Assembly (NCBI GenBank): GCA_003170825.1
Contig: PMYL01000041.1
Span: 107,280 to 171,279, forward strand
Length of the DNA: 64,000 nt
Direction of reading: 5' to 3'
Origin: Acidobacteriaceae bacterium
GTDB taxonomy: Bacteria; Acidobacteriota; Terriglobia; Terriglobales; Acidobacteriaceae
Made by a program: the position numbers and the translations under genes. Below, piece by piece: positions 1 through 64,000 of this stretch (the stretch's first letter is position 1; each line of letters begins with the position of its first letter). A model generated the notes under the pieces. It had not been told where the DNA came from. It ran no database searches and saw only the letters and a list, made by a program, of their open reading frames with translations.

Positions 1-470
1 GCGCAAAGTGTCGAGCGCGGAGCAATCCGTGCGTGGCATGGAGAGCCAAGTGTCGAGCACGGAGCAATCCGTGACCGGCGCGAGCGCTAAGTGTCGAGTA
101 TGGAGCAATCCATAACCGGCGCGGCGCGCTAAGGGTTGAGCACCGAGCAATCGGTGTCCAGCACAGGGCGTACGTGTCGAGCACGGAGATATCCGTCCTC
201 CGGCGCGGAACGCCAAGTGTCGAGCACGGAGCAATCCGCGTCCGGTGCGAGTGCAATGTGTCGAGCGCGGAGATATCCGAGTCCGGTGCGGCGCGCTAAG
301 TGTTGAGCACGGAGATATCCGTGCCCAGCACAGGGCATTCAGTGTAAAACACGGAGCAATCCGTGCTGAGCGCAGAGTGCCAAGTGTCAGCCACGGAGCT
401 ATCCGTGACCGGGGCGGAGTGCGAAGCGTTGGAGCCGGCAACTCGGGACGTTTTTTGCCCTGAATCTTCT
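1..470. repeat. Tandem ~42-bp dyad/hairpin array
   Basis: Ten consecutive units, with an eleventh decayed one near 424-445. Each contains a 6-bp inverted repeat around a 4-nt centre, consensus CACGGA-GCAA-TCCGTG. Dyads lie at about 16, 58, 99, 141, 182, 225, 266, 308, 350 and 392, spacings 41-43. The centre is GCAA in six units, GATA in three, GCTA in one. At 99-114 the arms are TATGGA/TCCATA and at 141-156 CACCGA/TCGGTG, so three base pairs changed on both sides. All three forward frames meet stops or shift phase because spacing is not constant, so it is not a coding repeat. The array may continue left of the window. It could form RNA hairpins or be a set of protein-binding dyads; function unknown. 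Confidence 0.9.
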
Positions 471-806
471 CGCGTCACTGAGCGATGGTTGGTTCGGGCA
501 GCTTATTCTGATTCTCCGCGGCTTCCCCAGAATCCGGAAGGATCTCCCCCAAAGCTGTCATCCTGAGCGAAGGTCGCCGCGGCGACCGAGTCGAAGGACC
601 TGCTTTTCGTGATTCTGGTAGGCCAGGGTTTTGACCCTGGCATCAACCCTCACCCCTCTTCGCCATCCGCCGGGTGCCCCATCCTCGCCGCGTGTCGCCG
701 AGGCGACTTTTTGCGGCTAGGGTGGGATACCTATAACTACAGTCCTTTTTTGTCTTTTACTGTCTTCGAAATGATGGGCGCCTATAGGGAAACCACACCC
801 CGCAAT
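471..806. other. Intergenic stretch without a supported gene
   Basis: Between the dyad array and the NTF2-like gene. It holds one copy of a dispersed repeat (557-603) and fragments such as GGGTGGGATACC that look like decayed repeat words. The open frame across 609-1382 on the plus strand is the antisense of the NTF2-like gene and has no coding features of its own. Confidence 0.6.
557..603. repeat. Dispersed intergenic repeat (GTCATCCTGAGCG...AAGGACCTGC type)
   Basis: About 47 bp starting GTCATCCTGAGCG and ending GTCGAAGGACCTGC, with a GGTCGCCGCGGCGACC palindrome in the middle. A near-identical copy lies at 38455-38502. Its palindromic core and dispersal suggest a REP-like non-autonomous repeat. 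Confidence 0.8.
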
Positions 807-1262
807 TCAGGATGTTTTTGTAGGTCCCCTCTTCGCCATCCGCCGCCGGATCGGATCGTTGTCCGCGTACACCCGCCACTCCGCCACCTTGCCGTCCTCG
901 ATCGACGCCCGGAACGCCGCCGGCGTCTTCCACCGGTTCTCCGCCTTCAACTGCCCGTCAGCCGCATACGTCCCCTGCGCCACTCCCAGCATCACCACCA
1001 CCTCTTGAGCAGTCGGGGTCCCCGGCGACAGGTCTTCGTCGCTGGGGTGACAGTACGTCTCCTCCACGGTAATCGTGTAGTCCGGAACCATGAGGAAGTA
1101 CGCGGCCCACGCCGCCTGCATCTTCTCCCGGCCCTCGGCCGCATTGCCCAGCGAGTCCACAAACCGGTTCCCCTCGGTCATCAACTCCGCCAGAGCATCC
1201 ACATCCCGCAGGTTGATCGCCCGCACAAACCCCCGCGCCACAGATTCCGCCGATTCGCTCAT
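807..1262 (-). CDS. NTF2-like / SnoaL-fold protein
   Basis: 151 aa. The N-terminus (VARGFVRAINLRDVDALAEL) followed by LMTEGNRFVDSLG, an AAWAAYFLMVPDYTI segment and a late AEWRVYADNDPIR strand is the usual SnoaL/NTF2-like pattern, a cone-shaped α+β fold used by small-molecule cyclases, isomerases and many uncharacterised proteins. The substrate cannot be told. Residues 71-84 (CHPSDEDLSPGTPT) are encoded by a copy of a dispersed palindromic repeat and probably form an extra loop between two strands. It stands alone, on the opposite strand from the next gene. Confidence 0.8.
   Translation of the reverse strand: MSESAESVARGFVRAINLRDVDALAELMTEGNRFVDSLGNAAEGREKMQAAWAAYFLMVPDYTITVEETYCHPSDEDLSPGTPTAQEVVVMLGVAQGTYAADGQLKAENRWKTPAAFRASIEDGKVAEWRVYADNDPIRRRMAKRGPTKTS
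1015..1049. repeat. Palindromic repeat inside the NTF2-like CDS
   Basis: GGGGTCCCCGGCGACA...GTCGCTGGGGTG. The same arms and centre recur in non-coding DNA at 38587-38621, and a related inverted copy is at 45418-45455. Here it lies in frame within the gene and encodes residues ~72-83. Confidence 0.75.
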
Positions 1263-1420
1263 ACCGCCATTGTACCCAAGACGCCGGGCACACCAGACCT
1301 CGATTTTGCGACCTGGGAAGCCACAAATCTCAACCCAGGGAGGGCCGGAAAGTCCCCTTTCGCACCGTTTGGGCCGAAATGACCGTAGATCAAGCGGTCG
1401 ATTTGGTCTAAGATATTTGT

Positions 1421-1663
1421 ATGGGCCGCTCCGTATACATCACGACTCCGATCCCCACCCTCGACGAGGTGGGGAAGAGATTGAAGATGAGCAAGGCGCG
1501 CCAGAAGCGCCTCATTGAAATTGTCAGAGGCAGCGGGAACGGTCAGTTGTCGGAATGTCACCGGGCTGCGTCGGGTTCGCTTGACGGACGCTTTCGCAAC
1601 GGAAGCGGCGCAACGAAGGATTCTGCGCACAGCAAGACGAGCAAGCATGCCGCCGCCAGTTAG
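1421..1663 (+). CDS. Small protein of unknown function, first gene of a two-gene unit
   Basis: 80 aa, starting MGRSVYITTPIPTLDEVGKR. The first ~35 residues look structured (a possible helix-turn-helix-like KRLKMSKARQKRLIEIV). The C-terminal half is polar and low-complexity. It overlaps the following gene by 17 nt (that gene starts at 1647), so the two are probably translated together. I do not recognise a named family. A small DNA-binding or antitoxin-like role is possible but only inferred from size and coupling. Confidence 0.55.
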   Translation: MGRSVYITTPIPTLDEVGKRLKMSKARQKRLIEIVRGSGNGQLSECHRAASGSLDGRFRNGSGATKDSAHSKTSKHAAAS

Positions 1664-2252
1664 GCCAAACGCCGTATTCGTAAACATCCCTTACGACGAA
1701 GGCTTTCGCAGCCTTTATCTTGCGTACATCGTCGGTTTGACTCACCTTGGCCTTGAACCTCGCGCCACCCTCGGAATTCCCGGAGGCGAGCGCAGGCTTG
1801 ATCGCATCTTGGCGCTCATTCAAAGTTGCCGGTACTCCATTCACGATCTCTCTCGGGTACAGTTGGATCGAAATCCGCCTCGCACCCCGCGCTTTAATAT
1901 GCCCTTCGAACTGGGCCTCACCGTGACCTGGGCCAAGCTCAACCCCAGCCAGCACAGTTGGTTTGTCTTTGAAACCAAGGCGCGCAGAGTTCAGAAGTCT
2001 TTGAGCGATTTGGATGGCAGCGATCCGAACATCCATGACGGCACGGTGGAAGGCGTCATGGGGGAAATCTGCAACGCATTTGTTCGTAGTAGGGCGGCGC
2101 GGCCCAATGTTCCCGAAATGATGCGGACCTATCGTGGACTGTCGCGTAAGTTGAACGCGATTACAGCCGCGGCCGGCGCCAGGAGCGTCTTCGAGGCGCG
2201 CATCTTCGATGATCTCTGCTTTGCTGCCAAAGCCGCCATAAGCCATGCGTGA
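1647..2252 (+). CDS. Unassigned protein, possible TIR/deoxyribosyltransferase-like fold
   Basis: 201 aa from the ATG at 1647; the frame is open further upstream, but the conserved-looking part begins with AVFVNIPYDEGFRSLYLAYI. Then come LGIPGGERRLDRILALIQSC, SIHDLSRVQ, PRFNMPFELGLTV and SWFVFETKARRVQKSLSDL. An N-terminal β-strand, a 'hDLS' strand end and a conserved FELG glutamate resemble nucleoside-2'-deoxyribosyltransferase/TIR-type NAD-processing folds; that is an inference from pattern only. The 17-nt overlap with the small upstream gene suggests a functional pair. Confidence 0.6.
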   Translation: MPPPVRPNAVFVNIPYDEGFRSLYLAYIVGLTHLGLEPRATLGIPGGERRLDRILALIQSCRYSIHDLSRVQLDRNPPRTPRFNMPFELGLTVTWAKLNPSQHSWFVFETKARRVQKSLSDLDGSDPNIHDGTVEGVMGEICNAFVRSRAARPNVPEMMRTYRGLSRKLNAITAAAGARSVFEARIFDDLCFAAKAAISHA

Positions 2253-2373
2253 ACCGAGTGCCCCCCTCGGATTCAGCTCTAACACTTTACTTTGCTAGTC
2301 TCAGCACCCCCGCCTTCCCCTCCCCAACCCCACCGCCTACAATGAGAAGGGAAGATCACCATCGAGGGAAACC

Positions 2374-2556
2374 ATGCCGCTCTCCGGAGAAGCCATCCGC
2401 CTGATGAACTACATTGACGACGTTGCCGTGACCCTGCGCCGGGTGCTGGCCACCATCCCCTCGCTCACCCAGGAGGAGCGCGCCCGCGTCGCCGAGCACC
2501 TGCTCAACGCCAAGCCCAGCGCCGAGGATGTCGTCGAAGCCCTGTCTGCCAGGTAA
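2374..2556 (+). CDS. Small helical protein upstream of the dehydrogenase-like gene
   Basis: 60 aa, starting MPLSGEAIRLMNYIDDVAVT. The ATG is preceded by GAGGGAAACC, a plausible ribosome-binding site. Predicted mostly α-helical with a polar C-terminus. It ends 9 nt before the next gene, so the two are probably co-transcribed. No family recognised. Confidence 0.55.
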   Translation: MPLSGEAIRLMNYIDDVAVTLRRVLATIPSLTQEERARVAEHLLNAKPSAEDVVEALSAR

Positions 2557-2565
2557 GCCTGAACT

Positions 2566-3126
2566 TTGTCCACTGTCGCCATCATCGGAGCCGGGCCCCT
2601 GGGCCGCTGGCTGGCCCTTTCGGCAGCCCGTGCAGGCTTCCGCGTCCTCCTCGAAGACGTGATGCCCGCCAACCTCCACCACGCCCAGGAAGCCCTTCGG
2701 GCCGTACTCGGTCCGGATGCCTTTCGCAAAACCGCGGGAGCGGTGCCCAGCGTCACCTTCGTCTCCACCATCGAGGACGCCGTCCGTGAGGCCGACCTGG
2801 CCATCGACTGCGTGCCGGACGAGCTCGAATCCAAGCTCGAAATCCTCTGGCTCCTGGACCGCATGGCCCCGCCCCGGACGGTCCTGGCCACGCCCACTAC
2901 GCGCCTCTCCATCGCCGACCTGGCCAGTTGCACCTACCGTCCGGCCCAGTGCATCGCCATCGCCGCCGAAGCCTCCAGCCTGGCCGGAAACCCCGCCGCC
3001 CAGATCCTTCTCCGCACCACCACCCGAACGAGCCCCGAAACCGTCGCCCTCCTCGACCGCTTCTGGCGCCAGCTCGGTTTCACCCCCACCTTCGAGCCCG
3101 ACCCCGCCGAACAACAGTCAAGCTGA
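2566..3126 (+). CDS. 3-hydroxyacyl-CoA dehydrogenase NAD-binding domain protein
   Basis: 186 aa from a TTG start (MSTVAIIGAGPLGRWLALSA). The GAGPLG dinucleotide-binding loop, the LLEDV acidic strand end, the repeated VSTIEDAVREADLAIDCVPD pattern and the APPRTVLATPTTRLSI strand are typical of the N-terminal Rossmann domain of 3-hydroxyacyl-CoA dehydrogenases. Full enzymes are ~280 aa. This one ends after the first domain and lacks the C-terminal dimerisation/catalytic domain, so it may be a stand-alone domain or a remnant. Enzymatic activity is uncertain. Confidence 0.65.
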   Translation: MSTVAIIGAGPLGRWLALSAARAGFRVLLEDVMPANLHHAQEALRAVLGPDAFRKTAGAVPSVTFVSTIEDAVREADLAIDCVPDELESKLEILWLLDRMAPPRTVLATPTTRLSIADLASCTYRPAQCIAIAAEASSLAGNPAAQILLRTTTRTSPETVALLDRFWRQLGFTPTFEPDPAEQQSS

Positions 3127-3445
3127 TCACTGTCCCTGTCAGCGAAAACCGAGTAAAACACAGCATTTTCAATGCCTTACGTCCGTTTCCTGTTCTTATT
3201 GAGCCCTTTCCACAGAATCTCCGGGTAATTCTCTGCAACCCCAACGCTCTATTCGGCACTTTTCCAGCGGCCAATTCGCAAATGCGGGTGGTCTGAAAAG
3301 TCAAGCCCTCAAATTTCTGCAACCATCTCAGCGAACATTTGCGTTGTTTCCGCACCATTGAAGCGAACATTTGCCGGTTTACGCGAAACCACCTGGGCCA
3401 GCATTTGCGCCCTTTCCGCCACGTCTCGCGCCTGACCACTAACCC
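3127..3445. other. Intergenic stretch with degenerate short tandem repeats
   Basis: 319 bp with no gene. It contains degenerate ~33-bp units around GCGAACATTTGCG at 3331, 3363 and ~3396 (see next entry). It ends with the simple words CCACTAACCCCTAACCACTA just before the bshA stop. The low-complexity style resembles the elements flanking the DUF885 gene near 41.8 and 44.0 kb. Confidence 0.6.
3331..3425. repeat. Degenerate ~33-bp tandem repeat, three units
   Basis: Units begin GCGAACATTTGCG (3331), GCGAACATTTGCC (3363) and GCCAGCATTTGCG (~3396), each followed by a (T)TTCCGC or TTTACGC block. It is non-coding in all frames that I can support. Confidence 0.6.
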
Positions 3446-4600
3446 CTAACCACTAACCCCTGCTTTTTTAATCACTTGCTCGTAATACCGCACATAGTGC
3501 GGCACCACCAGCGTCGAGCAGAACCGCTTCTGCGCGGTCTTGCGGCCGGCATCCCGCATCGCGTTCAGCCGCTCCCGGTCCTTGAGCAAGCTCAATGCTC
3601 CCAATGACATACCGTCCACGTCTCCCACGGGATAGAGCAGCCCCGTCACCCCATCGTCGATCAGCTCCGGCACTCCGCCCACCCGTGTCGCGACCGAAGG
3701 AACCTTGCACGCCATGGCCTCCAGCGCCGCCAGCCCGAACGACTCCAACTCGCTTGGCATCAATAAGATATCCGCCAGCGGCAGTAGCTCGTTCACCCGG
3801 TCCTGCTTGCCCATGAAATGAACTTTGGCCTGAATCCCCAAGTCGTGCGCCAGCCACTCCGCCGCTGACCGGTCCGGCCCGTCGCCCACCAGAAGCAGCC
3901 GCGCCGGCGTCTCGCGCACCACCCGCGCAAAGATTTTCACCACATCCACCACCCGCTTAACTGGCCTGAAATTAGATAGATGCATCAGGATCGCCTCGTC
4001 CGGCGCCGCCAGGCGCTTGCGCGCCGCCGCCTTCTTGGCCTCATCCTTGATCGGTCTGTACACATCGCAGTTGACGAAGTTCTCGATCACCTCAATCCCC
4101 CGCGTCACGCCGAAGTGCTCGACCGTCTTCTCCTTTAGATAGTTGGAGATACAGGTAACCCCATCGCTCTCCTGGATGGCGTAGCGGGTGATGGGCAGGT
4201 AGCACCGGTCCAGCCCAACCAGCGTGATGTCTGTGCCGTGCAGCGTAGTCACGAAAGGCAGCCGACGCCCCTTTGCGGCAAGCATCTGCCGCGCCAGCAG
4301 CGCGCTCACCGAGTGGGGAATCGCGTAGTGCACATGCAGCAGGTCAAGCTCATTGAATTCAGCAACTTCCGCCATTCGCGAGGCCAGCGCCAGGTCATAC
4401 GGCGGGAACTCGAACAGCGGGTAACTCGAAACCGGAACTTCGTGATAAAAAATTCCGTCGTCCCGCTCGTTCAGCCGGAACGGCTGCGAATACGAGATGA
4501 AATGCACCTCATGGCCCAGGGCGGCCAATTCAATCCCCAGTTCCGTGGCCACCACGCCCGAGCCGCCGTAGGTGGGATAACAGGTGATGCCGATGCGCAT
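3446..4600 (-). CDS. bshA: N-acetyl-α-D-glucosaminyl L-malate synthase BshA
   Basis: 384 aa GT4 glycosyltransferase. It transfers GlcNAc from UDP-GlcNAc to L-malate, the first step of bacillithiol synthesis in the cytoplasm. The N-terminus [20 protein letters not shown] with the GGSG loop is diagnostic. [31 protein letters not shown] (donor-domain start) and [13 protein letters not shown] with the EX7E glutamates follow. Length matches the family. It lies 106 nt downstream of a YdjC-family deacetylase on the same strand; no LmbE-type BshB or a BshC is in the window. Confidence 0.93.
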
Positions 4601-4706
4601 AAGGCCTTCCTAATCAATTCTTTGTCTGCCTTTGATTTGGACGATCCCGGCCGCGCGGAAGATTCAGTCGCCGTCCAGCCTGTTTTGAATCAAAGACTTC
4701 CGCCGG

Positions 4707-5582
4707 TCACAGAACCGGCCTTGCGCCAGCCTTCAAATCCGCGAAGGAGATGAGTTCGATAGCGGGGAACTGTTTCAACGCGCACAGCGCCTCGCGCTCA
4801 ATCTCCCGCGAGGCCAACAGGCGGGTGCGGACCTGGGCCAGATCGGCGTCGTTGTAGCCGGGATGCGTCACCAGCTCCCACGTGCCGGGGGGCAGGTTTT
4901 GGAGCAGGGAACTGACCGTGGCGGCGTCAAGGGTCCCGGTCGCCAACACGCCGATGGCGCCGTCCGTTGTCGTAAAGCCTTCTTCAGTCACAATGCGCCG
5001 GAAAGAAGGCTCAAGCGACCGCAGAAGGCTGACTTCCGCGCGCCGGAACCAGGGAGCGCCGGGCGTGGCGCGCAGGCTCCACGCCGGTTCAAACGGATTG
5101 CGAATCGCGCGGATGCCGCGACCGGCCGCCGCCCGCAGCACAGGCTCAAACACCGAGCGAAACATGTGGACGTGCTTGTGCGTGTCAATGTGAGTGAGCG
5201 CAATGCCCTCAGCCTGGAGCAGAGCGATTTGTGCTGCGGCTTCGGCCTCAATTTCGCCCTCAATCTTGGAGGACCGGATGCGACCAGCGGCCAGCCGCTG
5301 CAAAAACGCGCCCAGCGTCGGCAGGAAACGGCCCGTGCGCCGGTCGGCGAGTGTGGGAATCTCCCGCGGCGGCAGTATCGGATCTCCATCCACCAGAACC
5401 ACATGGCAGCCCACGCTCAGCGTGGGTGTAGCGCGTGCGATGCGGACAGCGCCGGCCGTGGCCGTGGCGCGCGCCATCAGTGTGGCACTGGTTAGCACCC
5501 CAGCCCCATGCAACTCCGAGATCGCGCGATTGACCCCGGCAGTCAGCCCAAAGTCGTCGGCGTTGACAATAAGACGGCTCAC
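4707..5582 (-). CDS. YdjC/ChbG-family carbohydrate deacetylase, HpnK-like
   Basis: 291 aa. It starts MSRLIVNADDFGLTAGVNRA; the NADDFG motif supplies the metal-binding aspartates of the YdjC fold, and THIDTHKHVHMF and VTHPGY give the metal-binding histidines. The family deacetylates N-acetylated sugars such as chitooligosaccharides; HpnK members lie in hopanoid clusters. Position directly upstream of bshA allows a link to GlcNAc-malate deacetylation, which is an inference. The LPG-synthase-type membrane protein at 5859 is HpnL-like, so a hopanoid link is an alternative. Confidence 0.85.
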   Translation of the reverse strand: MSRLIVNADDFGLTAGVNRAISELHGAGVLTSATLMARATATAGAVRIARATPTLSVGCHVVLVDGDPILPPREIPTLADRRTGRFLPTLGAFLQRLAAGRIRSSKIEGEIEAEAAAQIALLQAEGIALTHIDTHKHVHMFRSVFEPVLRAAAGRGIRAIRNPFEPAWSLRATPGAPWFRRAEVSLLRSLEPSFRRIVTEEGFTTTDGAIGVLATGTLDAATVSSLLQNLPPGTWELVTHPGYNDADLAQVRTRLLASREIEREALCALKQFPAIELISFADLKAGARPVL

Positions 5583-5719
5583 CGGGTGAGTCTATCAACT
5601 CAGGGTTCGTATACCCCGTTCGGGGTTCGTTCCTTCCGCCCCGTCAGCGTTCGTCCACCCCCGGGGGTAATCGCGCTGGTATGATTTCAGAAGGCCGCAA
5701 TCGCCTTGCCGCCATGCGT

Positions 5720-5796
5720 GGGCGGTTAGCTCAGTTGGTTAGAGCGCCTGCCTTACAAGCAGGAAGTCCGGGGTTCGAGTCCCTGACCGCCCACCA
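5720..5796 (+). tRNA. tRNA-Val (anticodon TAC)
   Basis: A complete cloverleaf: acceptor GGGCGGT/ACCGCCC, D arm GCTC...GAGC, anticodon loop CTTACAA between CCTGC and GCAGG, T loop TTCGAGT, and an encoded CCA at 5794-5796. Confidence 0.96.
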
Positions 5797-5858
5797 TTAC
5801 TTTTTATCCCCGCCTCGCCCGATAGAATGAAGAGAGACTGCCGCGGCACGGAGAACGC

Positions 5859-6917
5859 TTGAAGAAGAAGCAATGGATTCTGGGTTTGGTGGCGCTGCTG
5901 GCGCTTGCAGGGCTGTTGGTGTGGGGACGCGACAGGATTCACTTCGACTTTGGCGTCTTCCGCGCCCAACTGGCGCTGGCCGACTGGCGCAAGATCGCCT
6001 TTGCCCTCGGCTGCATCTACCTCTGCTATCTCATCCGCGCGGTGCGCTGGGCGCTGCTGCTCCGCCACATCAAAAAGGTGCCGCTGTTTTCGCTCCTGGG
6101 AACGCAGGTCATCGGGTTTACCGGGGTCGCGCTCATCGGCCGGATCGCCGATCCGGTGCGTCCTTACCTGGTCTCGAAAAAGACCGGTCTGCCGTTCAGC
6201 AACCAGATCGCCGTTTATATCGTTGAACGCCTCTTTGACGCCGGATCGATGGCGCTGATCTTCTGCTCCATCATCCTGCTGGCTCCGGCCGGGGCTATGC
6301 CCCATCCTGAGATCGTGAAGAGAGCCGGGTACGGGGGATTGGTCATCACGGTGATGGGCGCGCTCTTCCTGGTTGCCGTGCGCCTGGCTGGCGGAGTTGT
6401 GGCGTCGTTTCTCGAAGAAGCCTTCAGCGCTGTCTCCAAAGGTTTGGGACGCGCGATCGGCGAGAAGATTCGCCTCTTTCGCGCCGGCCTTGACACGCTC
6501 CGGTCCTTCTCGGACTTTGCTATTGCCTCGTCGCTCTCTCTGTCCATGTGGGGCCTGATCTCGCTGGCGTACTTTGAGATCATCCGAGCCTTTGTCCACT
6601 GCCCGCAACTGGCGGGGTTGACGCTGGCCAAGTGCATGTTATTGATGGCCTGGAGCATGGCTGCCAGCATCTTTCAACTGCCGGTGCTGGGCTGGTTCTC
6701 GCAGATTGGCTTTGTGGCCGCCGCCATGTCAGGCTTCTTCGGCGTGGCGGCTGAGCCGGCCACCGCCTGTGCCGCCACGCTGCTGGTGGTCACCTTCCTG
6801 AGCATCGCGCCGGTGGGCCTCGTCTGGGCGCGCTTCGAGCATGTTAGCCTGCGCAAGATCACCGTGGAGAGCGAACACGCGGAAGAAGAACTGATTGTGG
6901 ATGAAACGGCCAGTTAG
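5859..6917 (+). CDS. Lysylphosphatidylglycerol synthase-type transmembrane protein (UPF0104)
   Basis: 352 aa, TTG start with GGAG 5 nt upstream. About eight membrane segments, including one at residues 7-23. The YLIRAVRWALLLRHI segment, GRIADPVRPYLVSKKTGLP, VERLFDAG and a late PVLGWFSQIGF are hallmarks of the LPG_synthase_TM family (flippase domain of MprF, AglD, HpnL). The C-terminal lysyl-transfer domain of MprF is absent, so it is likely a lipid or glycolipid translocase. HigA follows after 8 nt. Confidence 0.85.
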   Translation: MKKKQWILGLVALLALAGLLVWGRDRIHFDFGVFRAQLALADWRKIAFALGCIYLCYLIRAVRWALLLRHIKKVPLFSLLGTQVIGFTGVALIGRIADPVRPYLVSKKTGLPFSNQIAVYIVERLFDAGSMALIFCSIILLAPAGAMPHPEIVKRAGYGGLVITVMGALFLVAVRLAGGVVASFLEEAFSAVSKGLGRAIGEKIRLFRAGLDTLRSFSDFAIASSLSLSMWGLISLAYFEIIRAFVHCPQLAGLTLAKCMLLMAWSMAASIFQLPVLGWFSQIGFVAAAMSGFFGVAAEPATACAATLLVVTFLSIAPVGLVWARFEHVSLRKITVESEHAEEELIVDETAS

Positions 6918-6925
6918 GAGGCGCT

Positions 6926-7225
6926 ATGGAAAAGATTCCGTTCGTATACTCGATTCACCCCGGCGACATTCTCAAGACCGAGTTCATGGAGCCGCTCGGG
7001 CTGTCCAGCTACCGGCTGGCAAAAGACCTGCACGTCTCCGCGCCGAGGGTGAACGATATTGTTCTCGGAAAGCGCGGCATCACGGCCGATACCGCCATGC
7101 GCCTCGGCGCCTACTTCGGCTGCTCTCCTCAGATGTGGCTTGGTTTGCAGATGGACCACGATCTGTGGCTTGCCGCCAAAAACAAATCACTCGCCAAGGT
7201 CAAGCCGAGGGCGCAGGCGGCGTAA
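6926..7225 (+). CDS. higA: HigA-family antitoxin without adjacent HigB
   Basis: 99 aa. FVYSIHPGDILKTEFMEPLG, LAKDLHVSAPRVNDIVLGKR and ITADTAMRLGAYFGCSPQMW are the HigA HTH pattern, which binds DNA and neutralises the HigB mRNA interferase. In normal modules higB directly precedes higA. Here the preceding gene is the UPF0104 membrane protein, 8 nt upstream, and its 3' end carries the GGAGG ribosome-binding site. The 3' end overlaps the opposing DUF502 gene by 26 nt. It may now act as a stand-alone regulator. Confidence 0.88.
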   Translation: MEKIPFVYSIHPGDILKTEFMEPLGLSSYRLAKDLHVSAPRVNDIVLGKRGITADTAMRLGAYFGCSPQMWLGLQMDHDLWLAAKNKSLAKVKPRAQAA

Positions 7226-7889
7226 CATCCTTCGCCACTGCAAGCGCCGGCTGTGTGAACCGGATGGTATCCGGGCCCACGGCGCCGCCGGTCATGATCA
7301 TGCTCATGGCCTGCTCCATGTTCAGGTCGGTTTCGGTCACCCTGTGGATGGGAAGAATCTGCAGGAAGGCCGAGGTCGGGTTGATGGCATTGGGCAACAG
7401 GACCGCGGCCAGCAGTTCGCCGGTGGTGGAGTCGGTCATGGTGCGGGTGAGGAATCCGATGCTCTTCTGGCCGGCGATGGGAAAGTCGACCAGCACCACG
7501 CGCTGGCTGGACTCTTTCTTGCCCATCATCGTGTCCAGCAGTTGGCGCACGGACCTGTAGATCTTGGCCACAACCGGCAGGCGCTCCAGCACGGCCTCGA
7601 ACAGGTCGAAGGCCTGGCGGCCGATCACCAATGAAGTGACCCGGCCCACCACGTAAAGCATCACCAGGGTCAGCACGATGGCCAGGACGGATTGCAGCCA
7701 CGGCTGGCTGAGCCAGTTTTCCGGGAAGATGGCCGCAAACAGCTTGACCACCGGCAATCCGGCCTCGGCCAGGGCGCCAAGAAGGAATCTGAAGATCAGG
7801 TAGGTGACGAACAGCGGCCCGATGGTGACGATGCCGGCCAGGATGTTGCGTTGCAGGTTGCGCAACGTATGGGCAAGGACTGGATTCAC
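7200..7889 (-). CDS. DUF502 membrane protein
   Basis: 229 aa. Two N-terminal membrane helices (residues ~16-40 and ~60-85) are followed by YRSVRQLLDTMMGKKES, a V-V-LVDFP strand, GFLTRTMTDSTTGELLA and the closing NMEQAMSMIMTGGA, the signature of DUF502. Function unknown; the soluble part is probably cytoplasmic. The N-terminal PIGPLFVTY-like region is typical. Its 3' end overlaps the end of higA on the other strand. Confidence 0.85.
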   Translation of the reverse strand: MNPVLAHTLRNLQRNILAGIVTIGPLFVTYLIFRFLLGALAEAGLPVVKLFAAIFPENWLSQPWLQSVLAIVLTLVMLYVVGRVTSLVIGRQAFDLFEAVLERLPVVAKIYRSVRQLLDTMMGKKESSQRVVLVDFPIAGQKSIGFLTRTMTDSTTGELLAAVLLPNAINPTSAFLQILPIHRVTETDLNMEQAMSMIMTGGAVGPDTIRFTQPALAVAKDVTPPAPSA

Positions 7890-8046
7890 ACGCCTCTCCT
7901 GTGAATGAGGATACGCGACCGCGGCCGCCCAGGTGAGCGCGCTGGTGCATGGAAAATCGGACCGGCGCCGGGAGATTCACTCGGGAACCGGACCTGATTA
8001 CCCGCGAGATGCGGAAATCCCTTATAGTGAAGGAAGAAGGACGCCC

Positions 8047-8694
8047 ATGAACGATTCAGAGGGTTTTGATTTGAACGGTCCCGGCCGCCGGGTAGAAAAT
8101 GCGGATGCGCCGAATCCGCGTGCGGTTGGGTTACCGTTGCCGATTGGAATTCGAGGCGCGACCCCGCAAACGCAGGCCCAGAACGATCCGCAACGTCTCA
8201 CAACTGTCCCTCCTCCAAGGCGCGCGCTGGCCAACTTATCGGCTTCCGCGGGGGAGCGGCCCTCGGGCTTTCAGCGCGCCATGAATGCGCTGCGCCTGAC
8301 GTTGCCGTTGGTCCAGCGCGTTTTGCCTCTGCTGGACGGAAATGTCGGTACCGCGGTCTCCAATCTCCTGAACCCGCATTTGCAAACGCCGCCGCCGCCG
8401 CCGGTCGACCTCGCGCCCATTGAGGACGGTCTGGCCGAGCTCCGGACGCAGCATCGCGAACTGCGCAATCAGGCCGTTGAACAGAATTCGTTGCTGAAGC
8501 GGGTCCAGGACCAGTTGCAGATGGTGCGCGAAGCCACGGACCACAATACGCTGAAGCAGCAGGAACTCTTCGTGGATCTGAAGGCCGTCGGGAAAAAAGT
8601 CAATCTGTTTGCCTACTTTGCATTGAGCCTTCTGGGGTTATCCGTCCTACTGAATGTGGTCCTGTTTCTCCAGATCCGGCACATTCTGCCATAG
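8047..8694 (+). CDS. Coiled-coil protein with a C-terminal membrane anchor
   Basis: 215 aa, ATG at 8047 after AAGGAAGAAGGA. The first ~75 residues are polar and probably disordered; a PPPPPV linker follows near residue 120. Residues ~125-190 form a likely coiled coil (LAELRTQHRELRNQAVEQNS). One membrane helix lies at ~190-212. No family recognised. It is divergent from the DUF502 gene with about 157 nt between the two starts. Confidence 0.7.
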   Translation: MNDSEGFDLNGPGRRVENADAPNPRAVGLPLPIGIRGATPQTQAQNDPQRLTTVPPPRRALANLSASAGERPSGFQRAMNALRLTLPLVQRVLPLLDGNVGTAVSNLLNPHLQTPPPPPVDLAPIEDGLAELRTQHRELRNQAVEQNSLLKRVQDQLQMVREATDHNTLKQQELFVDLKAVGKKVNLFAYFALSLLGLSVLLNVVLFLQIRHILP

Positions 8695-9083
8695 CGCCCA
8701 AAGGCTGGCGCCCAACGCTCCGCGTTCCGGCCTCGTGCAATCGGAAATGGCCGTTCCCTGCCCAAAATCGTCAGAATGAATGCTTGTGGGTGACTTCCAA
8801 TCACATGCCAAAACGGCCTGGCTGAGCTAGAATGAACTGGTTTTCATGCCGTCAATCAGAATATTGATTATACGAACACAGATGGATGGATTTTGCCGTC
8901 TTTTACGAACTTCGCGATGGCAGATGTTGCCAGTCGTCTTGTCAGGGGGCTAGTATTCGGCATAGTTCATACGGGTCTGCTTACTATAGCCCGGTTTTAC
9001 GCCCGCTATGCAGTTGTTCCCAGGTTCACAGAGCATCACCAACCGTCGGCGCTGATCCGCGTACGCAATCGGAGTGTCTCTTT
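8695..9083. other. Intergenic region upstream of the GvpL/F gene, with a small dyad
   Basis: About 390 bp. Nothing coding is convincing before the ATG at 9084, although the frame is open from 8886. A dyad AATCAGAATATTGATT lies at 8854-8869 and could be an operator. Confidence 0.5.
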
Positions 9084-9902
9084 ATGGCATGGTATGCCTA
9101 CTGCATCGGTGAAAGACAAGCATTTCCTGAAATAGCCCGTCATCGCAGGCCTGTTCCGATGGAATCTGTCCTCGGAGTAAGCGGCAACCAGGTCTTTCTT
9201 TACCCCGCCAGCGACCTCGCCATCATCGTCAGCGAACACAACCCCGCGGAAACCCTGAACCAGAAATCCGGTGTGGACCATGCCCGGGTCATCGCCGACT
9301 GTTTCCGGCATTCCACGGTGCTGCCCTTCCGGTTTGGAACCGTCTTCAACGACGACGAGAGCCTGCGCAGGTCCATCCGCTCCAACCAGCGCCAGTTTCT
9401 CTCGAACATCGACAAGTTGCGCGGCAAGACCGAGATGCACCTGAAGATGTTCGTCGGCGACTGCTGTGGCCGCGCCCTCGACAAGCATCTGCCGGCCGGG
9501 GGCGCAAGCCGGGGCTATCTGACCAACCTGCGCGAGAATGCGTCCCGCCAGCGCGAGCGCCAGACCCGCGCGCGCGCCGTTAGCTTCCAGATGCACCGGC
9601 TCTTCCTGCCTCTGGACGAAGAGGTCAGTTGCCGGCTCACCGAAAGCGGCAAGATGCTGCTGGACATCGCCCACCTGATCGACCGCAAATGCGTGGAGCG
9701 CTACCAGAGCAAGTTCGCCACCACCAGCGCCATGATGCGGGAGTGCCAGATGCAGCTCTCCGGCCCTTGGCCGCCCTACCACTTCGTCCACCGGCTCACC
9801 CGCCCGGCCCATCCGCAGCCGGTAGCCGTTCCGGCCCAGGCGCCCATGCCCGTTGCTGCGCCGGTCATCCGCATTCCGGAACCGGTTCCATTGCTGGCTT
9901 GA
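9084..9902 (+). CDS. GvpL/GvpF-family protein
   Basis: 272 aa from the ATG at 9084, with GGAG at 9071-9074. The frame extends upstream, but that part is Cys/Ser-rich and unlike the family. MAWYAYCIGERQAF, VLPFRFGTVFNDD, EMHLKMFVGD and HFVHRL match the GvpL/F pattern of gas-vesicle accessory proteins. No gvpA or other gas-vesicle gene is in the window, so a gas-vesicle role is doubtful. The C-terminus is Pro/Ala-rich. A terminator follows. Confidence 0.8.
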   Translation: MAWYAYCIGERQAFPEIARHRRPVPMESVLGVSGNQVFLYPASDLAIIVSEHNPAETLNQKSGVDHARVIADCFRHSTVLPFRFGTVFNDDESLRRSIRSNQRQFLSNIDKLRGKTEMHLKMFVGDCCGRALDKHLPAGGASRGYLTNLRENASRQRERQTRARAVSFQMHRLFLPLDEEVSCRLTESGKMLLDIAHLIDRKCVERYQSKFATTSAMMRECQMQLSGPWPPYHFVHRLTRPAHPQPVAVPAQAPMPVAAPVIRIPEPVPLLA

Positions 9903-9930
9903 CAAGCAGGCCCAACGCATCCTGTACGCA

Positions 9931-9960
9931 AAGAGCCCCGGCCATAACCGGGGTTCTTTT
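9931..9960 (+). terminator. Rho-independent terminator after the GvpL/F gene
   Basis: GAGCCCCGG CCATAA CCGGGGTTC stem-loop followed by TTTT, 29 nt past the stop. Confidence 0.8.
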
Positions 9961-9984
9961 GCTTGTGGTCATCCGCCCATTGGC

Positions 9985-10626
9985 TCAGGGCGTGTTCGCC
10001 GTCTTGCGGCGGCTCAGCACGAAGGACTTCTTGCGGCGGTCCCTGGAGGCGTGGTCGATCTTCTTCCAGAAGCCCACGAAGTAGTCGATCGCGGAGATCA
10101 CGGAAACCAGCACCGTAAAGTAGATGGCGGCGATGGCGATCCACTTCACCGGAACGATGAGCACGCCAAACTGCCATTGGCGCCAGCCATGGGCCAGAAT
10201 GGCGGAGACCACGCAGACGATCTGAATGACCGTCTTGAGCTTGCCCAGCTCGCTGGCCTCGATGGTGAAGCCCTCTGTGGAAGCGATAGAGCGCAATCCG
10301 GAGACAAGAAACTCGCGGCCGATGATGACCACCACGATCCAGACCTTGACCACCTGGGGGTTGTAGGCTACCAGGGCGATCAGCGCGGCGGTCACCATGA
10401 CCTTGTCGGCGATGGGGTCCAGCAACATGCCCATGGTTGTGATCTGGCTGCGCTTGCGGGCCAGGTAGCCGTCCAGGCCATCGGTGATCGAGGCCAGCAC
10501 AAACAGGACCGAGGCCGTAATCTCCTGCGCGCCATGCCCTTGCCAGGGAAAGTGCTGCGTCAGTATCCACAGCAACAGCGGGATCATGACGATCCGGCTC
10601 ATCGTGATGGAGTTGGGCAGGTTCAT
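9985..10626 (-). CDS. pgsA: CDP-diacylglycerol–glycerol-3-phosphate 3-phosphatidyltransferase
   Basis: 213 aa from the ATG at 10626 (MNLPNSITMSRIVMIPLLLW). It makes phosphatidylglycerol phosphate at the inner membrane. The CDP-alcohol phosphotransferase motif is intact: DG-YL-AR-(8)-G-MLL-D-PIA-D. About five membrane helices; the C-terminus is basic (RDRRKKSFVLSRRK). Reading upstream of 10626 adds an unlikely basic leader. Confidence 0.93.
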   Translation of the reverse strand: MNLPNSITMSRIVMIPLLLWILTQHFPWQGHGAQEITASVLFVLASITDGLDGYLARKRSQITTMGMLLDPIADKVMVTAALIALVAYNPQVVKVWIVVVIIGREFLVSGLRSIASTEGFTIEASELGKLKTVIQIVCVVSAILAHGWRQWQFGVLIVPVKWIAIAAIYFTVLVSVISAIDYFVGFWKKIDHASRDRRKKSFVLSRRKTANTP

Positions 10627-10730
10627 GCGGGTCGCGCATCCCAGAAGAAATGCTTCCAGTTTAGCTTCATTATTGCACCGGCAAACGGCCCGGCGTCTCG
10701 CGTTCCGTCTCGCACAGTGCATAGAAACCA

Positions 10731-10767
10731 AAGCGGGATGAGCAAGTGGCCCATCCCGCTTGTTTTT
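10731..10767. terminator. Hairpin between pgsA and the glutamate dehydrogenase gene
   Basis: AAGCGGGATG and CATCCCGCTT arms with an ~11-nt loop, 29 nt past the dehydrogenase stop. T-rich runs occur on both sides, so it probably ends dehydrogenase transcription and may work in both directions. Confidence 0.7.
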
Positions 10768-10795
10768 GCGCAACGCAAGAAACCCGGCCCGAAGT

Positions 10796-12073
<1,278 letters not shown>

Positions 12074-12595
12074 ACACTCTCCAATTTCGATTCTCTGCCG
12101 CCAAATTCGGCCAGCGGGATGCGCTCCGCAAGCCCAAACCCCAGTGAGTCTAGGCACGTCGGAGAGCGCAGTCAAGCCATGGCGTATCTGCCTGGAAACC
12201 CATTCCCGGCACAGTCTTCTCTTTCAGTATCTGCTCTGAAGCGGGAAACTTCGCCCAAAATCGTATGCAACCCTCAACTTTGGCTGAGACGAGGCTGCGG
12301 GAACTGGCCCGGCGCGCGATCTCCGCTGCTTCCCGTGCCTGCGCAGCCGCCTCCAAACCGGGTCGGCAGAGCTTCCAATTTGCGCACCCTACTCTGAACT
12401 GGTCTGTGCAAAATGAAACAGAACCATTTACAACCCGCGCGTTACCGTTGTAATGCAAATGTCCAATAATTCGGAGTACCAATGTAGCACAAGTGTTCAA
12501 TGGTTCGGAGTACTGATGCGCTCAAGCAATCGTTCCAGCCTGTTGCTATGGGAAGACTGAAACGCCACTCCGAAAGAGAAACAGGGGAGATGGCG
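12074..12595. other. Divergent intergenic region with a direct repeat before the histidine kinase
   Basis: About 520 bp between the dehydrogenase and kinase starts. Two copies of a TTCGGAGTAC word sit at 12470-12479 and 12504-12513, each within a CAAT(A/G)-TTCGGAGTAC-(C/T)-ATG context, 34 bp apart. They could be regulator sites or leftover duplication. No gene seen. Confidence 0.5.
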
Positions 12596-15500
12596 ATGAG
12601 GTCTTTCTTGAATCGGAAGGTGAAGCTAGCATTCGGATTTGCGATGTTGACCCTGTTATTCTTGGGGTCCTTCTCCTATCGCTGGATGGTCATCTCCGAT
12701 GAAAGCGGCCGCTGGGTGCGCCACACCCACGAAGTGATCGAGAATATTCAGGATTTGGCCCTGGCCCTGGGGAGTGTCAGGTCCGGCAGCCGTGGATTTG
12801 CCCTGACAGGCCAGGAATCCGATCTTGCAACCTACCGCGCCGACGCATCGAGAGCAGCGCAGGATTTGGCAGCCATTCGCAATCAAACGGCGGATAATCC
12901 CAATCAGCAGCGCCATTTTCCCGACATCGAAATCCTTGCAGCCGAGAGAATCCAGTACGCGGATATGATCGTAAGCCTGCGCCGCACCCAGGGGCTGGCG
13001 GCGGCAGTAGCCGCCATGGAGGGAGGGAGGGACCAGGAGACAACGGATGAATTTCAAGCGCTGGCGGGCAAGATGCAGGACGAGGAACTGCGATTGTTGG
13101 CGCTGCGTGACGCGGAAACTGAGCGTGACCGGAACCAGACCAGGACAATTCTGATCATTGGAACCCTGCTGGGGATTTTGGTCGCCGGCCTTGCAGCCTG
13201 GTCCGCGCTGCGCGACAGCAGCAAGCGCACCGCCGCCGAGGAAGCTCTCCAGCAAAGCGAAGAGAAATACCGGATGTTGCTGAACGGAGTGCAGGACTTT
13301 GCGATCTTCATGTTGGACCCGCATGGCCAGGTTGCCAGTTGGAGCGCCGTCGCGGAGCGAATCATGGGATACGCCGCGGATCAGATTATCGGCCACAATT
13401 ACTCCTGCCTTTTTCTTCCGGAAGATATCAAGCAGGGCAGGCCGGAAGAGGTGCTCCGAATAGCCGCCGCAAGCGGCCGGCACGACGAATTCGGCACGCG
13501 CGTGCGGAGAGACGGCACTGAGTTTCTGGCCAGCGACACCTTCATCGCGTTGCGCGACCTATCTGGAAACCTGCGCGGGTTTTCCGAGATCTGCCGCGAT
13601 CTGAGCGAGCAGAAGGAATCGGAGGCAAGGTACCGCGGGCTGCTGGAGGCGGCTCCGGATGGGATGGTGGTGGTGAACCAGGACGGGAAGATCGTCCTGT
13701 TGAACGCCCAGGCGGAGAAACAGTTCGGATACCTCCGCGATGAACTCATAGGCCGGAAGGTAAAGGACATCATTCCGGAGGGCTTTGCGGAGCGGCTGAT
13801 CGCCGACGGAACCCGGACTGCTGCCGAAGCGCTGGCGCAGCAGATCGGCACAGGGATTGAGCTCAACGGACGGCGGGAGGATGGAAGCGAGTTTCCCATC
13901 GAGATCATGCTGAGCCCGCTGGAGAGCGCCGAGGGAATCCTGGTGACGGCGGCCATCCGCGACATCACCACGCGCAAGGACGCGGAGAAGCATCTGGCGC
14001 AGATGGAGGGAAGGTATCGTGGCCTCCTGGAGGCGGCTCCGGATGGAATGGTGGTGGTAAACCAGGGCGGGGAGATCGTCCTGCTGAACGCCCAGGCGGA
14101 GAAACAGTTCGGGTACCGCCGCGATGAGCTCCTGGGCCAGAAGGTAAAGAGCATCATCCCGGAGGGCTTTGCGGAGCGGCTGATCGCCGACGGAACCCGG
14201 ACTGCTGCCGAAACGCTGGCGCAGCAGATAGGCACGGGCATTGAGCTCAACGGGCGGCGGAAGGATGGAAGCGAGTTTCCCATCGAGATCATGCTGAGCC
14301 CGCTGGAGAGCGCCGAGGGAATCCTGGTGACGGCGGCCATCCGCGACATCACCACGCGCAAGGACGCGGAGAAGCATCTGGCCCAGATGGAGGGAAGGTA
14401 TCGTGGCCTTCTGGAGGCGGCTCCGGATGGAATGGTGGTGGTAAACCAGGGCGGGGAGATCGTCCTGTTGAACGCCCAGGCGGAGAAACAGTTCGGCTAC
14501 CGGCGCGATGAGCTCCTGGGCCAGAAGGTAAAGAGCATCATTCCGGTGGGCTTTGCGGAGCGGCTGATCGCCGACGCTCTTCGCACCACGGCTGAGGCGC
14601 TGGCGCAGCAGATCGGCACGGGGATTGAGCTGCACGGGCGGCGCAAGGACGGAACCGTGTTTCCCATCGAGATCATGCTCAGCCCGCTGGAGAGCGCCGA
14701 GGGAATCCTGGTGACGGCGGCCATCCGCGACATCAGCGAACGAAAGCAACTGGCGCGTCAGTTGCACCAGAGCCAGAAGCTGGAAGCGATCGGCCAATTG
14801 ACGGGTGGAATCGCTCACGATTTCAACAATCTGCTCGGTGTCATCATTGGGAATCTGGATTTGCTCGACCGCCTGGTCGCCGGCAACGCAGCGGCCGTCA
14901 AGCGAGTACAAACCGCGCAGAAGGCCGCTGCGCGCGGCGCGGACATCACGCGGCGCCTGCTCGTTTTTTCCAGCAATGAGGAGCTGAAGCCGTCGGTTGT
15001 CCGGCTCAGTGATTCGATTCAGAACACGATCCAGCTGGCTGCCAGCGCGCTTGGCGTGGAGATCAAGATCACCACGCACCTCGACGAGTCAGTGCCGCTG
15101 CTCTTTGTTGACTCTGCGGGGCTTGAAAGCGCGCTGCTCAATCTGATGGTAAATGCGCGGGATGCGATGCCCAAGGGGGGCTCCATCGTTATCAGCTCGC
15201 AGGTGAAGAGCCTTGAAGACAGCCATCCCACCGTACAGGCAGGCGACTTGAAAGCAGGCCGTTACGTTTGTGTGTCGGTAACGGATACAGGGCACGGCAT
15301 GTCGCGACAGACCCTGGAGCGCGCCTTTGAGCCATTCTTTACCACCAAGCCGCGCAGCAAGGGCACGGGCCTGGGCTTGGCCATGGTCTACGGCTTCGTG
15401 AAGCAGTCCGGCGGCGCCGTCCGCCTCTACAGCGAACTTGGTCAGGGGACCACGGTGTCGTTTTATCTGCCCCTGGCAGCGGATCTTTCGCACCCTGTTC

Positions 15501-15922
15501 CGGCGGATGCCCCAAAGCCTCTCAAGGCAAAGCCGGGCGGCACGGTGCTGGTGGTGGATGACGAAGAGGACCTGCTTGAGGTTGCCCTCGCCTATCTCGC
15601 GGAGATGGGCTTTACGGCCTATGATGCAATCGACGGCGCCAGCGCGCTTGTGGCGATTGCGCAGCATGGCGAGATTGAACTGATGGTGACGGACATCGTC
15701 ATGCCCGGTGGAATGAATGGAGTGGAACTTGTGCAAAGGGCCCGTGCCCTGCGCCCCAACCTCAAGATCATTTATTCCTCCGGATTTCCGGCGGAGGCGC
15801 TGGCTGAGAAGAGCATGCCGCTGGTCGACGGTCCCTTGCTGCACAAGCCTTATCAACGCGCCGAGTTCGTCGCCATCGTTCACAGCGTCATGGGGGGCAA
15901 CTATGCCACGCCGGAGAAATGA
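12596..15922 (+). CDS. Hybrid sensor histidine kinase: CHASE3, four PAS, HisKA, HATPase, REC
   Basis: 1108 aa. The ATG at 12596 has GGGGAG 6 nt before it. Domains: TM ~8-30; CHASE3-like periplasmic part ~35-175; TM ~182-205; PAS1 ~221-340; three near-identical PAS/PAC modules at ~344, 472 and 600; HisKA with GGIAHDFNNLLG (phospho-His ~740); HATPase with NLMVNARDAMP and GTGLGLAMVYGF; C-terminal REC ~980-1105 with VVDDEED, the phosphoacceptor in VTDIVMPGG and the KPYQ lysine. The PAS modules probably sense a ligand or redox state, and phosphate moves from the His to the C-terminal Asp. The REC-EAL gene follows by 60 nt and may be its partner output. Confidence 0.9.
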   Translation: MRSFLNRKVKLAFGFAMLTLLFLGSFSYRWMVISDESGRWVRHTHEVIENIQDLALALGSVRSGSRGFALTGQESDLATYRADASRAAQDLAAIRNQTADNPNQQRHFPDIEILAAERIQYADMIVSLRRTQGLAAAVAAMEGGRDQETTDEFQALAGKMQDEELRLLALRDAETERDRNQTRTILIIGTLLGILVAGLAAWSALRDSSKRTAAEEALQQSEEKYRMLLNGVQDFAIFMLDPHGQVASWSAVAERIMGYAADQIIGHNYSCLFLPEDIKQGRPEEVLRIAAASGRHDEFGTRVRRDGTEFLASDTFIALRDLSGNLRGFSEICRDLSEQKESEARYRGLLEAAPDGMVVVNQDGKIVLLNAQAEKQFGYLRDELIGRKVKDIIPEGFAERLIADGTRTAAEALAQQIGTGIELNGRREDGSEFPIEIMLSPLESAEGILVTAAIRDITTRKDAEKHLAQMEGRYRGLLEAAPDGMVVVNQGGEIVLLNAQAEKQFGYRRDELLGQKVKSIIPEGFAERLIADGTRTAAETLAQQIGTGIELNGRRKDGSEFPIEIMLSPLESAEGILVTAAIRDITTRKDAEKHLAQMEGRYRGLLEAAPDGMVVVNQGGEIVLLNAQAEKQFGYRRDELLGQKVKSIIPVGFAERLIADALRTTAEALAQQIGTGIELHGRRKDGTVFPIEIMLSPLESAEGILVTAAIRDISERKQLARQLHQSQKLEAIGQLTGGIAHDFNNLLGVIIGNLDLLDRLVAGNAAAVKRVQTAQKAAARGADITRRLLVFSSNEELKPSVVRLSDSIQNTIQLAASALGVEIKITTHLDESVPLLFVDSAGLESALLNLMVNARDAMPKGGSIVISSQVKSLEDSHPTVQAGDLKAGRYVCVSVTDTGHGMSRQTLERAFEPFFTTKPRSKGTGLGLAMVYGFVKQSGGAVRLYSELGQGTTVSFYLPLAADLSHPVPADAPKPLKAKPGGTVLVVDDEEDLLEVALAYLAEMGFTAYDAIDGASALVAIAQHGEIELMVTDIVMPGGMNGVELVQRARALRPNLKIIYSSGFPAEALAEKSMPLVDGPLLHKPYQRAEFVAIVHSVMGGNYATPEK
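13631..14748 (+). repeat. 384-bp tandem triplication coding for PAS modules
   Basis: Unit starts at 13631, 14015 and 14399, exactly 384 bp (128 codons) apart, with only scattered substitutions. For example TACCGCGGGCTGCTGGAG versus TATCGTGGCCTCCTGGAG. Units 2 and 3 are the most similar. This points to recent in-frame duplication. Confidence 0.95.
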
Positions 15923-15982
15923 GAACTTTTCCGATCCGGCCGGCGTTTGCCAGCGTGCCGGCTGGCGGCAAACGGAGGAACG

Positions 15983-17176
15983 ATGACAGCTAAGCAGAGA
16001 ATCCTGGTTGTCGACGACGAAATCGACGTAGGCGAGTTCGTCTCTGACGCCGCGCAGGCGATGGGGTTCGAGTGCACCGCGACGACCGATGCAAAAACGT
16101 TCCTGGATCAGCTCACGCCCGACACGACTCTCATTCTGCTTGATCTCATCATGCCGGAGACGGATGGCGTTGAGCTGTTGAGAATGCTCAGCCAGCAGAA
16201 GTGCAAGGCCGGAATCGTCCTGATGAGCGGCGTTGGCAAGCGCGTCCTGGAGACCGCGGAACAATTGGCGCAGGTCCTTGGGCTTTCTATCGTGGGCCGT
16301 CTCCAAAAGCCGTTCCGCCTGGCGGAACTGGAGGAGATGCTGGCAAGAAATGCGGAGCCGGCAACATCTCCGATTGTTCAACCGGGCGCCCAGTTCATCA
16401 CTCATAATGAGCAGTTGCGGAGAGCGGTCGAGCGCAATGAGTTTGTCGTTCATTATCAGCCGCTGATCGATATTGCAACCGGCCGCGTGACTGGCGTTGA
16501 GGCCCTGGCCCGGTGGCAGCATCCTGAACGAGGGCTGATCTTCCCCGACTACTTTATTGGCCGCATGGAGGAACTTGGGCTCATCGACGAGCTTGGCTGG
16601 ATCGTTGCGAACCGCGGGATGAGCGATGTGGAACAGTTTGAGAATGGCGACGGGAAGGCCCTCATGCTCTCCGTGAATGCGTCGGTGTATTCTCTCCACG
16701 ATCTGAAGTTCCCAGACGTTCTTGTATCCATCGCCGAGAAGCATGGCGTATCGCCCGGCGATGTCACCATCGAGATTACAGAGACTCGCTTGATCAAGGA
16801 ATTAGCGAGAACGTTGGACATCCTGACCAGGCTGCGGATCAAACAGGTGAAGTTGTCGATCGACGATTTTGGCACCGGCTATGCCATGATGCAACAACTC
16901 AAAATCATACCGGCGACGGAACTGAAGATCGACAAATCTTTCATCCAGGAAATGAGCGGCAACGACAGAGACCGCATCATGGTCCAGAAGACCATTGAAA
17001 TAGGCCACGAACTCGGCATGCAAGTGATCGGAGAAGGGGTGGAGACGCAGGAACAACTGGACATCCTGCGCGAGAAAGGTTGTGACATCGCGCAAGGATT
17101 CTTTTTCAGCCGCCCCCTTCCAGCCCAAGAGATGGTGAGTTGGCTGAAGACGTACCGTTCCCAGCTAGTGCATTGA
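15983..17176 (+). CDS. Response regulator with EAL phosphodiesterase domain
   Basis: 397 aa from the ATG at 15983 (CGGAGGAACG upstream). REC ~5-125 has VVDDEID, LLDLIMPETDG and RLQKPF. EAL ~140-395 has EALARW, SVNAS, ITETR, SIDDFGTGYA, ELKIDKSF and IGEGVET, so the metal and catalytic residues for c-di-GMP hydrolysis are all present. It is 60 nt after the hybrid kinase and a likely downstream regulator. Its 3' end overlaps the open frame upstream of trpE. Confidence 0.9.
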   Translation: MTAKQRILVVDDEIDVGEFVSDAAQAMGFECTATTDAKTFLDQLTPDTTLILLDLIMPETDGVELLRMLSQQKCKAGIVLMSGVGKRVLETAEQLAQVLGLSIVGRLQKPFRLAELEEMLARNAEPATSPIVQPGAQFITHNEQLRRAVERNEFVVHYQPLIDIATGRVTGVEALARWQHPERGLIFPDYFIGRMEELGLIDELGWIVANRGMSDVEQFENGDGKALMLSVNASVYSLHDLKFPDVLVSIAEKHGVSPGDVTIEITETRLIKELARTLDILTRLRIKQVKLSIDDFGTGYAMMQQLKIIPATELKIDKSFIQEMSGNDRDRIMVQKTIEIGHELGMQVIGEGVETQEQLDILREKGCDIAQGFFFSRPLPAQEMVSWLKTYRSQLVH

Positions 17177-17280
17177 GCCTGACTGCGCAGGGCGCGGACG
17201 TTCAGCGCGGAACCGATTCACGGCGGGGCTGCGCGAGCGCGGCTGCGGCAAAAGCTCCAAAGCAATTACACTGGTCTGAA

Positions 17281-18834
17281 GTGAAAGCCTCTGTCCATTC
17301 CGTCCTGCCCAGCCGCAAAGAGTTCCTGGCGCTCGCCAAAGCGCACACCCTTGTTCCCGTCTGCCGCATCCTGGCGGCCGACCTGGAGACGCCGGTCTCG
17401 GCCTTTCTGCGCGCGGCCTGGCCTGAGCGGGAGTGTTTTCTGCTGGAGTCGGTGGAGAACGGCGAGCAGGTGGGCCGCTATACCTTCATCGGGCTGGCCC
17501 CGTTCAAGCGGATCGTGGCGCGCGGGCGCGAGATCATCATCACCGAGGGCAGGAAGGTCGTCCAAATGGAGGGCGACATCTTCGCCGTGCTGCGGCGGGC
17601 GCTGGGCGGTCACAAGCCGGCCCGGCTGGAGGGGCTGCCGCCGTTCACCGCCGGGGCTGTGGGATTTTTCTCCTATGACGCGGTGCGCCAGATCGAGCGG
17701 CTGCCCGAGCTGGCCAAGGACGAGTTGGGCGTTCCCGACGCCTGCCTGCTGTTCTTCGACGAGGTGCTGGCCTTCGACCACGTGCGCAAGGAGATCTGGC
17801 TGGTGGTCACGGCCGACGTCACGCGGGGCAAGGCGGCGGAAGCGTACGAAAAGGCAGTTCAGCGGCTTGGCAAGCTGGAGAATCGCCTGGCCCAGCCGTT
17901 GCCCAGGCTGACGGCTCAGCAAGGCAAGGGCAAGCTCAAGGTAAAGCACCGCACGACCAAAAAGGATTTCCTGGCCGCCGTGGCCCGCGCCAGGGAGTAC
18001 ATCGCCGCCGGCGACATCTTCCAGGCCGTGATCTCGCAGCGCTTCGACGTGGAGCCGGAGGCCGACAGCTTTCAGGTCTATCGTGCGCTGCGCACGGTCA
18101 ACCCCAGCCCCTATATGTACTTCCTGCGCTTTACGCCGGAGGGTCCGCTGGGCGGAACGCCGGACAATTCCAAGCACTCGTCCAAAAAGTTAAAACAGCC
18201 CACGGTTGTCGAGCTGGCGGGTTCATCGCCGGAGTTGCTGGTGCGCGTCCATCAGGGCAAGGTGGAGTACCGGCCCATCGCTGGAACCCGCCCGCGCGGC
18301 GTCACCGAGGCCGAAGACCAGGCGCTGGCCGACGAGATGCTCCACGACGCGAAGGAGCGCGCCGAGCACGTGATGCTGGTGGACCTGGGCCGCAATGACG
18401 TGGGCCGGGTGAGCCAGTTCGGCAGCGTCAAGGTGGAGCGGCTGATGTTCGTCGAGCGCTACTCGCACGTGATGCACATTGTGAGCGCCATCGAAGGGCG
18501 GCTCAAGCCGGAGTTAACGGCCGTCGATGCCCTGCGCGCCTGCTTCCCCGCCGGTACGCTCTCCGGCGCGCCCAAGGTGCGGGCCATGGAGATTATCGAG
18601 GAGCTGGAGCCGGCGCGGCGCGGAACCTACGGCGGCGCGGTGCTCTACGCGGATTTTTCCGGCAACCTGGACTCCTGCATTGCCATTCGCTCCATGCTGG
18701 CCATCGGCGGCAAGGGCTACGTCCAGGCCGGCGCCGGCATCGTAGCCGATTCAGTGCCCGAGCTGGAACACCAGGAGTCGCTCAACAAGGCGCAGGCCGT
18801 GATTCGGGCGATTGAGCGGGCGCGGGAGATGTAG
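17281..18834 (+). CDS. trpE: Anthranilate synthase component I
   Basis: 517 aa from a GTG at 17281 (VKASVHSVLPSRKEFLALAK); an ATG at 17140 in the same frame would overlap the EAL gene and adds unrelated sequence. It converts chorismate to anthranilate together with TrpG. SPYMYFLRF, VELAGSSPELLVRV, IAGTRPRG, ERAEHVMLVDLGRNDVGRVS and GTLSGAPKVRAMEII are TrpE chorismate-binding motifs. trpG lies 1.1 kb away on the other strand, so the two are not in one operon. Confidence 0.92.
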   Translation: MKASVHSVLPSRKEFLALAKAHTLVPVCRILAADLETPVSAFLRAAWPERECFLLESVENGEQVGRYTFIGLAPFKRIVARGREIIITEGRKVVQMEGDIFAVLRRALGGHKPARLEGLPPFTAGAVGFFSYDAVRQIERLPELAKDELGVPDACLLFFDEVLAFDHVRKEIWLVVTADVTRGKAAEAYEKAVQRLGKLENRLAQPLPRLTAQQGKGKLKVKHRTTKKDFLAAVARAREYIAAGDIFQAVISQRFDVEPEADSFQVYRALRTVNPSPYMYFLRFTPEGPLGGTPDNSKHSSKKLKQPTVVELAGSSPELLVRVHQGKVEYRPIAGTRPRGVTEAEDQALADEMLHDAKERAEHVMLVDLGRNDVGRVSQFGSVKVERLMFVERYSHVMHIVSAIEGRLKPELTAVDALRACFPAGTLSGAPKVRAMEIIEELEPARRGTYGGAVLYADFSGNLDSCIAIRSMLAIGGKGYVQAGAGIVADSVPELEHQESLNKAQAVIRAIERAREM

Positions 18835-18877
18835 GGCAGGGAACAGGGAACAGCCGAGCGGGCGTGTGCCGCAGCCT

Positions 18878-19900
18878 TCACTCCGCGCCAAAGATGCGGC
18901 GGAAGAACTTTCCAACTTTCGTAAAGAAGCCGGGCTTTTTCTTGGTCGCGGGCTTGGTTGCAGTCGTGGCGGCGGTCGGTGCGGCAGCAGGCGTCGCTGC
19001 GGGCTGGGCAGCGTGGTCTGCGCTTTTGTAGACCAGAGGCTCGATGGGCTGAGCCGGCGCGCCGCTTGGATTCACGGCGCTGGGAGCCGGCTTGGGCAGC
19101 GGCGCAAGGCCCTCGCTCTGCGCCAGCGGAAACTCGTTGCTTTGGGCGGGGGCCGGCGGCGGCGGGCAGCCGCAGGGCTCTTTTTCCTGGTCCATCACCT
19201 CGCGCAGGCTGCCGTGCTCAAACATCACCCGCTGGCCGGGCTGCACGCGATAGGCGCCGCCCTCAAAGACGCTCGAAACCAGAACGTAGGGCGCGTTCAC
19301 CCCTGCGTTGTCCACGCAGGTGTCGCCGTTCTGGCCCAGGCGGACCTTCACCTCGACCGCGCCCGGACCGCCGATGAGGATGCGGAAGTCCGGGGTGAGC
19401 AGGATGTCGGCATTTTGACCGGTGGCGAAGCTGGCTTCGACGGCGCCGTGATCCATGGCCATCAGCAGGCCGGGCGTTTCGCCGACTGGAACGCTCGAGT
19501 CGGCGGCCAGCTTGACGGTGGTGGAGGCGCAAACGCGCAGCACGCCGCGATGGGGCAGGATGACCTGGGTGGTCTCGGTGCCTGAGGTGACGGTGCCGCT
19601 TGCCGCAATGATGGCCTTGCCTTGGGAGACTTCGAGCGCGCCGGTGACCTTGGCTGCGGCGTCGGGGTTCTTGCTGTCCAGCGGGACAATAGCTATCGGG
19701 CCGGATTCTGTCTGGGCGGCCGGAGCCGCGGCTGCCGGAGTCGCGGCGGGCTCCTGGGAGTGAAGCAGGGGCGCAGGCGCGATCCATGGAGAAAGCAGGA
19801 CCATCGCGCCGAACAAAAGCCCCGTGCCCCATCCTTGCGACTTTTTTCCGTCGCAAGGGTGGGAATCCACGCATCTCCGGAAGCGAAACGGGTCTTTCAT
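18878..19900 (-). CDS. Secreted Ala/Pro-rich protein with a FecR-like region
   Basis: 340 aa. A hydrophobic segment near residues 28-48 (GAMVLLSPWIAPAPLL) suggests a signal peptide or anchor. The middle (TQVILPHRGVLRVCASTTVK, DHGAVEASFATGQNADILLT, FRILIGGPG) is β-rich and resembles FecR-type surface domains. Cys pairs occur late (CGCPPP). The tail is Ala/Pro/Lys-rich and ends in FFTKVGKFFRRIFGAE, a basic amphipathic end. It starts 5 nt after the trpG stop, so it is co-transcribed with trpG. Function unknown. Confidence 0.7.
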   Translation of the reverse strand: MKDPFRFRRCVDSHPCDGKKSQGWGTGLLFGAMVLLSPWIAPAPLLHSQEPAATPAAAAPAAQTESGPIAIVPLDSKNPDAAAKVTGALEVSQGKAIIAASGTVTSGTETTQVILPHRGVLRVCASTTVKLAADSSVPVGETPGLLMAMDHGAVEASFATGQNADILLTPDFRILIGGPGAVEVKVRLGQNGDTCVDNAGVNAPYVLVSSVFEGGAYRVQPGQRVMFEHGSLREVMDQEKEPCGCPPPPAPAQSNEFPLAQSEGLAPLPKPAPSAVNPSGAPAQPIEPLVYKSADHAAQPAATPAAAPTAATTATKPATKKKPGFFTKVGKFFRRIFGAE

Positions 19901-19905
19901 CTCCT

Positions 19906-20493
19906 CTACATCTCCAGGAAGTTGCGGATCATCTGGTGGCCGCCCTCGGTTAAAACGCTCTCCGGGTGGAATTGCACGCCCTCAATGGGCAGGGTGCGAT
20001 GGCGCAGGCCCATGATAACGGACCCGTTTCCGTTGGCGCCTGGGGTGCGGGCAGTGACCATCAATTCAGCGGGGAGCGAGTCCTCTTCGACAATCAGCGA
20101 GTGGTAGCGGGTGCAGGTGAGCGGGCTTGCGAGGCCGGCGAAGATGCCCTTGCCGTCATGCTCCACCGGGCTGGTCTTGCCGTGCATCAGTTGCCGCGCG
20201 CGCACCACCTGCCCGCCGAAGGCCTCGCCGATGGCTTGGTGGCCCAAACAGACGCCGAGAATGGGCGTTCGCCGCGGCGCCCCGGCCATGTGCCGGATGA
20301 GCGGAACCAGGATGCCGGCCTCGCGCGGGGTGCAGGGGCCGGGCGAGAGCAGAATGCGCTCCGGGTGCAGCGCCTCGACCTCCTCCACCGTCAGTTCGTC
20401 GTTGCGATAGACCTCGACCTCCGCGCCCAACTCCCCCAGGTATTGGACAAGGTTGTAGGTGAATGAATCGTAGTTGTCGAGGACGAAGACCAT
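19906..20493 (-). CDS. trpG: Anthranilate/aminodeoxychorismate synthase component II
   Basis: 195 aa class I glutamine amidotransferase from the ATG at 20493 ([20 protein letters not shown]). [15 protein letters not shown] contains the nucleophile Cys; [13 protein letters not shown] contains the catalytic His and Glu. It supplies ammonia to TrpE or PabB. The gene is on the opposite strand from trpE, with the FecR-like gene directly downstream. Whether it also serves folate synthesis cannot be told. Confidence 0.92.
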
Positions 20494-20649
20494 GGTGAAG
20501 TCCAGTGTAGCGCGCCACCTGCGGTGGGGCCAGCCGCTCGCTGTTCGCTCGCAAAGGTTTCGTGGCCTTTCAACAACCAGTGGCTCTTGCCCTTTGAGAA
20601 ACAGACTGCCAGTTGCGCGCTGGCGGCGCATCTGTAAAACTCACTAACG

Positions 20650-20931
20650 ATGGTTCTTCATTTTCTAATTCAGGGTCGTGTGCAGGGGGTGGGTTTCCGC
20701 TGGTATGTGCAGCGGGAGGCCGGTGAGCTCGACCTGCGCGGCTGGGTGCGCAACACCGAAGAGGGCGAGGTGGAGGTGGTGGCCGCGGGCACGGCCGAAG
20801 ACCTGGCCGAGCTGCGGGCCAGTCTGCGCCGCGGACCGCGCGGTGCCCGCGTAGACCGCCTGATCGAACATTATCTGGACGAGCGCGAGGCCGCCGACCT
20901 TAGCTCGTTCCACATCGATGGCGCGTGGTGA
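20650..20931 (+). CDS. acyP: Acylphosphatase
   Basis: 93 aa. GRVQGVGFRWYVQREA has the catalytic Arg, and GWVRNTEEGEVEVVA has the catalytic Asn. It hydrolyses acyl phosphates. It diverges from trpG with about 157 nt between the starts. Confidence 0.9.
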   Translation: MVLHFLIQGRVQGVGFRWYVQREAGELDLRGWVRNTEEGEVEVVAAGTAEDLAELRASLRRGPRGARVDRLIEHYLDEREAADLSSFHIDGAW

Positions 20932-20940
20932 GGAGCAACC

Positions 20941-21010
20941 TCTAGCTGCTAGCTTCTAGCCGTCAGTTCCCAACGCATAAGCTAACAGCTAGAAGCTAGC
21001 GGCTAGAAGC
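20941..21010. repeat. Inverted-repeat-rich spacer between acyP and apt
   Basis: CTAGCTGCTAGCTTCTAGC on the left and GCTAGAAGCTAGCGGCTAG on the right form an imperfect long inverted repeat around a ~20-nt centre. It could act as a terminator for acyP or be a decayed repeat; it has no T-run. Confidence 0.6.
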
Positions 21011-21058
21011 TGTTCCCATATAATCCAGAAAAGCCTATCCGAATCGAGGAATCGCCTT

Positions 21059-21607
21059 ATGCCCGAAGAGATCAAGCCCGTCAACGTGGAAGCCCTGAAG
21101 GCGCTGGTGCGCACGGTGCCGGATTTTCCCAAGCCGGGGATTCTGTTCTACGACATCACCACCCTGCTGAAGGACAAGACCGGCTTTGCGCAACTGATCG
21201 ACGCACTGGCGGCGCACTACATCGGGCAAAAGATCGACCTGGTGCTGGGCATCGAGGCGCGGGGATTCATCTTTGGACCGGCCCTGGCCTACCGGCTGAA
21301 CGCCGGGTTTGTGCCGGTGCGCAAGCCGAATAAATTGCCCGCTCCCGTGGCGCGCGTGACCTATGACCTGGAGTACGGCACCGACACCCTGGAGATTCAT
21401 CTGGACGCCATTGCGCCCGGCCAGCGCGTGGTGCTGGTGGACGACCTGCTGGCCACCGGCGGCACCATGGAGGCTACCGTGAAGCTGGTGAAGCAGTTGG
21501 GCGGCGAGATCGCCGGGCTGGCCTTTGCCGTCGAGCTCGACTTCCTGAAGGGCCGCGCGCGCTTCCCGGACTACGACGTCTTCAGCCTGCTGCACTACGA
21601 CGAGTAG
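21059..21607 (+). CDS. apt: Adenine phosphoribosyltransferase
   Basis: 182 aa. It salvages adenine to AMP using [22 protein letters not shown] at the N-terminus, [20 protein letters not shown] and the PRPP loop [16 protein letters not shown] are all present. Length is normal. Confidence 0.95.
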
Positions 21608-21633
21608 GGACTTCGCGTCCAGCGGGAATTCCA

Positions 21634-21663
21634 AGGTCTCAGAATCGAGACCTGGGGCACCCG
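21634..21663. repeat. Dispersed GAGACCTGGGGCACCC repeat
   Basis: AGGTCTCAGAATCGAGACCT hairpin followed by GGGGCACCCGG. Related copies are at 22320-22352, 28239-28287, ~40277-40290 and 40401-40432. Confidence 0.75.
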
Positions 21664-21690
21664 GCGTTTGCGAATCAGGAAAGGATTGCC

Positions 21691-22278
21691 TTGTCTGTTG
21701 AGCACGATTACTACGGATACAAAATGACCGACGACACAGGATGCGCACCCTGCTTGACGAAATCCTGTCTTTCCCTTGCATGTTGCATGACTGGTGTAAG
21801 GAAGCGTGCTCAAAGAAATAGTTGGATTGCCGGATTTGGAGGCGTTGCGCTTGGCCCCGGCAAGCTTATTTATCTTATGCAGGTCGAGCGGGCTATGACC
21901 TTCGATGAATACTTCAAATGTAATGAGCTAAAAGGGAGGCTCGACAACATCTACTTCATGGACAACGGAAAATATGAACAAGTACCGAATGCCCGTTGTC
22001 ACACCACCCCAGAAGAACAGAAACATGACACGTCGGTTGACCGCATTCTAATCGCGAGGCGATTCGTCTATTTTGGAACCAACAATGTTGATGTGCCAAG
22101 CAGTTTTCTCGATTTCATTCCCCGCGCACGCACCTATTGCTTTGCGGATGGAGAGCGTGTAGATGCCTTTATCAACTGGGTGTTCTCTCATGGTTCAGGC
22201 ATGGCTGGCAAACCACACAAGCCTTTGATGCCGTCTTCGACGGTTCTGGTTGAAATCTCTAAAGCTTCCTTGTCGTGA
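21691..22278 (+). CDS. Nmad2-like (nucleotide-modification-associated) protein
   Basis: 195 aa from a TTG at 21691; AGGAAAGGA lies just upstream, and the start keeps the conserved YYGYKMTDDTGCAPC strand, which a later ATG would cut. Then come LACCMTGVRKRAQRNSWIAG, FGGVALGPGKLIYLMQVE, MTFDEYF, DNIYF and RRFVYFGTNNV, the order seen in Nmad2 domains found with DNA-modification genes in phages and bacteria. No modification enzyme is nearby. The CDS sits between two copies of a dispersed repeat, in keeping with mobility. Biochemical role unknown. Confidence 0.75.
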   Translation: MSVEHDYYGYKMTDDTGCAPCLTKSCLSLACCMTGVRKRAQRNSWIAGFGGVALGPGKLIYLMQVERAMTFDEYFKCNELKGRLDNIYFMDNGKYEQVPNARCHTTPEEQKHDTSVDRILIARRFVYFGTNNVDVPSSFLDFIPRARTYCFADGERVDAFINWVFSHGSGMAGKPHKPLMPSSTVLVEISKASLS

Positions 22279-22319
22279 GCACGAATCATAATTGGTCTCT
22301 TGCTAGAGTTCGAGCGGCC

Positions 22320-22352
22320 GGGTGCCCCATGTCTGGATTTTCAGACCTGGGA
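22320..22352. repeat. Dispersed GGTGCCCC-hairpin repeat
   Basis: GGTGCCCCATGTCTGGATTT followed by TCAGACCTGGGA; inverted copy of the element at 21634. Confidence 0.75.
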
Positions 22353-22402
22353 TCGTGTGAACAGACCCAAGATTACCCGGAGTGGTGTTGGAATTGGCAG
22401 GA

Positions 22403-23191
22403 TCAACTGGACGCTTCTTCGGGCGCCTCTTCCGCCCCGCCCGCTTCCGCCGCGCCGTCGGCGGTCTCGTCCGCAGCCGCGTCCTGGAACATCTGCGCGT
22501 CGGCAAAGCGATAGCCGACGTACACATCGGTGAGCAGATACACCGGATTCGAGGGATCGTCTTCAATCTTCTTGCGCAACTGGCGGACAAAGGTCCGCAG
22601 GTACTCGACCTCTTCGCGGCAGTCGGCGCCCCACACCGCTGTCAGCAGCCGGGCGTAGGTGATCACGCGGCCGGCGCGGCTCATCAGGCAATGCAGAATG
22701 TCGAACTCCTTGCGGGTGAGGTGCACAGGCTGGCCGCGCCTGGTTACGATGCGCTTCACCGGCTCCAGACGAATCTCCCCGATCTCGATGGGCGCGTCTT
22801 CGGCGCGGAGCGGGGCTCGGACGCGGCGGACCGCCGTGCGGATGCGGGCAATCAATTCCCGGGTGCTGAAGGGCTTGGTGACGTAATCGTCGGCGCCCAG
22901 ATCGAGCGCCTCCACCTTTTCCTCTTCCTGGTCGCGAACCGTCAGCATCAGGATGGGCAACCTGGGGGCAAAGGCGCGAATGCGGCGCAGCGTTTCGATG
23001 CCGCCGATCCCCGGCATATTCACATCGAGCAAAACAACGTCGAACGTACCGGCGCGCAGCAGTTGCAGCGCCTCTTCCCCGCGCCAGGCTTCGGCTACCT
23101 GAAAGCCGAGTTCCAGCAGCGGAGGGCGCAGCGCCCTGCGGATGGCCGATTCGTCGTCGACCACGAGAATGCGAATGACAGGCTGGATCAT
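22403..23191 (-). CDS. kdpE: KdpE-like response regulator (OmpR/PhoB class)
   Basis: 262 aa. REC domain with ILVVDDESAI, the phosphoacceptor in VVLLDVNMPG and DYVTKPF. Winged helix ~135-225 with LTRKEFDILHCLM and VEYLRTFVRQLRKKIE, as in KdpE. The last ~30 residues are Ala/Glu/Asp-rich. The ATG at 23191 overlaps the kinase stop by one base (TGATG), so the pair is translationally coupled. No kdpFABC genes are in the window, so the controlled genes are unknown. Confidence 0.85.
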   Translation of the reverse strand: MIQPVIRILVVDDESAIRRALRPPLLELGFQVAEAWRGEEALQLLRAGTFDVVLLDVNMPGIGGIETLRRIRAFAPRLPILMLTVRDQEEEKVEALDLGADDYVTKPFSTRELIARIRTAVRRVRAPLRAEDAPIEIGEIRLEPVKRIVTRRGQPVHLTRKEFDILHCLMSRAGRVITYARLLTAVWGADCREEVEYLRTFVRQLRKKIEDDPSNPVYLLTDVYVGYRFADAQMFQDAAADETADGAAEAGGAEEAPEEASS

Positions 23192-24705
23192 CAAGTACAC
23201 CTCTTCAGTACAGGAGCCGGGATCGCCGCAAAGAATGTGGTTCCCTCAATCTCATCGCTTGTGACCCAGACGTAACCGCCGTGAATCACCGCGACACGTT
23301 TGGCCACCGAAAGGCCGATTCCGGTGCCGGCGGCCCGGTTCGAGCGGGTGCCGGCATGAGTCATGGATCGATAATAGCGGTTGAAGATGCGCTCCCGGTC
23401 CGCCCTGGGAATCACAGGGCCGTAGCTATGCACCGAAAAGATCGCCTCCGCGTTGAGATGGACCACGCGGATGGTGATGGTGGTGCCGAAGATCGAATAT
23501 TTGCATGCGTTGTCGACATACTGCGTCAGCAGCATGACCATCAACTGGCGGTCGCAGCAGACAACCAGGCTGTCGTCCTGGAGATCGATCGAAACCTTCA
23601 TGCTGGCCAAACGGTCCCTGAGGCTGTCCACAACTTCTTCAATCAGCGATCCCACGCCCACCGGCGCGGCATGAATCGCGACCTCGCCGGCATCCAGGCG
23701 GGCGGTGGTCAGCAGCCGGTTTGTCAGGTCGCTCAGCAGCCCGGTCTGTTCATCGATGAGCGCAACCAGGTCCGCCTGTCCCGCGGACAGATGGCCCATC
23801 TCTCCCAGGCCCGTGCTGGCCGCGCGGATGGCCGTCAACGGCGTCTTGTAGGCATGCGCCAGGCTGTCTAGCACCGTGGCGCGAAGCTGCTCGGTCCGGC
23901 GCTCGGTCTCGATGCGGCTCTCGTTGGCGAAGGCGCGGTAGCGGTCGAAGGTAATCGCAATCAGCGAGGCGATGGCGTTGTTGGTCAGCGGGCTGGTCTC
24001 GCCCCGCATCACCAGGCTGCCCACCGGCACGGTTCCCAGCCGGACCACGCGCCGTCCCAGCCCGGTTGCGGGATCGTCGTCCGAGGTCTCGAAGTAGTAG
24101 ACGTTCCGCGCCAGTTCCTGCGGGTCCTCATTCCAGATTCCGGCCTGGTAGACCTCATGCAGGTCCGCGTCGAACACCGCCACTGCCTCCAACTGGAAGA
24201 TCTCGTGAACCAGCTCCGCCAACTGCGGGCCCGGCTCCACGTGGAGATTCATCTGCAGCGTCCGCCGGGTGAACTCATACAGGTCGTGCATCTGTCCGCC
24301 CCGGGACTCGGCTTCCCTCGCGTGATCTGTGACGCGCGCGGAAAGCCGGCTGACCGTGAGCGCCACCAGCACGAATACCACCAGAGTGACTGAGTTGGCT
24401 GGATCTGAGGCTAGATTGAACTGGGGCTGCCGCCCGGTAAAAAAGCCATGCACCACAACCGCCGAGAGCGACACGATGACCGCCTGCCAAAATCCGCACA
24501 GCAAGGCGATGGGAATCACAATCAGCAGGTAGAGCAGCACGGCCACCGGGAGCAGCCATCCCGACCAGTGCGCCAGGGCAGCCGCCAGAATCACAGCCAC
24601 AATCCCCAGCGCGCACTCCAGCGTGAACAGGAGCAGGCGCGATCCGGAGCCGCGCCCACGCTTTGCGCCAGGTGCTAAACGCGCTGGAAGACTGCTGCCA
24701 GACAA
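23191..24705 (-). CDS. KdpD-like sensor histidine kinase lacking the N-terminal KdpD/Usp domains
   Basis: 504 aa. Four N-terminal membrane helices of DUF4118 type (~24-115), a GAF-like region ~165-270, then HisKA with LDSLAHAYKTPLTAIRAAS (phospho-His) and HATPase with YVDNACKYS and AAGTGIGLSVAKR. The large KdpD N-terminal ATP/Usp-binding part is missing, so this is a short KdpD relative. It overlaps kdpE by one base and is transcribed first. Confidence 0.85.
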   Translation of the reverse strand: MSGSSLPARLAPGAKRGRGSGSRLLLFTLECALGIVAVILAAALAHWSGWLLPVAVLLYLLIVIPIALLCGFWQAVIVSLSAVVVHGFFTGRQPQFNLASDPANSVTLVVFVLVALTVSRLSARVTDHAREAESRGGQMHDLYEFTRRTLQMNLHVEPGPQLAELVHEIFQLEAVAVFDADLHEVYQAGIWNEDPQELARNVYYFETSDDDPATGLGRRVVRLGTVPVGSLVMRGETSPLTNNAIASLIAITFDRYRAFANESRIETERRTEQLRATVLDSLAHAYKTPLTAIRAASTGLGEMGHLSAGQADLVALIDEQTGLLSDLTNRLLTTARLDAGEVAIHAAPVGVGSLIEEVVDSLRDRLASMKVSIDLQDDSLVVCCDRQLMVMLLTQYVDNACKYSIFGTTITIRVVHLNAEAIFSVHSYGPVIPRADRERIFNRYYRSMTHAGTRSNRAAGTGIGLSVAKRVAVIHGGYVWVTSDEIEGTTFFAAIPAPVLKRCT

Positions 24706-24741
24706 CCGGACACCAACCTTTTCAAGGCAATGGAATTACGG

Positions 24742-24823
24742 GAAAGCCAGCCTCTTGACCCGGCTAACAGATGGGACGGCCGCACCGTCCAAACTGCGGT
24801 TCAAATCCCCACGGCAACAGCCA
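24742..24823 (+). pseudogene. tRNA-like relic with long variable arm
   Basis: AGCC-(9 nt, TCTTGACCC)-GGCT resembles an anticodon arm. GGACGG CCGCA CCGTCC follows like a class II variable arm, and GCGGTTCAAATCCCCA like a T arm with one mismatch. The acceptor and D arms do not pair, so it is at best a decayed Leu/Ser-type tRNA. Confidence 0.35.
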
Positions 24824-24900
24824 TCGGAAATGGGCAGTTGTTGACCGATGCCGCTGTCGACAAGGAGAGAACGCAAGGACATTTTAACCGGAATACATTT

Positions 24901-24975
24901 GACGGCGTAAGCTCAATGTCAAACTGTCGGTCTCAAAAGCCGAACTTGGGGGTTCAAATCCCTCCGCCTGCGCCA
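24901..24975 (+). pseudogene. tRNA-like relic with CCA end
   Basis: TCGGT-CTCAAAA-GCCGA looks like an anticodon arm (anticodon position CAA). GGGGGTTCAAATCCCTC is a T arm, then CGCCTGC-G-CCA. The 5' side (GACGGCG) mispairs at two positions and the D arm has lost its stem. This is a degenerate tRNA gene or a tRNA-derived fragment. Confidence 0.45.
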
Positions 24976-25052
24976 ACTTATGCCAGCGAAGACGAAGTCG
25001 ATAGTCGCGGACTCATAGCCCTGTTGTAGATGATTCGAGTTCAACGGCAAGA

Positions 25053-28028
25053 TCAGGGGTTTACCAAGGAAGTCGGATCGAGGATTCTTGCATTGGAACC
25101 GAAGCGGCGGAAGTGGCGGAACTCGATCTCGTTCAGATCTGTCTCGCGTTGACCTTTCCGGAGCATGATTTCCGCGCCGACCGGCAGCAGGTAGTCGTGC
25201 TTGTTGATCATTACATAGTCGTAATCCACGCTGACGGAGGTCGCATGGATAGGATACTTTTTCGGCACATCGTCCACCACTTGCGTGACGCGACGAACAT
25301 TGCGGGTGGCGCTGTCGATGAAGACCTGGCCGTGGTAGCCGACCGTGATGACATCAACCGAGCTGACCCGCAGATTGAAGGTGGAGTTTTCGCGGGCCAC
25401 GCGATAGTCGAATACCTGGACCGTCTCGTCTCCCAGCACACCGGTCTTCTTCCATGTGAAGTCGGCCTTCGACGCAGGGCGAAACAGTCCTGATAAAGCA
25501 ACGCCGAACTCTCCTGCCGACAACATTCCCCGAGGGTTTTCCGTGGCGTCATGGCTCTTGCGGCCGTTGGCCTCGACCTCAAGGAGGGTCCGGCTTTCCT
25601 CCTGATTGAAATAGGTAAGGCGTTCCGTCAACTTATCCTCGTGCTTCCACTGCATAGAGCCACTTAGATCGACCGACCTATTGGTAATTTGCGTGCACAC
25701 GAAGTTGGGCAGCGATGATCTGTAGTCCATTGCGAACTGTCTGGCATCCGCAAGGATGGCCTGGAGTTCCTCTGGCCGCGGAGCCTGAATGGGGTTTTCC
25801 GGGAAGGAGATGACAAGCGGACCGGCAGGGTGTGCCACGGCGTCCAGAGGGGGTAAACATGGATCCGCCGCGTCCGCGCTGGACGGCCGGATTCCCGTCA
25901 GCATCAACGTGGCGCTGGCTTGCGCGGAGCTTCCGCCCTGGTTCAGGATTGCCTTCACTTCGTACGGACCGTCCATCTTCGGGTCGATCGAAAATTTGGT
26001 CAGGTAAGACGAGAATTCCGACTTTTCGTCTTGTCTGGCGGCTATCTGCGCGTTGCCCAGCGGTTTGCCATCCTTGAGCACCTGAATGTTAAGCTTGGCG
26101 GCATCCGCTGCGTGCTGATCGGAGTGAGCGATCAAGAAGACCGAAACCTCCTTGGCGCCGGGCGGCAACTGGCCGGAAAGATTTGGAGTTACTTTATCGT
26201 TTCCATGGCGCAGCGGATCGGAGGGATCGTCCTCGGCGCGAACCAGCCCCGTCTGCCTTACCAAAACCATATCGCTTAACGAGGGCATCGCGGACGCGTT
26301 GGGAATTTCGAAGCTGATGCGCTGTGCGCCGGCTTTGCCGCTGTTTTGGTCCAAAACAGCGGCTTCCAGAAGGTATTGGCCCGGAGCGGCGGTAAAGGAC
26401 CGATCCATCGAGATCGCTTCATACTTGGTCATCTCGATGTCTTTCAGTGCGCCCCGGCGTGGAATATCCGCGCTGAAGTGTTCAACGACCGCCCCCGCCT
26501 TGTCTTTGATATTTGCAACGATCGACAGGTGCGCGGAATAGAGGTTGGTGCTGGAGTCTTCTCGTATCTCCAGGCTGGAGAGCGGCGTCTCGATGGCCAG
26601 CGTAGTGACATTTCCCTCAGGCCGATCTTCCATGCGCAGGATCGCGGCGCGGAAGTTCAGATCTGTGGGCAAAACTGATTCCCTGAGGATCTTCTGCAGC
26701 GGCAATTCGAACGGTTGCGGCCTGTCGCCGGCGACGGCGTTTGGAGGCAAGGCAAGATAGCCCGTCTGATAGCGTATCTTGAGACCATGCCGGAGGGACT
26801 TGACAGCGACTGTATGATACTTTCCATCGTATTCCTTGATGGGGAAATGATAGGAAGCCTCGTAATACATTGTCATATCCTGGATCATCCGCTTCAGCGA
26901 CTCTTCAATTCGATTATTGGTCACATATCGGCCTCCCGTACCCTCGGCTAAATGTTGCAAATCCGCATTATTATCCGGATATTTATCTATCGACTCCCCA
27001 TCCATTACGGGATCCCGTGCCGCTAAGGGTGCAGGGGAGACACCTGCAAATGGATCTGGCCCCACTATGTTAAGGCCTTGGAGGTCATTCTGAGTAAATT
27101 GCTGTTCAATGCGATCGGAAGAACTCAGGTCGACAATATAGATGCTCACCCCGGCTTGATCTGCCGACCCAATGATGGATTGAATCGCATCCTTGGCGCG
27201 TGAATCGGCCTGCGTCTTCTGGAAGGAGGTGAAAAAGATCACCGTCTTCCGATGCGGAATCCGTTGCATGGCTTGCTCCAATGCCAGCAAACCCGCCAGG
27301 GAGGGTCGAATATGCTGATCCTGCGCAATCCTGCCGGATTGATTGAGCGCCGAATACAGCGCCAGAGCCTGAGTGTGCTCTGCCGTGCTTGCAGGCTTCC
27401 CTGATGAATTGGTTCCGGCTTGCAACTCCGCGACCATTTGTTTCTCGGGTTCATTGACGGGGCCGCCGTTCGCTGATTTATCCAGCCCGGTGGCCGCGCT
27501 GATCGCCTGTGCAAGCGTCTTGCGATCGTGGGTGAAGCCATGCTGGAGACGGAGCCGTCCCTCAACATTCAGCACGGAAATGGAAAAGCCGTTCTCCGGA
27601 ACCATCTTGAGAATCTTCGCCGCAGCATCACGCTCGCTCTTCATCGAGGATGGGTCCATCTTATGACCTGTTTCAGCAACCCGGTTCGTTCCATCGAAGA
27701 CCAGCGTGATCAGATGATCGCTTTCCTGCTTTCCGCTCACCAGAAGAAGACTGCTGAGCTTGACCGGTGATTTGTCATCGGTGATCTCTAGCTCTTCCGG
27801 TTTCAGATCGAGAATGGGCTTGTTATTCTTGTAGTCGACCACCAGATCAAGAGAAACCTCTTCGACATTCAGGTGCATATCGACCGCTTGACTCGCGGAT
27901 GGTTGAGCTGCCTGGCCACTAGCCCAGGAAGCCGCTACTGTAAAGGCAAACAAAGCCGGAAGCCTTACGATCATACTCTGGCGCTCAAATATCTTCCCAG
28001 GTACGCCACAATCATTCATTTTGAACAC
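25053..28028 (-). CDS. VWFA-related domain protein (secreted, acidobacterial type)
   Basis: 991 aa from a GTG at 28028 with AGGGAAAG just before; the ATG at 27974 would give MIVRLPALFAFTVAASWASG, a good signal peptide. An N-terminal VEEVSLDLVVDYKNNKPILD strand pair leads into a VWA domain (LITLVFDGTNR at the MIDAS position) up to ~345; the middle is β-rich. The last ~260 residues (FAMDYRSSLPNFVCTQ... and VQVFDYRVARENSTFNLRVS) form a second domain also seen alone in acidobacteria. Probably exported and involved in surface protein interaction; function unknown. Confidence 0.8.
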   Translation of the reverse strand: MFKMNDCGVPGKIFERQSMIVRLPALFAFTVAASWASGQAAQPSASQAVDMHLNVEEVSLDLVVDYKNNKPILDLKPEELEITDDKSPVKLSSLLLVSGKQESDHLITLVFDGTNRVAETGHKMDPSSMKSERDAAAKILKMVPENGFSISVLNVEGRLRLQHGFTHDRKTLAQAISAATGLDKSANGGPVNEPEKQMVAELQAGTNSSGKPASTAEHTQALALYSALNQSGRIAQDQHIRPSLAGLLALEQAMQRIPHRKTVIFFTSFQKTQADSRAKDAIQSIIGSADQAGVSIYIVDLSSSDRIEQQFTQNDLQGLNIVGPDPFAGVSPAPLAARDPVMDGESIDKYPDNNADLQHLAEGTGGRYVTNNRIEESLKRMIQDMTMYYEASYHFPIKEYDGKYHTVAVKSLRHGLKIRYQTGYLALPPNAVAGDRPQPFELPLQKILRESVLPTDLNFRAAILRMEDRPEGNVTTLAIETPLSSLEIREDSSTNLYSAHLSIVANIKDKAGAVVEHFSADIPRRGALKDIEMTKYEAISMDRSFTAAPGQYLLEAAVLDQNSGKAGAQRISFEIPNASAMPSLSDMVLVRQTGLVRAEDDPSDPLRHGNDKVTPNLSGQLPPGAKEVSVFLIAHSDQHAADAAKLNIQVLKDGKPLGNAQIAARQDEKSEFSSYLTKFSIDPKMDGPYEVKAILNQGGSSAQASATLMLTGIRPSSADAADPCLPPLDAVAHPAGPLVISFPENPIQAPRPEELQAILADARQFAMDYRSSLPNFVCTQITNRSVDLSGSMQWKHEDKLTERLTYFNQEESRTLLEVEANGRKSHDATENPRGMLSAGEFGVALSGLFRPASKADFTWKKTGVLGDETVQVFDYRVARENSTFNLRVSSVDVITVGYHGQVFIDSATRNVRRVTQVVDDVPKKYPIHATSVSVDYDYVMINKHDYLLPVGAEIMLRKGQRETDLNEIEFRHFRRFGSNARILDPTSLVNP

Positions 28029-28558
28029 GGTCTTTCCCTGTTTACGATTGAAATCAGATTGACATGAACCAGGATTTCCATTTTGCTTGTTCGATGACGA
28101 AAGAATACACCCCTGAGTGCCCGGCTCGCGACCTTTTTCGCATTCGTTCCAACGGCAAAGCCCCCTTCCTGCCCCGCGGGTCCTCTGCCCAGGCCAAAAA
28201 GGGCGGGTGGCCCACCCTTAAACTAACCACAAATCTGCGGGTGCCCCAGGTCTTCCGCCGCGGCGGACCGCGGCGGAAGACCTGGGAGTTCTTTATAGAA
28301 ATAGAACAGTTCAACTGAGAGGCCAAGCCGGTGTGTCCGGGAAATCAGGAAATCTTTTGCAATCATCATGTGATTTTTATGCCGCGTTTGCATTACTAGA
28401 ATTGACCCGCTACGTCCGGACTCCGCGCTATCGCTCCTCGGCCTCTTCACGCAGACGAGGGGGTTGAGAACCGCGCAGTGGCGCTTTAGAGCCGAATGTT
28501 TCACAATTTCAGAAATACCTTGCCGGAAACCATCCGGCAGATCCGCCAGGCGGCGCCC
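28029..28558. other. Intergenic region with repeat copies before the PP2C gene
   Basis: About 530 bp. It carries GGGCGGGTGGCCCACCC at 28201-28217 and the long palindromic repeat at 28239-28287. An in-frame ATG at 28496 would lengthen the PP2C protein by 21 residues. No other gene supported. Confidence 0.6.
28239..28287. repeat. Long palindrome of the GGGTGCCCCAGGTC family
   Basis: GGGTGCCCCAGGTCTTCCGC is followed by a CGCGGCGGACCGCGG core and GGCGGAAGACCTGGGA. The arms AGGTCTTCCGCCGCGG/CCGCGGCGGAAGACCT pair perfectly around a short centre. Confidence 0.85.
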
Positions 28559-29362
28559 ATGCTCGACATACAGTTCGGCCAGGCAAGCGATTTCGGCAAA
28601 GTTCGCGCCAACAATGAGGACGCGATGGGATCGTTCATCCCCGCGTCGCGCCGGCAGGGCCGTTCCCACGGCTATCTGTTCGTGGTTGCCGACGGAGTGG
28701 GTGGCATGGACCTGGGCGAGGTTGCCTCGGCCACGGCCGTCAAGGTTCTCACCGGGGAGTTCGCCCAGGCGCCGGCCGGAACCATGCTCATCAACCTGCT
28801 GCCGCGGCTCATCCAGCATGCCAACTCCGCGGTGCACGATTGCACCCTGGCGCCCGAATACAGGGGCAGGAAGATGGCCACAACTCTTGTGGCCTGCGCT
28901 CTCCGCCACGATCAGGCCATCGTCTCGCATGTGGGCGACTCCCGTTGTTATCTGGTCCGCAACGGAGTGGCCAAACAGGTCACCCAGGACCATACGTGGG
29001 TGAATGAACAGAGAAAGATGGGCTTGATCTCCGCCGGCGAGATGGCTCAATCCGAATCCCGGCACCTGCTACTTCGCTCGCTCGGCCCGGAGATGTTCGT
29101 CTCTCCGGACACGACCGCCCTCACCCTGCTGGCCGGGGACGTGCTCGTTCTTTGCACCGACGGCCTCCATGACGAGATGCCCGAGGCGCTCCTGGCCCGG
29201 ATCGTCTCCCAGAACAAGAACATTCAGGAGATTGCCGGCGAACTGGTGGCCCGCGCCGTCGAAATCGACGGCAACGACAACGTCACCGCGCAGGTCATTC
29301 GCGTCCGTTCGGTGGAGCAGGTGGGCATGTACCGCGGCCGCCCCTACCGTCTGCCGGGTTGA
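28559..29362 (+). CDS. PP2C-type serine/threonine protein phosphatase
   Basis: 267 aa from the ATG at 28559 (MLDIQFGQASDFGKVRANNE); an earlier ATG at 28496 is possible. VRANNEDA, VVADGVGGMDLGEVAS, ATTLVACAL, VSHVGDSRCYLVRNG, LCTDGLHDEM and EIDGNDNVTAQV are the PP2C metal-binding and structural motifs. It removes phosphate from Ser/Thr. The Ser/Thr kinase 258 nt downstream on the same strand is the likely partner. Confidence 0.92.
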   Translation: MLDIQFGQASDFGKVRANNEDAMGSFIPASRRQGRSHGYLFVVADGVGGMDLGEVASATAVKVLTGEFAQAPAGTMLINLLPRLIQHANSAVHDCTLAPEYRGRKMATTLVACALRHDQAIVSHVGDSRCYLVRNGVAKQVTQDHTWVNEQRKMGLISAGEMAQSESRHLLLRSLGPEMFVSPDTTALTLLAGDVLVLCTDGLHDEMPEALLARIVSQNKNIQEIAGELVARAVEIDGNDNVTAQVIRVRSVEQVGMYRGRPYRLPG

Positions 29363-29401
29363 GGCCTGTTTCCACTACCGGACCCCGCGGCCGGAACTAC
29401 G

Positions 29402-29510
29402 GCGTTTTCGGAAAAGGTGTGGTACTTTGAAGTGCCTACAAGGTCGTCGCTCCTTGGGGTCGCGCCGACTTGATTGCAGTGGTTTCGGTTTACGGCATTT
29501 CCGAAAACGC
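29402..29510. repeat. 13-bp inverted repeat in the PP2C-kinase spacer
   Basis: GCGTTTTCGGAAA at 29402-29414 and TTTCCGAAAACGC at 29498-29510 are exact inverted copies 83 nt apart. They could form a stem in the transcript or be regulator sites or a relic of a mobile element. Confidence 0.65.
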
Positions 29511-29620
29511 TCTGGACGCGCGCTTGGCCGAATTATCGAGGAGCCTTACGGAATCCTTACCGCTCTTGCGCCGCTTCCCGATACAGTAGAACAAGTTGCC
29601 TTGATGGAGCAGGCCGCGCG

Positions 29621-30595
29621 ATGGGCTTATACGACAGCATAGATGCCGGTTCCCAGATCGATTCCTATCGCATCGAGGCGCCTGTGGCCCGCAGCGGAAT
29701 GGCAACTATCTTCCGCGCCGTCGACCTGCGCGATAACCGCATCGTCGCCCTGAAGATTCCCCACCCCGACATGGAGGCCGATCCCGTCCTCTTCGACCGC
29801 TTCCAGCGCGAAGCCGGGATCGGCGAAAAGCTTTGTCACCCCAAGGTCATGCGCGTCTTTGGCGGGGAGGAGCGCTCCCGCGTCTACATGGTGATGGAAT
29901 GGTGCGAGGGGCGCCTGCTGCGCCAGATCCTTGCCGAGGGCCCGATCCCCCATGACCGCGCCATCCGCATCGCTATTGGCGTTCTGGAGGCCCTGGAGTA
30001 CATCCATGCCAACGGCGTGGTGCATCGGGACCTGAAGCCGGAAAACATCATGGTCGATGCGGAAGACAACATCAAACTTATCGACTTCGGCATTGCCAGC
30101 GACTCCGCCGCGCGCCGCCTGACCTACGCCAACTTCACCGCTGCTCTCGGCACCCCGGACTACATCTCTCCGGAACAGGTGAAGGGGAAGCGCGGAGATG
30201 GCCGCTCCGACATCTATTCCATGGGCGTGATTCTCTATGAAATGCTCTCGGGCAAGCTGCCCTTTTCCGGCCCTTCGCCCCTGGCCGCGATGAATGACCG
30301 CCTGTTGAACCATCCCACCCCTCCCCGCGTCGCCGACCCCTCCATTTCTCCCCAATTGCAGGAGATTCTGTACCGCGCATTGGAAAGAGATCCTAAAAAC
30401 CGCTATGCGAAGGCCCAGGAATTTGCGTGGGATCTCGCCCACCAGGATCAAGTCGGCACGGAGGACCGCCCGGAGCTGCGGAACTGGCAAAAGCGCAAAG
30501 CACAGCTTCCGCGCAAGATCCTCTATTATTCCGCTCTGGCGCTTATCCCGGTGGTAATCCTGCTGCTGATGATGCTGGTTGCCCATCACCGGTAG
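29621..30595 (+). CDS. Serine/threonine protein kinase with C-terminal membrane helix
   Basis: 324 aa from the ATG at 29621. Kinase domain ~15-270: RSGMATIFRAV (Gly-rich loop), VALKIPHP (Lys), MEWCEG hinge, VVHRDLKPENIM, LIDFGIAS and GTPDYISPEQ. Catalytic residues are intact. A short basic linker is followed by one membrane helix at ~300-320 (LALIPVVILLLMMLVA) and almost no extracellular part. Probably paired with the PP2C phosphatase upstream. Confidence 0.93.
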   Translation: MGLYDSIDAGSQIDSYRIEAPVARSGMATIFRAVDLRDNRIVALKIPHPDMEADPVLFDRFQREAGIGEKLCHPKVMRVFGGEERSRVYMVMEWCEGRLLRQILAEGPIPHDRAIRIAIGVLEALEYIHANGVVHRDLKPENIMVDAEDNIKLIDFGIASDSAARRLTYANFTAALGTPDYISPEQVKGKRGDGRSDIYSMGVILYEMLSGKLPFSGPSPLAAMNDRLLNHPTPPRVADPSISPQLQEILYRALERDPKNRYAKAQEFAWDLAHQDQVGTEDRPELRNWQKRKAQLPRKILYYSALALIPVVILLLMMLVAHHR

Positions 30596-30631
30596 GAATG
30601 AGAATTGGTCGAATCGCTTGAATCGGGAATC

Positions 30632-30707
30632 TGGTGGACGCGGTAGGAATTGAACCTACAACCTGTCGGTTAAGAGCCGAATGCTCTGCCAGTTGAGCTA
30701 CGCGTCC
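30632..30707 (-). tRNA. tRNA-Lys (anticodon CTT)
   Basis: On the minus strand: acceptor GGACGCG, D arm GCTC...GAGC, anticodon loop CTCTTAA, T loop TTCAATT and 3' CGCGTCC-A-CCA. CCA is encoded at 30632-30634. Confidence 0.96.
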
Positions 30708-30897
30708 AGGCCATCGGGATAAACCGTGCGGCGGGAGTTTTGCACACGGTTCGAGCAGGCAGGAACTCCCTGCTGCCCTTGAAAAATATAGCACAGACCG
30801 GAGCGGATTCCAAAGACGTGGGCGAAAACTCGGGACCCGCTCCTTCGGCCCTGTCTCCCATGACTGCGCCAGCCGGTGAGAAGCCGGGACGGCAGCT

Positions 30898-31036
30898 CTA
30901 GGAACTTGTTGAAAAACTCTGGCTTTGTATCAGGGCACGACTTTAGTCGTGCCGTAAATGCCGCATAATCAATGCGGGCTTTAGCCCCTGAGGTCGAAAT
31001 TCTCTGCCCAGGGCTACTATTTCAGCAAGTTCCTAG
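30898..31036. mobile_element. MITE-like element with 17-bp terminal inverted repeats
   Basis: 139 bp. Left end CTAGGAACTTGTTGAAA, right end TTTCAGCAAGTTCCTAG, one mismatch. Inside are two small hairpins: GGGCACGACTTTAGTCGTGCC-type and GCGGGCTTTAGCCCCTGA. Both ends read CTAG, possibly a target duplication. The right end overlaps the stop codon of the outer-membrane-type gene. Related copies are at 40978-41119, 38659-38784 and 40050-40290. No transposase is inside, so a protein encoded elsewhere must have moved it. Confidence 0.75.
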
Positions 31037-32724
31037 AAAGTGAAGGCCAGGCCGCCCTGGAAGCCGCGCTGGTCCTGAGCGAAGACGAGCAGGGAGCCGT
31101 TGCTCATGAGGAAGGGCCGGTAGCCTTCCGCCAGCAGATTGCGCACATCGAGCAGGGCCTCAAAGCCGCATGTTCCATCGCGGCACAGGCGGATGGGCTG
31201 GCGGAAGTGGAGGTTGAGATAGGGCTCGACGGCATCCGCCGCATACGGAGCAACGCGGGTGGCGGTGTCATCGGGCTGCCAGCGGTAGCTGGCCCGCCAA
31301 CGCGTCCCGGTGCCATCCAAGGTGCCGGAGAACGAGAGCGAGTACATTTGGACGCGGCGGGGGTGGGCAGCGGCAAGCGCCTGGGCCAGCCCAATGAGCT
31401 GCGTGGACGCCGGCGGGGCGGACATGGCCAGGGCATCGCCATTGACGTAGCTGGCGCGGATAAAGTTGCCGCCGGGCAGCCGGCGCTGCGCTGTAGCCAC
31501 TATTCCGGCAGTGGAAAAGTCCGGTCCGGCAGCGTGCAGCAGCCCGCTGGCGGGGTCGAATAGCGCGGCCTCGGCCGTGGAATCGCCAGCCGTAAAGTGG
31601 CCATTGGCCTCGATGACCGGATTGTCTATGTGGTCGGCGTAGACCATGACGGCCAAGCCCGAAACGTCGGTGCGGCGCTCCCATCCGATCTCCTGGTGAA
31701 GGCCATGCTCGATTGCCAGATCGCCATTGCGGGCAGAGAACCGGGGCAGCCAGGCCTGGGCCTGAGTGTCATCGGAGTCCTGCGGGCCGGGCACGAAGGT
31801 CGCTATCCGGTAGCGGATGGTAGAGTTGCCATCGCGCCAGCCCACGGAAGCGAACGGCAGCGCCTCAACCACGGTGTTGGCGGAATGATGGGCAAAGCGC
31901 GCCATCACCTGGGTGGAACCCACCTCCGCCTCGACCACATCCCCCAGATTTATCGTCTCCCAACTGCGCACGGCGGCCTCGTCAAGTCCCTCGGCTCCGG
32001 CGGCATCGACTTCGGGGTGAATGGCGACGGCAGCCACCGAGTGAACGGAGCCGGCAAAACCCAGATCCTGGCTGAAGCCCAGCATCGCTTCCATGCCGGC
32101 ATCGGTGTCCGGAGCAAAATCCACGCGCGCCAGCAGCTCGCGGCTGTTGGACGGGGTCTCTTCCACCGCGGCGGAGATGCGTTCGCCGCTTTCGCCGAAT
32201 GTGCCTTCCTGCCCGGTGGCTATCAGGCGCGCCTTCAGCCTGGGCGCGGCGCCGGAACCGTCGGAGGCTACCACCAGCGGCCCGTCCTCCAGCCAGCGCA
32301 GCAAGGGGCGATTGGCGGCCGATCGCAGCGTCCAGGCCCAGTCGTCTTTTTGCGCGTTGCCGGCGCGCGGTTCAGCCGGCAGCCATTGCATCACTTCGTA
32401 CAGGGTGTTCAGGGTCAGGTTGACGACCGTACTGGTGCGAACGCGCACGTTCTCGCGCAACGAAGGCAGGAAGGATGTGCCCATGGCCTTGAGCGCGTAG
32501 CGGCCGGGAAGCACCGATGGAATCGTGAACCGGCCGTTGCTGTTGGTGTAGACGCTGGCGATCACGGTCAGGTCGGGGCGCAGCAACTGGACTTGGGCGC
32601 CGATTTGCGGCACGCCGGCGGAGTCGCGCACCAAGCCCGAAACCGATCCTGGGGCGGCTCCCTGTAGCGGAGCGCTCCCTATGGCAATCAGCGCTGCGAA
32701 AAAGACGAGATGGACCCTGCGCAT
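31033..32724 (-). CDS. Outer-membrane protein with N-terminal carboxypeptidase-regulatory domain
   Basis: 563 aa from the ATG at 32724; MRRVHLVFFAALIAIGSAPL is a signal peptide, and an upstream start at 32862 would bury it. Residues ~25-110 form a CarboxypepD_reg-like β-sandwich (SVSGLVRDSAGVPQIGAQVQ, GRFTIPSVLPGRYALKAMG). The rest is β-rich and ends in GLAFTF; a terminal Phe is usual for barrel proteins inserted by BAM. It resembles a short TonB-receptor-like protein but no plug is visible. It follows the GWxTD gene after 106 nt. The stop codon lies in the end of a MITE-like element. Confidence 0.75.
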   Translation of the reverse strand: MRRVHLVFFAALIAIGSAPLQGAAPGSVSGLVRDSAGVPQIGAQVQLLRPDLTVIASVYTNSNGRFTIPSVLPGRYALKAMGTSFLPSLRENVRVRTSTVVNLTLNTLYEVMQWLPAEPRAGNAQKDDWAWTLRSAANRPLLRWLEDGPLVVASDGSGAAPRLKARLIATGQEGTFGESGERISAAVEETPSNSRELLARVDFAPDTDAGMEAMLGFSQDLGFAGSVHSVAAVAIHPEVDAAGAEGLDEAAVRSWETINLGDVVEAEVGSTQVMARFAHHSANTVVEALPFASVGWRDGNSTIRYRIATFVPGPQDSDDTQAQAWLPRFSARNGDLAIEHGLHQEIGWERRTDVSGLAVMVYADHIDNPVIEANGHFTAGDSTAEAALFDPASGLLHAAGPDFSTAGIVATAQRRLPGGNFIRASYVNGDALAMSAPPASTQLIGLAQALAAAHPRRVQMYSLSFSGTLDGTGTRWRASYRWQPDDTATRVAPYAADAVEPYLNLHFRQPIRLCRDGTCGFEALLDVRNLLAEGYRPFLMSNGSLLVFAQDQRGFQGGLAFTF

Positions 32725-32830
32725 GTTCACGATAGGTGACCTGGCGGCGTCCCTGGCAAAACGCTTGCGAAACCATCCCGCGCGGGCTTCCGAATCTTGT
32801 GTCCGGTAACCGTAGTGCGAGGGATACATA

Positions 32831-34576
32831 CTATTCCACGACAAAAGGCGCCGATTGCGCAATCTCTTGTTTCGAGATTGTGTCGTTTATTTTGATCGTC
32901 ACCTTGTATTTTCCCGGTTGCAGGCCGGCCATGGGCAGAGTTTTCTCCACCGTCAACTGGTCGCTGTGCGCCCCCAGGTCCTTCGAGGCCAGTTCCTTCT
33001 CAAAGACCACCGTGTTGGTCGCGGTATCGACGATCTGGTAGGTCACTGTGGCTTCGTTGCTCTTGGTGGCCTCGTCGATCCCCAGATTATAGACCTGCAT
33101 CCAGAAGTTGAGCTGCTGGCTGCGCTTGAAGCTGACCGGAGTGGCCGGGTTGGGGCTCACCCGCGGACAGATATGCGTATTGCCGATGACGCAACTGCCG
33201 GAGCCGATCTCGCGCGAGGAGACAACATTCATCTCGTCGCCCAGGATCAGCGACGAGGTAGCCAGCTTCTCGTCGTGATACGTGGGCACCTCAAGACTGC
33301 GGCCGTAGAGGCCCACATGCTCCTGGTTGTTCACGTCCTTGATGGCAATATCCAGGCGGTAGAGGCCGGGAAGCAGCGGAAGTGCCTTCCAGTAGACCGA
33401 CTTCCGGTCCAGGGTCTTCTCCAGCAGTTCGGCCGGCTGCTCCACCTGCACCGTGTCTTCCTGGCTCTGCACCGTCTTGTGGGTGAGAGTGGTGACCTTG
33501 ATCAGGATGTTCACGAATCCCTTGGACACGCCGTCCTTGGTCACGAAGGTGATGTCGCGATTCTTCAACTGGACAGTGATGGGAACCAGCACCGTGCTAT
33601 CCGTGACCTTGACGAAGTCGGTGCGGACGTCGAAGGGAAAGACCGGTCCGTTGAGCAGCTTGTGCTCGGAGATGAAGTTGTCAAGATCGGCAAACTTGAT
33701 GGGCGGTGGAGCGAAAAACTTGGCGGCCATCTCGATGCGGTCGAACTGCTTGGCCTGCTGCGAGCCGGACAGCGGGCCGGTGCCCAGAGTCTCAAGGCCG
33801 TTATTGAAGCGGTCGGACTTCTTGGTCCCGCCCATCTCTTCCCACATGGTCTTGCCCATGCCGGGAACGAGCATGAGCGCGTCCTTCTCGCCGCGATTGA
33901 TGGTGAAGTGATAGTCGCCGCACTGGCAGGTATCGACAAACTCGAGATCGATGTTTTGGCCGATGCCCTCCATATAGTGATAGTTCCATATCTCGAAGGG
34001 GAAGGTTGAAGTACTGCCGCCGCCCTCTTCCTGGGGGCGCTGATAGTTGCCGCCGGAGGGGTGCGCATCGATGGAATCCGGCTTGCCGTAGGAGATATAG
34101 ATGCGTCCGCGGTCGGTCCTCCAGCCGGGCCTGCCGGCGGCAAAGTGCTCGTTGGCGTAGGCGATGCGCCGGTAGTGCTCCTCGCGGAATTCGTTCTCCG
34201 GCGAGTCCGGATCGGGATTGCGCCGCAGCCAGAACTGCTCGATGAAGGCGTCTCGCTCCTCATCGTTGCTCAGCGCCTTGAAGGCTTTGGTCTCCTCGTC
34301 GGAGATGATCCACACCACATCCTGATTGAGCCAGGTCTTGTAGGCGCCCTTCAACTCCTGCCGGACTGCCTTCTGTGCGGCGAACTGCTCCTTGTCGGAG
34401 CGTGGGCGCTTCAGCGGGTCCACTTCCTGCCGCTGCGTGGCGGCCGGCTGGGCCTGTTCCTGTGTGGCGGGTGCGGGCGGGTTGGCCGCCTGCTGGGCCA
34501 GGAGCCCGGAAGTGGGGGTGAAAACCAGGCCGCAACCCAGTGCGGCAAAGAGAATTTTTCGACCGTTAAGCGTCAT
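32831..34576 (-). CDS. GWxTD domain-containing protein
   Basis: 581 aa from the ATG at 34576. A signal peptide is followed by an Ala/Pro/Gln-rich linker, then the GWxTD domain: TWLNQDVVWIISDEE, FIEQFWLRRNPDPDSPENEF, HYRRIAYANEHFAAG and RPGWRTDRGRIYISYGKPD. The C-terminal half is β-rich with PVTVQLKNRDITFVTKDG-like strands. The family is typical of Acidobacteriota and related phyla and is probably periplasmic. It lies upstream of the outer-membrane-type gene on the same strand. Confidence 0.88.
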   Translation of the reverse strand: MTLNGRKILFAALGCGLVFTPTSGLLAQQAANPPAPATQEQAQPAATQRQEVDPLKRPRSDKEQFAAQKAVRQELKGAYKTWLNQDVVWIISDEETKAFKALSNDEERDAFIEQFWLRRNPDPDSPENEFREEHYRRIAYANEHFAAGRPGWRTDRGRIYISYGKPDSIDAHPSGGNYQRPQEEGGGSTSTFPFEIWNYHYMEGIGQNIDLEFVDTCQCGDYHFTINRGEKDALMLVPGMGKTMWEEMGGTKKSDRFNNGLETLGTGPLSGSQQAKQFDRIEMAAKFFAPPPIKFADLDNFISEHKLLNGPVFPFDVRTDFVKVTDSTVLVPITVQLKNRDITFVTKDGVSKGFVNILIKVTTLTHKTVQSQEDTVQVEQPAELLEKTLDRKSVYWKALPLLPGLYRLDIAIKDVNNQEHVGLYGRSLEVPTYHDEKLATSSLILGDEMNVVSSREIGSGSCVIGNTHICPRVSPNPATPVSFKRSQQLNFWMQVYNLGIDEATKSNEATVTYQIVDTATNTVVFEKELASKDLGAHSDQLTVEKTLPMAGLQPGKYKVTIKINDTISKQEIAQSAPFVVE

Positions 34577-34992
34577 TGCCTTCAAAACTCCTGCGATCCT
34601 TTATTCTACGGGTCCCGGTGGGGCTGGGCAAGGTTCCGTATGGAGTTGACTGCCGGTTGGACGCGGAAGCGCCGTCAAAGTAACCCGGAGGCGGCGTCGG
34701 AGACGGTCAAATCGCCCCTCGATAGATGGTTTTGAGACCCGGAGGCCCGTTCAGCCGTCCAAAAAGCAAGCGCAATTCTTCTGGCGCGCCATTCCGTGGC
34801 GCTTCCGTGGCTTCCGTATTCCTCGCGCTGGCCGTGCGGCCGGGATTTTCCCTCGGGAAAATCCAATCGGCCTCCGCGAGCAGCCTCCGAGCGGCCCCGC
34901 TGACGCCGAGAGAACTTTGGCAGCCTTTGGGAACCGTACCGGCCATAATTGCGTAAACTGATATTCGGGGAGACCTGGAGCACGAACCGCAC
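34577..34992. other. Divergent intergenic region before the efflux adaptor
   Basis: 416 bp between the GWxTD start and the adaptor start. It holds a perfect 10-bp dyad at 34843-34864 and nothing else recognised. Confidence 0.6.
34843..34864. promoter_or_regulatory. Perfect 22-bp dyad upstream of the efflux adaptor
   Basis: GGATTTTCCC-TC-GGGAAAATCC. It could be a repressor operator for the divergent genes or a small terminator-like hairpin; it lies ~129 bp before the adaptor start. Confidence 0.45.
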
Positions 34993-36375
34993 ATGAAAAA
35001 AATACTCTTGATCGTTCTCGCCGTAGTGGTGGCCGCCGGACTTGTGGCCTTGTTCGTTTACAAGCAGCAGTCGGGTTACACCAAAGTTCTGACCGCCAAG
35101 CTGGTCAAGCAGGACCTGTCCACGGTCGTCAGCGGCACCGGCCAGATCAAGGCCAAGACCTACGTCAACCTGGGAGCTACCGCTATGGGCCGCGTCACCC
35201 ACCTCTATGTCAAAGAGGGAGACACGGTGAAGAAGGGCGAGACGGTCGCCACCATCGAGCACGTGCAGCAGGAGGCGAACGTTGAAGGCCAGCAGGCCAC
35301 CATCGCCGCCGCCAGGACCGACATTAGCGCCTACATTGCCGCGGAAAAGACCGCTCAAGCCAACGTCGAGCACGCCCAGGCCGATCTGGAACAGAAGCGT
35401 CTTGACTGGGAGCGCGCCCAGGCCCTCTACAAAGACGGCATCATGGCCAAGCAGGATTTTGACGCTAAAAAGGCGGCCTACGACCTCGATGTAGCCTCGG
35501 TGGCACAGGCCGTGGCGGGTCTCAACCAGTCCAAGGCCAATACCGATTCCCAGCGCGGGCACCTGCAGACCCAGGTAGCCAGCCTGCGCTTCAACCAGGA
35601 TCTGCTCGACAGGACCATCGCCATCGCCCCCTTTGACGGCATCGTGACCAACGAGCCCATTCGCGAGGGTGAGACGGTGGTGGAAGGCATCCAGAACGCC
35701 GAAGGCTCCACGCTGATGACCCTGGCGGACATGAGCATCGTGACCGCGGAGGTGAAGGTGGACGAGACCGACATCGTCAACATTCAGATCGGCCAGCCGG
35801 CCGAGGTCACCGTGGATGCGCTGCCCGGAAAAACATTCAAGGGTCACGTCACCCTGGTGGGCGATCAGGCGCTGCTGCGCTCTACCGGCATTGCCACCTC
35901 GCAGTCCACAACCGGCACCGAAGAGGCCAAGGACTTCAAGGTCGTGGTCACGCTCGACAGCCCCTCAAACGACCTGCGCCCCGGACTCTCGACCACCGCC
36001 AAGATCACCACTGCGCACAAGGCCAACGTGCTCTCGCTCCCCATCCAGGCGCTGACCATGCACAACCCGGAAGACGACAAACCCAAGGGCCAGGCCGGCG
36101 TGCAGGCCGCATCGAATTCGTCCGCTGCCAAGAGCGCGCCGGTGCAGGGCGTCTACGTGGTGGACAAGGACGCACGCGGCAAGCTGCGGGCCAGGTTCGT
36201 TCCCGTAACCACAGGCATTACAGGCGCCACCGACATCGAGGTGCTGTCCGGCCTCACTGAAGGTCGGGAGATCGTCATCGGCCCGTACAAGACGCTGCGC
36301 GTCTTGAAGAGCAACGCGTTGGTGAAGCGGGATACCGCCAAGCCGGTCAATTTGGCGTCCGACGCGTCAACTTAG
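34993..36375 (+). CDS. Membrane fusion (HlyD/MacA-type) efflux adaptor
   Basis: 460 aa. An N-terminal membrane helix (LLIVLAVVVAAGLVALFVY) is followed by a lipoyl half (VKEGDTVKKGETVATIEH), a long coiled coil ~85-200 and the second half (LLDRTIAIAPFDGIVTNEPI, REGETVVEG). MacA-like β-barrel and proximal domains come next. It links an inner-membrane ABC transporter to the outer membrane. An ABC ATPase follows 144 nt later; no permease is seen. Confidence 0.9.
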   Translation: MKKILLIVLAVVVAAGLVALFVYKQQSGYTKVLTAKLVKQDLSTVVSGTGQIKAKTYVNLGATAMGRVTHLYVKEGDTVKKGETVATIEHVQQEANVEGQQATIAAARTDISAYIAAEKTAQANVEHAQADLEQKRLDWERAQALYKDGIMAKQDFDAKKAAYDLDVASVAQAVAGLNQSKANTDSQRGHLQTQVASLRFNQDLLDRTIAIAPFDGIVTNEPIREGETVVEGIQNAEGSTLMTLADMSIVTAEVKVDETDIVNIQIGQPAEVTVDALPGKTFKGHVTLVGDQALLRSTGIATSQSTTGTEEAKDFKVVVTLDSPSNDLRPGLSTTAKITTAHKANVLSLPIQALTMHNPEDDKPKGQAGVQAASNSSAAKSAPVQGVYVVDKDARGKLRARFVPVTTGITGATDIEVLSGLTEGREIVIGPYKTLRVLKSNALVKRDTAKPVNLASDAST

Positions 36376-36519
36376 CAGCAGTCCAAACGCGGGCGGGAAG
36401 TCCTGCAGGCGCGGGCTTCCTCAATCCCCAGGCGGCAGAACCGGACAGACGGAACAGGACAGGAAAAACCGGACAGGCAAGACCGGCCGGGAAAAAACCG
36501 GGCAAAGGATGAGAATCGG

Positions 36520-37272
36520 ATGGCTCTGAACGGCATCAGTACCGAAGACGATGTGCGGCAGGCAGCTCTGCCAAACGGCGACATGATCGTCGTCGAGGAC
36601 CTGTGGCGCACCTACGATATGGGCTCCGAGCAGCAGGTGGAGGCCCTGCGCGGCATCTCCATGCGCATCAAGCACAATGAGTACGTAGCCATCATGGGCC
36701 CCTCCGGCTCGGGCAAGTCGACGCTGATGAACCTCATCGGCTGCCTGGATACCCCCTCCAAAGGCCGCTATTGGCTGAACGGCCAGTTGGTCAGCGATTT
36801 GGACGACGACCAGTTGGCGCGCATCCGCAACAAGGAGATCGGTTTCGTCTTTCAGACCTTCAACCTGCTGGCCAGGGCCAGTTCGCTGCACAACGTCGAG
36901 CTGCCGCTGATTTATAACGGCACGCCCGCCGCCGCGCGCCTGGCCCGCGCCAAGGAATCGCTCGCCGATGTCGGCCTGGAATCGCGCATGTACCACAAGC
37001 CCAACGAGCTCTCCGGCGGCCAGCGCCAGCGCGTGGCCATCGCCCGGGCTCTGGTCAACCGGCCCTCCATCATCCTGGCCGACGAGCCCACCGGCAACCT
37101 GGACTCCAAGACCGGCCTGGAGATCATGGCCCTCTTTGACACGTTGCACGCCAACGGCAACACCATCGTGGTCGTCACCCACGAGCCGGACATCGCCGAA
37201 TACGCCCATCGCGTCGTGCATATCCGCGACGGCCAGATCTTCTCCGACGAGCCCTCCAAGCGCTTCCGCTAG
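36520..37272 (+). CDS. ABC transporter ATP-binding protein (MacB/LolD type)
   Basis: 250 aa. Walker [11 protein letters not shown]-loop VFQTFNLL, signature [16 protein letters not shown], Walker [14 protein letters not shown] and switch VVVTHE are all present. It follows the MacA-like adaptor and should energise export. The MacB-type permease expected next is not in the window, because the following gene is a transcription activator-like protein. Confidence 0.93.
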
Positions 37273-37420
37273 AACGAACGTAAAGACCCGCAAAATACGA
37301 AGTTTGCCCAGCCCGGACCGGAGAGACTTCCCCATCTCTCCGGTTCATGTTTTTTCCCTCAGCGCCGATAAGACCTCTGTTGGCCAGTGAATGCTGATTT
37401 GGCCAGGGAGGCGAGCCACA

Positions 37421-38359
37421 TTGAGATCCATGCAGAGCGCCGCTCAATTCCAGCCCCAGCCTTCCGTCCCCGGCCTGACCCTTGTGGAGTTGGAGTCGCC
37501 GCCCGCCACTCACGTTGTGGGCGTAAGCGCGGCCTGGCGCAAACTGCTCATGCAGGCTGAAATGGCCGCGCCCCACGTGCAGGTGGCCGCCATTGAAGGC
37601 GAGCACGGCTCCGGCAAGCAAACCCTGGCCCGCTATCTCTTCAGCCGCTCTCCACTCGCCGCGGCCAGCTTTCAGCGCCGCGATGCCCGCGAATGGCTGG
37701 TTGCGGACGCCGATCCGGCCACCCTCGCCGGGTTTACCTATCTCGATCGCGTGGACCTGCTGGCCCCTCCGGGACAAGGGCTGCTGCTGGGGGTTCTCAA
37801 GGTGCTGCAGGACCGTCCGGCGGGCCGTGCCGTGGTGCTGGCCTCCTCGCAGACCTCCCTGCGCCAGATGGCCGGCCAGGGGCTGCTGATGCCCGACCTC
37901 GCCTTCCGCCTCACCGCTGTTCGCTTCGCCATTCCCCCCTTGCGCCAGCGCCGCGAAGATATCGCCCCGCTCGCCCAGGGCCTGCTCGACCGCATCTGCG
38001 CGCGCTATCAGCAGCGCCCCGTGATGCTGGGCCCCGGCGCGCTTGCCCGGCTTCTCCAGCACAATTGGCCGGGCAATGTGCGCGAACTGGCCAGCGTGCT
38101 GGAGGCAGCCTTGCTTGAAGCCGTCGATGGCGTCATCCGCGCCGGCGACCTCCCCGTGCCCTCCGGCCTCGACGCGCAACCCGAGCTGCAGCCCCTCCTT
38201 CACGCGGAGAACCTCTCTCTGGATGCGGTCATCCGCCACCACGTGCAATCGGTGCTCGACCTGAACCGCGGCAACAAGCTCCGCGCCGCCCGCCAGCTCG
38301 GCATCAGCCGCTCCACCCTCTACCGCATCCTCGGCAACGAAGCCATCCTCGCGCACTGA
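37421..38359 (+). CDS. σ54-activator-like AAA/Fis protein lacking the GAFTGA loop
   Basis: 312 aa from the TTG at 37421, which has GGGAGG 9 nt upstream; the ATG at 37430 is the alternative. It has an AAA-like part (EGEHGSGKQTLARYLF as Walker A, GFTYLDRVDLLAPPGQGLLL for the Walker B region, PDLAFRLTAVRFAIPPLRQR, HNWPGNVRELASVL) and a C-terminal Fis-type HTH (RAARQLGISRSTLYRILGN). The stretch that normally carries GAFTGA is absent, so contact with σ54 is unlikely. Residues for ATP use are also altered. It may be a regulator that works without σ54. Confidence 0.8.
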   Translation: MRSMQSAAQFQPQPSVPGLTLVELESPPATHVVGVSAAWRKLLMQAEMAAPHVQVAAIEGEHGSGKQTLARYLFSRSPLAAASFQRRDAREWLVADADPATLAGFTYLDRVDLLAPPGQGLLLGVLKVLQDRPAGRAVVLASSQTSLRQMAGQGLLMPDLAFRLTAVRFAIPPLRQRREDIAPLAQGLLDRICARYQQRPVMLGPGALARLLQHNWPGNVRELASVLEAALLEAVDGVIRAGDLPVPSGLDAQPELQPLLHAENLSLDAVIRHHVQSVLDLNRGNKLRAARQLGISRSTLYRILGNEAILAH

Positions 38360-38400
38360 AGGCCGCATTGAATCCGTTGGCTCGCGCTCCCACAAATGCC

Positions 38401-38502
38401 GTCATCCTGAGCGATCAATAATGGACTGTCATCCTGAGCGATCAATAACGGACTGTCATCCTGAGCGGAGGTCGCCGCGGCGACCGGAGTCGAAGGACCT
38501 GC
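38401..38502. repeat. Two partial and one full copy of the GTCATCCTGAGCG repeat
   Basis: Starts at 38401, 38428 and 38455, 27 bp apart. The first two end after GCGATCAATAA(T/C)GGACT; the third runs to AAGGACCTGC and matches 557-603. Confidence 0.85.
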
Positions 38503-38586
38503 GGTTGTTTTTTGTCGCACTGAGAGACCCGCACCGGCAGGCCGGGGTTTCACAGGCTGCGGAAAAACTCGATCTGGAGGGAGGCC

Positions 38587-38621
38587 GGGGTCCCCAGCGA
38601 CGGGTCCTTGTCGCTGGGGTG
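38587..38621. repeat. GGGGTCCCC...GGGGTG palindromic repeat
   Basis: GGGGTCCCCAGCGAC then GGGTCCTT then GTCGCTGGGGTG. Same family as 1015-1049 (in a CDS) and 45418-45455. Confidence 0.8.
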
Positions 38622-38658
38622 GAAGGCGGGGGTTTCAACCCCCGCATAAAACCAACAG

Positions 38659-38784
38659 AATCAGCGCGGGCTTTGTATCAGGGCACGACTTCAGTCGTGC
38701 CGCAAATGGCTGCAAAATAAACGCGGGCTTTAGCCCCTGAGGGAAAGCTCAATGCGTAGTGGAACTTAATCAGAGGTTCCTTAG
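38659..38784. mobile_element. MITE-like fragment with right terminal repeat
   Basis: Contains the GGGCACGACTTCAGTCGTGCC hairpin, a GCGGGCTTTAGCCCCTGA word, and ends AACTTAATCAGAGGTTCCTT, the right end of the family. The left terminal repeat is missing. It ends 4 nt before the truncated mobile mystery protein A gene. Confidence 0.65.
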
Positions 38785-38787
38785 ATA

Positions 38788-38988
38788 GTGTTTCAGACGG
38801 AACGGTCGGAACAGAACCGGAGCATCAGCCTGTATCAGCTGGGGCGGATGGCGCGGGCGCTGGAATGCGACCTGGTGTACGGGCTGGTCCCGTGGCGCCC
38901 TTCGCTGGAGGATCGGGCGATGGAGCTTGTGGAACAGGAGTTGTGGAGGAAGCGGTATACGGGGAGAAAGGCGGGGCGTAGGGCGTAG
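38788..38988 (+). pseudogene. Truncated mobile mystery protein A (C-terminal half)
   Basis: 66 codons that align with the C-terminal half of the intact protein at 41289: VFQTERSEQNRSISLYQLGR against VFYLEAREHTNTITLRSISR, then MARALECDLVYGLVP against MAQAMDCKVVYGIVP. The helix-turn-helix N-terminus is missing; the homology begins exactly where the MITE-like element ends. It is probably an insertion-truncated copy. Confidence 0.7.
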
Positions 38989-39106
38989 GGAGTAGGGAAC
39001 AGGAAGCGAGTTGGCGAGTTGGCAGGGCGGTTGCAGTGTTCTACCATTGGACGTACAATTGAGGAGCGCCAGGGAAAAGGGCGCAATTGCAGTGGAGAGA
39101 ATTGCC

Positions 39107-39415
39107 ATGCCTCAGGCCGCAGCTTTAGCAAGAACGGGAGAGCGCCGCACCCGCAGCACACGGCTCGGATTTCGCGTCGATGCCGAGACCAAGGGACTGG
39201 TGGAGCGCGCTGCCGCGCTGGAGCGGCGGAGCCTCACCGATTTTTGCCTGACGGCGCTCACCGAGGCAACGCGGGAAACCATCACGCGATACGAGAGTCT
39301 TGTGCTTTCCGAGCGCGACCGAGCGGCATTCTTCGATGCCCTGATTCATGCTCCCAAGGCCAACGCACGCCTGCGGCGCGCGTTCCGGTCGGCAGAGGAA
39401 CGGGTTCTCCGCTGA
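39107..39415 (+). CDS. DUF1778 (TacA-type) antitoxin
   Basis: 102 aa from the ATG at 39107, preceded by GGAGAGA. RSTRLGFRVDAETKGLVERA, then AALERRSLTDFCLTAL, is the ribbon-helix-helix part that represses its own promoter. The C-terminal part (ERDRAAFFDALIHAPKANAR, LRRAF) wraps the toxin. It overlaps the acetyltransferase gene (TGATG). Confidence 0.9.
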   Translation: MPQAAALARTGERRTRSTRLGFRVDAETKGLVERAAALERRSLTDFCLTALTEATRETITRYESLVLSERDRAAFFDALIHAPKANARLRRAFRSAEERVLR

Positions 39416-39939
39416 TGGAGCGGACGCGGGCGGATCTGTACCGGCTCGAAACGCTCGGGAAGCAGCATGACCGGGATCGGTTCCGCTGCGGGGTGGAAAG
39501 CCTCGACGCCTATTTGAAGACCCAGGCCTCGCAGGATATGCGGCGCAAGGCGAACGCTGTCTTCGTGCTGGTTCCGGAGGATTCGCCGGGAAGGATTGCG
39601 GGGTACTTTACGCTGTGCGCGCATGGCCTTTCGCCGGGAGCTATCCCCGAGGAGGCGCGCAAGCATCTCCCGCGCTATCCGCAAGTGAGCGCCACGCTGC
39701 TCGGCCGCCTGGCCGTGAGCGCGGACCTTCAAGGGCACGGGCTGGGCGCGATTCTTTTGGCGCAGGCGCTGCGCAAGGCTTATGAAAATGCCGCCGTGGT
39801 CGGCTCCTCGATGGTTGTGGTGGACGCGATCGACGAGCGGGCAGCGCGGTTCTACCGGGCGCACGGCTTTATTCCACTGCCCGAGTCGACGCGGCTGGTC
39901 TTGCCCATGCGGACGATTGGCGGCCTAATGCCGGGGTAG
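39415..39939 (+). CDS. GNAT acetyltransferase toxin (TacT-type)
   Basis: 174 aa from the ATG at 39415, overlapping the antitoxin stop by one base. FRCGVESLDAYLKTQASQDM, then IAGYFTL and LLGRLAVSADLQGHGLGAIL (acetyl-CoA loop QGHGLG), VVVDAID and ARFYRAHGFIPLP are the TacT pattern; the family acetylates the amino group of charged aminoacyl-tRNA. The Tyr in FYRAHGF is the likely acid. Coupling with a DUF1778 antitoxin makes the module nearly certain. Confidence 0.92.
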   Translation: MERTRADLYRLETLGKQHDRDRFRCGVESLDAYLKTQASQDMRRKANAVFVLVPEDSPGRIAGYFTLCAHGLSPGAIPEEARKHLPRYPQVSATLLGRLAVSADLQGHGLGAILLAQALRKAYENAAVVGSSMVVVDAIDERAARFYRAHGFIPLPESTRLVLPMRTIGGLMPG

Positions 39940-40049
39940 GGACTGAGGGAATAGGGGATAGGGAATAGGAAGCGAGTCGGCGAGTCAGCGGGTCAGCGGG
40001 CGGGTTCGGGCGAGGCGGGAGAAGGCAGGCCAGCCAGATCGCGTCCGTA

Positions 40050-40290
40050 ACGCGGGCTTTGTATCAGGGCATGGCCGGGTACCCTCTGGGTGCCGTGCCG
40101 CAGAACCTGCAAGGAGGAATCGGGCTTTAGGGAACCTCTGATTAAGTTGACGTTTTGAAAGGGCACGGCTTTAGCCGTGCCAGAAATGGCGCAAAATCAA
40201 CGCGGGCTTTGTATCAGGGCACGACTTCAGTCGTGCCGCAAATGGCTGCAAAATAAACGCGGGCTTTAGCCCCTGACCTGGGGCACCCAT
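40050..40290. repeat. Nested MITE/REP-like repeats
   Basis: A degraded GCGGGCTTTGTATCAGGGCA unit at 40050 is followed by a left terminal repeat GGGAACCTCTGATTAAGTT (~40129) with GGGCACGGCTTTAGCCGTGCC (40160-40180), then a second GCGGGCTTTGTATCAGGGC/ACGACTTCAGTCGTGCC unit and GCGGGCTTTAGCCCCTGA to 40276, then GACCTGGGGCACCC. Confidence 0.75.
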
Positions 40291-40400
40291 TCGAATAAAC
40301 TGAGATGAGATCTGGGCCACCCGCCAGTTGGAAGTTTTTGATATGGAATGGGTTAGGTGGGGCCCCCTGGCTTCACGGGTTCACAGTTTGCGTGTTCCCC

Positions 40401-40432
40401 GGGTGCCCCAGGTCTCGCTTTTGAGACCTGGG
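40401..40432. repeat. GGGTGCCCCAGGTCTC hairpin repeat
   Basis: GGGTGCCCCAGGTCTCG and TTTTGAGACCTGGG with a perfect CAGGTCTC/GAGACCTG stem. Confidence 0.8.
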
Positions 40433-40472
40433 AAAACACGCCCGCATCGTCGAAGAAAAAGAGCACGCGCTC

Positions 40473-40871
40473 TCACCCTTCCGCTTCCACGCCTCCGCCG
40501 CCCGTCTCCTCGTCGTACTCCGGCGGTCCCTGCCATTGCGGCTCCATCGCCAACTGCTCCGCCAGGCTCGGCCCCCGCTTCTTCTTCACCGGCTCAGGCC
40601 GCGGCTTCTTGCCCTCCGCAAGCCGAACCAGCTCCTTGGTGCTGGGCAGGTCTCCTGTCAGTGCCTTCTCCGTCAGCAGATCGGCAAGCTCCTTCGCGTT
40701 CCGGCCCACCCGCCTGTCCGCAGCCTGCCGCAGTCGCTCTATGCCGTCCTTGCGCGCCGATTCTGCCCGTGCACGTGTCCGGCTCGCCCATTCACGTTGC
40801 CTCTTATTGGTTGTATTGCTTGTCTTCCCTTTCGCCTTCTCTGTCGTCAACTCCTGCTGTGCTTCGGCCAT
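40473..40871 (-). CDS. Small charged hypothetical protein
   Basis: 132 aa from the ATG at 40871 (MAEAQQELTTEKAKGKTSNT); GGAGAG lies just before it. Lys/Arg/Glu-rich with likely helices (SRTRARAESARKDGIERLRQ, then KELADLLTEKA) and a KKKRGPSLAEQLA segment; the end is Gly/Glu-rich. Not recognised. Found inside the repeat-dense accessory stretch. Confidence 0.55.
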   Translation of the reverse strand: MAEAQQELTTEKAKGKTSNTTNKRQREWASRTRARAESARKDGIERLRQAADRRVGRNAKELADLLTEKALTGDLPSTKELVRLAEGKKPRPEPVKKKRGPSLAEQLAMEPQWQGPPEYDEETGGGGVEAEG

Positions 40872-40977
40872 CTCTCCGTCATTTCCGGCCACGCTCCACG
40901 GACCCTCGCGCCCGCAGTAAAGGAGCATGGGGCAATCCCGCTCCGGAATCGCCTCATCATCGCATTGTCAGAATTGT

Positions 40978-41119
40978 CTTTAAGGAACCTCTGAACAAGT
41001 CACAGTTTTGAAAGGGCACGACTTTAGTCGTGCCGCAAAGGCCGCAAAATCAACGCGGGCTTTAGCCCCTGAGGGAATGCCGGTATAGGCAGACGAACTT
41101 AATCAGAGCTTCCTTAAAG
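40978..41119. mobile_element. MITE-like element with 23-bp terminal inverted repeats
   Basis: 142 bp. Left end CTTTAAGGAACCTCTGAACA, right end TAATCAGAGCTTCCTTAAAG. The interior has GGGCACGACTTTAGTCGTGCC-type and GCGGGCTTTAGCCCCTGA words as in 30898-31036. This is the most complete copy in the window. Confidence 0.8.
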
Positions 41120-41288
41120 AATTCCGGTATCTTTCCTCTCCCTGCGCCGCGCGCCGCGGAGATGGCCTGAACAAGATCAGGAAGGTGCTCTCCCGCCTTC
41201 CGTTCTACGCTTTTCTCATTTCCGTTTGTCTGCTCTTAGCGTACCGGAAAGCCACATAATTTCCTGCAAACCGCCCCCACCCTGTTCC

Positions 41289-41654
41289 CTATTCCCTGTT
41301 CCCTGTTTTTCCCACCCCCAGCACGGCCGCCCACAGTCGCTCCTCCGCCAGCTCCTCCAGCGTCTTCCCGCCCATGGGCACAATCCCGTACACCACCTTG
41401 CAGTCCATTGCCTGCGCCATGCGCGAAATCGACCTCAGGGTGATTGTGTTTGTATGCTCTCTTGCCTCAAGATAGAACACCACCGAACGGTTCACCCCCA
41501 TCTTCTTAGCGATCTCCGGTACCGGAACACGCAGCGCCTGCCGCACCGCCCGCAGCAGCCCATTGGTCGGATTTTTCTCCATTCCCGCGCGCCGGTAAGG
41601 CCGCATCTCCACATCCAGCTTCTTCCGCGCCAACTTCCGTTCCATCTCCCGCAT
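41289..41654 (-). CDS. Mobile mystery protein A family HTH protein
   Basis: 121 aa from the ATG at 41654. An N-terminal helical part with LARKKLDVEMRPYRRAGMEK is followed by XRE-type HTH (MGVNRSVVFYLEAREHTNTI) and ARISRMAQAMDCKVVYGIVP-like C-terminus. Usually paired with the Fic-domain mobile mystery protein B; none is seen here. The region is repeat-rich, in keeping with the family's scattered distribution. A truncated relative lies at 38788. Confidence 0.8.
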   Translation of the reverse strand: MREMERKLARKKLDVEMRPYRRAGMEKNPTNGLLRAVRQALRVPVPEIAKKMGVNRSVVFYLEAREHTNTITLRSISRMAQAMDCKVVYGIVPMGGKTLEELAEERLWAAVLGVGKTGNRE

Positions 41655-41768
41655 CGTCCACCCCCCGGCTTTGATCATTGACCACTGATCCCTGACCCCT
41701 GATCCCTGATCCCTGTTCTAACGGTATCCAAAACGCACCTAATTCCATGCAAAAAGTGCCCAAAATCG

Positions 41769-41930
41769 CACTAAAAACAGGTTCTTTTGAATGTTTTGGT
41801 CCGCTCATATCTCTGCATTTCCGCAAAATCGCTCCGCTCAAACACCTGCATTCTTCAAGATCGGAACTGCCTTCTCCATTTCGTAGGCCTATAAACCGCC
41901 GGAATTCTCTCTTTTGTCGGTCTAAGCACG
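41769..41930 (+). repeat. Degenerate element upstream of the DUF885 gene
   Basis: CTAAAAACAGGTTCTTTTGA, then ATGTTTTGGTCCGCTC, TGCATTTCCGCAAAATCGCTCC and TATAAACCGCCGG...TTTTGTCGG. These blocks appear in the same order, reversed, in 43890-44076. The function is unknown. Confidence 0.55.
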
Positions 41931-42019
41931 TAGCGAAAAGCACTGGTCCCCGATCTCTGATCCCTGTCGCTTGCTCTACACTCGACGGGAAGGTGATTTC
42001 GCTTGAGAGGTCGATTCCG

Positions 42020-43834
42020 TTGAGAAAATTACGTTTTCCTGCCCTGGCTGCCTCCGCGTTCCTGCTGCTTGTCTGCGTCCCGGCATTGTGGCCGCAAGCC
42101 CCACCCGTCCCTCCCGTTCCGGCGGCTTCGATCGAGGCAAACCGCAAGGCCCTCAACGCGATCTTCCAGGACTACTGGGAAGACAACCTCAAACATTCCC
42201 CGGAGTTTGCCTCGTCGCTGGGCGACAAGCGATACAACGACCAGATCTCCGACTACTCCGTGAAGGCCGTGAACGAGGGCCTCGCCCGCGAGCAGGACTT
42301 TCTGCTGCGGCTGGCGGACATTGACCCCGCCGGATTGACTGACCAGGAGAAGATCAGCCGCGAGTTGCTGCTGCGCCATTTTGCCGAGGACGAGGAGGCC
42401 GCGGAGTTCAAGCAGTGGGAGATGCCCATGAACCAAATGGGCGGCATCCAAACTACCTACCCGCAACTCGTGGCTCAGCTCAGCTTTGCCACCGTCAAGG
42501 ACTACGACGACTGGATCGCCCGGCTGCACGCCATTCCCAAGGCCTTCGACCAGGTGGCAACCAACATGTCCATCGGCATGGAAGACCATCGCGTGCCGCC
42601 CAAGTATCTGCTGGCCAAGGCGCTCGAACAGGTGAAGCAGTTGGCCGGCGAGAAGCCGGAGGATTCGCCGCTGGCGCTGCCGCTCAAGAGCTTTCCCGCC
42701 GCCATCAAGCCCGCCGAGCAGGAGCGCATCAAGGCCGAGATGCTGGACGCCATCGGGAAAGAAGTGCTGCCGGCCTACCTGCGGTTTGCGCGCTTCCTTG
42801 AGGTGAGCTACGTTCCCGCCGGCCGGGAGCAGCCGGGGATTTCCGCGCTGCCCGACGGGGCGAAGTACTACCAGTTTCTGATCCGCCGGACGACGACGAC
42901 CGGCCTGACCGCTGAGCAGATTCATCAGATCGGCCTGGACGAGGTGAAGCGCGACGAGGCCGAGATGCTGGTGATTGCGCAGAAGCTGGGGTTTGCGGAT
43001 TTGAAGAGCTTCCGGGCGAGCTTCAAGAGCAATCCCAAGCTGCATCCAGCCTCGCGCGAGGCGCTGCTGGCGGCCTACGGCGGCTACCTTGGCCCGATGC
43101 AGGCCAGACTTCCGCAGCTCTTCGGCCGTCTTCCCAAGGCGAAGTTTGAAGTGGCCGCGGTTCCTGATTACCTTGAGAAGAACTCGGCGCCCGCCTACTA
43201 CCAGGCCGGCGCACCCGACGGCAGCCGGCCGGGCCGTCTTTTCATCGATACTTACAACGCCACGGACCGCAACCTTTATAGCGTGGAGGCCATCGCCTAC
43301 CACGAGGGCCTTCCCGGCCACCATCTGCAAATCTCCATCGCCCAGGAGCTCGACGACGTTCCCACCTTCCGCAAATACGGCGGCTACACGGCCTATGTCG
43401 AGGGCTGGGGGCTTTATTCGGAGCGGCTGGGCAAGGACGTGGGCCTCTACCAGGACCCCTACTCGGACTATGGCCGCCTGGAGGCCGATATCTGGCGCGC
43501 CATCCGCCTGGTCGTCGATACCGGCGTCCACTCCCACCACTGGACCCGCCAGCAGATGGTCCAGTACTTCCACGACCACTCGGCCATCGACGAGACCAGC
43601 ATCCAGGCCGAGGTGGACCGCTACATCGCGTGGCCCGGCCAGGCTCTGGCTTATAAGATCGGCCAGCTCAAGATTTTGGAGCTGCGCGACCGGGCGAAGA
43701 AGGCGCTGGGCGACAAGTTCGACCTGCGCGCCTTCCACGACCAGGTGCTGGACTCAGGCGCGTTGCCGCTGGACGTACTCAGCGACCGGATCGACGGGTG
43801 GATTGCGGCGCAGAATAAAGCCGTTCCGCGATAA
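42020..43834 (+). CDS. DUF885 family protein (putative metallopeptidase)
   Basis: 604 aa from a TTG at 42020, which gives a signal peptide (LRKLRFPALAASAFLLLVCV) with GAGAGG upstream. FASSLGDKRYNDQISDYS, the FARFLEVSYVPAGREQPGIS block, PDGSRPGRLFIDTYN, and AYHEGLPGHHLQI (putative metal site HEG-PGHH) with YVEGWGLYSERLG are DUF885 signatures. Exported and probably degrades or trims peptides. The long upstream open frame is not coding. It is flanked by related degenerate elements in inverted orientation. Confidence 0.85.
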   Translation: MRKLRFPALAASAFLLLVCVPALWPQAPPVPPVPAASIEANRKALNAIFQDYWEDNLKHSPEFASSLGDKRYNDQISDYSVKAVNEGLAREQDFLLRLADIDPAGLTDQEKISRELLLRHFAEDEEAAEFKQWEMPMNQMGGIQTTYPQLVAQLSFATVKDYDDWIARLHAIPKAFDQVATNMSIGMEDHRVPPKYLLAKALEQVKQLAGEKPEDSPLALPLKSFPAAIKPAEQERIKAEMLDAIGKEVLPAYLRFARFLEVSYVPAGREQPGISALPDGAKYYQFLIRRTTTTGLTAEQIHQIGLDEVKRDEAEMLVIAQKLGFADLKSFRASFKSNPKLHPASREALLAAYGGYLGPMQARLPQLFGRLPKAKFEVAAVPDYLEKNSAPAYYQAGAPDGSRPGRLFIDTYNATDRNLYSVEAIAYHEGLPGHHLQISIAQELDDVPTFRKYGGYTAYVEGWGLYSERLGKDVGLYQDPYSDYGRLEADIWRAIRLVVDTGVHSHHWTRQQMVQYFHDHSAIDETSIQAEVDRYIAWPGQALAYKIGQLKILELRDRAKKALGDKFDLRAFHDQVLDSGALPLDVLSDRIDGWIAAQNKAVPR

Positions 43835-44463
43835 ACTCGTAGCAAATACGTAGTCCTGCAGGTGGACCTTTTGCGAATTCCGCCCCGCAGTGGCCCCGTA
43901 GTGTTTTTTTGTAGGGTTATAAGCCGACAAAAAAGGCCGTTTCGTCCGGTTATAAGTCCACGGAATGAAGAAGGCATCTCCGCAAGTCAAGAATGTCCGC
44001 TTAGAGCAGGAGTGATTTTGCAGGAATGTCCGTTTCGGGGCGGACCAAAACATTGAAAAGGGGCTGTTTTTAGCATGTTATTGGCCGTTATTTGGCCGTT
44101 TATAGCGCGAAATCGAGGCTGTTTTGGCTGTGTTTCGATCAGGGCTGGAGACTGGGAGGCTCCCGGATTGGCCGTCGTCCGCTGATAGCTCGGAGACGGG
44201 ATGCGCGGCGGGGGCCGCCGGCCTTGATGAGTGGTTTGGCGATTTACCAAGGATTGAGATTGAGGGCTCGACAAAACCAGAGGTTTGAGGTTCATGCTTT
44301 CCCACCCTTCCCGCGATGAGACTGCGGGAAGGATGGGGCACCCCCACATTTACGGCTGGATTAGGGTGGGGCACCCGGCGGTCGTTTGCTCAAGCAATTG
44401 AGTGGCTATTGATTGAATGGCTTACTGAGTGCCAGGCGATTCCGCGTGACTCTCGTTGCTTGA
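43835..44463. other. Intergenic region with degenerate element and repeat words
   Basis: About 630 bp. It holds the second degenerate element (43890-44076) and words like GGATGGGGCACCC and GGGTGGGGCACCC (44330-44380). The end carries three degenerate CTCGTTGCTTGATTACTCGA-like repeats at ~44450-44510, inside the 3' end of the next gene. Confidence 0.6.
43890..44076 (-). repeat. Degenerate element downstream of the DUF885 gene, inverted relative to 41769-41930
   Basis: On the minus strand: CTAAAAACAGCCCCTTTTCA, ATGTTTTGGTCCGCC, CCTGCAAAATCACTCC, CTTATAACCGGACG and TTTTTTGTCGGCTTATAACC, in the same order as the upstream element. Confidence 0.55.
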
Positions 44464-45051
44464 TTACTCGAGACTCTTGTTGCTTGATTCCTCGAAACTC
44501 TCGTTGCTTATAGGTGCTTTGATCGTCATCGGCTTCGCCGGCGATGGCTTCGCCGGTGTCGGCGCCGTTATTGTCTGCGTTACCATCGTTGGCTGCTGAA
44601 CAACCGATTGGGTTAGCACGGCCGTCTTGGGCGGTGATTCATAATACCTCTGCGGGGACGGGTTGAGCAGAAGCAGAGTCAACCCGATGGCGGCAAACGC
44701 CAACGTCATCTTGTGCTTTCTCTTGCCCTCGAACCCGCTATCCAGCCCTCCCGGAAGATTCGCGCGATTGGACTGAATCGGCTCAGATAGTTCTTCTGCA
44801 TCCACGTGGGCTGTTGCTGGCGTGCGCCAAGCAGTGGTTTCATGCAACCAGGCTACCAGATGCGACACGATGGCATGCGCCGTTGCGGGATTCGCGGGTG
44901 GCTGTGGGGCGGCATAAGAACCAAGAGCAGCATCGAAGTCGTCGAAGTTGGCGGGCAGTGTCGCGGGAGGTTTTCCGCTGTCCCAGTCGGCGAAATCGGC
45001 GGACAGCGTTGCAGGCAGCGTCTCCTCTATATTTGAAACACGAACGTGCAT
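44464..45051 (-). CDS. Hypothetical protein with one internal membrane helix
   Basis: 195 aa. The N-terminal ~110 residues are polar, with repeated 'LPA-L-A-FADWDSG / LPANFDDFDAALG' segments. A membrane helix lies at ~115-130 (MTLAFAAIGLTLLLLNP). The C-terminus is Thr/Pro/Ala/Ser-rich and ends in an acidic Ser/Glu repeat (NESFEESSNKSLE). Function unknown. Confidence 0.6.
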   Translation of the reverse strand: MHVRVSNIEETLPATLSADFADWDSGKPPATLPANFDDFDAALGSYAAPQPPANPATAHAIVSHLVAWLHETTAWRTPATAHVDAEELSEPIQSNRANLPGGLDSGFEGKRKHKMTLAFAAIGLTLLLLNPSPQRYYESPPKTAVLTQSVVQQPTMVTQTITAPTPAKPSPAKPMTIKAPISNESFEESSNKSLE

Positions 45052-45668
45052 GCATTATTCCTCAGCAATCAAATTGATAGTTGGGGCTGTTTCGAGCACG
45101 AATTCCGGCCCGGGTTGATTGGACTTAGCACATCAGATAGATATTGCGGCACTGGGAAAGAGCATTTCTGTTCAAAAACGGACACTCCTAGATTTAGATA
45201 GAAGATTGGTAAGCGCAGATATGGACCGGAATTTCCGTTTTGCCTTTCGGCTGCGAACCAATATACCCCCATTTGCCTCCGCTCGCGATCTTTTTTGCAT
45301 TGGTTTCAAGGCCAGAGACCCGGTCGTGCGCTGATACTTGCCGCAGCGAGCGGGGTGGCGTATGTCGCTGGCCTCCTCTCTGAAGCATTCCTAGGGTTGC
45401 GCTTCGCTCCACCCTGCCACCCCAGCACGCGAAAACCGCGCGTGCCGGGGACCCCGGCCCTGGGCTATTCTCGTTGGCTCCCTCCGGGAGCAGGGTGCAA
45501 GGGGTCTTACCAGCACTTTCATGCGATTGCCCTGTACCGGTGATCGGGGCGCGTGAAACAGGGTTGTCCGGCGTGATAGGCTGGTCTGTTCTCTTTTTTA
45601 GAGCCTGACAGCTCGCCGATTCGACTTCGCCGCGGATGCAGGCTCGCATATCAACAGGAGAGACTCTC
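45052..45668. other. Intergenic region with a palindromic repeat
   Basis: About 617 bp. Apart from the repeat at 45418-45455 I see no gene or site I can support. Confidence 0.65.
45418..45455. repeat. CACCCCAGC...GCCGGGGACCCC palindromic repeat
   Basis: CACCCCAGCACGCG AAAAC CGCGCGTGCCGGGGACCCC; reverse-orientation member of the family at 1015 and 38587, with an altered core (GCACGCG/CGCGCGTGC). Confidence 0.75.
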
Positions 45669-46808
45669 ATGAAACGTCTTCTTGCTCTGGCGGCCCTCTG
45701 CGCCTTTTCCTGCTGCCTGCACGCGCAGGCGGTCGATGCAACCGTCTGCGAGATTCTGAAGAACCCGCAGTCGTTCAATGGAAAGATCGTGCGCGTGAAG
45801 GGCACGGTCACGGCTGGTTTCGACCAGTTCGTGGTGAAGGGCGCGGGTTGCGGCCAGCAGGTGAACGCCATCTGGCTTGCCTATCCGGAGGGAACCAAGG
45901 CCAAGGCGGGTCCGGCGGCCATCCTGCAATTGCTGCCCGCGCGGAACTTTGCCGGGACGGTCGCGGCTGTTGAGCGGACGCCGGTGCAACTGAATAAGGA
46001 CAAGGAGTTCAAAAAGTTCGATTCCTTGCTCTCCACTCCTTACAAGGGCGACGGAATGTGCCTCGGGTGCAACCGGTACGCGGTGAGCGCGACCCTTGTG
46101 GGCCGGCTGGACGGAGCCGCGGCAGGGTTGCAGCGCGACAAAGCGGGGAAGATCGTGGGCATCAGCGGCTTCGGGAATCTGAATGCCTACAGCGCGCGCC
46201 TGGTGCTGCAATCGGTCTCCGATGTGACATCGCAGGAGATTGACTACTCGAAGACCGCCGCGATTACCAAGGGAGAGATTGTGTCCGAAACCGGCGGGGA
46301 AGACCCGGTTGCGGATGCGCACAAGACTGCGAAGGCCTTCCCCTCCGGCAGCCCGCTGGGAGACCGGCTGGAGCGCGCCGCCGCCGCGTTCCCAAAGGAG
46401 GGCGATCACAATGGCGTGGCATTGGGATTCGGCGTTGCGAATGAAGCCACCAATAAGGGCGACGCGAAGGGCGAAACTGACTCCCCGGACGGCGTGCTGT
46501 TCAATTGCAAGTTGGATATGGCTCGGCTGAAGGGCAGTGCGTTGTCCATCGCCATTGCTTATGCGGGAACGCTGATTGCCGATATCCGCAGCCCGGAGCC
46601 GGCAGGGGGAATCACAGGAACCTACGCTCTTGAACAACACGGCTGGCAGACTGCGGTCCTGGGCGCAATCGGGAACCGCCTGAAGACCCTGACCGTGCCC
46701 GGCAGTTACCTTTTGTGGAACACGGCCTGGGCGCCTGCCGATCGCGACAAATCTCTGGAGGATGCGCTCAAGGATTTTCTTGCGAATGAGGAGTTGCTCG
46801 CCAGGTAA
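45669..46808 (+). CDS. Secreted hypothetical protein
   Basis: 379 aa from the ATG at 45669 with CAGGAGAG upstream. MKRLLALAALCAFSCCLHAQ is a signal peptide. An OB-fold-like start follows (CEILKNPQSFNGKIVRVKGT, VTAGFDQFVVKGAGC). Cys pairs (CGQQ, CLGCNRY) could bind metal or form disulfides. The C-terminal half (DSPDGVLFNCKLDMARLKGS) is unassigned. Not recognised beyond being exported. Confidence 0.75.
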   Translation: MKRLLALAALCAFSCCLHAQAVDATVCEILKNPQSFNGKIVRVKGTVTAGFDQFVVKGAGCGQQVNAIWLAYPEGTKAKAGPAAILQLLPARNFAGTVAAVERTPVQLNKDKEFKKFDSLLSTPYKGDGMCLGCNRYAVSATLVGRLDGAAAGLQRDKAGKIVGISGFGNLNAYSARLVLQSVSDVTSQEIDYSKTAAITKGEIVSETGGEDPVADAHKTAKAFPSGSPLGDRLERAAAAFPKEGDHNGVALGFGVANEATNKGDAKGETDSPDGVLFNCKLDMARLKGSALSIAIAYAGTLIADIRSPEPAGGITGTYALEQHGWQTAVLGAIGNRLKTLTVPGSYLLWNTAWAPADRDKSLEDALKDFLANEELLAR

Positions 46809-46931
46809 ACCGCAGGCGGGTTGAAATCGCCGGCCGGCCGGCAGGACGGCTCCTGAGAGCGCCGGCCGAGCAGCGCTTCCACTTCCGAGGCTTCGATCGC
46901 CTGCCGACAGCCATGCTCTCCTGGCCCGCTC

Positions 46932-47636
46932 TCAGTCCAGATGGAGCCGCTTTGCCGTGCGCATTGCCAGCAAGGCCAGTGTCTCATCCACGCATTGATG
47001 GACCACCTGCTCCAGAGGGCGCGCCGCATCGACCAGGATGGCTCGTCCGCGAAGAGCCGGGGAATTGGCCATGGCTCTATAGGCATTGGCCTGGCGCGCG
47101 GACTCTTGCGCGGAGACCTCCTGCTTTCTGGCCTGGAGCAGATGAGCCGGCGCATCCAGGACGAGCATCAGATCCGGCATGGGAATCAGCTTGGCAACCA
47201 GGCGCGCCAGCCACCGCGGCCCGCCATAGCGAAAGCGCCGCGCATCGATCAGCAGGTCCTGATAATAGCGGTCGAAGACGACCAGCGTGGAGCGCACCAG
47301 GAGTGGGCGCACGCGAAGGCAATAGCCCAGCACATAATCGACCCACAGAAACAGCAGCTTAGCAGCGGACATCAGCGCCCCGCGCGGAATCTGCCCATGG
47401 GGATCCGTGTTGTCCGTTCGTCCGTCAGACGAGCCGCGAAGCAGGTTAGGCCGCAAATGAAAACAGGCAGTCCCCGCGAAGGCAGGGCCCACAGCGCGCA
47501 TGTACGCCGCAATCACGCTGGACTTTCCGCTCCCGTCCGGGCCCATGACCGCGACCAAGAGCGCAGGCGGGCTGATCCAGTTCCTGATGCTCCGGGGCCA
47601 CTGCGATGAAGGGGCGCTTGCAGGAAATTCACTCAA
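46932..47636 (-). CDS. Thymidylate-kinase-like P-loop protein of a polysaccharide locus
   Basis: 234 aa from a TTG at 47636 with GGAG 6 nt upstream; the frame is open to 47882 but the extra part looks non-coding. LLVAVMGPDGSGKSSVIAAY is Walker A. STLVVFDRYYQDLLIDARRF is the DR(Y/F) motif of thymidylate kinases. LMLVLDAPAHLLQARKQEVS is the lid-side strand. The protein belongs to a group that occurs beside nucleotidyltransferases in exopolysaccharide clusters; the true substrate is unknown. It diverges from the flippase gene. Confidence 0.75.
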   Translation of the reverse strand: MSEFPASAPSSQWPRSIRNWISPPALLVAVMGPDGSGKSSVIAAYMRAVGPAFAGTACFHLRPNLLRGSSDGRTDNTDPHGQIPRGALMSAAKLLFLWVDYVLGYCLRVRPLLVRSTLVVFDRYYQDLLIDARRFRYGGPRWLARLVAKLIPMPDLMLVLDAPAHLLQARKQEVSAQESARQANAYRAMANSPALRGRAILVDAARPLEQVVHQCVDETLALLAMRTAKRLHLD

Positions 47637-47980
47637 AATGTTCTCCGGAAAGGCAGTGAAGAAGTTGACCGGCGGGAGAATCCCAGGGGCATGATTTCCG
47701 GCCGGAACTATAGCTTGACCGGTTATATTATAAACGTCGCAGGAATTCCAGAAACGATGTTTCGGGCGCCCTCCCGCCCTGTGAGTCATCTTGAAAGCCA
47801 CTCTCCGTCCATCGAATCCGGTGGCGCAGGTCCAGGGTGTGACGCTGAGGCCAGACAATATCCTTTGCATCTCCAGCGACAATCTCTAAAATGTAGCAGG
47901 GCGGACGGCACAGATCACCGCGCGCAGGTCTTTCGGTGTACAGAATAGATAGCACAATTTTTCGGCGCTGACGGAAAACA

Positions 47981-49321
47981 GTGGAGGCCAGGGTGCGGGA
48001 ATCATCGGCGGCGGAATGCGAAGCGCGTGCGGATACGGTGGTTTCGAAAGGAATATATCGCCCTATCGGCGTGCTTTTGTCGCGCCGCGAGTCCTGGGCG
48101 CTTGCCGATCAGGCGATGGTAAGCGTCGCTAACTTTCTCTCCGGAATCCTGGTGGCGCGCCTGGTAGGCTTGCGCGAATTTGGCGTCTTCTCGCTGGCCT
48201 GGGCCTCAGTGCTTTTTGTGAACAGCATACAGAGCGCGTTAATCACCGCGCCCATGGTAAGCGTCGGCCCGATTCTTGAGACGCAGATCGGTTCCTGCTA
48301 CTACGCCGCGGTGCTGTTACAGCAAACGGTATTTGCCTGTGCGGCCTCGCTGCTGGTGGAAGCGGGAGTCGTTCTGTCGGCGCATTTCTGGCCGGCATGG
48401 GGTATCCGACCGCTGGCGCTGCCGCTTGCCGTATCCGTCTTTGCCTATCAGATGCAGGATTTCATGCGGCGCTACTTCTTCGCGACGCGCCGCGTGAAGC
48501 TGGGCTTGCTGAACGATGCCGTGAGTTTTCTGCCGCAGATACTGATTCTCGCCGTCCTGTTTCGGGCTCACGGCGTGGATTCGCGGATCGCGCTGTGGGT
48601 GATGGGGCTGACTTCGCTGGCAGGATTCGTCCTCGGACTCCTGACCTTCGGAAGCTACAAAATCGAATGGGGCGCTGTGCGGGCCGTGGCATCGCGGCAC
48701 TGGGTGTCCTCCAAATGGCTTGTGGGCTCGGCCATCATGGGGTGGACTTCCGGAAACTTCTTCCTGCCGGCGGCGGCCATCGTTCTGGGACCGGCGGCCG
48801 CGGGCGGAGTACGCGCCGCACAGACCCTGGGCCAGGTTCTGTTTGTCCTGTTCAACAGTCTGGAGAATTATCTGCCGAACGAAGCAGCGCGGAGATTTCA
48901 CAGCCATGGAATCGGCGCCCTGCGGTCCTATCTGCGAAACTCCGGGAAAGCTGTGATGTCTATTGCCGGGGTGCTCTGCCTGACCATTGCGCTAAGTGGC
49001 CGCTGGCTGCTGACGTTCCTGTATGGGCGTCAATACGGCAGCTTCGCCGGCGTGCTGGCCATTATCATGGCCACTTACTTTCTGACCTCCGCCGCCCTTC
49101 CGGCGCGCTTTGGCCTGCGCGTTCTGGAAAATACCAGGCCGCTGTTCGCGGCACAGGCGGCCGCCGGCGTGTTGACGGTTGCAACCATCTTTCCTCTGAT
49201 CGCGCATTTCGGAGTGACGGGAGCAGCCTGGTCCTCCTTCGCATCGCAGTTGGTGATGCTGGGCATCGTGACCATGGCGCTGATGAGCAGGATGAAGCGC
49301 GAGGCCGAGACCAGCCTATGA
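47981..49321 (+). CDS. Polysaccharide repeat-unit flippase (Wzx-like)
   Basis: 446 aa from a GTG. About 12-14 hydrophobic segments; VSVANFLSGILVARLVGLRE, FGVFSLAWA and the GGVRAAQTLGQVLF helix fit the MATE/Wzx fold, which flips lipid-linked repeats across the inner membrane. ATG of the next gene overlaps its stop (ATGA). Confidence 0.85.
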   Translation: MEARVRESSAAECEARADTVVSKGIYRPIGVLLSRRESWALADQAMVSVANFLSGILVARLVGLREFGVFSLAWASVLFVNSIQSALITAPMVSVGPILETQIGSCYYAAVLLQQTVFACAASLLVEAGVVLSAHFWPAWGIRPLALPLAVSVFAYQMQDFMRRYFFATRRVKLGLLNDAVSFLPQILILAVLFRAHGVDSRIALWVMGLTSLAGFVLGLLTFGSYKIEWGAVRAVASRHWVSSKWLVGSAIMGWTSGNFFLPAAAIVLGPAAAGGVRAAQTLGQVLFVLFNSLENYLPNEAARRFHSHGIGALRSYLRNSGKAVMSIAGVLCLTIALSGRWLLTFLYGRQYGSFAGVLAIIMATYFLTSAALPARFGLRVLENTRPLFAAQAAAGVLTVATIFPLIAHFGVTGAAWSSFASQLVMLGIVTMALMSRMKREAETSL

Positions 49322-50448
49322 GAATCGTTCACATCGGTCCCTTCAAGATCGGGACGACCAACGGAAGTTATAACGCGCTGTGGTCGCTGGCGAAAGCGCA
49401 GGCCGCCGCCGGTGATGCGGTCACCATCATGCGCGTGGGCAAACCGGTGTCGCAGGAACAACGAGAGCTTGCCGCCGCCAAAGGAGTAACGTTCGCCGGC
49501 TTTCCCTGCGACAGATGGATGAACTTCTGGTCCGATCCCAGCGGCGTGTTCGAGAGGCTCCTGGGCGAGCTTCGGCCCGATGTGGCGCATTTGCAATATG
49601 TCCGCGTGCCCAAGTACCACTACATCGCGCGCGCATTGAAAAGGCGCGATATCCCTTTCGTGGTTTCCACGCACGGCGGATTGAACCCGACGGAGATGCT
49701 CCGTCGAGGCACAAGCAAGAGAATCTACTGGAAGCTGGTGGAAAGCGGCGTGCACAAGCTCGCCGCCGGAATTCACTTTGTCAGCCAAGCGGAGCGCGAC
49801 AGCTACGTGCGCGATTTCGGGGCTCCGCGCCGGGCGGCGGTGATCCCCAACGCCGTTGAGATACCGCCCGGGATTGCGTGGAAAGGCCTGCGCGATGCGG
49901 CTGCCCCGAAGCTGGCTTTCTTTGGGCGTTATGATATCTGGCACAAGGGTCTCGACCTTACGGCGGAAACACTGCGCCTGCTCTGGAAGCAGGGACTGAA
50001 GCCGGAGTTGCATCTGTACGGCGGAATCAAAGACCGCTTTGCCAAGCAAATAAGAGATCTGCTGGAGAAATACCGCGAGATCCCTATCATCGATCATGGC
50101 TTGGTGCTCGGCGAACAGAAATTCCGCGCGATGGCCGAGTGCGATTTCTATATCCAGCACTCGCGCTTCGAGCTGTTCGGCTTATCTCTGGTGGAGGCGA
50201 TGGGGCTTGGCGTTCCCGCGCTGGTGAGCTCGACCAGCGACCTGATGCCGGAGTTGAGGCAGAGTCAGGCGGCCTTCGAGATTCCGCTCGATCCCGAGCG
50301 CGCGGCCGAGATACTGTCTGCAATCCTCAAAGACCGCGATAGAATTACCCAGGTGGCGGGCGCCGGACGCCGTTGGATGCAGCAGGAATGCTCACCGGAT
50401 TTCATTGCCCGCAAAATGCGCGAGTTTTACCAGGAGTTGCATGTCTGA
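49318..50448 (+). CDS. Glycosyltransferase (GT4/GT1-like)
   Basis: 376 aa from the ATG at 49318. MRIVHIGPFKIGTTNGSYNA, FVVSTHGGLNPTEML, AAVIPNAVEIPPG, AFFGRYDIWHKGLDLTAETL and HSRFELFGLSLVEAMGLGVP (EX7E) define a GT-B retaining enzyme. It overlaps the flippase before it by 4 nt and the nucleotidyltransferase after it by 8 nt. Donor sugar unknown. Confidence 0.9.
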   Translation: MRIVHIGPFKIGTTNGSYNALWSLAKAQAAAGDAVTIMRVGKPVSQEQRELAAAKGVTFAGFPCDRWMNFWSDPSGVFERLLGELRPDVAHLQYVRVPKYHYIARALKRRDIPFVVSTHGGLNPTEMLRRGTSKRIYWKLVESGVHKLAAGIHFVSQAERDSYVRDFGAPRRAAVIPNAVEIPPGIAWKGLRDAAAPKLAFFGRYDIWHKGLDLTAETLRLLWKQGLKPELHLYGGIKDRFAKQIRDLLEKYREIPIIDHGLVLGEQKFRAMAECDFYIQHSRFELFGLSLVEAMGLGVPALVSSTSDLMPELRQSQAAFEIPLDPERAAEILSAILKDRDRITQVAGAGRRWMQQECSPDFIARKMREFYQELHV

Positions 50449-51553
50449 GACCATGAGCCGCCTGCGACTGGCTGAGGAAATTGCCGGCGCCTTGGAGCGC
50501 GAGGGCATACGTTATGCCGTCGTGCACGGAACGCATGGCTATCCGCAGACGATCGGCCGCGACCTGGATTTGGCGATCGCTCTTGAAGATGCCAGGAAGG
50601 CGATTTGCGTCGCGGCCGATAAGGCTGCCCAATGCGGATACACCAAAGCCTTTTCACGCTGGTCGCATTGGGGGCTTCACCAGCTTTCTCTCATCCGCGA
50701 AGACGAGCGGGAAGGACTGCCAATAGATTTCCTATGCACCACCGGCGTATGGCGGGCCAAATGGATCGAGCTGATGCGCCCCGATCATATGCTCAGGCTG
50801 ATCGAAAGCGATAAAACGATTGGCCCGTTCCGCCTGTCGGAAGAGGGCACGTTCATCAAGGCCTGCATACGTCCATTGCTGTGCGGAGACTTGATCCGTT
50901 TCGGTCATGAGTTTCCCATGCCCGTCTCGATTCCGGAACAAATTGACCGGGAGTGGCTCATTGACACCATTGGACCGGCAGGTGTCTCGCTGCTCGCATC
51001 GTCCAGTGTGGAGGAACTCAAAGCTCGCTATTCGCTGCGGAGATTGCAGGGCCGCTGGATCGCGCGTCATCCGATCGGCGCTCTCAAGAGCTTGGCGCAA
51101 AGCATCTTTTGCCGTATCCAGCGCGCGGCGTTCGATGCCGCCGACGTGATTGTGGTGGAAACGCCCCGGCCAGATGCGGTTCGCCAGGCCGTCGAGGCGC
51201 TCAAGCCGGAGTTTAAGAAGTTGTTTCTGGAGCCGAGCTATTTTGAAGCCCCGAAGAACAGCATCGCAATGAGACTAGGTTTTGCCCTCGGTTGGCGAAA
51301 GCTTCCCATTTCGGAATTCCGCCTCTCGGTTGTCGCCAAAGAAGCAAACGCCGGCCAAAGGAAGATGCGGCCCGGAAAAGGAAGAAAGTTCCTCGACGCC
51401 GAGTGCTACTGCGCTATCCCGGATTCGGATGCGGAAGCCATGCGCGAACAGCTTCGCCGAAGCCTGCTGGATTTTGTGTACGGCCGCTACGGCATCAGGT
51501 CCGGTCTTTCATTGAAGCCTGAATTGGAACATACTGCCGGAGTTCGCTTGTGA
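50441..51553 (+). CDS. Nucleotidyltransferase-fold protein of the polysaccharide locus
   Basis: 370 aa from the ATG at 50441 (CAGGAG upstream), overlapping the glycosyltransferase by 8 nt. IRYAVVHGTHGYPQTIGRDL, DLAIAL carries the small nucleotidyltransferase metal pattern (D-D in RDLDLAI). Such proteins accompany the P-loop kinase family in exopolysaccharide clusters; substrate unknown. The C-terminal third is rich in Arg/Lys (RKMRPGKGRKFLDAE). Confidence 0.75.
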   Translation: MSETMSRLRLAEEIAGALEREGIRYAVVHGTHGYPQTIGRDLDLAIALEDARKAICVAADKAAQCGYTKAFSRWSHWGLHQLSLIREDEREGLPIDFLCTTGVWRAKWIELMRPDHMLRLIESDKTIGPFRLSEEGTFIKACIRPLLCGDLIRFGHEFPMPVSIPEQIDREWLIDTIGPAGVSLLASSSVEELKARYSLRRLQGRWIARHPIGALKSLAQSIFCRIQRAAFDAADVIVVETPRPDAVRQAVEALKPEFKKLFLEPSYFEAPKNSIAMRLGFALGWRKLPISEFRLSVVAKEANAGQRKMRPGKGRKFLDAECYCAIPDSDAEAMREQLRRSLLDFVYGRYGIRSGLSLKPELEHTAGVRL

Positions 51554-51691
51554 TTGCCGCGTGCGATGGGCGAAAGACACCGCGAGATTTCGATTGACCT
51601 CAATGCCACCAGACCCTATACTTCTAATACACGGAATTTGCGTCAGAATCCACCGGATGTCAGGAGTTGTTCGTCCTGCGAACAGAGACTA

Positions 51692-54070
51692 ATGAGCCAA
51701 GGAAGTTCAAAAACCTCTTCCCGTTCACCTCAGGGACCTAACCCGCCTTTCGCATCCGATCCTCTTGGGCGGGTGCATGAAGAGGAGTCGCTGCGGGATA
51801 TATTGCGCGTTTGGCGCAAAAGAAAGTATTTCATACTGTCGTTTGCTCTGGGAGCGCTTGCGCTTGGGCTGCTGGGATGTTTTATGATGCGCCCGCAGTA
51901 TACGTCGACGGCGACGTTGCTTGTAGACAGAGATGCCTCGAGCGGCCTGGATCTGGGTTCTCTCGCAGGCATGGCGTCGGCCCTTGGCGGCTCGGACGAC
52001 GTAAAGAGCGAAATTCAGACCAACGCCGCTGTTCTTCAAACCGACACCATTCTTCTCAAGGTTGTCAGCGAACTGAATCTGCAGAGCGTGGCGCCTTATC
52101 AATATAAGTACAAACCGGGATGGTTCGGTGGGAACTCAAGAATCAACGCCGAGCAGGGTCTTCCCCTCGAAATGGCTCCTGCTACAAGGGAGCGGATACT
52201 CTCGCTTATCTCGGCGCGCCTTAAGGTAGCTCCCAAGCAGGACACTCGGCTTATCGAGGTCACCTACCGCGATTATGATCCCGAAAGGGCGGCTGCAATT
52301 GCGAATTCGGTCGTGAACACTTACATCCACGCATATCTCGAGATGCACTACCAGTCAACAGCCAGAGCCTCTGACTGGCTTTCAGGCCAGCTAGGCACTC
52401 TAAAGGCGAATGTGGATGATTCGCAGAACAAGCTGGCAGATTACGAGCGGAAAACCGGGTTGACTGTGCTCATGCTTGGCATGAGCATGGAGACAAACGG
52501 CGCTTCCAGCTCCTCTGGAGGAGGAAGCGCTTCCGGCTCCGGTGGCGGGGTTCATATTCCAGCAGTCGACAAACTCTCCGCCTTGAATGCGGAGTTGACT
52601 TCCGCCGAGGCAAATCGGATTGCGAAAGAGGCGATTTATCATCTCACGCAAACGCAAAGCCCTGAGGTTGTGCTCGGGCTCGGGAGCAGCGATCTGTCTT
52701 CGATGGGCGGAGGGTCCGCGGTTATCAGCCAGGGCAATGGGTTGGCAGTGCTACAAGCTCTTCGCGAACAGGAAGCTGCCATAAAAGTGAACTATGGCGA
52801 CATTTCTACCAAGTATGGGGCGAAGAACCCTCGTTTGGGCGAGCTTCAAGGTCAGCTTACCGCTCTCAATGAACAGATTCACCAGGAATTGCTGCGCATC
52901 AATCAGCGCGCCCAGAACGATCTGACCCTTGCACAGAAGGCAGAAGGCGCAATTCGCGAAGAGTATACCAAACAAGAGGATGTGGTAAACAAACTCAACG
53001 ACAGCATGGTGCAGTTGGAGATACTTGCGGGCGAGGCGATCTCAAGCCGCGTCCTCTATGAACAGCTTCACACCAGGCTCCAGGAGGCAGGGGTAACGGC
53101 CGGCGTCAAGGCCACAAACCTCGATCTCGTGGATCCGGCTCGTCCACCTGCGAGACAGGCCCGGCCAAACTGGCTGCTCTACCCAGCTGTTGCACTCAGC
53201 GCCGGCCTGTTGCTGGGGATCGCGGGCGCCTTCATCAGGGAGAATTTAGATGATGCTGTCGTAACTTCGGAACAGGTTCAGCAGATTTCCGGTTATCCCG
53301 TTCTGGCTGCCATCCCGCTCGTGCGCGCCGGGGATAATGCGCCACCCGCTTCCACTGGAGAGTATCAGGAATCCAGTCTGCTGGTGAGCCAGCCCAAGGC
53401 GCCCGCCGCGGAATCTTATCGCGCATTGCGGACAGCGATTCAACTATCCGCCATAGACAGTCCGCTGCAGGCTTTGATTGTCTGCAGTCCCTTGACCGGT
53501 GACGGGAAGAGCACGATTTGCTATAACCTCGCTATTGCATTTGCACAGCAGGGAAAGCGCGTTCTGATTGTTGACGCCGATATGCGCAAATCCAAGATGC
53601 ATCTGTTGTTTCGAGCCCAGAAGAGTCCCGGCCTCAGCGAGGTTCTCGCCGGGCGGGTTTCATTTGAGGCCGCGGTTCGGCCGCATAGCGCAGTGGAAAA
53701 CCTTTGGCTGCTTCCGGCCGGCATAGCGCCGCCGAATCCGGCCGAACTGGTGGGATCCTCGCGTTGGGACGATCTTCTTGCCTTTCTGCGCGGGCGGTAT
53801 GATCTGATCCTCATCGACAGTCCGCCCATACTTCTCGTGACGGACGCGGTTATTCTCTCTTCCAAGGCAGACGGCACTATCGTGGTGATCCGCTCCGGGT
53901 CGACTGCGCGAACAGTGCTGGCCCGCATCTCCGAATGGATGGACCGCAGTATAGGCCGGCAACTCGGCTTCGTTCTCAACGCGGTCGATACAAGATCGGT
54001 TGAGTACTACTATGCCTACGGATATTATGGAGACTCCAAATACTACGGAGAGGAGAATTCCCAGTCGTGA
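51692..54070 (+). CDS. Polysaccharide co-polymerase / BY-kinase (Wzc-like)
   Basis: 792 aa from the ATG at 51692. N-terminal Wzz domain between two membrane helices (FILSFALGALALGLLGCFMM ~50-68 and LLYPAVALSAGLLLGIAGAF ~490-510) with periplasmic coiled coils and a Ser/Gly-rich insert ~266-284. Kinase part has Walker A PLTGDGKST, A' VLIVDADMRKSKMH, B LILIDSPP, and a C-terminal tyrosine cluster (VEYYYAYGYYGDSKYYG). It controls chain length and export by autophosphorylation; the export protein gene overlaps by 4 nt. Confidence 0.92.
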   Translation: MSQGSSKTSSRSPQGPNPPFASDPLGRVHEEESLRDILRVWRKRKYFILSFALGALALGLLGCFMMRPQYTSTATLLVDRDASSGLDLGSLAGMASALGGSDDVKSEIQTNAAVLQTDTILLKVVSELNLQSVAPYQYKYKPGWFGGNSRINAEQGLPLEMAPATRERILSLISARLKVAPKQDTRLIEVTYRDYDPERAAAIANSVVNTYIHAYLEMHYQSTARASDWLSGQLGTLKANVDDSQNKLADYERKTGLTVLMLGMSMETNGASSSSGGGSASGSGGGVHIPAVDKLSALNAELTSAEANRIAKEAIYHLTQTQSPEVVLGLGSSDLSSMGGGSAVISQGNGLAVLQALREQEAAIKVNYGDISTKYGAKNPRLGELQGQLTALNEQIHQELLRINQRAQNDLTLAQKAEGAIREEYTKQEDVVNKLNDSMVQLEILAGEAISSRVLYEQLHTRLQEAGVTAGVKATNLDLVDPARPPARQARPNWLLYPAVALSAGLLLGIAGAFIRENLDDAVVTSEQVQQISGYPVLAAIPLVRAGDNAPPASTGEYQESSLLVSQPKAPAAESYRALRTAIQLSAIDSPLQALIVCSPLTGDGKSTICYNLAIAFAQQGKRVLIVDADMRKSKMHLLFRAQKSPGLSEVLAGRVSFEAAVRPHSAVENLWLLPAGIAPPNPAELVGSSRWDDLLAFLRGRYDLILIDSPPILLVTDAVILSSKADGTIVVIRSGSTARTVLARISEWMDRSIGRQLGFVLNAVDTRSVEYYYAYGYYGDSKYYGEENSQS

Positions 54071-55083
54071 CCAGCGCCACTCGCATCGGATTCTCATTGG
54101 CCACGCTGATGGTCTTCGCTGTGCCCGTTGCATCAGCCCAGCAGGGACCCGCGATTGGCGGCTCACTCTACGGTATAGGGCAATCTGCCGGAGCTTCCTC
54201 TCCTGGCACAGGCGCCGCGAAGGGGCCGGGGGGCACGCTCACCGCGGTGCCGGAGGATTTCTCCAAGCTGAAGATCGCCCCAGGATTTCTCCTGAACATT
54301 CAGGTTTATGACGAGCCGGAGCTTTCGGGCGAACTCCGGGTAGATGACGCCGGCAACATTGCCTTTCCGCTCGCCGGATCGATTCATGTTGGCGACAACA
54401 CTCTTGAAGAGGCGCGGCAGCTCATTGAGGACAAACTGGCCTCGGAGCAGATTCTCATCCGTCCGCAGATCATGATCAACGTCGAGCAGTATGCGCCGTT
54501 TATCGTTGCAGTGATGGGCGAGGTGCAGGCGCCCGGCCGAGTCCAATTGCTCGCGCCTCATTCGCTTCTGGATGTTCTTTCGCAGGTCGGCGGAGAGACG
54601 CCAATGGCGGGCCGCACGGTGCAGGTTCGCCACCTGATCGACGGCCACTTGACAATCGATGCTTATCCCTACGGCCGCAATAGCGATGGGTCGTCGATTG
54701 CGAATGTGATGCTCCACGATGGCGATACGGTGATTGTGCCGCGTGCCGGCATCGTCTATGTCCTTGGAGCCGTGACTCGCCCCGGCGGTTACCTCATGCT
54801 AGAGGATGGAAAGCTCGATGTCGCCCAGGCTCTCTCGCTCGCCAGTGGCACAACCCTTCAAGCGGCTGTGAAATCTATCCGGGTCATCCGGCGCAACCCC
54901 GACGGGACATATGTCGAGTATCCGGTCAACTATAAGAAGTTCTCCGAAGGGAAGCAGATCCCGCTGCACCTGGAGGCTCAGGATATCGTCTATGTGCCTG
55001 TCAGCAAGATAAAAACCGTGCTCACCACTGGAGCTTCCCTTATCGACGAGGCCGCCATTGCCACTGTCTATTCCGTGAAATGA
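54067..55083 (+). CDS. Polysaccharide export protein (Wza/GumB-like)
   Basis: 338 aa from a GTG overlapping the Wzc stop (GTGA). A Sec signal (FSLATLMVFAVPVASA) precedes a SLBB/Poly_export region: YDEPELSGELRVDDAGNIAF, PLAGSIHVGD and repeated SLBB strands (VAVMGEVQAPGRVQLL, VYVLGAVTRPGGYLML). There is no lipobox Cys after the signal, unlike classical Wza. It forms the periplasmic/outer-membrane channel. Confidence 0.9.
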   Translation: MTSATRIGFSLATLMVFAVPVASAQQGPAIGGSLYGIGQSAGASSPGTGAAKGPGGTLTAVPEDFSKLKIAPGFLLNIQVYDEPELSGELRVDDAGNIAFPLAGSIHVGDNTLEEARQLIEDKLASEQILIRPQIMINVEQYAPFIVAVMGEVQAPGRVQLLAPHSLLDVLSQVGGETPMAGRTVQVRHLIDGHLTIDAYPYGRNSDGSSIANVMLHDGDTVIVPRAGIVYVLGAVTRPGGYLMLEDGKLDVAQALSLASGTTLQAAVKSIRVIRRNPDGTYVEYPVNYKKFSEGKQIPLHLEAQDIVYVPVSKIKTVLTTGASLIDEAAIATVYSVK

Positions 55084-55156
55084 CTCTGGATCATTGCTGA
55101 TATGAGAGTTTCCATACTTCCATGGGACATTCGAGTTCCGAGGTAGCGAGTTGGGC

Positions 55157-56461
55157 ATGAGGCGCTTCACATTTTTGCCGTGGGACATCTATTCCTGGAA
55201 GACGGCCTTTGCCTGGTCGGGAACGTCCGGCCTGGCGATGCTGGCGCTCCTGCTGGCTGAATTTCTGCAGTTGCAGGATACAAATGCGCCCGGGATGCAC
55301 GCCAGTAATGCGACGATCTGGCTGATTCGCGCGCCCTTGACGTTCGCGGCGGCATTGTTGCTGCTTTCACGGCCCTATTTCCCTAAGCTTACTCTCCGCG
55401 ACCTGCGCCTATGGTTCCTGGTTTATGCCGGTTATTTTGCATTGTCCCTGGCGTGGTCCACCGCTCACTTGCAAACCGCCGGAAAAGCATTCGAGTTGAT
55501 GATCGGGACGCTCATCATTTTGCAAGCCTCCAGGGATCAGCACGCGCTGCGCAGGCTGGAGGGGCTCTATCGTATGACTCTATTGCTGTTTTCTCTGATG
55601 GCGCTCATAACTGTGCTGGGATATTTCGCGCGCATAGAGAGCTTTACAGCGCAGAGGGCCGGAATCTTCACGCAAACGACAGCCGAGTCATCGTTCTATT
55701 CATCGAACGGCCTTGGCTATATGGCAATAGCATTCATATTGGTCGCCTTTGCGGAGTTCGTACTTGGCGGAGCAAAGCTATCAAAGGCCCTGCCTCAACT
55801 TTCCTATGCTCTGTTCATCTTTTTATTCGCTGGAAGCAGAACTGCATTTGCGATATTGGCGCTCGGCGTCGTTGCCGTCCTGCTGCGCCGGCATAAGGCC
55901 GCGCTGATTGCTTTCTTGCTATGCGCCGCCCCCGCCGGTGTTTATCTCGCTCCGCGCCTCATCAAACGCCTCAATCGCGGTCAAAGCCAGGCCGGCCTCG
56001 ACACCCTGAGCGGAAGAACTGTTATGTGGACCGCCGCATTCCGGGATTGGGAAAAGCATCCTCTCCTCGGCTACGGCGGCGGTGTCGGCGGCAAGCATGC
56101 CCTAAGCAGCGTATGGGGAGGCAGTCTTTCCAACATGTCTCACCTTCACGACGGGTTCCTGGAATGCCTTACAGGATTGGGCATCTTCGGCTTCTTGCTG
56201 GCTTGCGCGATTCTTGTAGTCGCCACTTGGAGAGTAGCGCGGCTGTGGAAGAAATATCCGTCCTTTGCCGGGCTCTATATTTGGATCATAAGCATCTGGA
56301 TCACGAACATCATGTCAAACGGTGTCATGTCCGGGATGAATGATGTGGTTGTTATCTATCTGATTCTCCTCGCGCATGTAGATATCGTTCGCCGGGGTGT
56401 TCCAGGCGCCGTTGATGCGCCGAGGCGACCGGCATTGATGTACAATGGCGCAATGGAGTAG
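55157..56461 (+). CDS. O-antigen ligase / Wzy-like polymerase
   Basis: 434 aa from the ATG at 55157. About ten hydrophobic segments; the large loop carries SGRTVMWTAAFRDWEKHPLL and GYGGGVGGKHA, the usual O-antigen ligase family motif, and SHLHDGFLECLTGLGIFGFL. It probably polymerises or ligates the repeat on the periplasmic face. Confidence 0.88.
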   Translation: MRRFTFLPWDIYSWKTAFAWSGTSGLAMLALLLAEFLQLQDTNAPGMHASNATIWLIRAPLTFAAALLLLSRPYFPKLTLRDLRLWFLVYAGYFALSLAWSTAHLQTAGKAFELMIGTLIILQASRDQHALRRLEGLYRMTLLLFSLMALITVLGYFARIESFTAQRAGIFTQTTAESSFYSSNGLGYMAIAFILVAFAEFVLGGAKLSKALPQLSYALFIFLFAGSRTAFAILALGVVAVLLRRHKAALIAFLLCAAPAGVYLAPRLIKRLNRGQSQAGLDTLSGRTVMWTAAFRDWEKHPLLGYGGGVGGKHALSSVWGGSLSNMSHLHDGFLECLTGLGIFGFLLACAILVVATWRVARLWKKYPSFAGLYIWIISIWITNIMSNGVMSGMNDVVVIYLILLAHVDIVRRGVPGAVDAPRRPALMYNGAME

Positions 56462-56702
56462 GTTTACGCGCAGCCGGGCTGCCGGATCCGGGGGCGCCTG
56501 CTGGCATTATTGGTCTTTTCAATTGCTCCCCGCAGCTATTTGGAAGCATGCTGCGGCGGATTGCGGCTTTGCCCCTGGAACGAATGCAAGAAGGATTGCG
56601 AGCCGAGCGATCGGGCATCTATCATCTTCCGGCCAGGAAAGGAAAATGGAGATTCCGATTCAGTTGCATTCAGGTGTATAGGCTTGTGACTCCAGGTGGA
56701 CG

Positions 56703-57557
56703 ATGATGGAAGCACGTTCCGATTTGATCTATGATGTTGGCCTGTACGATGGCGGAGATACGGCCTACTATCTCTTCCGCGGCTACAACGTGGTTGCGAT
56801 TGACGCGAACCCGTTGATGATTGAAAGGGCCAGGGTGCGGTTCTCCAAAGAGATACTCGCAAAGAGGCTGACCCTATTAAATGTCGGCATATCGGAAACA
56901 TCCGGCACGGCGACTTTTTGGATCTCGGATAATCCCGAGTGGAGTTCCTTCGATAGGACCATCGCATCGCGAGACGGCACCGCACATAGATCGGTCTCCG
57001 TTTCTACTGTCCCATTCTCGCAGCTTCTGGCGGAGCATGGCGTACCCCATTATCTAAAGATCGATATTGAGGGAAATGACAGGCTCTGTGTTGATGCCCT
57101 TAGCAGTTGCAAGATTCCTAAGTATATCTCCGTGGAGGCGGAATGTGTCGGAGACTCTGCTGTGCTCTCCGACGAAACTTCTGTGACGATGTTGGAGTTG
57201 CTTCGGGAAGTTGGTTATCGGAAATTCAAGCTGGTGAAACAGGTGGGGTGGATCCCGATAGGGACCAATGGCGCCGCAAATCTCTACAGGCGCCTTGTCC
57301 AAAGCGTAGCGCGAGGCCGGCTTCGTGTCGGAGGCCTATCGAGAATCGCAGAGAGACTTACGGTCCAGGGAAGGATCGCGGCAAGCTCAGGGTTCGTTCT
57401 GAGTTCCGGGTCCAGCGGTCCGTGGGGTGATGATATCGCAGGTGGTTGGATGACCCACGAGAAAGCAAAATCTTTGTATCTGAGAACGAGGCATTCGTAT
57501 TTTTCTAAGGAACGAGCGCTTTATTCATTCTGGTACGATTGGCACGCAACCTGCTGA
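56703..57557 (+). CDS. FkbM-family methyltransferase
   Basis: 284 aa. YDVGLYDGGDTAYYLFRGYN, VVAIDANPLMIERAR (SAM-binding), WSSFDRTIASRD and YLKIDIEGNDRLC are the FkbM pattern. The family O-methylates sugars, so a decorating step is likely. The usual D-G-N in the SAM loop is replaced by DVGLYDGGDT. The C-terminus has an extra ~80 residues. Confidence 0.85.
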   Translation: MMEARSDLIYDVGLYDGGDTAYYLFRGYNVVAIDANPLMIERARVRFSKEILAKRLTLLNVGISETSGTATFWISDNPEWSSFDRTIASRDGTAHRSVSVSTVPFSQLLAEHGVPHYLKIDIEGNDRLCVDALSSCKIPKYISVEAECVGDSAVLSDETSVTMLELLREVGYRKFKLVKQVGWIPIGTNGAANLYRRLVQSVARGRLRVGGLSRIAERLTVQGRIAASSGFVLSSGSSGPWGDDIAGGWMTHEKAKSLYLRTRHSYFSKERALYSFWYDWHATC

Positions 57558-57773
57558 TTGCCGAAAATCGTGGAATTCGGCGATCGGTGCCCCTGGAAAG
57601 TCGTCGGATCGGTCTTTGTCTAGGTCGAAGGCGCGGCGAATCATTGCCGACACTGCTCCGCGAGTCGACTCCGCAGTGATCGAAATCTCCGTATAATAAG
57701 ATTCAAGCTGCGCAACTCATTGGGTAGAAAGGTTCAGATACTGTCAGTCTTCGGCGGCAGTGCCTATTATAAC

Positions 57774-58715
57774 TTAACCTATCCACTTGCGTATGGCGCG
57801 CCTTCTTGGTTCAGGAATGAGGCTGTAGCCCACGAAGTAGAGGATCGGCTTTGGACTCAATGAGCCCAGCAGCAGCGCTGTCATAAGCAGATGGAGTTGG
57901 ATTCGAAACGATGCGCGATTTTGTCGCGCTCGCGCCACACAGTGGGTAACCATAAAGAAAGAAAAAGCCATCGGCGAGAAAAGCTTTCGGTTGGCCATGC
58001 CCCACAGATACAAAGTCTCCCAGGAACCGATTACTGATTCCCTCACGCCCACATCTAAATTGTTATACACGGACAAAGGCTCTTCGACTACGCCGATCTT
58101 CGTTTGTTCATCGGCCGTCGCACGCAGCAGCCAGTCCCGATCTTCAACATACTTCAGGCCCTTGGTAAAGGGGATTTTCAGCAATAGAGCTTTGGAAATG
58201 AACAGCGTGGAGGACTGTAGATTGATTCCCCGCTTGCAGAAAAGATAGTCGCTGAAGTTTTGCGTGCTCCGAGGGAGGGCATCCGGGAGCGTTCTTTCCA
58301 TTTCCAGCGTCTTCTCAATGTACCGTGAAACTACGAAGACGTATTCGCCGTTCAATTTCCTTGCGACTGCAAGCTGCTTTTCAATTTTCTCCGGGAGCCA
58401 CTCGTCATCGTCATCGAGCAAGGCAATCCATTCGCCTCGCGCGTTCCTGGCGCCAACGTTCCTGGCCTCCGCCAGCCCGACATTCTGTTCGTTCACAATG
58501 ACACGCAAGCGGCCATCAGCGATAGTCGCCAGCATTTCTTCAGTTTGTCGATGACCCTGGCCGTCCACTACCACAATGACTTCCATGCGGCTATAGGTCT
58601 GCCGCAGAGCGCTTTGCACGGCGCGGCATAACAATTCCGGGCGGTTAAGCGTCGTAATCACCGCGGTAACCAGCGGGAGATCGTTCTTCTGAGGATCGGA
58701 AATCATTTCTCTCAT
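57774..58715 (-). CDS. Family 2 glycosyltransferase
   Basis: 313 aa from the ATG at 58715 with AGGA ~10 nt before. LVTAVITTLNRPELLCRAVQ, GEWIALLDDDDEWLPEKIEK (DXD-like DDDD) and FTKGLKYVEDRDWLLRA (ED base) are GT2 motifs. A C-terminal hydrophobic helix (LLMTALLLGSLSPKPILYFV) may anchor it. On the opposite strand to most of the cluster. Confidence 0.88.
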   Translation of the reverse strand: MREMISDPQKNDLPLVTAVITTLNRPELLCRAVQSALRQTYSRMEVIVVVDGQGHRQTEEMLATIADGRLRVIVNEQNVGLAEARNVGARNARGEWIALLDDDDEWLPEKIEKQLAVARKLNGEYVFVVSRYIEKTLEMERTLPDALPRSTQNFSDYLFCKRGINLQSSTLFISKALLLKIPFTKGLKYVEDRDWLLRATADEQTKIGVVEEPLSVYNNLDVGVRESVIGSWETLYLWGMANRKLFSPMAFSFFMVTHCVARARQNRASFRIQLHLLMTALLLGSLSPKPILYFVGYSLIPEPRRRAIRKWIG

Positions 58716-58787
58716 GCGCAAACGGTCCTATGCCTAGAGTTTATCCGGAATCGCCTGTTTAAGCAGTTTCTGAAAACGCGGCAGAAA

Positions 58788-60026
58788 CTACGCCCGGCCC
58801 TCTGCGGGCCGGGTCAGCCAGTTGCGTATCCGGTCGGTATTGCGTTCGAAGCAATAATACACCAGCCAGGATGCGGCAAACACAATCACGAGGATGGGCA
58901 GGAGCTTCAACACGGATTGGGGTGAGAGCGGCCAAAGTCCCCAGACCGGCATCAGCAAGGCAGAGATAAGAACAAGCATGGGGTAATGCACCAGATAGAG
59001 GGTGTAGGACATGTGCGAGAGAGTCTGAGCCGAGGCGCGGTAGAGCGGGTGGACGCTGATTTCCTGTGCATGAAGCACGGTCCAGAGGAAGAGGGAAAAA
59101 ACGGCGCCGAGGATAAAATCGGATAAGAAAGGATTGATAGGGGATCTAAGCTCCAGGTATATCGTGAACAAGAGCAGCAATCCTGCCGCGCCCGTAGATA
59201 TCCCTCTCAGCCTGGAGGGCAATCGCAGGGGAAGAAGGGCGATCCCCGCGCCCAAAAGCCAGATTAGAAAATAGGCTCCGATTTTCCACCCGGACATGGC
59301 CACCAGCGCCAACAGAAGAAGGCCCGCGGGAACTCGAACCCGCGCGCGTTTGGATATTAGCAGCACAGTGACCAGTAAAGGGAAAAAGATATAGAACCAG
59401 AACTCATAGGAGAGGCTCCATAAGGGGCCATTGGTGCCGAAGGTTGGAGTGACGATGCCTTGAAGGAAGAACGCACTTCCAAAAAATGCACCGAATGTAA
59501 ACCGGCCGGCTATCACCGGCGCGACGTACGGGCCGGCTCTGTAGATATCCAGTTGGCTGTGCAGGAGGTACAGCCCGCACGCGTCAAAAGCCGCACCCAG
59601 AAGCAGGGCCGGAAGGAGAACGATCCACAGCCGCGTGAGGCGCTGAAACAGGTATTTCTTCCAGGAAAAGGAGCCCTTGCGCATGGTGCGCAGCACGCTG
59701 CCACCGACGAGGTACCCGCTCAATACGAAGAAGACGATGACGGCGATGTGGGAAACCGATACCCGCCCGGCCAGGAGTTGGCCGAAGCGCAGATGGCTGA
59801 TTGCCATGGGCTCAGGAGTTGAAGAAACAGGGGCGACAGAGCCTTCAAGACTTCCGGCAAGAATTTCACTGAGACCCGTCTTTATATATAATCCGCGGCT
59901 GTGACCCAGGAGCACCCAAACAGCCGCGATTCCGCGCAGAGCATCCAAATGCACCGATGCATCCGTGGCATACCGTTTCAATTCAGTTTTTGGTCCCATG
60001 CGGTTAGCTTTAACCTGTATTTCCAT
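58788..60026 (-). CDS. Acyltransferase 3 family membrane protein (OafA/NodX-like)
   Basis: 412 aa. HLDALRGIAAVWVLLGHSRG is the N-terminal R/H motif; FFVLSGYLVGG, LWSLSYEFWFYIFFPL and SYTLYLVHYPMLVL follow. About ten membrane helices. It transfers acyl groups to exported sugars. Same strand as the GT2 gene (73 nt apart). Confidence 0.92.
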   Translation of the reverse strand: MEIQVKANRMGPKTELKRYATDASVHLDALRGIAAVWVLLGHSRGLYIKTGLSEILAGSLEGSVAPVSSTPEPMAISHLRFGQLLAGRVSVSHIAVIVFFVLSGYLVGGSVLRTMRKGSFSWKKYLFQRLTRLWIVLLPALLLGAAFDACGLYLLHSQLDIYRAGPYVAPVIAGRFTFGAFFGSAFFLQGIVTPTFGTNGPLWSLSYEFWFYIFFPLLVTVLLISKRARVRVPAGLLLLALVAMSGWKIGAYFLIWLLGAGIALLPLRLPSRLRGISTGAAGLLLLFTIYLELRSPINPFLSDFILGAVFSLFLWTVLHAQEISVHPLYRASAQTLSHMSYTLYLVHYPMLVLISALLMPVWGLWPLSPQSVLKLLPILVIVFAASWLVYYCFERNTDRIRNWLTRPAEGRA

Positions 60027-60199
60027 TTTGACATCCCGGCTTCGGACAGTCTACCCCCAACCGCCTGCGCCGGCGGGAGATTGGAGATTTCGGTCAACCT
60101 GGGAGTTGTCGAGGCAAGTTGATTGAAAAGTTTATAATGAAGATCAGGACTGGGCAACTAGTTCTTTGGCTGTGTAATTTGGTAATTGCTCCTGGACAA

Positions 60200-60243
60200 G
60201 TGCGGGCGTGGACGCCCGCACGACAGCCGGTCTGGAGACCGGC
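60200..60243. repeat. Double-hairpin intergenic repeat
   Basis: GTGCGGGCGTGGACGCCCGCAC then CGACA then GCCGGTCTGGAGACCGGC. Two perfect small stems side by side; the open frame through them from 60208 is not part of the glycosyltransferase. Confidence 0.75.
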
Positions 60244-60321
60244 GCTACATTCTTGGCATTACACAATCACGCGGCCTCGGTACTAGTGGAGTATAGAGAT
60301 CAGATAAGGAGGCCGGGGAAG

Positions 60322-61548
60322 TTGAAGGTCCTGCTATCCGCCTATGCCTGCGAGCCGGACAAAGGTTCAGAGCCGGGAATGGGCTGGCACTGGGCATTGG
60401 GAATCGCGCGCCTGGGCCATGAGGTGTGCATACTGACGCGCGAGAACAATCTCCCCAGCCTTGAAAGAGCATTGGCGCTCCACGCGGATTTGCGGATTCA
60501 AGTTGCCGGTTACGACCTGCAGCGATGGATGCGATGGTGGAAGAAAGGGGGGAGGGGTATCAATGTGTACTACTCCCTTTGGCAGCGCGGGGCCTACCGC
60601 GCGGCGAGGCGGCTGGCGCGCGAGACTCCTTTCGATCTGGTTCATCACATCACGTTCGCGAATTTCCGGCAGCCATCTTTAATGGGAAGGCTTGGACTTC
60701 CATTGGTGCTGGGGCCTCTTGGCGGCGGAGAAGCGACTCCGCCGCTGCTTCTTTGGAGCTTCCCGTTCCGCGGCATAACGGTGGATTCAATTCGTTTGCT
60801 TTTGAATCTGTTCGCCCGGCTTAACCCAGCTGTGCGGCAATCCTTCAGGCAAGCGGCAGTGATTCTGAGCAAGACGAGGGAGACGCTCGCCTATGTGCCG
60901 CCGGCATACCGGGCCAAGTGCCTTATGATGCAGGATGTCGGCACCGAGGAGGCTCTGATTTTGAGCGAGCAGCCCGCCAGCCCACCAACGCCGCGCTTTC
61001 TCTTTGTTGGAAATCTGCTCTATCTCAAGGGGATTCATCTTGCGCTTCAGGCGCTTGCCCGGATGCACCGGGACTTTCCAGGCGCCACGTTGACGATAGC
61101 CGGCGATGGACGGGACAGGAAGTGGCTGCAGAAGATGGCCGATCGGCTGGGCGTAGCTCACGCCGTAGACTGGAGGGGGTGGGTTCCACGCGAACAGGCG
61201 CTCAGCATGTATCGGGAGCACACCGCATTCCTGTTTCCCAGCCTGCACGACTCGGGCGGCACTGTGGTCATGGAGGCTCTCTCTCAGGGGCTGCCTGTCA
61301 TCTGCCTGGATTGCGGCGGGCCGGGAGCCATGCTTCCGCCGTCGTGCGGTTTCAAGATTGAGGTGGAAGGCCGCGGCCGGGAGGAAGTGGTTGACGGCCT
61401 GGCGGATGCGATGCGGAAATTGGCAGTAAATCCGGAGCTTCGCGCGGAGATGTCGTCCCGAGCTCTCAAAGCTGCCAGGGAAAACACCTGGGGGCATATT
61501 GTATCTCGCACTTACCGGCACATCCAGGACACGCTGCGGAATACCTGA
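60322..61548 (+). CDS. Glycosyltransferase (GT4-like)
   Basis: 408 aa from a TTG at 60322 with GGAGG 9 nt upstream (LKVLLSAYACEPDKGSEPGM). FDLVHHITFANFRQP, FLFVGNLLYLKGIHLALQAL and the late LFPSLHDSGGTVVMEALSQG (EX7E-like) are GT-B features. It is followed by a second glycosyltransferase after 40 nt. Confidence 0.9.
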   Translation: MKVLLSAYACEPDKGSEPGMGWHWALGIARLGHEVCILTRENNLPSLERALALHADLRIQVAGYDLQRWMRWWKKGGRGINVYYSLWQRGAYRAARRLARETPFDLVHHITFANFRQPSLMGRLGLPLVLGPLGGGEATPPLLLWSFPFRGITVDSIRLLLNLFARLNPAVRQSFRQAAVILSKTRETLAYVPPAYRAKCLMMQDVGTEEALILSEQPASPPTPRFLFVGNLLYLKGIHLALQALARMHRDFPGATLTIAGDGRDRKWLQKMADRLGVAHAVDWRGWVPREQALSMYREHTAFLFPSLHDSGGTVVMEALSQGLPVICLDCGGPGAMLPPSCGFKIEVEGRGREEVVDGLADAMRKLAVNPELRAEMSSRALKAARENTWGHIVSRTYRHIQDTLRNT

Positions 61549-61588
61549 GGCAAGGAAGTTATCGTTTTTTCAGTGATGGTGCGAGAAG

Positions 61589-62752
61589 ATGCGCGTACTC
61601 GTATTGCATAATCGGTACCAGGTGGCGGGCGGAGAAGATGCCGCTGTGCGCCAGGAGGTCTCCATGTTATGCCAGGCAGGCGCGGCAGTTGACTTGCTGG
61701 AGGTATCGAACGACTGCATCACAGGTTCCCTGCAACGCGCAGCCGCGGCGTTCAACGTAGTATATTCCGTCCGCTCCAGAGAGCTGGTGCGTGCCCGAAT
61801 TGCCGAGTTTCGGCCGGATATCGTGCATGTTCATAACTTCTTTCCGATACTCACGCCGGCTATCTACGATGCCGATTCCCATATACCGTTCATACAGACG
61901 CTGCATAATTACCGGCTGCTGTGCGCCAATGCGCTGCTATTTCGCGACAACAGCCCATGCGAGCAGTGCCTCGGCAAGAACATTCCATGGCCGGCCGTCT
62001 ATCATGCCTGTTACCAGGGCAGCCGAGCAGGTTCCGCCGCCATAGCCCTGATGTCGACGGTTCATAAGTTCCGTCATACATGGAATACGCGTGTGTCGCG
62101 CTTCATTGCCTTGACCGAATTCGCCCGCACATTGTTCGTGCGGCATCTCGGGGTCGATCCCGCAAAGATCGTTGTGAAGCCGAATTCGGCAGCCGACTCC
62201 GGACTGGGGGACGGCAAAGGCGGGTATGCGCTTTATGCCGGGCGGCTCTCTTCAGAGAAGGGCATTGCAACCCTCATCGCGGCTGCCGAACATGGCCTCG
62301 GCATGCCGCTCAAGGTGGCCGGAACAGGTCCGTTGAGCGCATCAGTAGAGCACGCGGCCGCGAAAGGGGCCTTGGAGTATCTGGGCTCTCAAAGCTGCTC
62401 TGAGGTTGCACGGCTGATGCAGGGCGCGCGCGCGCTGCTGCTTCCTTCGCTCTGCTATGAAGGAGTTCCGATGGTCATACCGGAGGCCTTCGCCACCGGG
62501 CTACCGGTTGTCGCCAGCGACATCGGAGCTCTCTCTTCACTGGTTGCGCATGGACAAAACGGGATGCTCGCGCCTCCCGGAAATGCCGAGGCTCTGGCAC
62601 AGGCAGCGCGCATGATCGCAACAGCACCTGACCTCGAGAAGTCGCTGCGAGCAGAGGCGAGACGCACATATGAGCGGCAATACCGCCCCGAAGCAAATGT
62701 ACAGAGCCTCTTTGAGATATATCGCGGAGCTCTGTCAGAACCTTGCGGTTGA
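61589..62752 (+). CDS. Glycosyltransferase (GT4)
   Basis: 387 aa. MRVLVLHNRYQVAGGEDAAV, DIVHVHNFFPILTPAIY, QTLHNYRLLCANALLFRDNS, YAGRLSSEKGIATLIAAAEH and PSLCYEGVPMVIPEAFATGL are typical of GT4 enzymes in capsule/EPS loci. A CXXC-like CEQCLGK region may bind metal. Confidence 0.92.
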   Translation: MRVLVLHNRYQVAGGEDAAVRQEVSMLCQAGAAVDLLEVSNDCITGSLQRAAAAFNVVYSVRSRELVRARIAEFRPDIVHVHNFFPILTPAIYDADSHIPFIQTLHNYRLLCANALLFRDNSPCEQCLGKNIPWPAVYHACYQGSRAGSAAIALMSTVHKFRHTWNTRVSRFIALTEFARTLFVRHLGVDPAKIVVKPNSAADSGLGDGKGGYALYAGRLSSEKGIATLIAAAEHGLGMPLKVAGTGPLSASVEHAAAKGALEYLGSQSCSEVARLMQGARALLLPSLCYEGVPMVIPEAFATGLPVVASDIGALSSLVAHGQNGMLAPPGNAEALAQAARMIATAPDLEKSLRAEARRTYERQYRPEANVQSLFEIYRGALSEPCG

Positions 62753-62960
62753 CGGGCTCTGGCCTGCCCTCCTTCTCTCATTTAGCAATCACTGGAGATT
62801 CCCGGTTGCCGATTGTCTCAGGCAATTGAAATCAAGAGATGTACGACTGTTCCCATCTCCTTGATTGAGGCCAGGTTGTCGTCCACAGAGAATTGTTACC
62901 CGGACAACAGTGCAAATTCCATTTTGCAATCGCACTGCCAAGAAGTATAGTGGGCAGAGA
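62753..62960. other. Intergenic spacer without recognised feature
   Basis: 208 bp, slightly AT-richer than the flanking genes. I see no gene or clear terminator. Confidence 0.5.
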
Positions 62961-64000
62961 TGCCGACAAAGCTCTCCCAACCTTCTGAAGCACTAAGCAT
63001 TTCAGATATCCTGAATGCTCTGGAGATCAATTGCGGCGCCGTCCCTGAAGAGCCGGATATTTATGTTGTGATTCCCGGAAACAACGGCCCCCGTTGGCTG
63101 GTTCCGGCAGTGTCCCGCGGGGCCGCCTCCGTATTGAACGCATGGCGGCCCTACAGTGTGTCAGGTCAAGTGAAATGGCTGGCCATTCGCATTGCTGCCC
63201 GTGCCGGGATATTGCAGCTTTTCCGCTCTGTCTCGAGCGTAGCGATCTCGCGAACAGGATTGCTGCGCTGGTTCGAAAGGTGCGGCATTCCATCCCGAAG
63301 AGGAGAGATTGTCGTCCTGGTCGGGAGTCCGTATCTCAACAGGAAATTGATCGTATTCCTGCTCGATGACGCGCATCGCATTGCCGCGGTACTCAAAGTC
63401 GGACTTACAGCCGCGGGCGGAGCGAGTGTTCTGCATGAAGCTGAAGTGCTCAGTAAGCTCGAGGGGCACAGTTGGGCGCCGAAGGTTCTATCGGTTCACC
63501 CCGATCTACGGGCAGCAGCACAAGAATATGTGCATGGTTTCATGCCAGATCGTGGATTTCGGCCAGACTACATGAACCTGCTGTGCCAACTGCCCCGAAG
63601 CGGTAGTTCCAGGAACCTGGCGAATCTTGCCGCGGCAATGGCGAACACTCTCAGCCCATTCAGGGCTGAATTGGACAAAATCGCTCCCGATATATTGAAC
63701 CGCTCTCTGTCCTGTCTCGATCTCGATATCGCCGTTCCCACGATACTGGTACATGGGGACTTCACGCCATGGAACATTCGAATAACTCCCGAATCCGGTT
63801 GTGTTCTCGTCGATTGGGAGTGGGCCGACTTTGACGGGTTACCGGGATACGATCTGTTCCGTTTCCAGTTCATCAACGACCGTATTTTCGGCAGCAAGGA
63901 GGGAGGCAGTCCGGTCCTTCGAGCAAGGTCCATTGGCACGGAATACCTGAGACGGATGGATCTCGATGCGGCACTGTTGCCGCGGCTCGCCATCGCGTAC
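62961..64000 (+). CDS. APH/choline-kinase-fold phosphotransferase, cut by the window edge
   Basis: The frame is open from the ATG at 62961 to base 64000 (346 codons, no stop). It starts MPTKLSQPSEALSISDILNA. LVHGDFTPWNI (~273-283) is the APH catalytic loop HGDxxxxN, and VLVDWEWADFDGLPGYDLFR carries the DFG-like metal Asp. Within an exopolysaccharide locus it might phosphorylate a sugar or alcohol instead of an antibiotic. The first ~115 residues are not typical APH and may be a separate domain (a RWFERCGIPSR...VGSPYLNRKLIVF block follows). Confidence 0.8.

Follow-up and report, generated by a model that had tools for sequence, protein, structure and literature searches.

A probable stand-alone gene for a large structured RNA built from tandem hairpins in Acidobacteriaceae of peat and permafrost soils

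The left edge of the analysed DNA (the window, 64,000 nt of an Acidobacteriaceae genome) lies within a tandem array of hairpins, which is part of what is probably a stand-alone gene for a large structured non-coding RNA comprising a promoter-like site, a closing helix (P1), a leader and a crown of hairpins whose linkers may pair in a nested way. The pairing within the hairpins, the strand and the homology of the arrays were established by comparison of seven genomes. The gene is about 570 nt long in the genome under study and 820–910 nt in its relatives. A description of this RNA was not found in the open-access PMC literature, and the gene, from peat and permafrost soil bacteria, is apparently undescribed so far.

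A first-pass annotation of the window had reported ten dyads at 41–43-base spacing and placed the left end of the array outside the window. All ten dyads are present, and extension to the left gave 11 whole units of about 42 nt at a pitch of 41–43 bases; unit 1 starts at L007:17246, 35 bases left of window base 1, and the array start called by TRF lies 49–50 bases left of the same base, with periods of 42, 83 and 167. A 19-base core gave seven matches in the window at ≤3 mismatches, against 0.04 expected by chance. The dyad itself proved to be real but to represent only the inner half of a hairpin. Each unit consists of a 32-nt hairpin followed by a 9–11-nt linker. In the hairpin the inner 6-bp stem carries the 4-nt loop and is separated by a 2-by-2 internal loop from a 6-bp outer stem (GTGTYG with CRGCRC, flanking the inner dyad); some of the stems are imperfect. 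The GCAA loops that had been described occur in six of the ten in-window units, while three others carry GATA and one GCTA. The array is single-copy in its genome, where, of the six matches returned at E ≤ 1, the five outside the array span just 19–27 bases. The features of the gene are as follows (window coordinates unless stated otherwise):

1..425, plus strand: hairpin array, in-window part (units 2–11 and linkers), supported by covariation; unit 1 and linker 0 precede the window
8..39, plus strand: unit 2 hairpin, inner stem CGCGGA/TCCGTG, loop GCAA, outer stem GTGTCG/TGGCAT
50..81, plus strand: unit 3 hairpin, loop GCAA
91..122, plus strand: unit 4 hairpin, TATGGA/TCCATA, loop GCAA
133..164, plus strand: unit 5 hairpin, CACCGA/TCGGTG, loop GCAA
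165..216, plus strand: linkers 5 (165–173) and 6 (206–216), proposed pairing GGCGT/ACGCC around unit 6
174..206, plus strand: unit 6 hairpin, loop GATA, 3′ arm with one additional base
217..248, plus strand: unit 7 hairpin, loop GCAA
258..289, plus strand: unit 8 hairpin, loop GATA
300..331, plus strand: unit 9 hairpin, loop GATA
332..383, plus strand: linkers 9 (332–341) and 10 (374–383), proposed pairing GGCATT/AGTGCC around unit 10
342..373, plus strand: unit 10 hairpin, loop GCAA
384..415, plus strand: unit 11 hairpin, loop GCTA
416..425, plus strand: linker 11 (the last), proposed pairing with linker 0 (GCACT/AGTGC), closing the crown
426..436, plus strand: putative additional stalk helix, 3′ strand, partner GGCCCCAGC left of the window, from the MFE fold only
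437..448, plus strand: P1 terminal helix, 3′ strand GGCAACTCGGGA, 12 bp with TTCCGGGTTGCT at the predicted 5′ end
451..456, plus strand: T-run 3′ of P1, possible transcript end, with no site in the terminator scan
L007:17163-17174, plus strand, left of the window: P1 5′ strand TTCCGGGTTGCT, pairing with GGCAACTCGGGA

Relatives of the array were found in six other genomes of the same genus, so that the gene was detected by BLAST in 7 of 80 genus genomes including its own. A covariance model of the leader recovered the same seven copies (7 of 79 genus genomes at E ≤ 1.7e-15); five further matches of this model in the genus (E 0.027–0.91) were judged to be chance by their hairpin spacing and, for one of them, by reading, with no array visible. 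The six relatives are Acidobacteriaceae metagenome assemblies, five from bog or palsa and one named Terracidiphilus sp. (Occallatibacter in the NCBI taxonomy). One copy with hairpins of different sequence, in genome G062, keeps the leader, the ends and the unit plan with stems of the GGAGCC/GGCNCC type at a 37–38-nt pitch.

Two comparisons of the units carry the case for pairing. Ninety-five of the 98 units of the 42-nt type were compared, with G003 unit 15 and G007 units 4 and 15 left out owing to broken register; the mean column identity of these hairpins was 73%. Paired states made up 85.1% of 1140 cells, compared with 75.5 after shuffling, and cells changed on both sides numbered 110 vs. 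35.3 ± 6.5; in neither case was any of 500 shuffles as high. Registers slid out of place gave 27–61 double-changed cells. Further pair types were likewise in excess (36 vs. 25.1 shuffled, 0/500 as high). The three paired changes that had been pointed out in unit 4 (TATGGA/TCCATA, window 91) and unit 5 (CACCGA/TCGGTG, window 133) were confirmed, and the suggestion that changes in the arms are paired above chance holds across the set. Because shuffling takes no account of relatedness, we also compared orthologous units (G003/G007 and G023/G030), which showed 30 pair-keeping double changes vs. 3–12 in slid controls, along with 26 pair-breaking double changes, the register of some of these units having been fixed by pitch.

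The same units also revealed the strand. In all 98 units G-T (G-U in RNA) occupied 145 and A-C 25 of 1176 cells, a ratio of 5.8 to 1 as compared with 0.4–2.6 to 1 in slid registers. The commonest form of outer pair 4 is U-G (54/95), and without this pair G-U still stood at 91 vs. 23 for A-C. In a DNA dyad G-T and A-C are one mismatch viewed from either strand; the excess of G-U over A-C therefore indicates that the plus-strand transcript is selected, and not a protein-bound DNA dyad. The plus strand folded better than the minus strand in all seven genomes, with MFE z-scores of −9.4 to −17.2 and −3.2 to −7.2, respectively (20 shuffles each). The loops are GNRA in 77 and GATA in 13 of the 98 units, and GNRA in 17 of the 21 units of G062 after a local re-centring that favours G...A loops. 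The proposal that a transcript would form a string of small, mostly GNRA-capped hairpins is thus favoured by covariation, G-U excess and plus-strand folding. A protein-coding explanation had been considered unlikely, in agreement with the shifts of the spacing between 41 and 43 and with the lack of any plus-strand frame open across the array; on the minus strand one frame is open for 159 aa in the genome under study and breaks into several ORFs in G030. The array is also not a CRISPR, as was stated before: the hairpins are diverged, the linkers are short and related, and no cas gene was present among the few neighbours scanned.

Upstream of the array, the sequence TTGACA, followed by CATAGTT and then by CATTCCGGGTTG, is common to all seven copies. 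In the genome under study it includes a promoter-like site, TTGACA-N18-CATAGT, with 10 of 12 consensus matches and an 18-base spacer, and a promoter scan gave one site vs. 0.2 expected. Transcription would start at this conserved promoter, just 5′ of the P1 5′ strand. P1 is seen in the sequences as a conserved complementarity of 10–12 bp between the predicted RNA ends in all six genomes for which both ends are available (the copy in G003 is cut off by the contig end); in G062 one G-U has turned into G-C. The RNA would thus be closed by P1 joining its 5′ and 3′ ends and would carry a stem-loop leader (P2-P3). The leader has a stem-loop with a UUCG or GCAA loop in six of seven copies; an alignment of six rows showed no significant covariation, with a double change in 1 of 15 pairs, and P2 was 63.5% paired in this partly misaligned alignment. 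At the 3′ end a T-run follows P1 in four of six complete copies and is absent in G007 and G062; G007 has a hairpin and T-run further downstream, and G062 neither. A terminator scan found no terminator-like site.

Unit counts were 11 in the genome under study, 17 in G030, G003, G007 and G067, 19 in G023 and 21 in G062, that is, odd in all seven genomes, although G003 is without its 3′ end and the counts come from related genomes and are not independent draws. Hairpins were located mechanically, weak units in G023, G003, G007, G067 and G062 were placed by hand using the pitch, and spurious extra hairpin matches were excluded. Unit 10 of the own array has a clear counterpart in the penultimate unit of G030, G023 and G067, and the difference between G023 and G030 amounts to a single inserted pair of units. 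Unit 13 of G003 (L023:5201-5280) carries two tetraloop hairpins under a single outer stem, giving 18 hairpins in 17 units; such a form may be an intermediate in the gaining of units.

In two-genome consensus folds the linkers pair with each other, and linker 0 pairs with the last linker in both orthologous comparisons; linker pairing was less clear in the consensus fold of the own genome with G067. A matching of linkers only left none of the 18 linkers of G030 or the 20 of G023 without a partner, and the two topologies agree apart from the one inserted pair. The single-genome optimum equals the comparative topology in G030 and G023 (9/9 shared pairs) and does not fully do so in the own genome, G003 and G007. 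We also permuted the linker order, a test which presupposes no chosen topology. The fraction of permuted orders as good as the natural one was 0.10 in the own genome, 0.063 in G030, 0/300 in G023, 0.28 in G003, 0.023 in G007, 0.003 in G067 and 0.08 in G062; pairing is therefore not significant singly in the own genome, G030, G003 and G062, while pooling gave a Fisher p of 1.3e-5 over the seven genomes if independent, which, being related, they are not. Nested matchings compared with random ones gave fractions of 0 to 0.038, values biased favourably because the matchings were derived from the same sequences. Double changes in linkers that were kept in the orthologue numbered three in G003/G007 (null 0.03 and 0.01) and one in G023/G030 (null 0.22 and 0.17). 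A simple dimer model, in which linker pairs enclose every even hairpin, reached a pooled p of 0.048 (0.13 without the own genome) and was replaced by nested pairing after the genome-pair consensus folds. Complete nesting is possible only if the linkers are even in number, and the units are then odd in number; nested linker pairing, which would explain the odd counts, is supported but not proven. Under such pairing the crown would gain or lose units in even numbers; it comprises 11–21 hairpins, most of them capped by a GNRA loop and all built from an inner and an outer stem.

We searched for the gene beyond the genus in draws of family, order and class genomes that include some genus members and in which strongly diverged versions would be missed. 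Outside the genus none was recognised in the family (250), order (397) or class (399) draws. The leader model at E ≤ 0.01 detected only the own genome among the 250 of the family. The exact leader pattern matched 5 of 397 genomes of the order draw (own, G030, G062, G003 and G251), the match in G251 being rejected as chance on reading, and a two-unit pattern matched 7 of 399 genomes of the class draw, with eight matches in the own genome and one in each of the six others. A filter for runs of hairpins was insensitive, with scores of 5 for the own array, 3 for G030 and 1 for G062, and would miss G062-like arrays. A search of a genome contig collection gave 11 matches. Six of these correspond to the loci already known, L047 showed no array on reading, and the other four (L048, L050, L052 and L054) belong to other phyla by title. 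The plasmids searched gave no match. Viral contigs gave no leader match; six had a single unit-pair match each, and with these two patterns no copy of the gene was recognised in the viral collection. One viral contig, L127 (IMGVR_UViG_3300025590_000531), combines its unit-pair match with three GNRA hairpins in a run on the opposite strand (filter score 3), and this match is probably due to chance.

The genomic neighbourhood was compared among the seven loci. In six of the seven genomes the RNA gene is preceded by an ABC-2 permease gene of the same orientation, which is directly adjacent (about 290–300 nt) in the own genome, G003 and G067 and more distant in G007, G023 and G030; in G062 the two genes are on separate contigs. 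In nine relatives that lack the RNA gene (G064, G010, G070, G016, G065, G021, G101, G103 and G004), the 507–700 nt read 3′ of the permease contained no array. On a permease tree of 30 genomes the distribution of the RNA gene requires five gains or losses, which, together with its presence in 7 of 80 genomes, indicates that the gene is dispensable. No downstream neighbour is common to the seven genomes, the own one being a SnoaL-like (SnoaL_2) gene on the minus strand. Among the loci compared no conserved neighbour was found besides the permease, and no conserved regulator gene adjoins the array; no partner is thus in sight. This context suggests that the RNA acts in trans and that its gene has been lost or transferred repeatedly.

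Several known RNAs resemble the one described here. A scan of window 1-2000 against Rfam at E ≤ 1 gave only Clostridiales-1 (22.2 bits vs. 48 needed), and a scan of five loci (44,400 bases) at E ≤ 0.5 only sX6 (21.6 vs. 40), outside the array. CsrB and RsmZ are protein-sponge RNAs with many similar hairpins, and the sites of CsrA and RsmE are GGA in a loop. As one RNA with many similar hairpins they provide a working model for a multivalent sponge; here, however, GGA is paired with TCC in the apical stem of the 42-nt type and is not at the apex in G062. GOLLD, ROOL and OLE, like the present RNA, are several hundred nucleotides in size. They also share with it covarying stems, weak sequence conservation and a largely open function (PMC12286853), and three of the large RNAs solved there form RNA-only assemblies. 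In contrast, the present RNA is chromosomal, has a body that is a tandem array of one hairpin unit in variable copy number, and has no Rfam match. ToxI/antiQ antitoxins of type III also have tandem repeats of a few dozen nucleotides in a non-coding RNA, yet these are 2.8–5.5 pseudoknot repeats in the systems quoted in PMC5086642, as opposed to 11–21 diverged units, which fold as two-part hairpins with covariation. STAXI likewise has a structured unit in tandem, often with stable tetraloops (UUCG), but is a pseudoknot in two or three copies near DNA-handling genes (PMC2864571); the present RNA has simple hairpins, 11–21 times, closed by P1. The same paper lists Acido-1 and Acido-Lenti-1 (RF01686, RF01687), which are acidobacterial non-coding RNA candidates as well and gave no match in the Rfam scans.

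As to function, our tentative first choice is a trans-acting, multivalent RNA platform: the repeated hairpins would bind a single kind of partner protein many times over and thereby sequester or cluster it. The reason is that numerous near-equivalent hairpins persist although their number varies. An RNA-only assembly was ranked close behind, because the shape is kept and the sequence of the stems is not. In this case loop-receptor or A-minor contacts of the GNRA hairpins, either inside one RNA or from one copy to another, would yield a compact or multimeric particle; GOLLD, ROOL and OLE show that natural large RNAs behave in this way (PMC12286853). Stems change wholesale between G062 and the others while loops remain mostly GNRA and the P1 closure is kept, which suggests that shape is conserved more than a sequence recognised by protein; on the other hand, the 13 GATA loops of 98 are not GNRA, and we consider an RNA-only particle conceivable but rather doubtful. 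A DNA element, with dyads on one helix face for cooperative binding of a regulator, had been proposed from the 41–43-base pitch and the dyad symmetry. It does not agree with the 37–38 pitch of G062, the strong G-T over A-C asymmetry, the better folding of the plus strand in 7/7 genomes, U-G as the commonest form of outer pair 4 (54/95) or the lack of a conserved regulator gene adjoining the array, and is very improbable.

Hardly more credible is a type III antitoxin-like RNA, its tandem repeats processed by a linked toxin. The promoter, the T-run and repeats of similar length (34–36 nt in the published systems, PMC5086642) would suit it. Yet no linked toxin was recognised when the downstream genes of the seven loci were compared and the four own neighbours scanned with PADLOC (0 matches), the loci have no downstream gene in common, with the own SnoaL-like gene on the opposite strand, and nested linker pairing would impede cutting into monomers. 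Slightly better placed, though still improbable, is a dispersed or selfish repeat (REP, BIME or BOX-like) which merely forms hairpins, perhaps on a small mobile cassette: its patchy presence (7/80) and an exact 22-bp direct repeat that flanks the own gene are in its favour, but each genome has one locus in the searches made, the gene lies 3′ of the same permease in 6/7, its promoter, leader and closing helix are conserved, and the 22-bp repeat occurs in no fetched locus of other genomes.

Three-dimensional structures are available for few large structured bacterial RNAs. The present RNA is assembled from a repeated module, its size varying within one genus while the ends and leader are fixed. 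If the predicted fold holds, it would offer a natural test case for the evolution of large RNAs by duplication when pairing has to be maintained. It would also be a candidate multivalent scaffold in soil bacteria whose RNAs have received little study. Speculatively, the RNA may be a new kind of modular closed crown made from one repeated hairpin with all linkers inter-paired, in which units can be gained and lost only in even steps, so that their number is odd, and stem sequences are free to change as long as the GNRA loops and the shape persist. It would then be a natural size-tunable scaffold or cage arising by tandem duplication.

Some further sequences were observed near the gene and elsewhere in the window. 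The exact 22-bp direct repeat flanking the own RNA gene lies at L007:17008-17029 and window 727-748 (C7:107007-107028 and 108006-108027 on the contig scale), 999 bp apart; no further copy is present in the own genome at ≤2 mismatches, its exact form is absent from the fetched loci of other genomes, and it could be a trace of insertion or duplication. A 201-aa frame at window 1647-2249, near the RNA gene, had no Pfam or PADLOC match at E ≤ 0.01. Repeats of the GTCATCCTGAGCGA type form a 27-bp tandem at window 38401-38467, with a single similar stretch at about 555-600, near the RNA gene. At window 13621-14735 a 384-bp tandem repeat is present in 2.9 copies with 92% matches, and its unit reads like a repeated PAS-type sensor domain.
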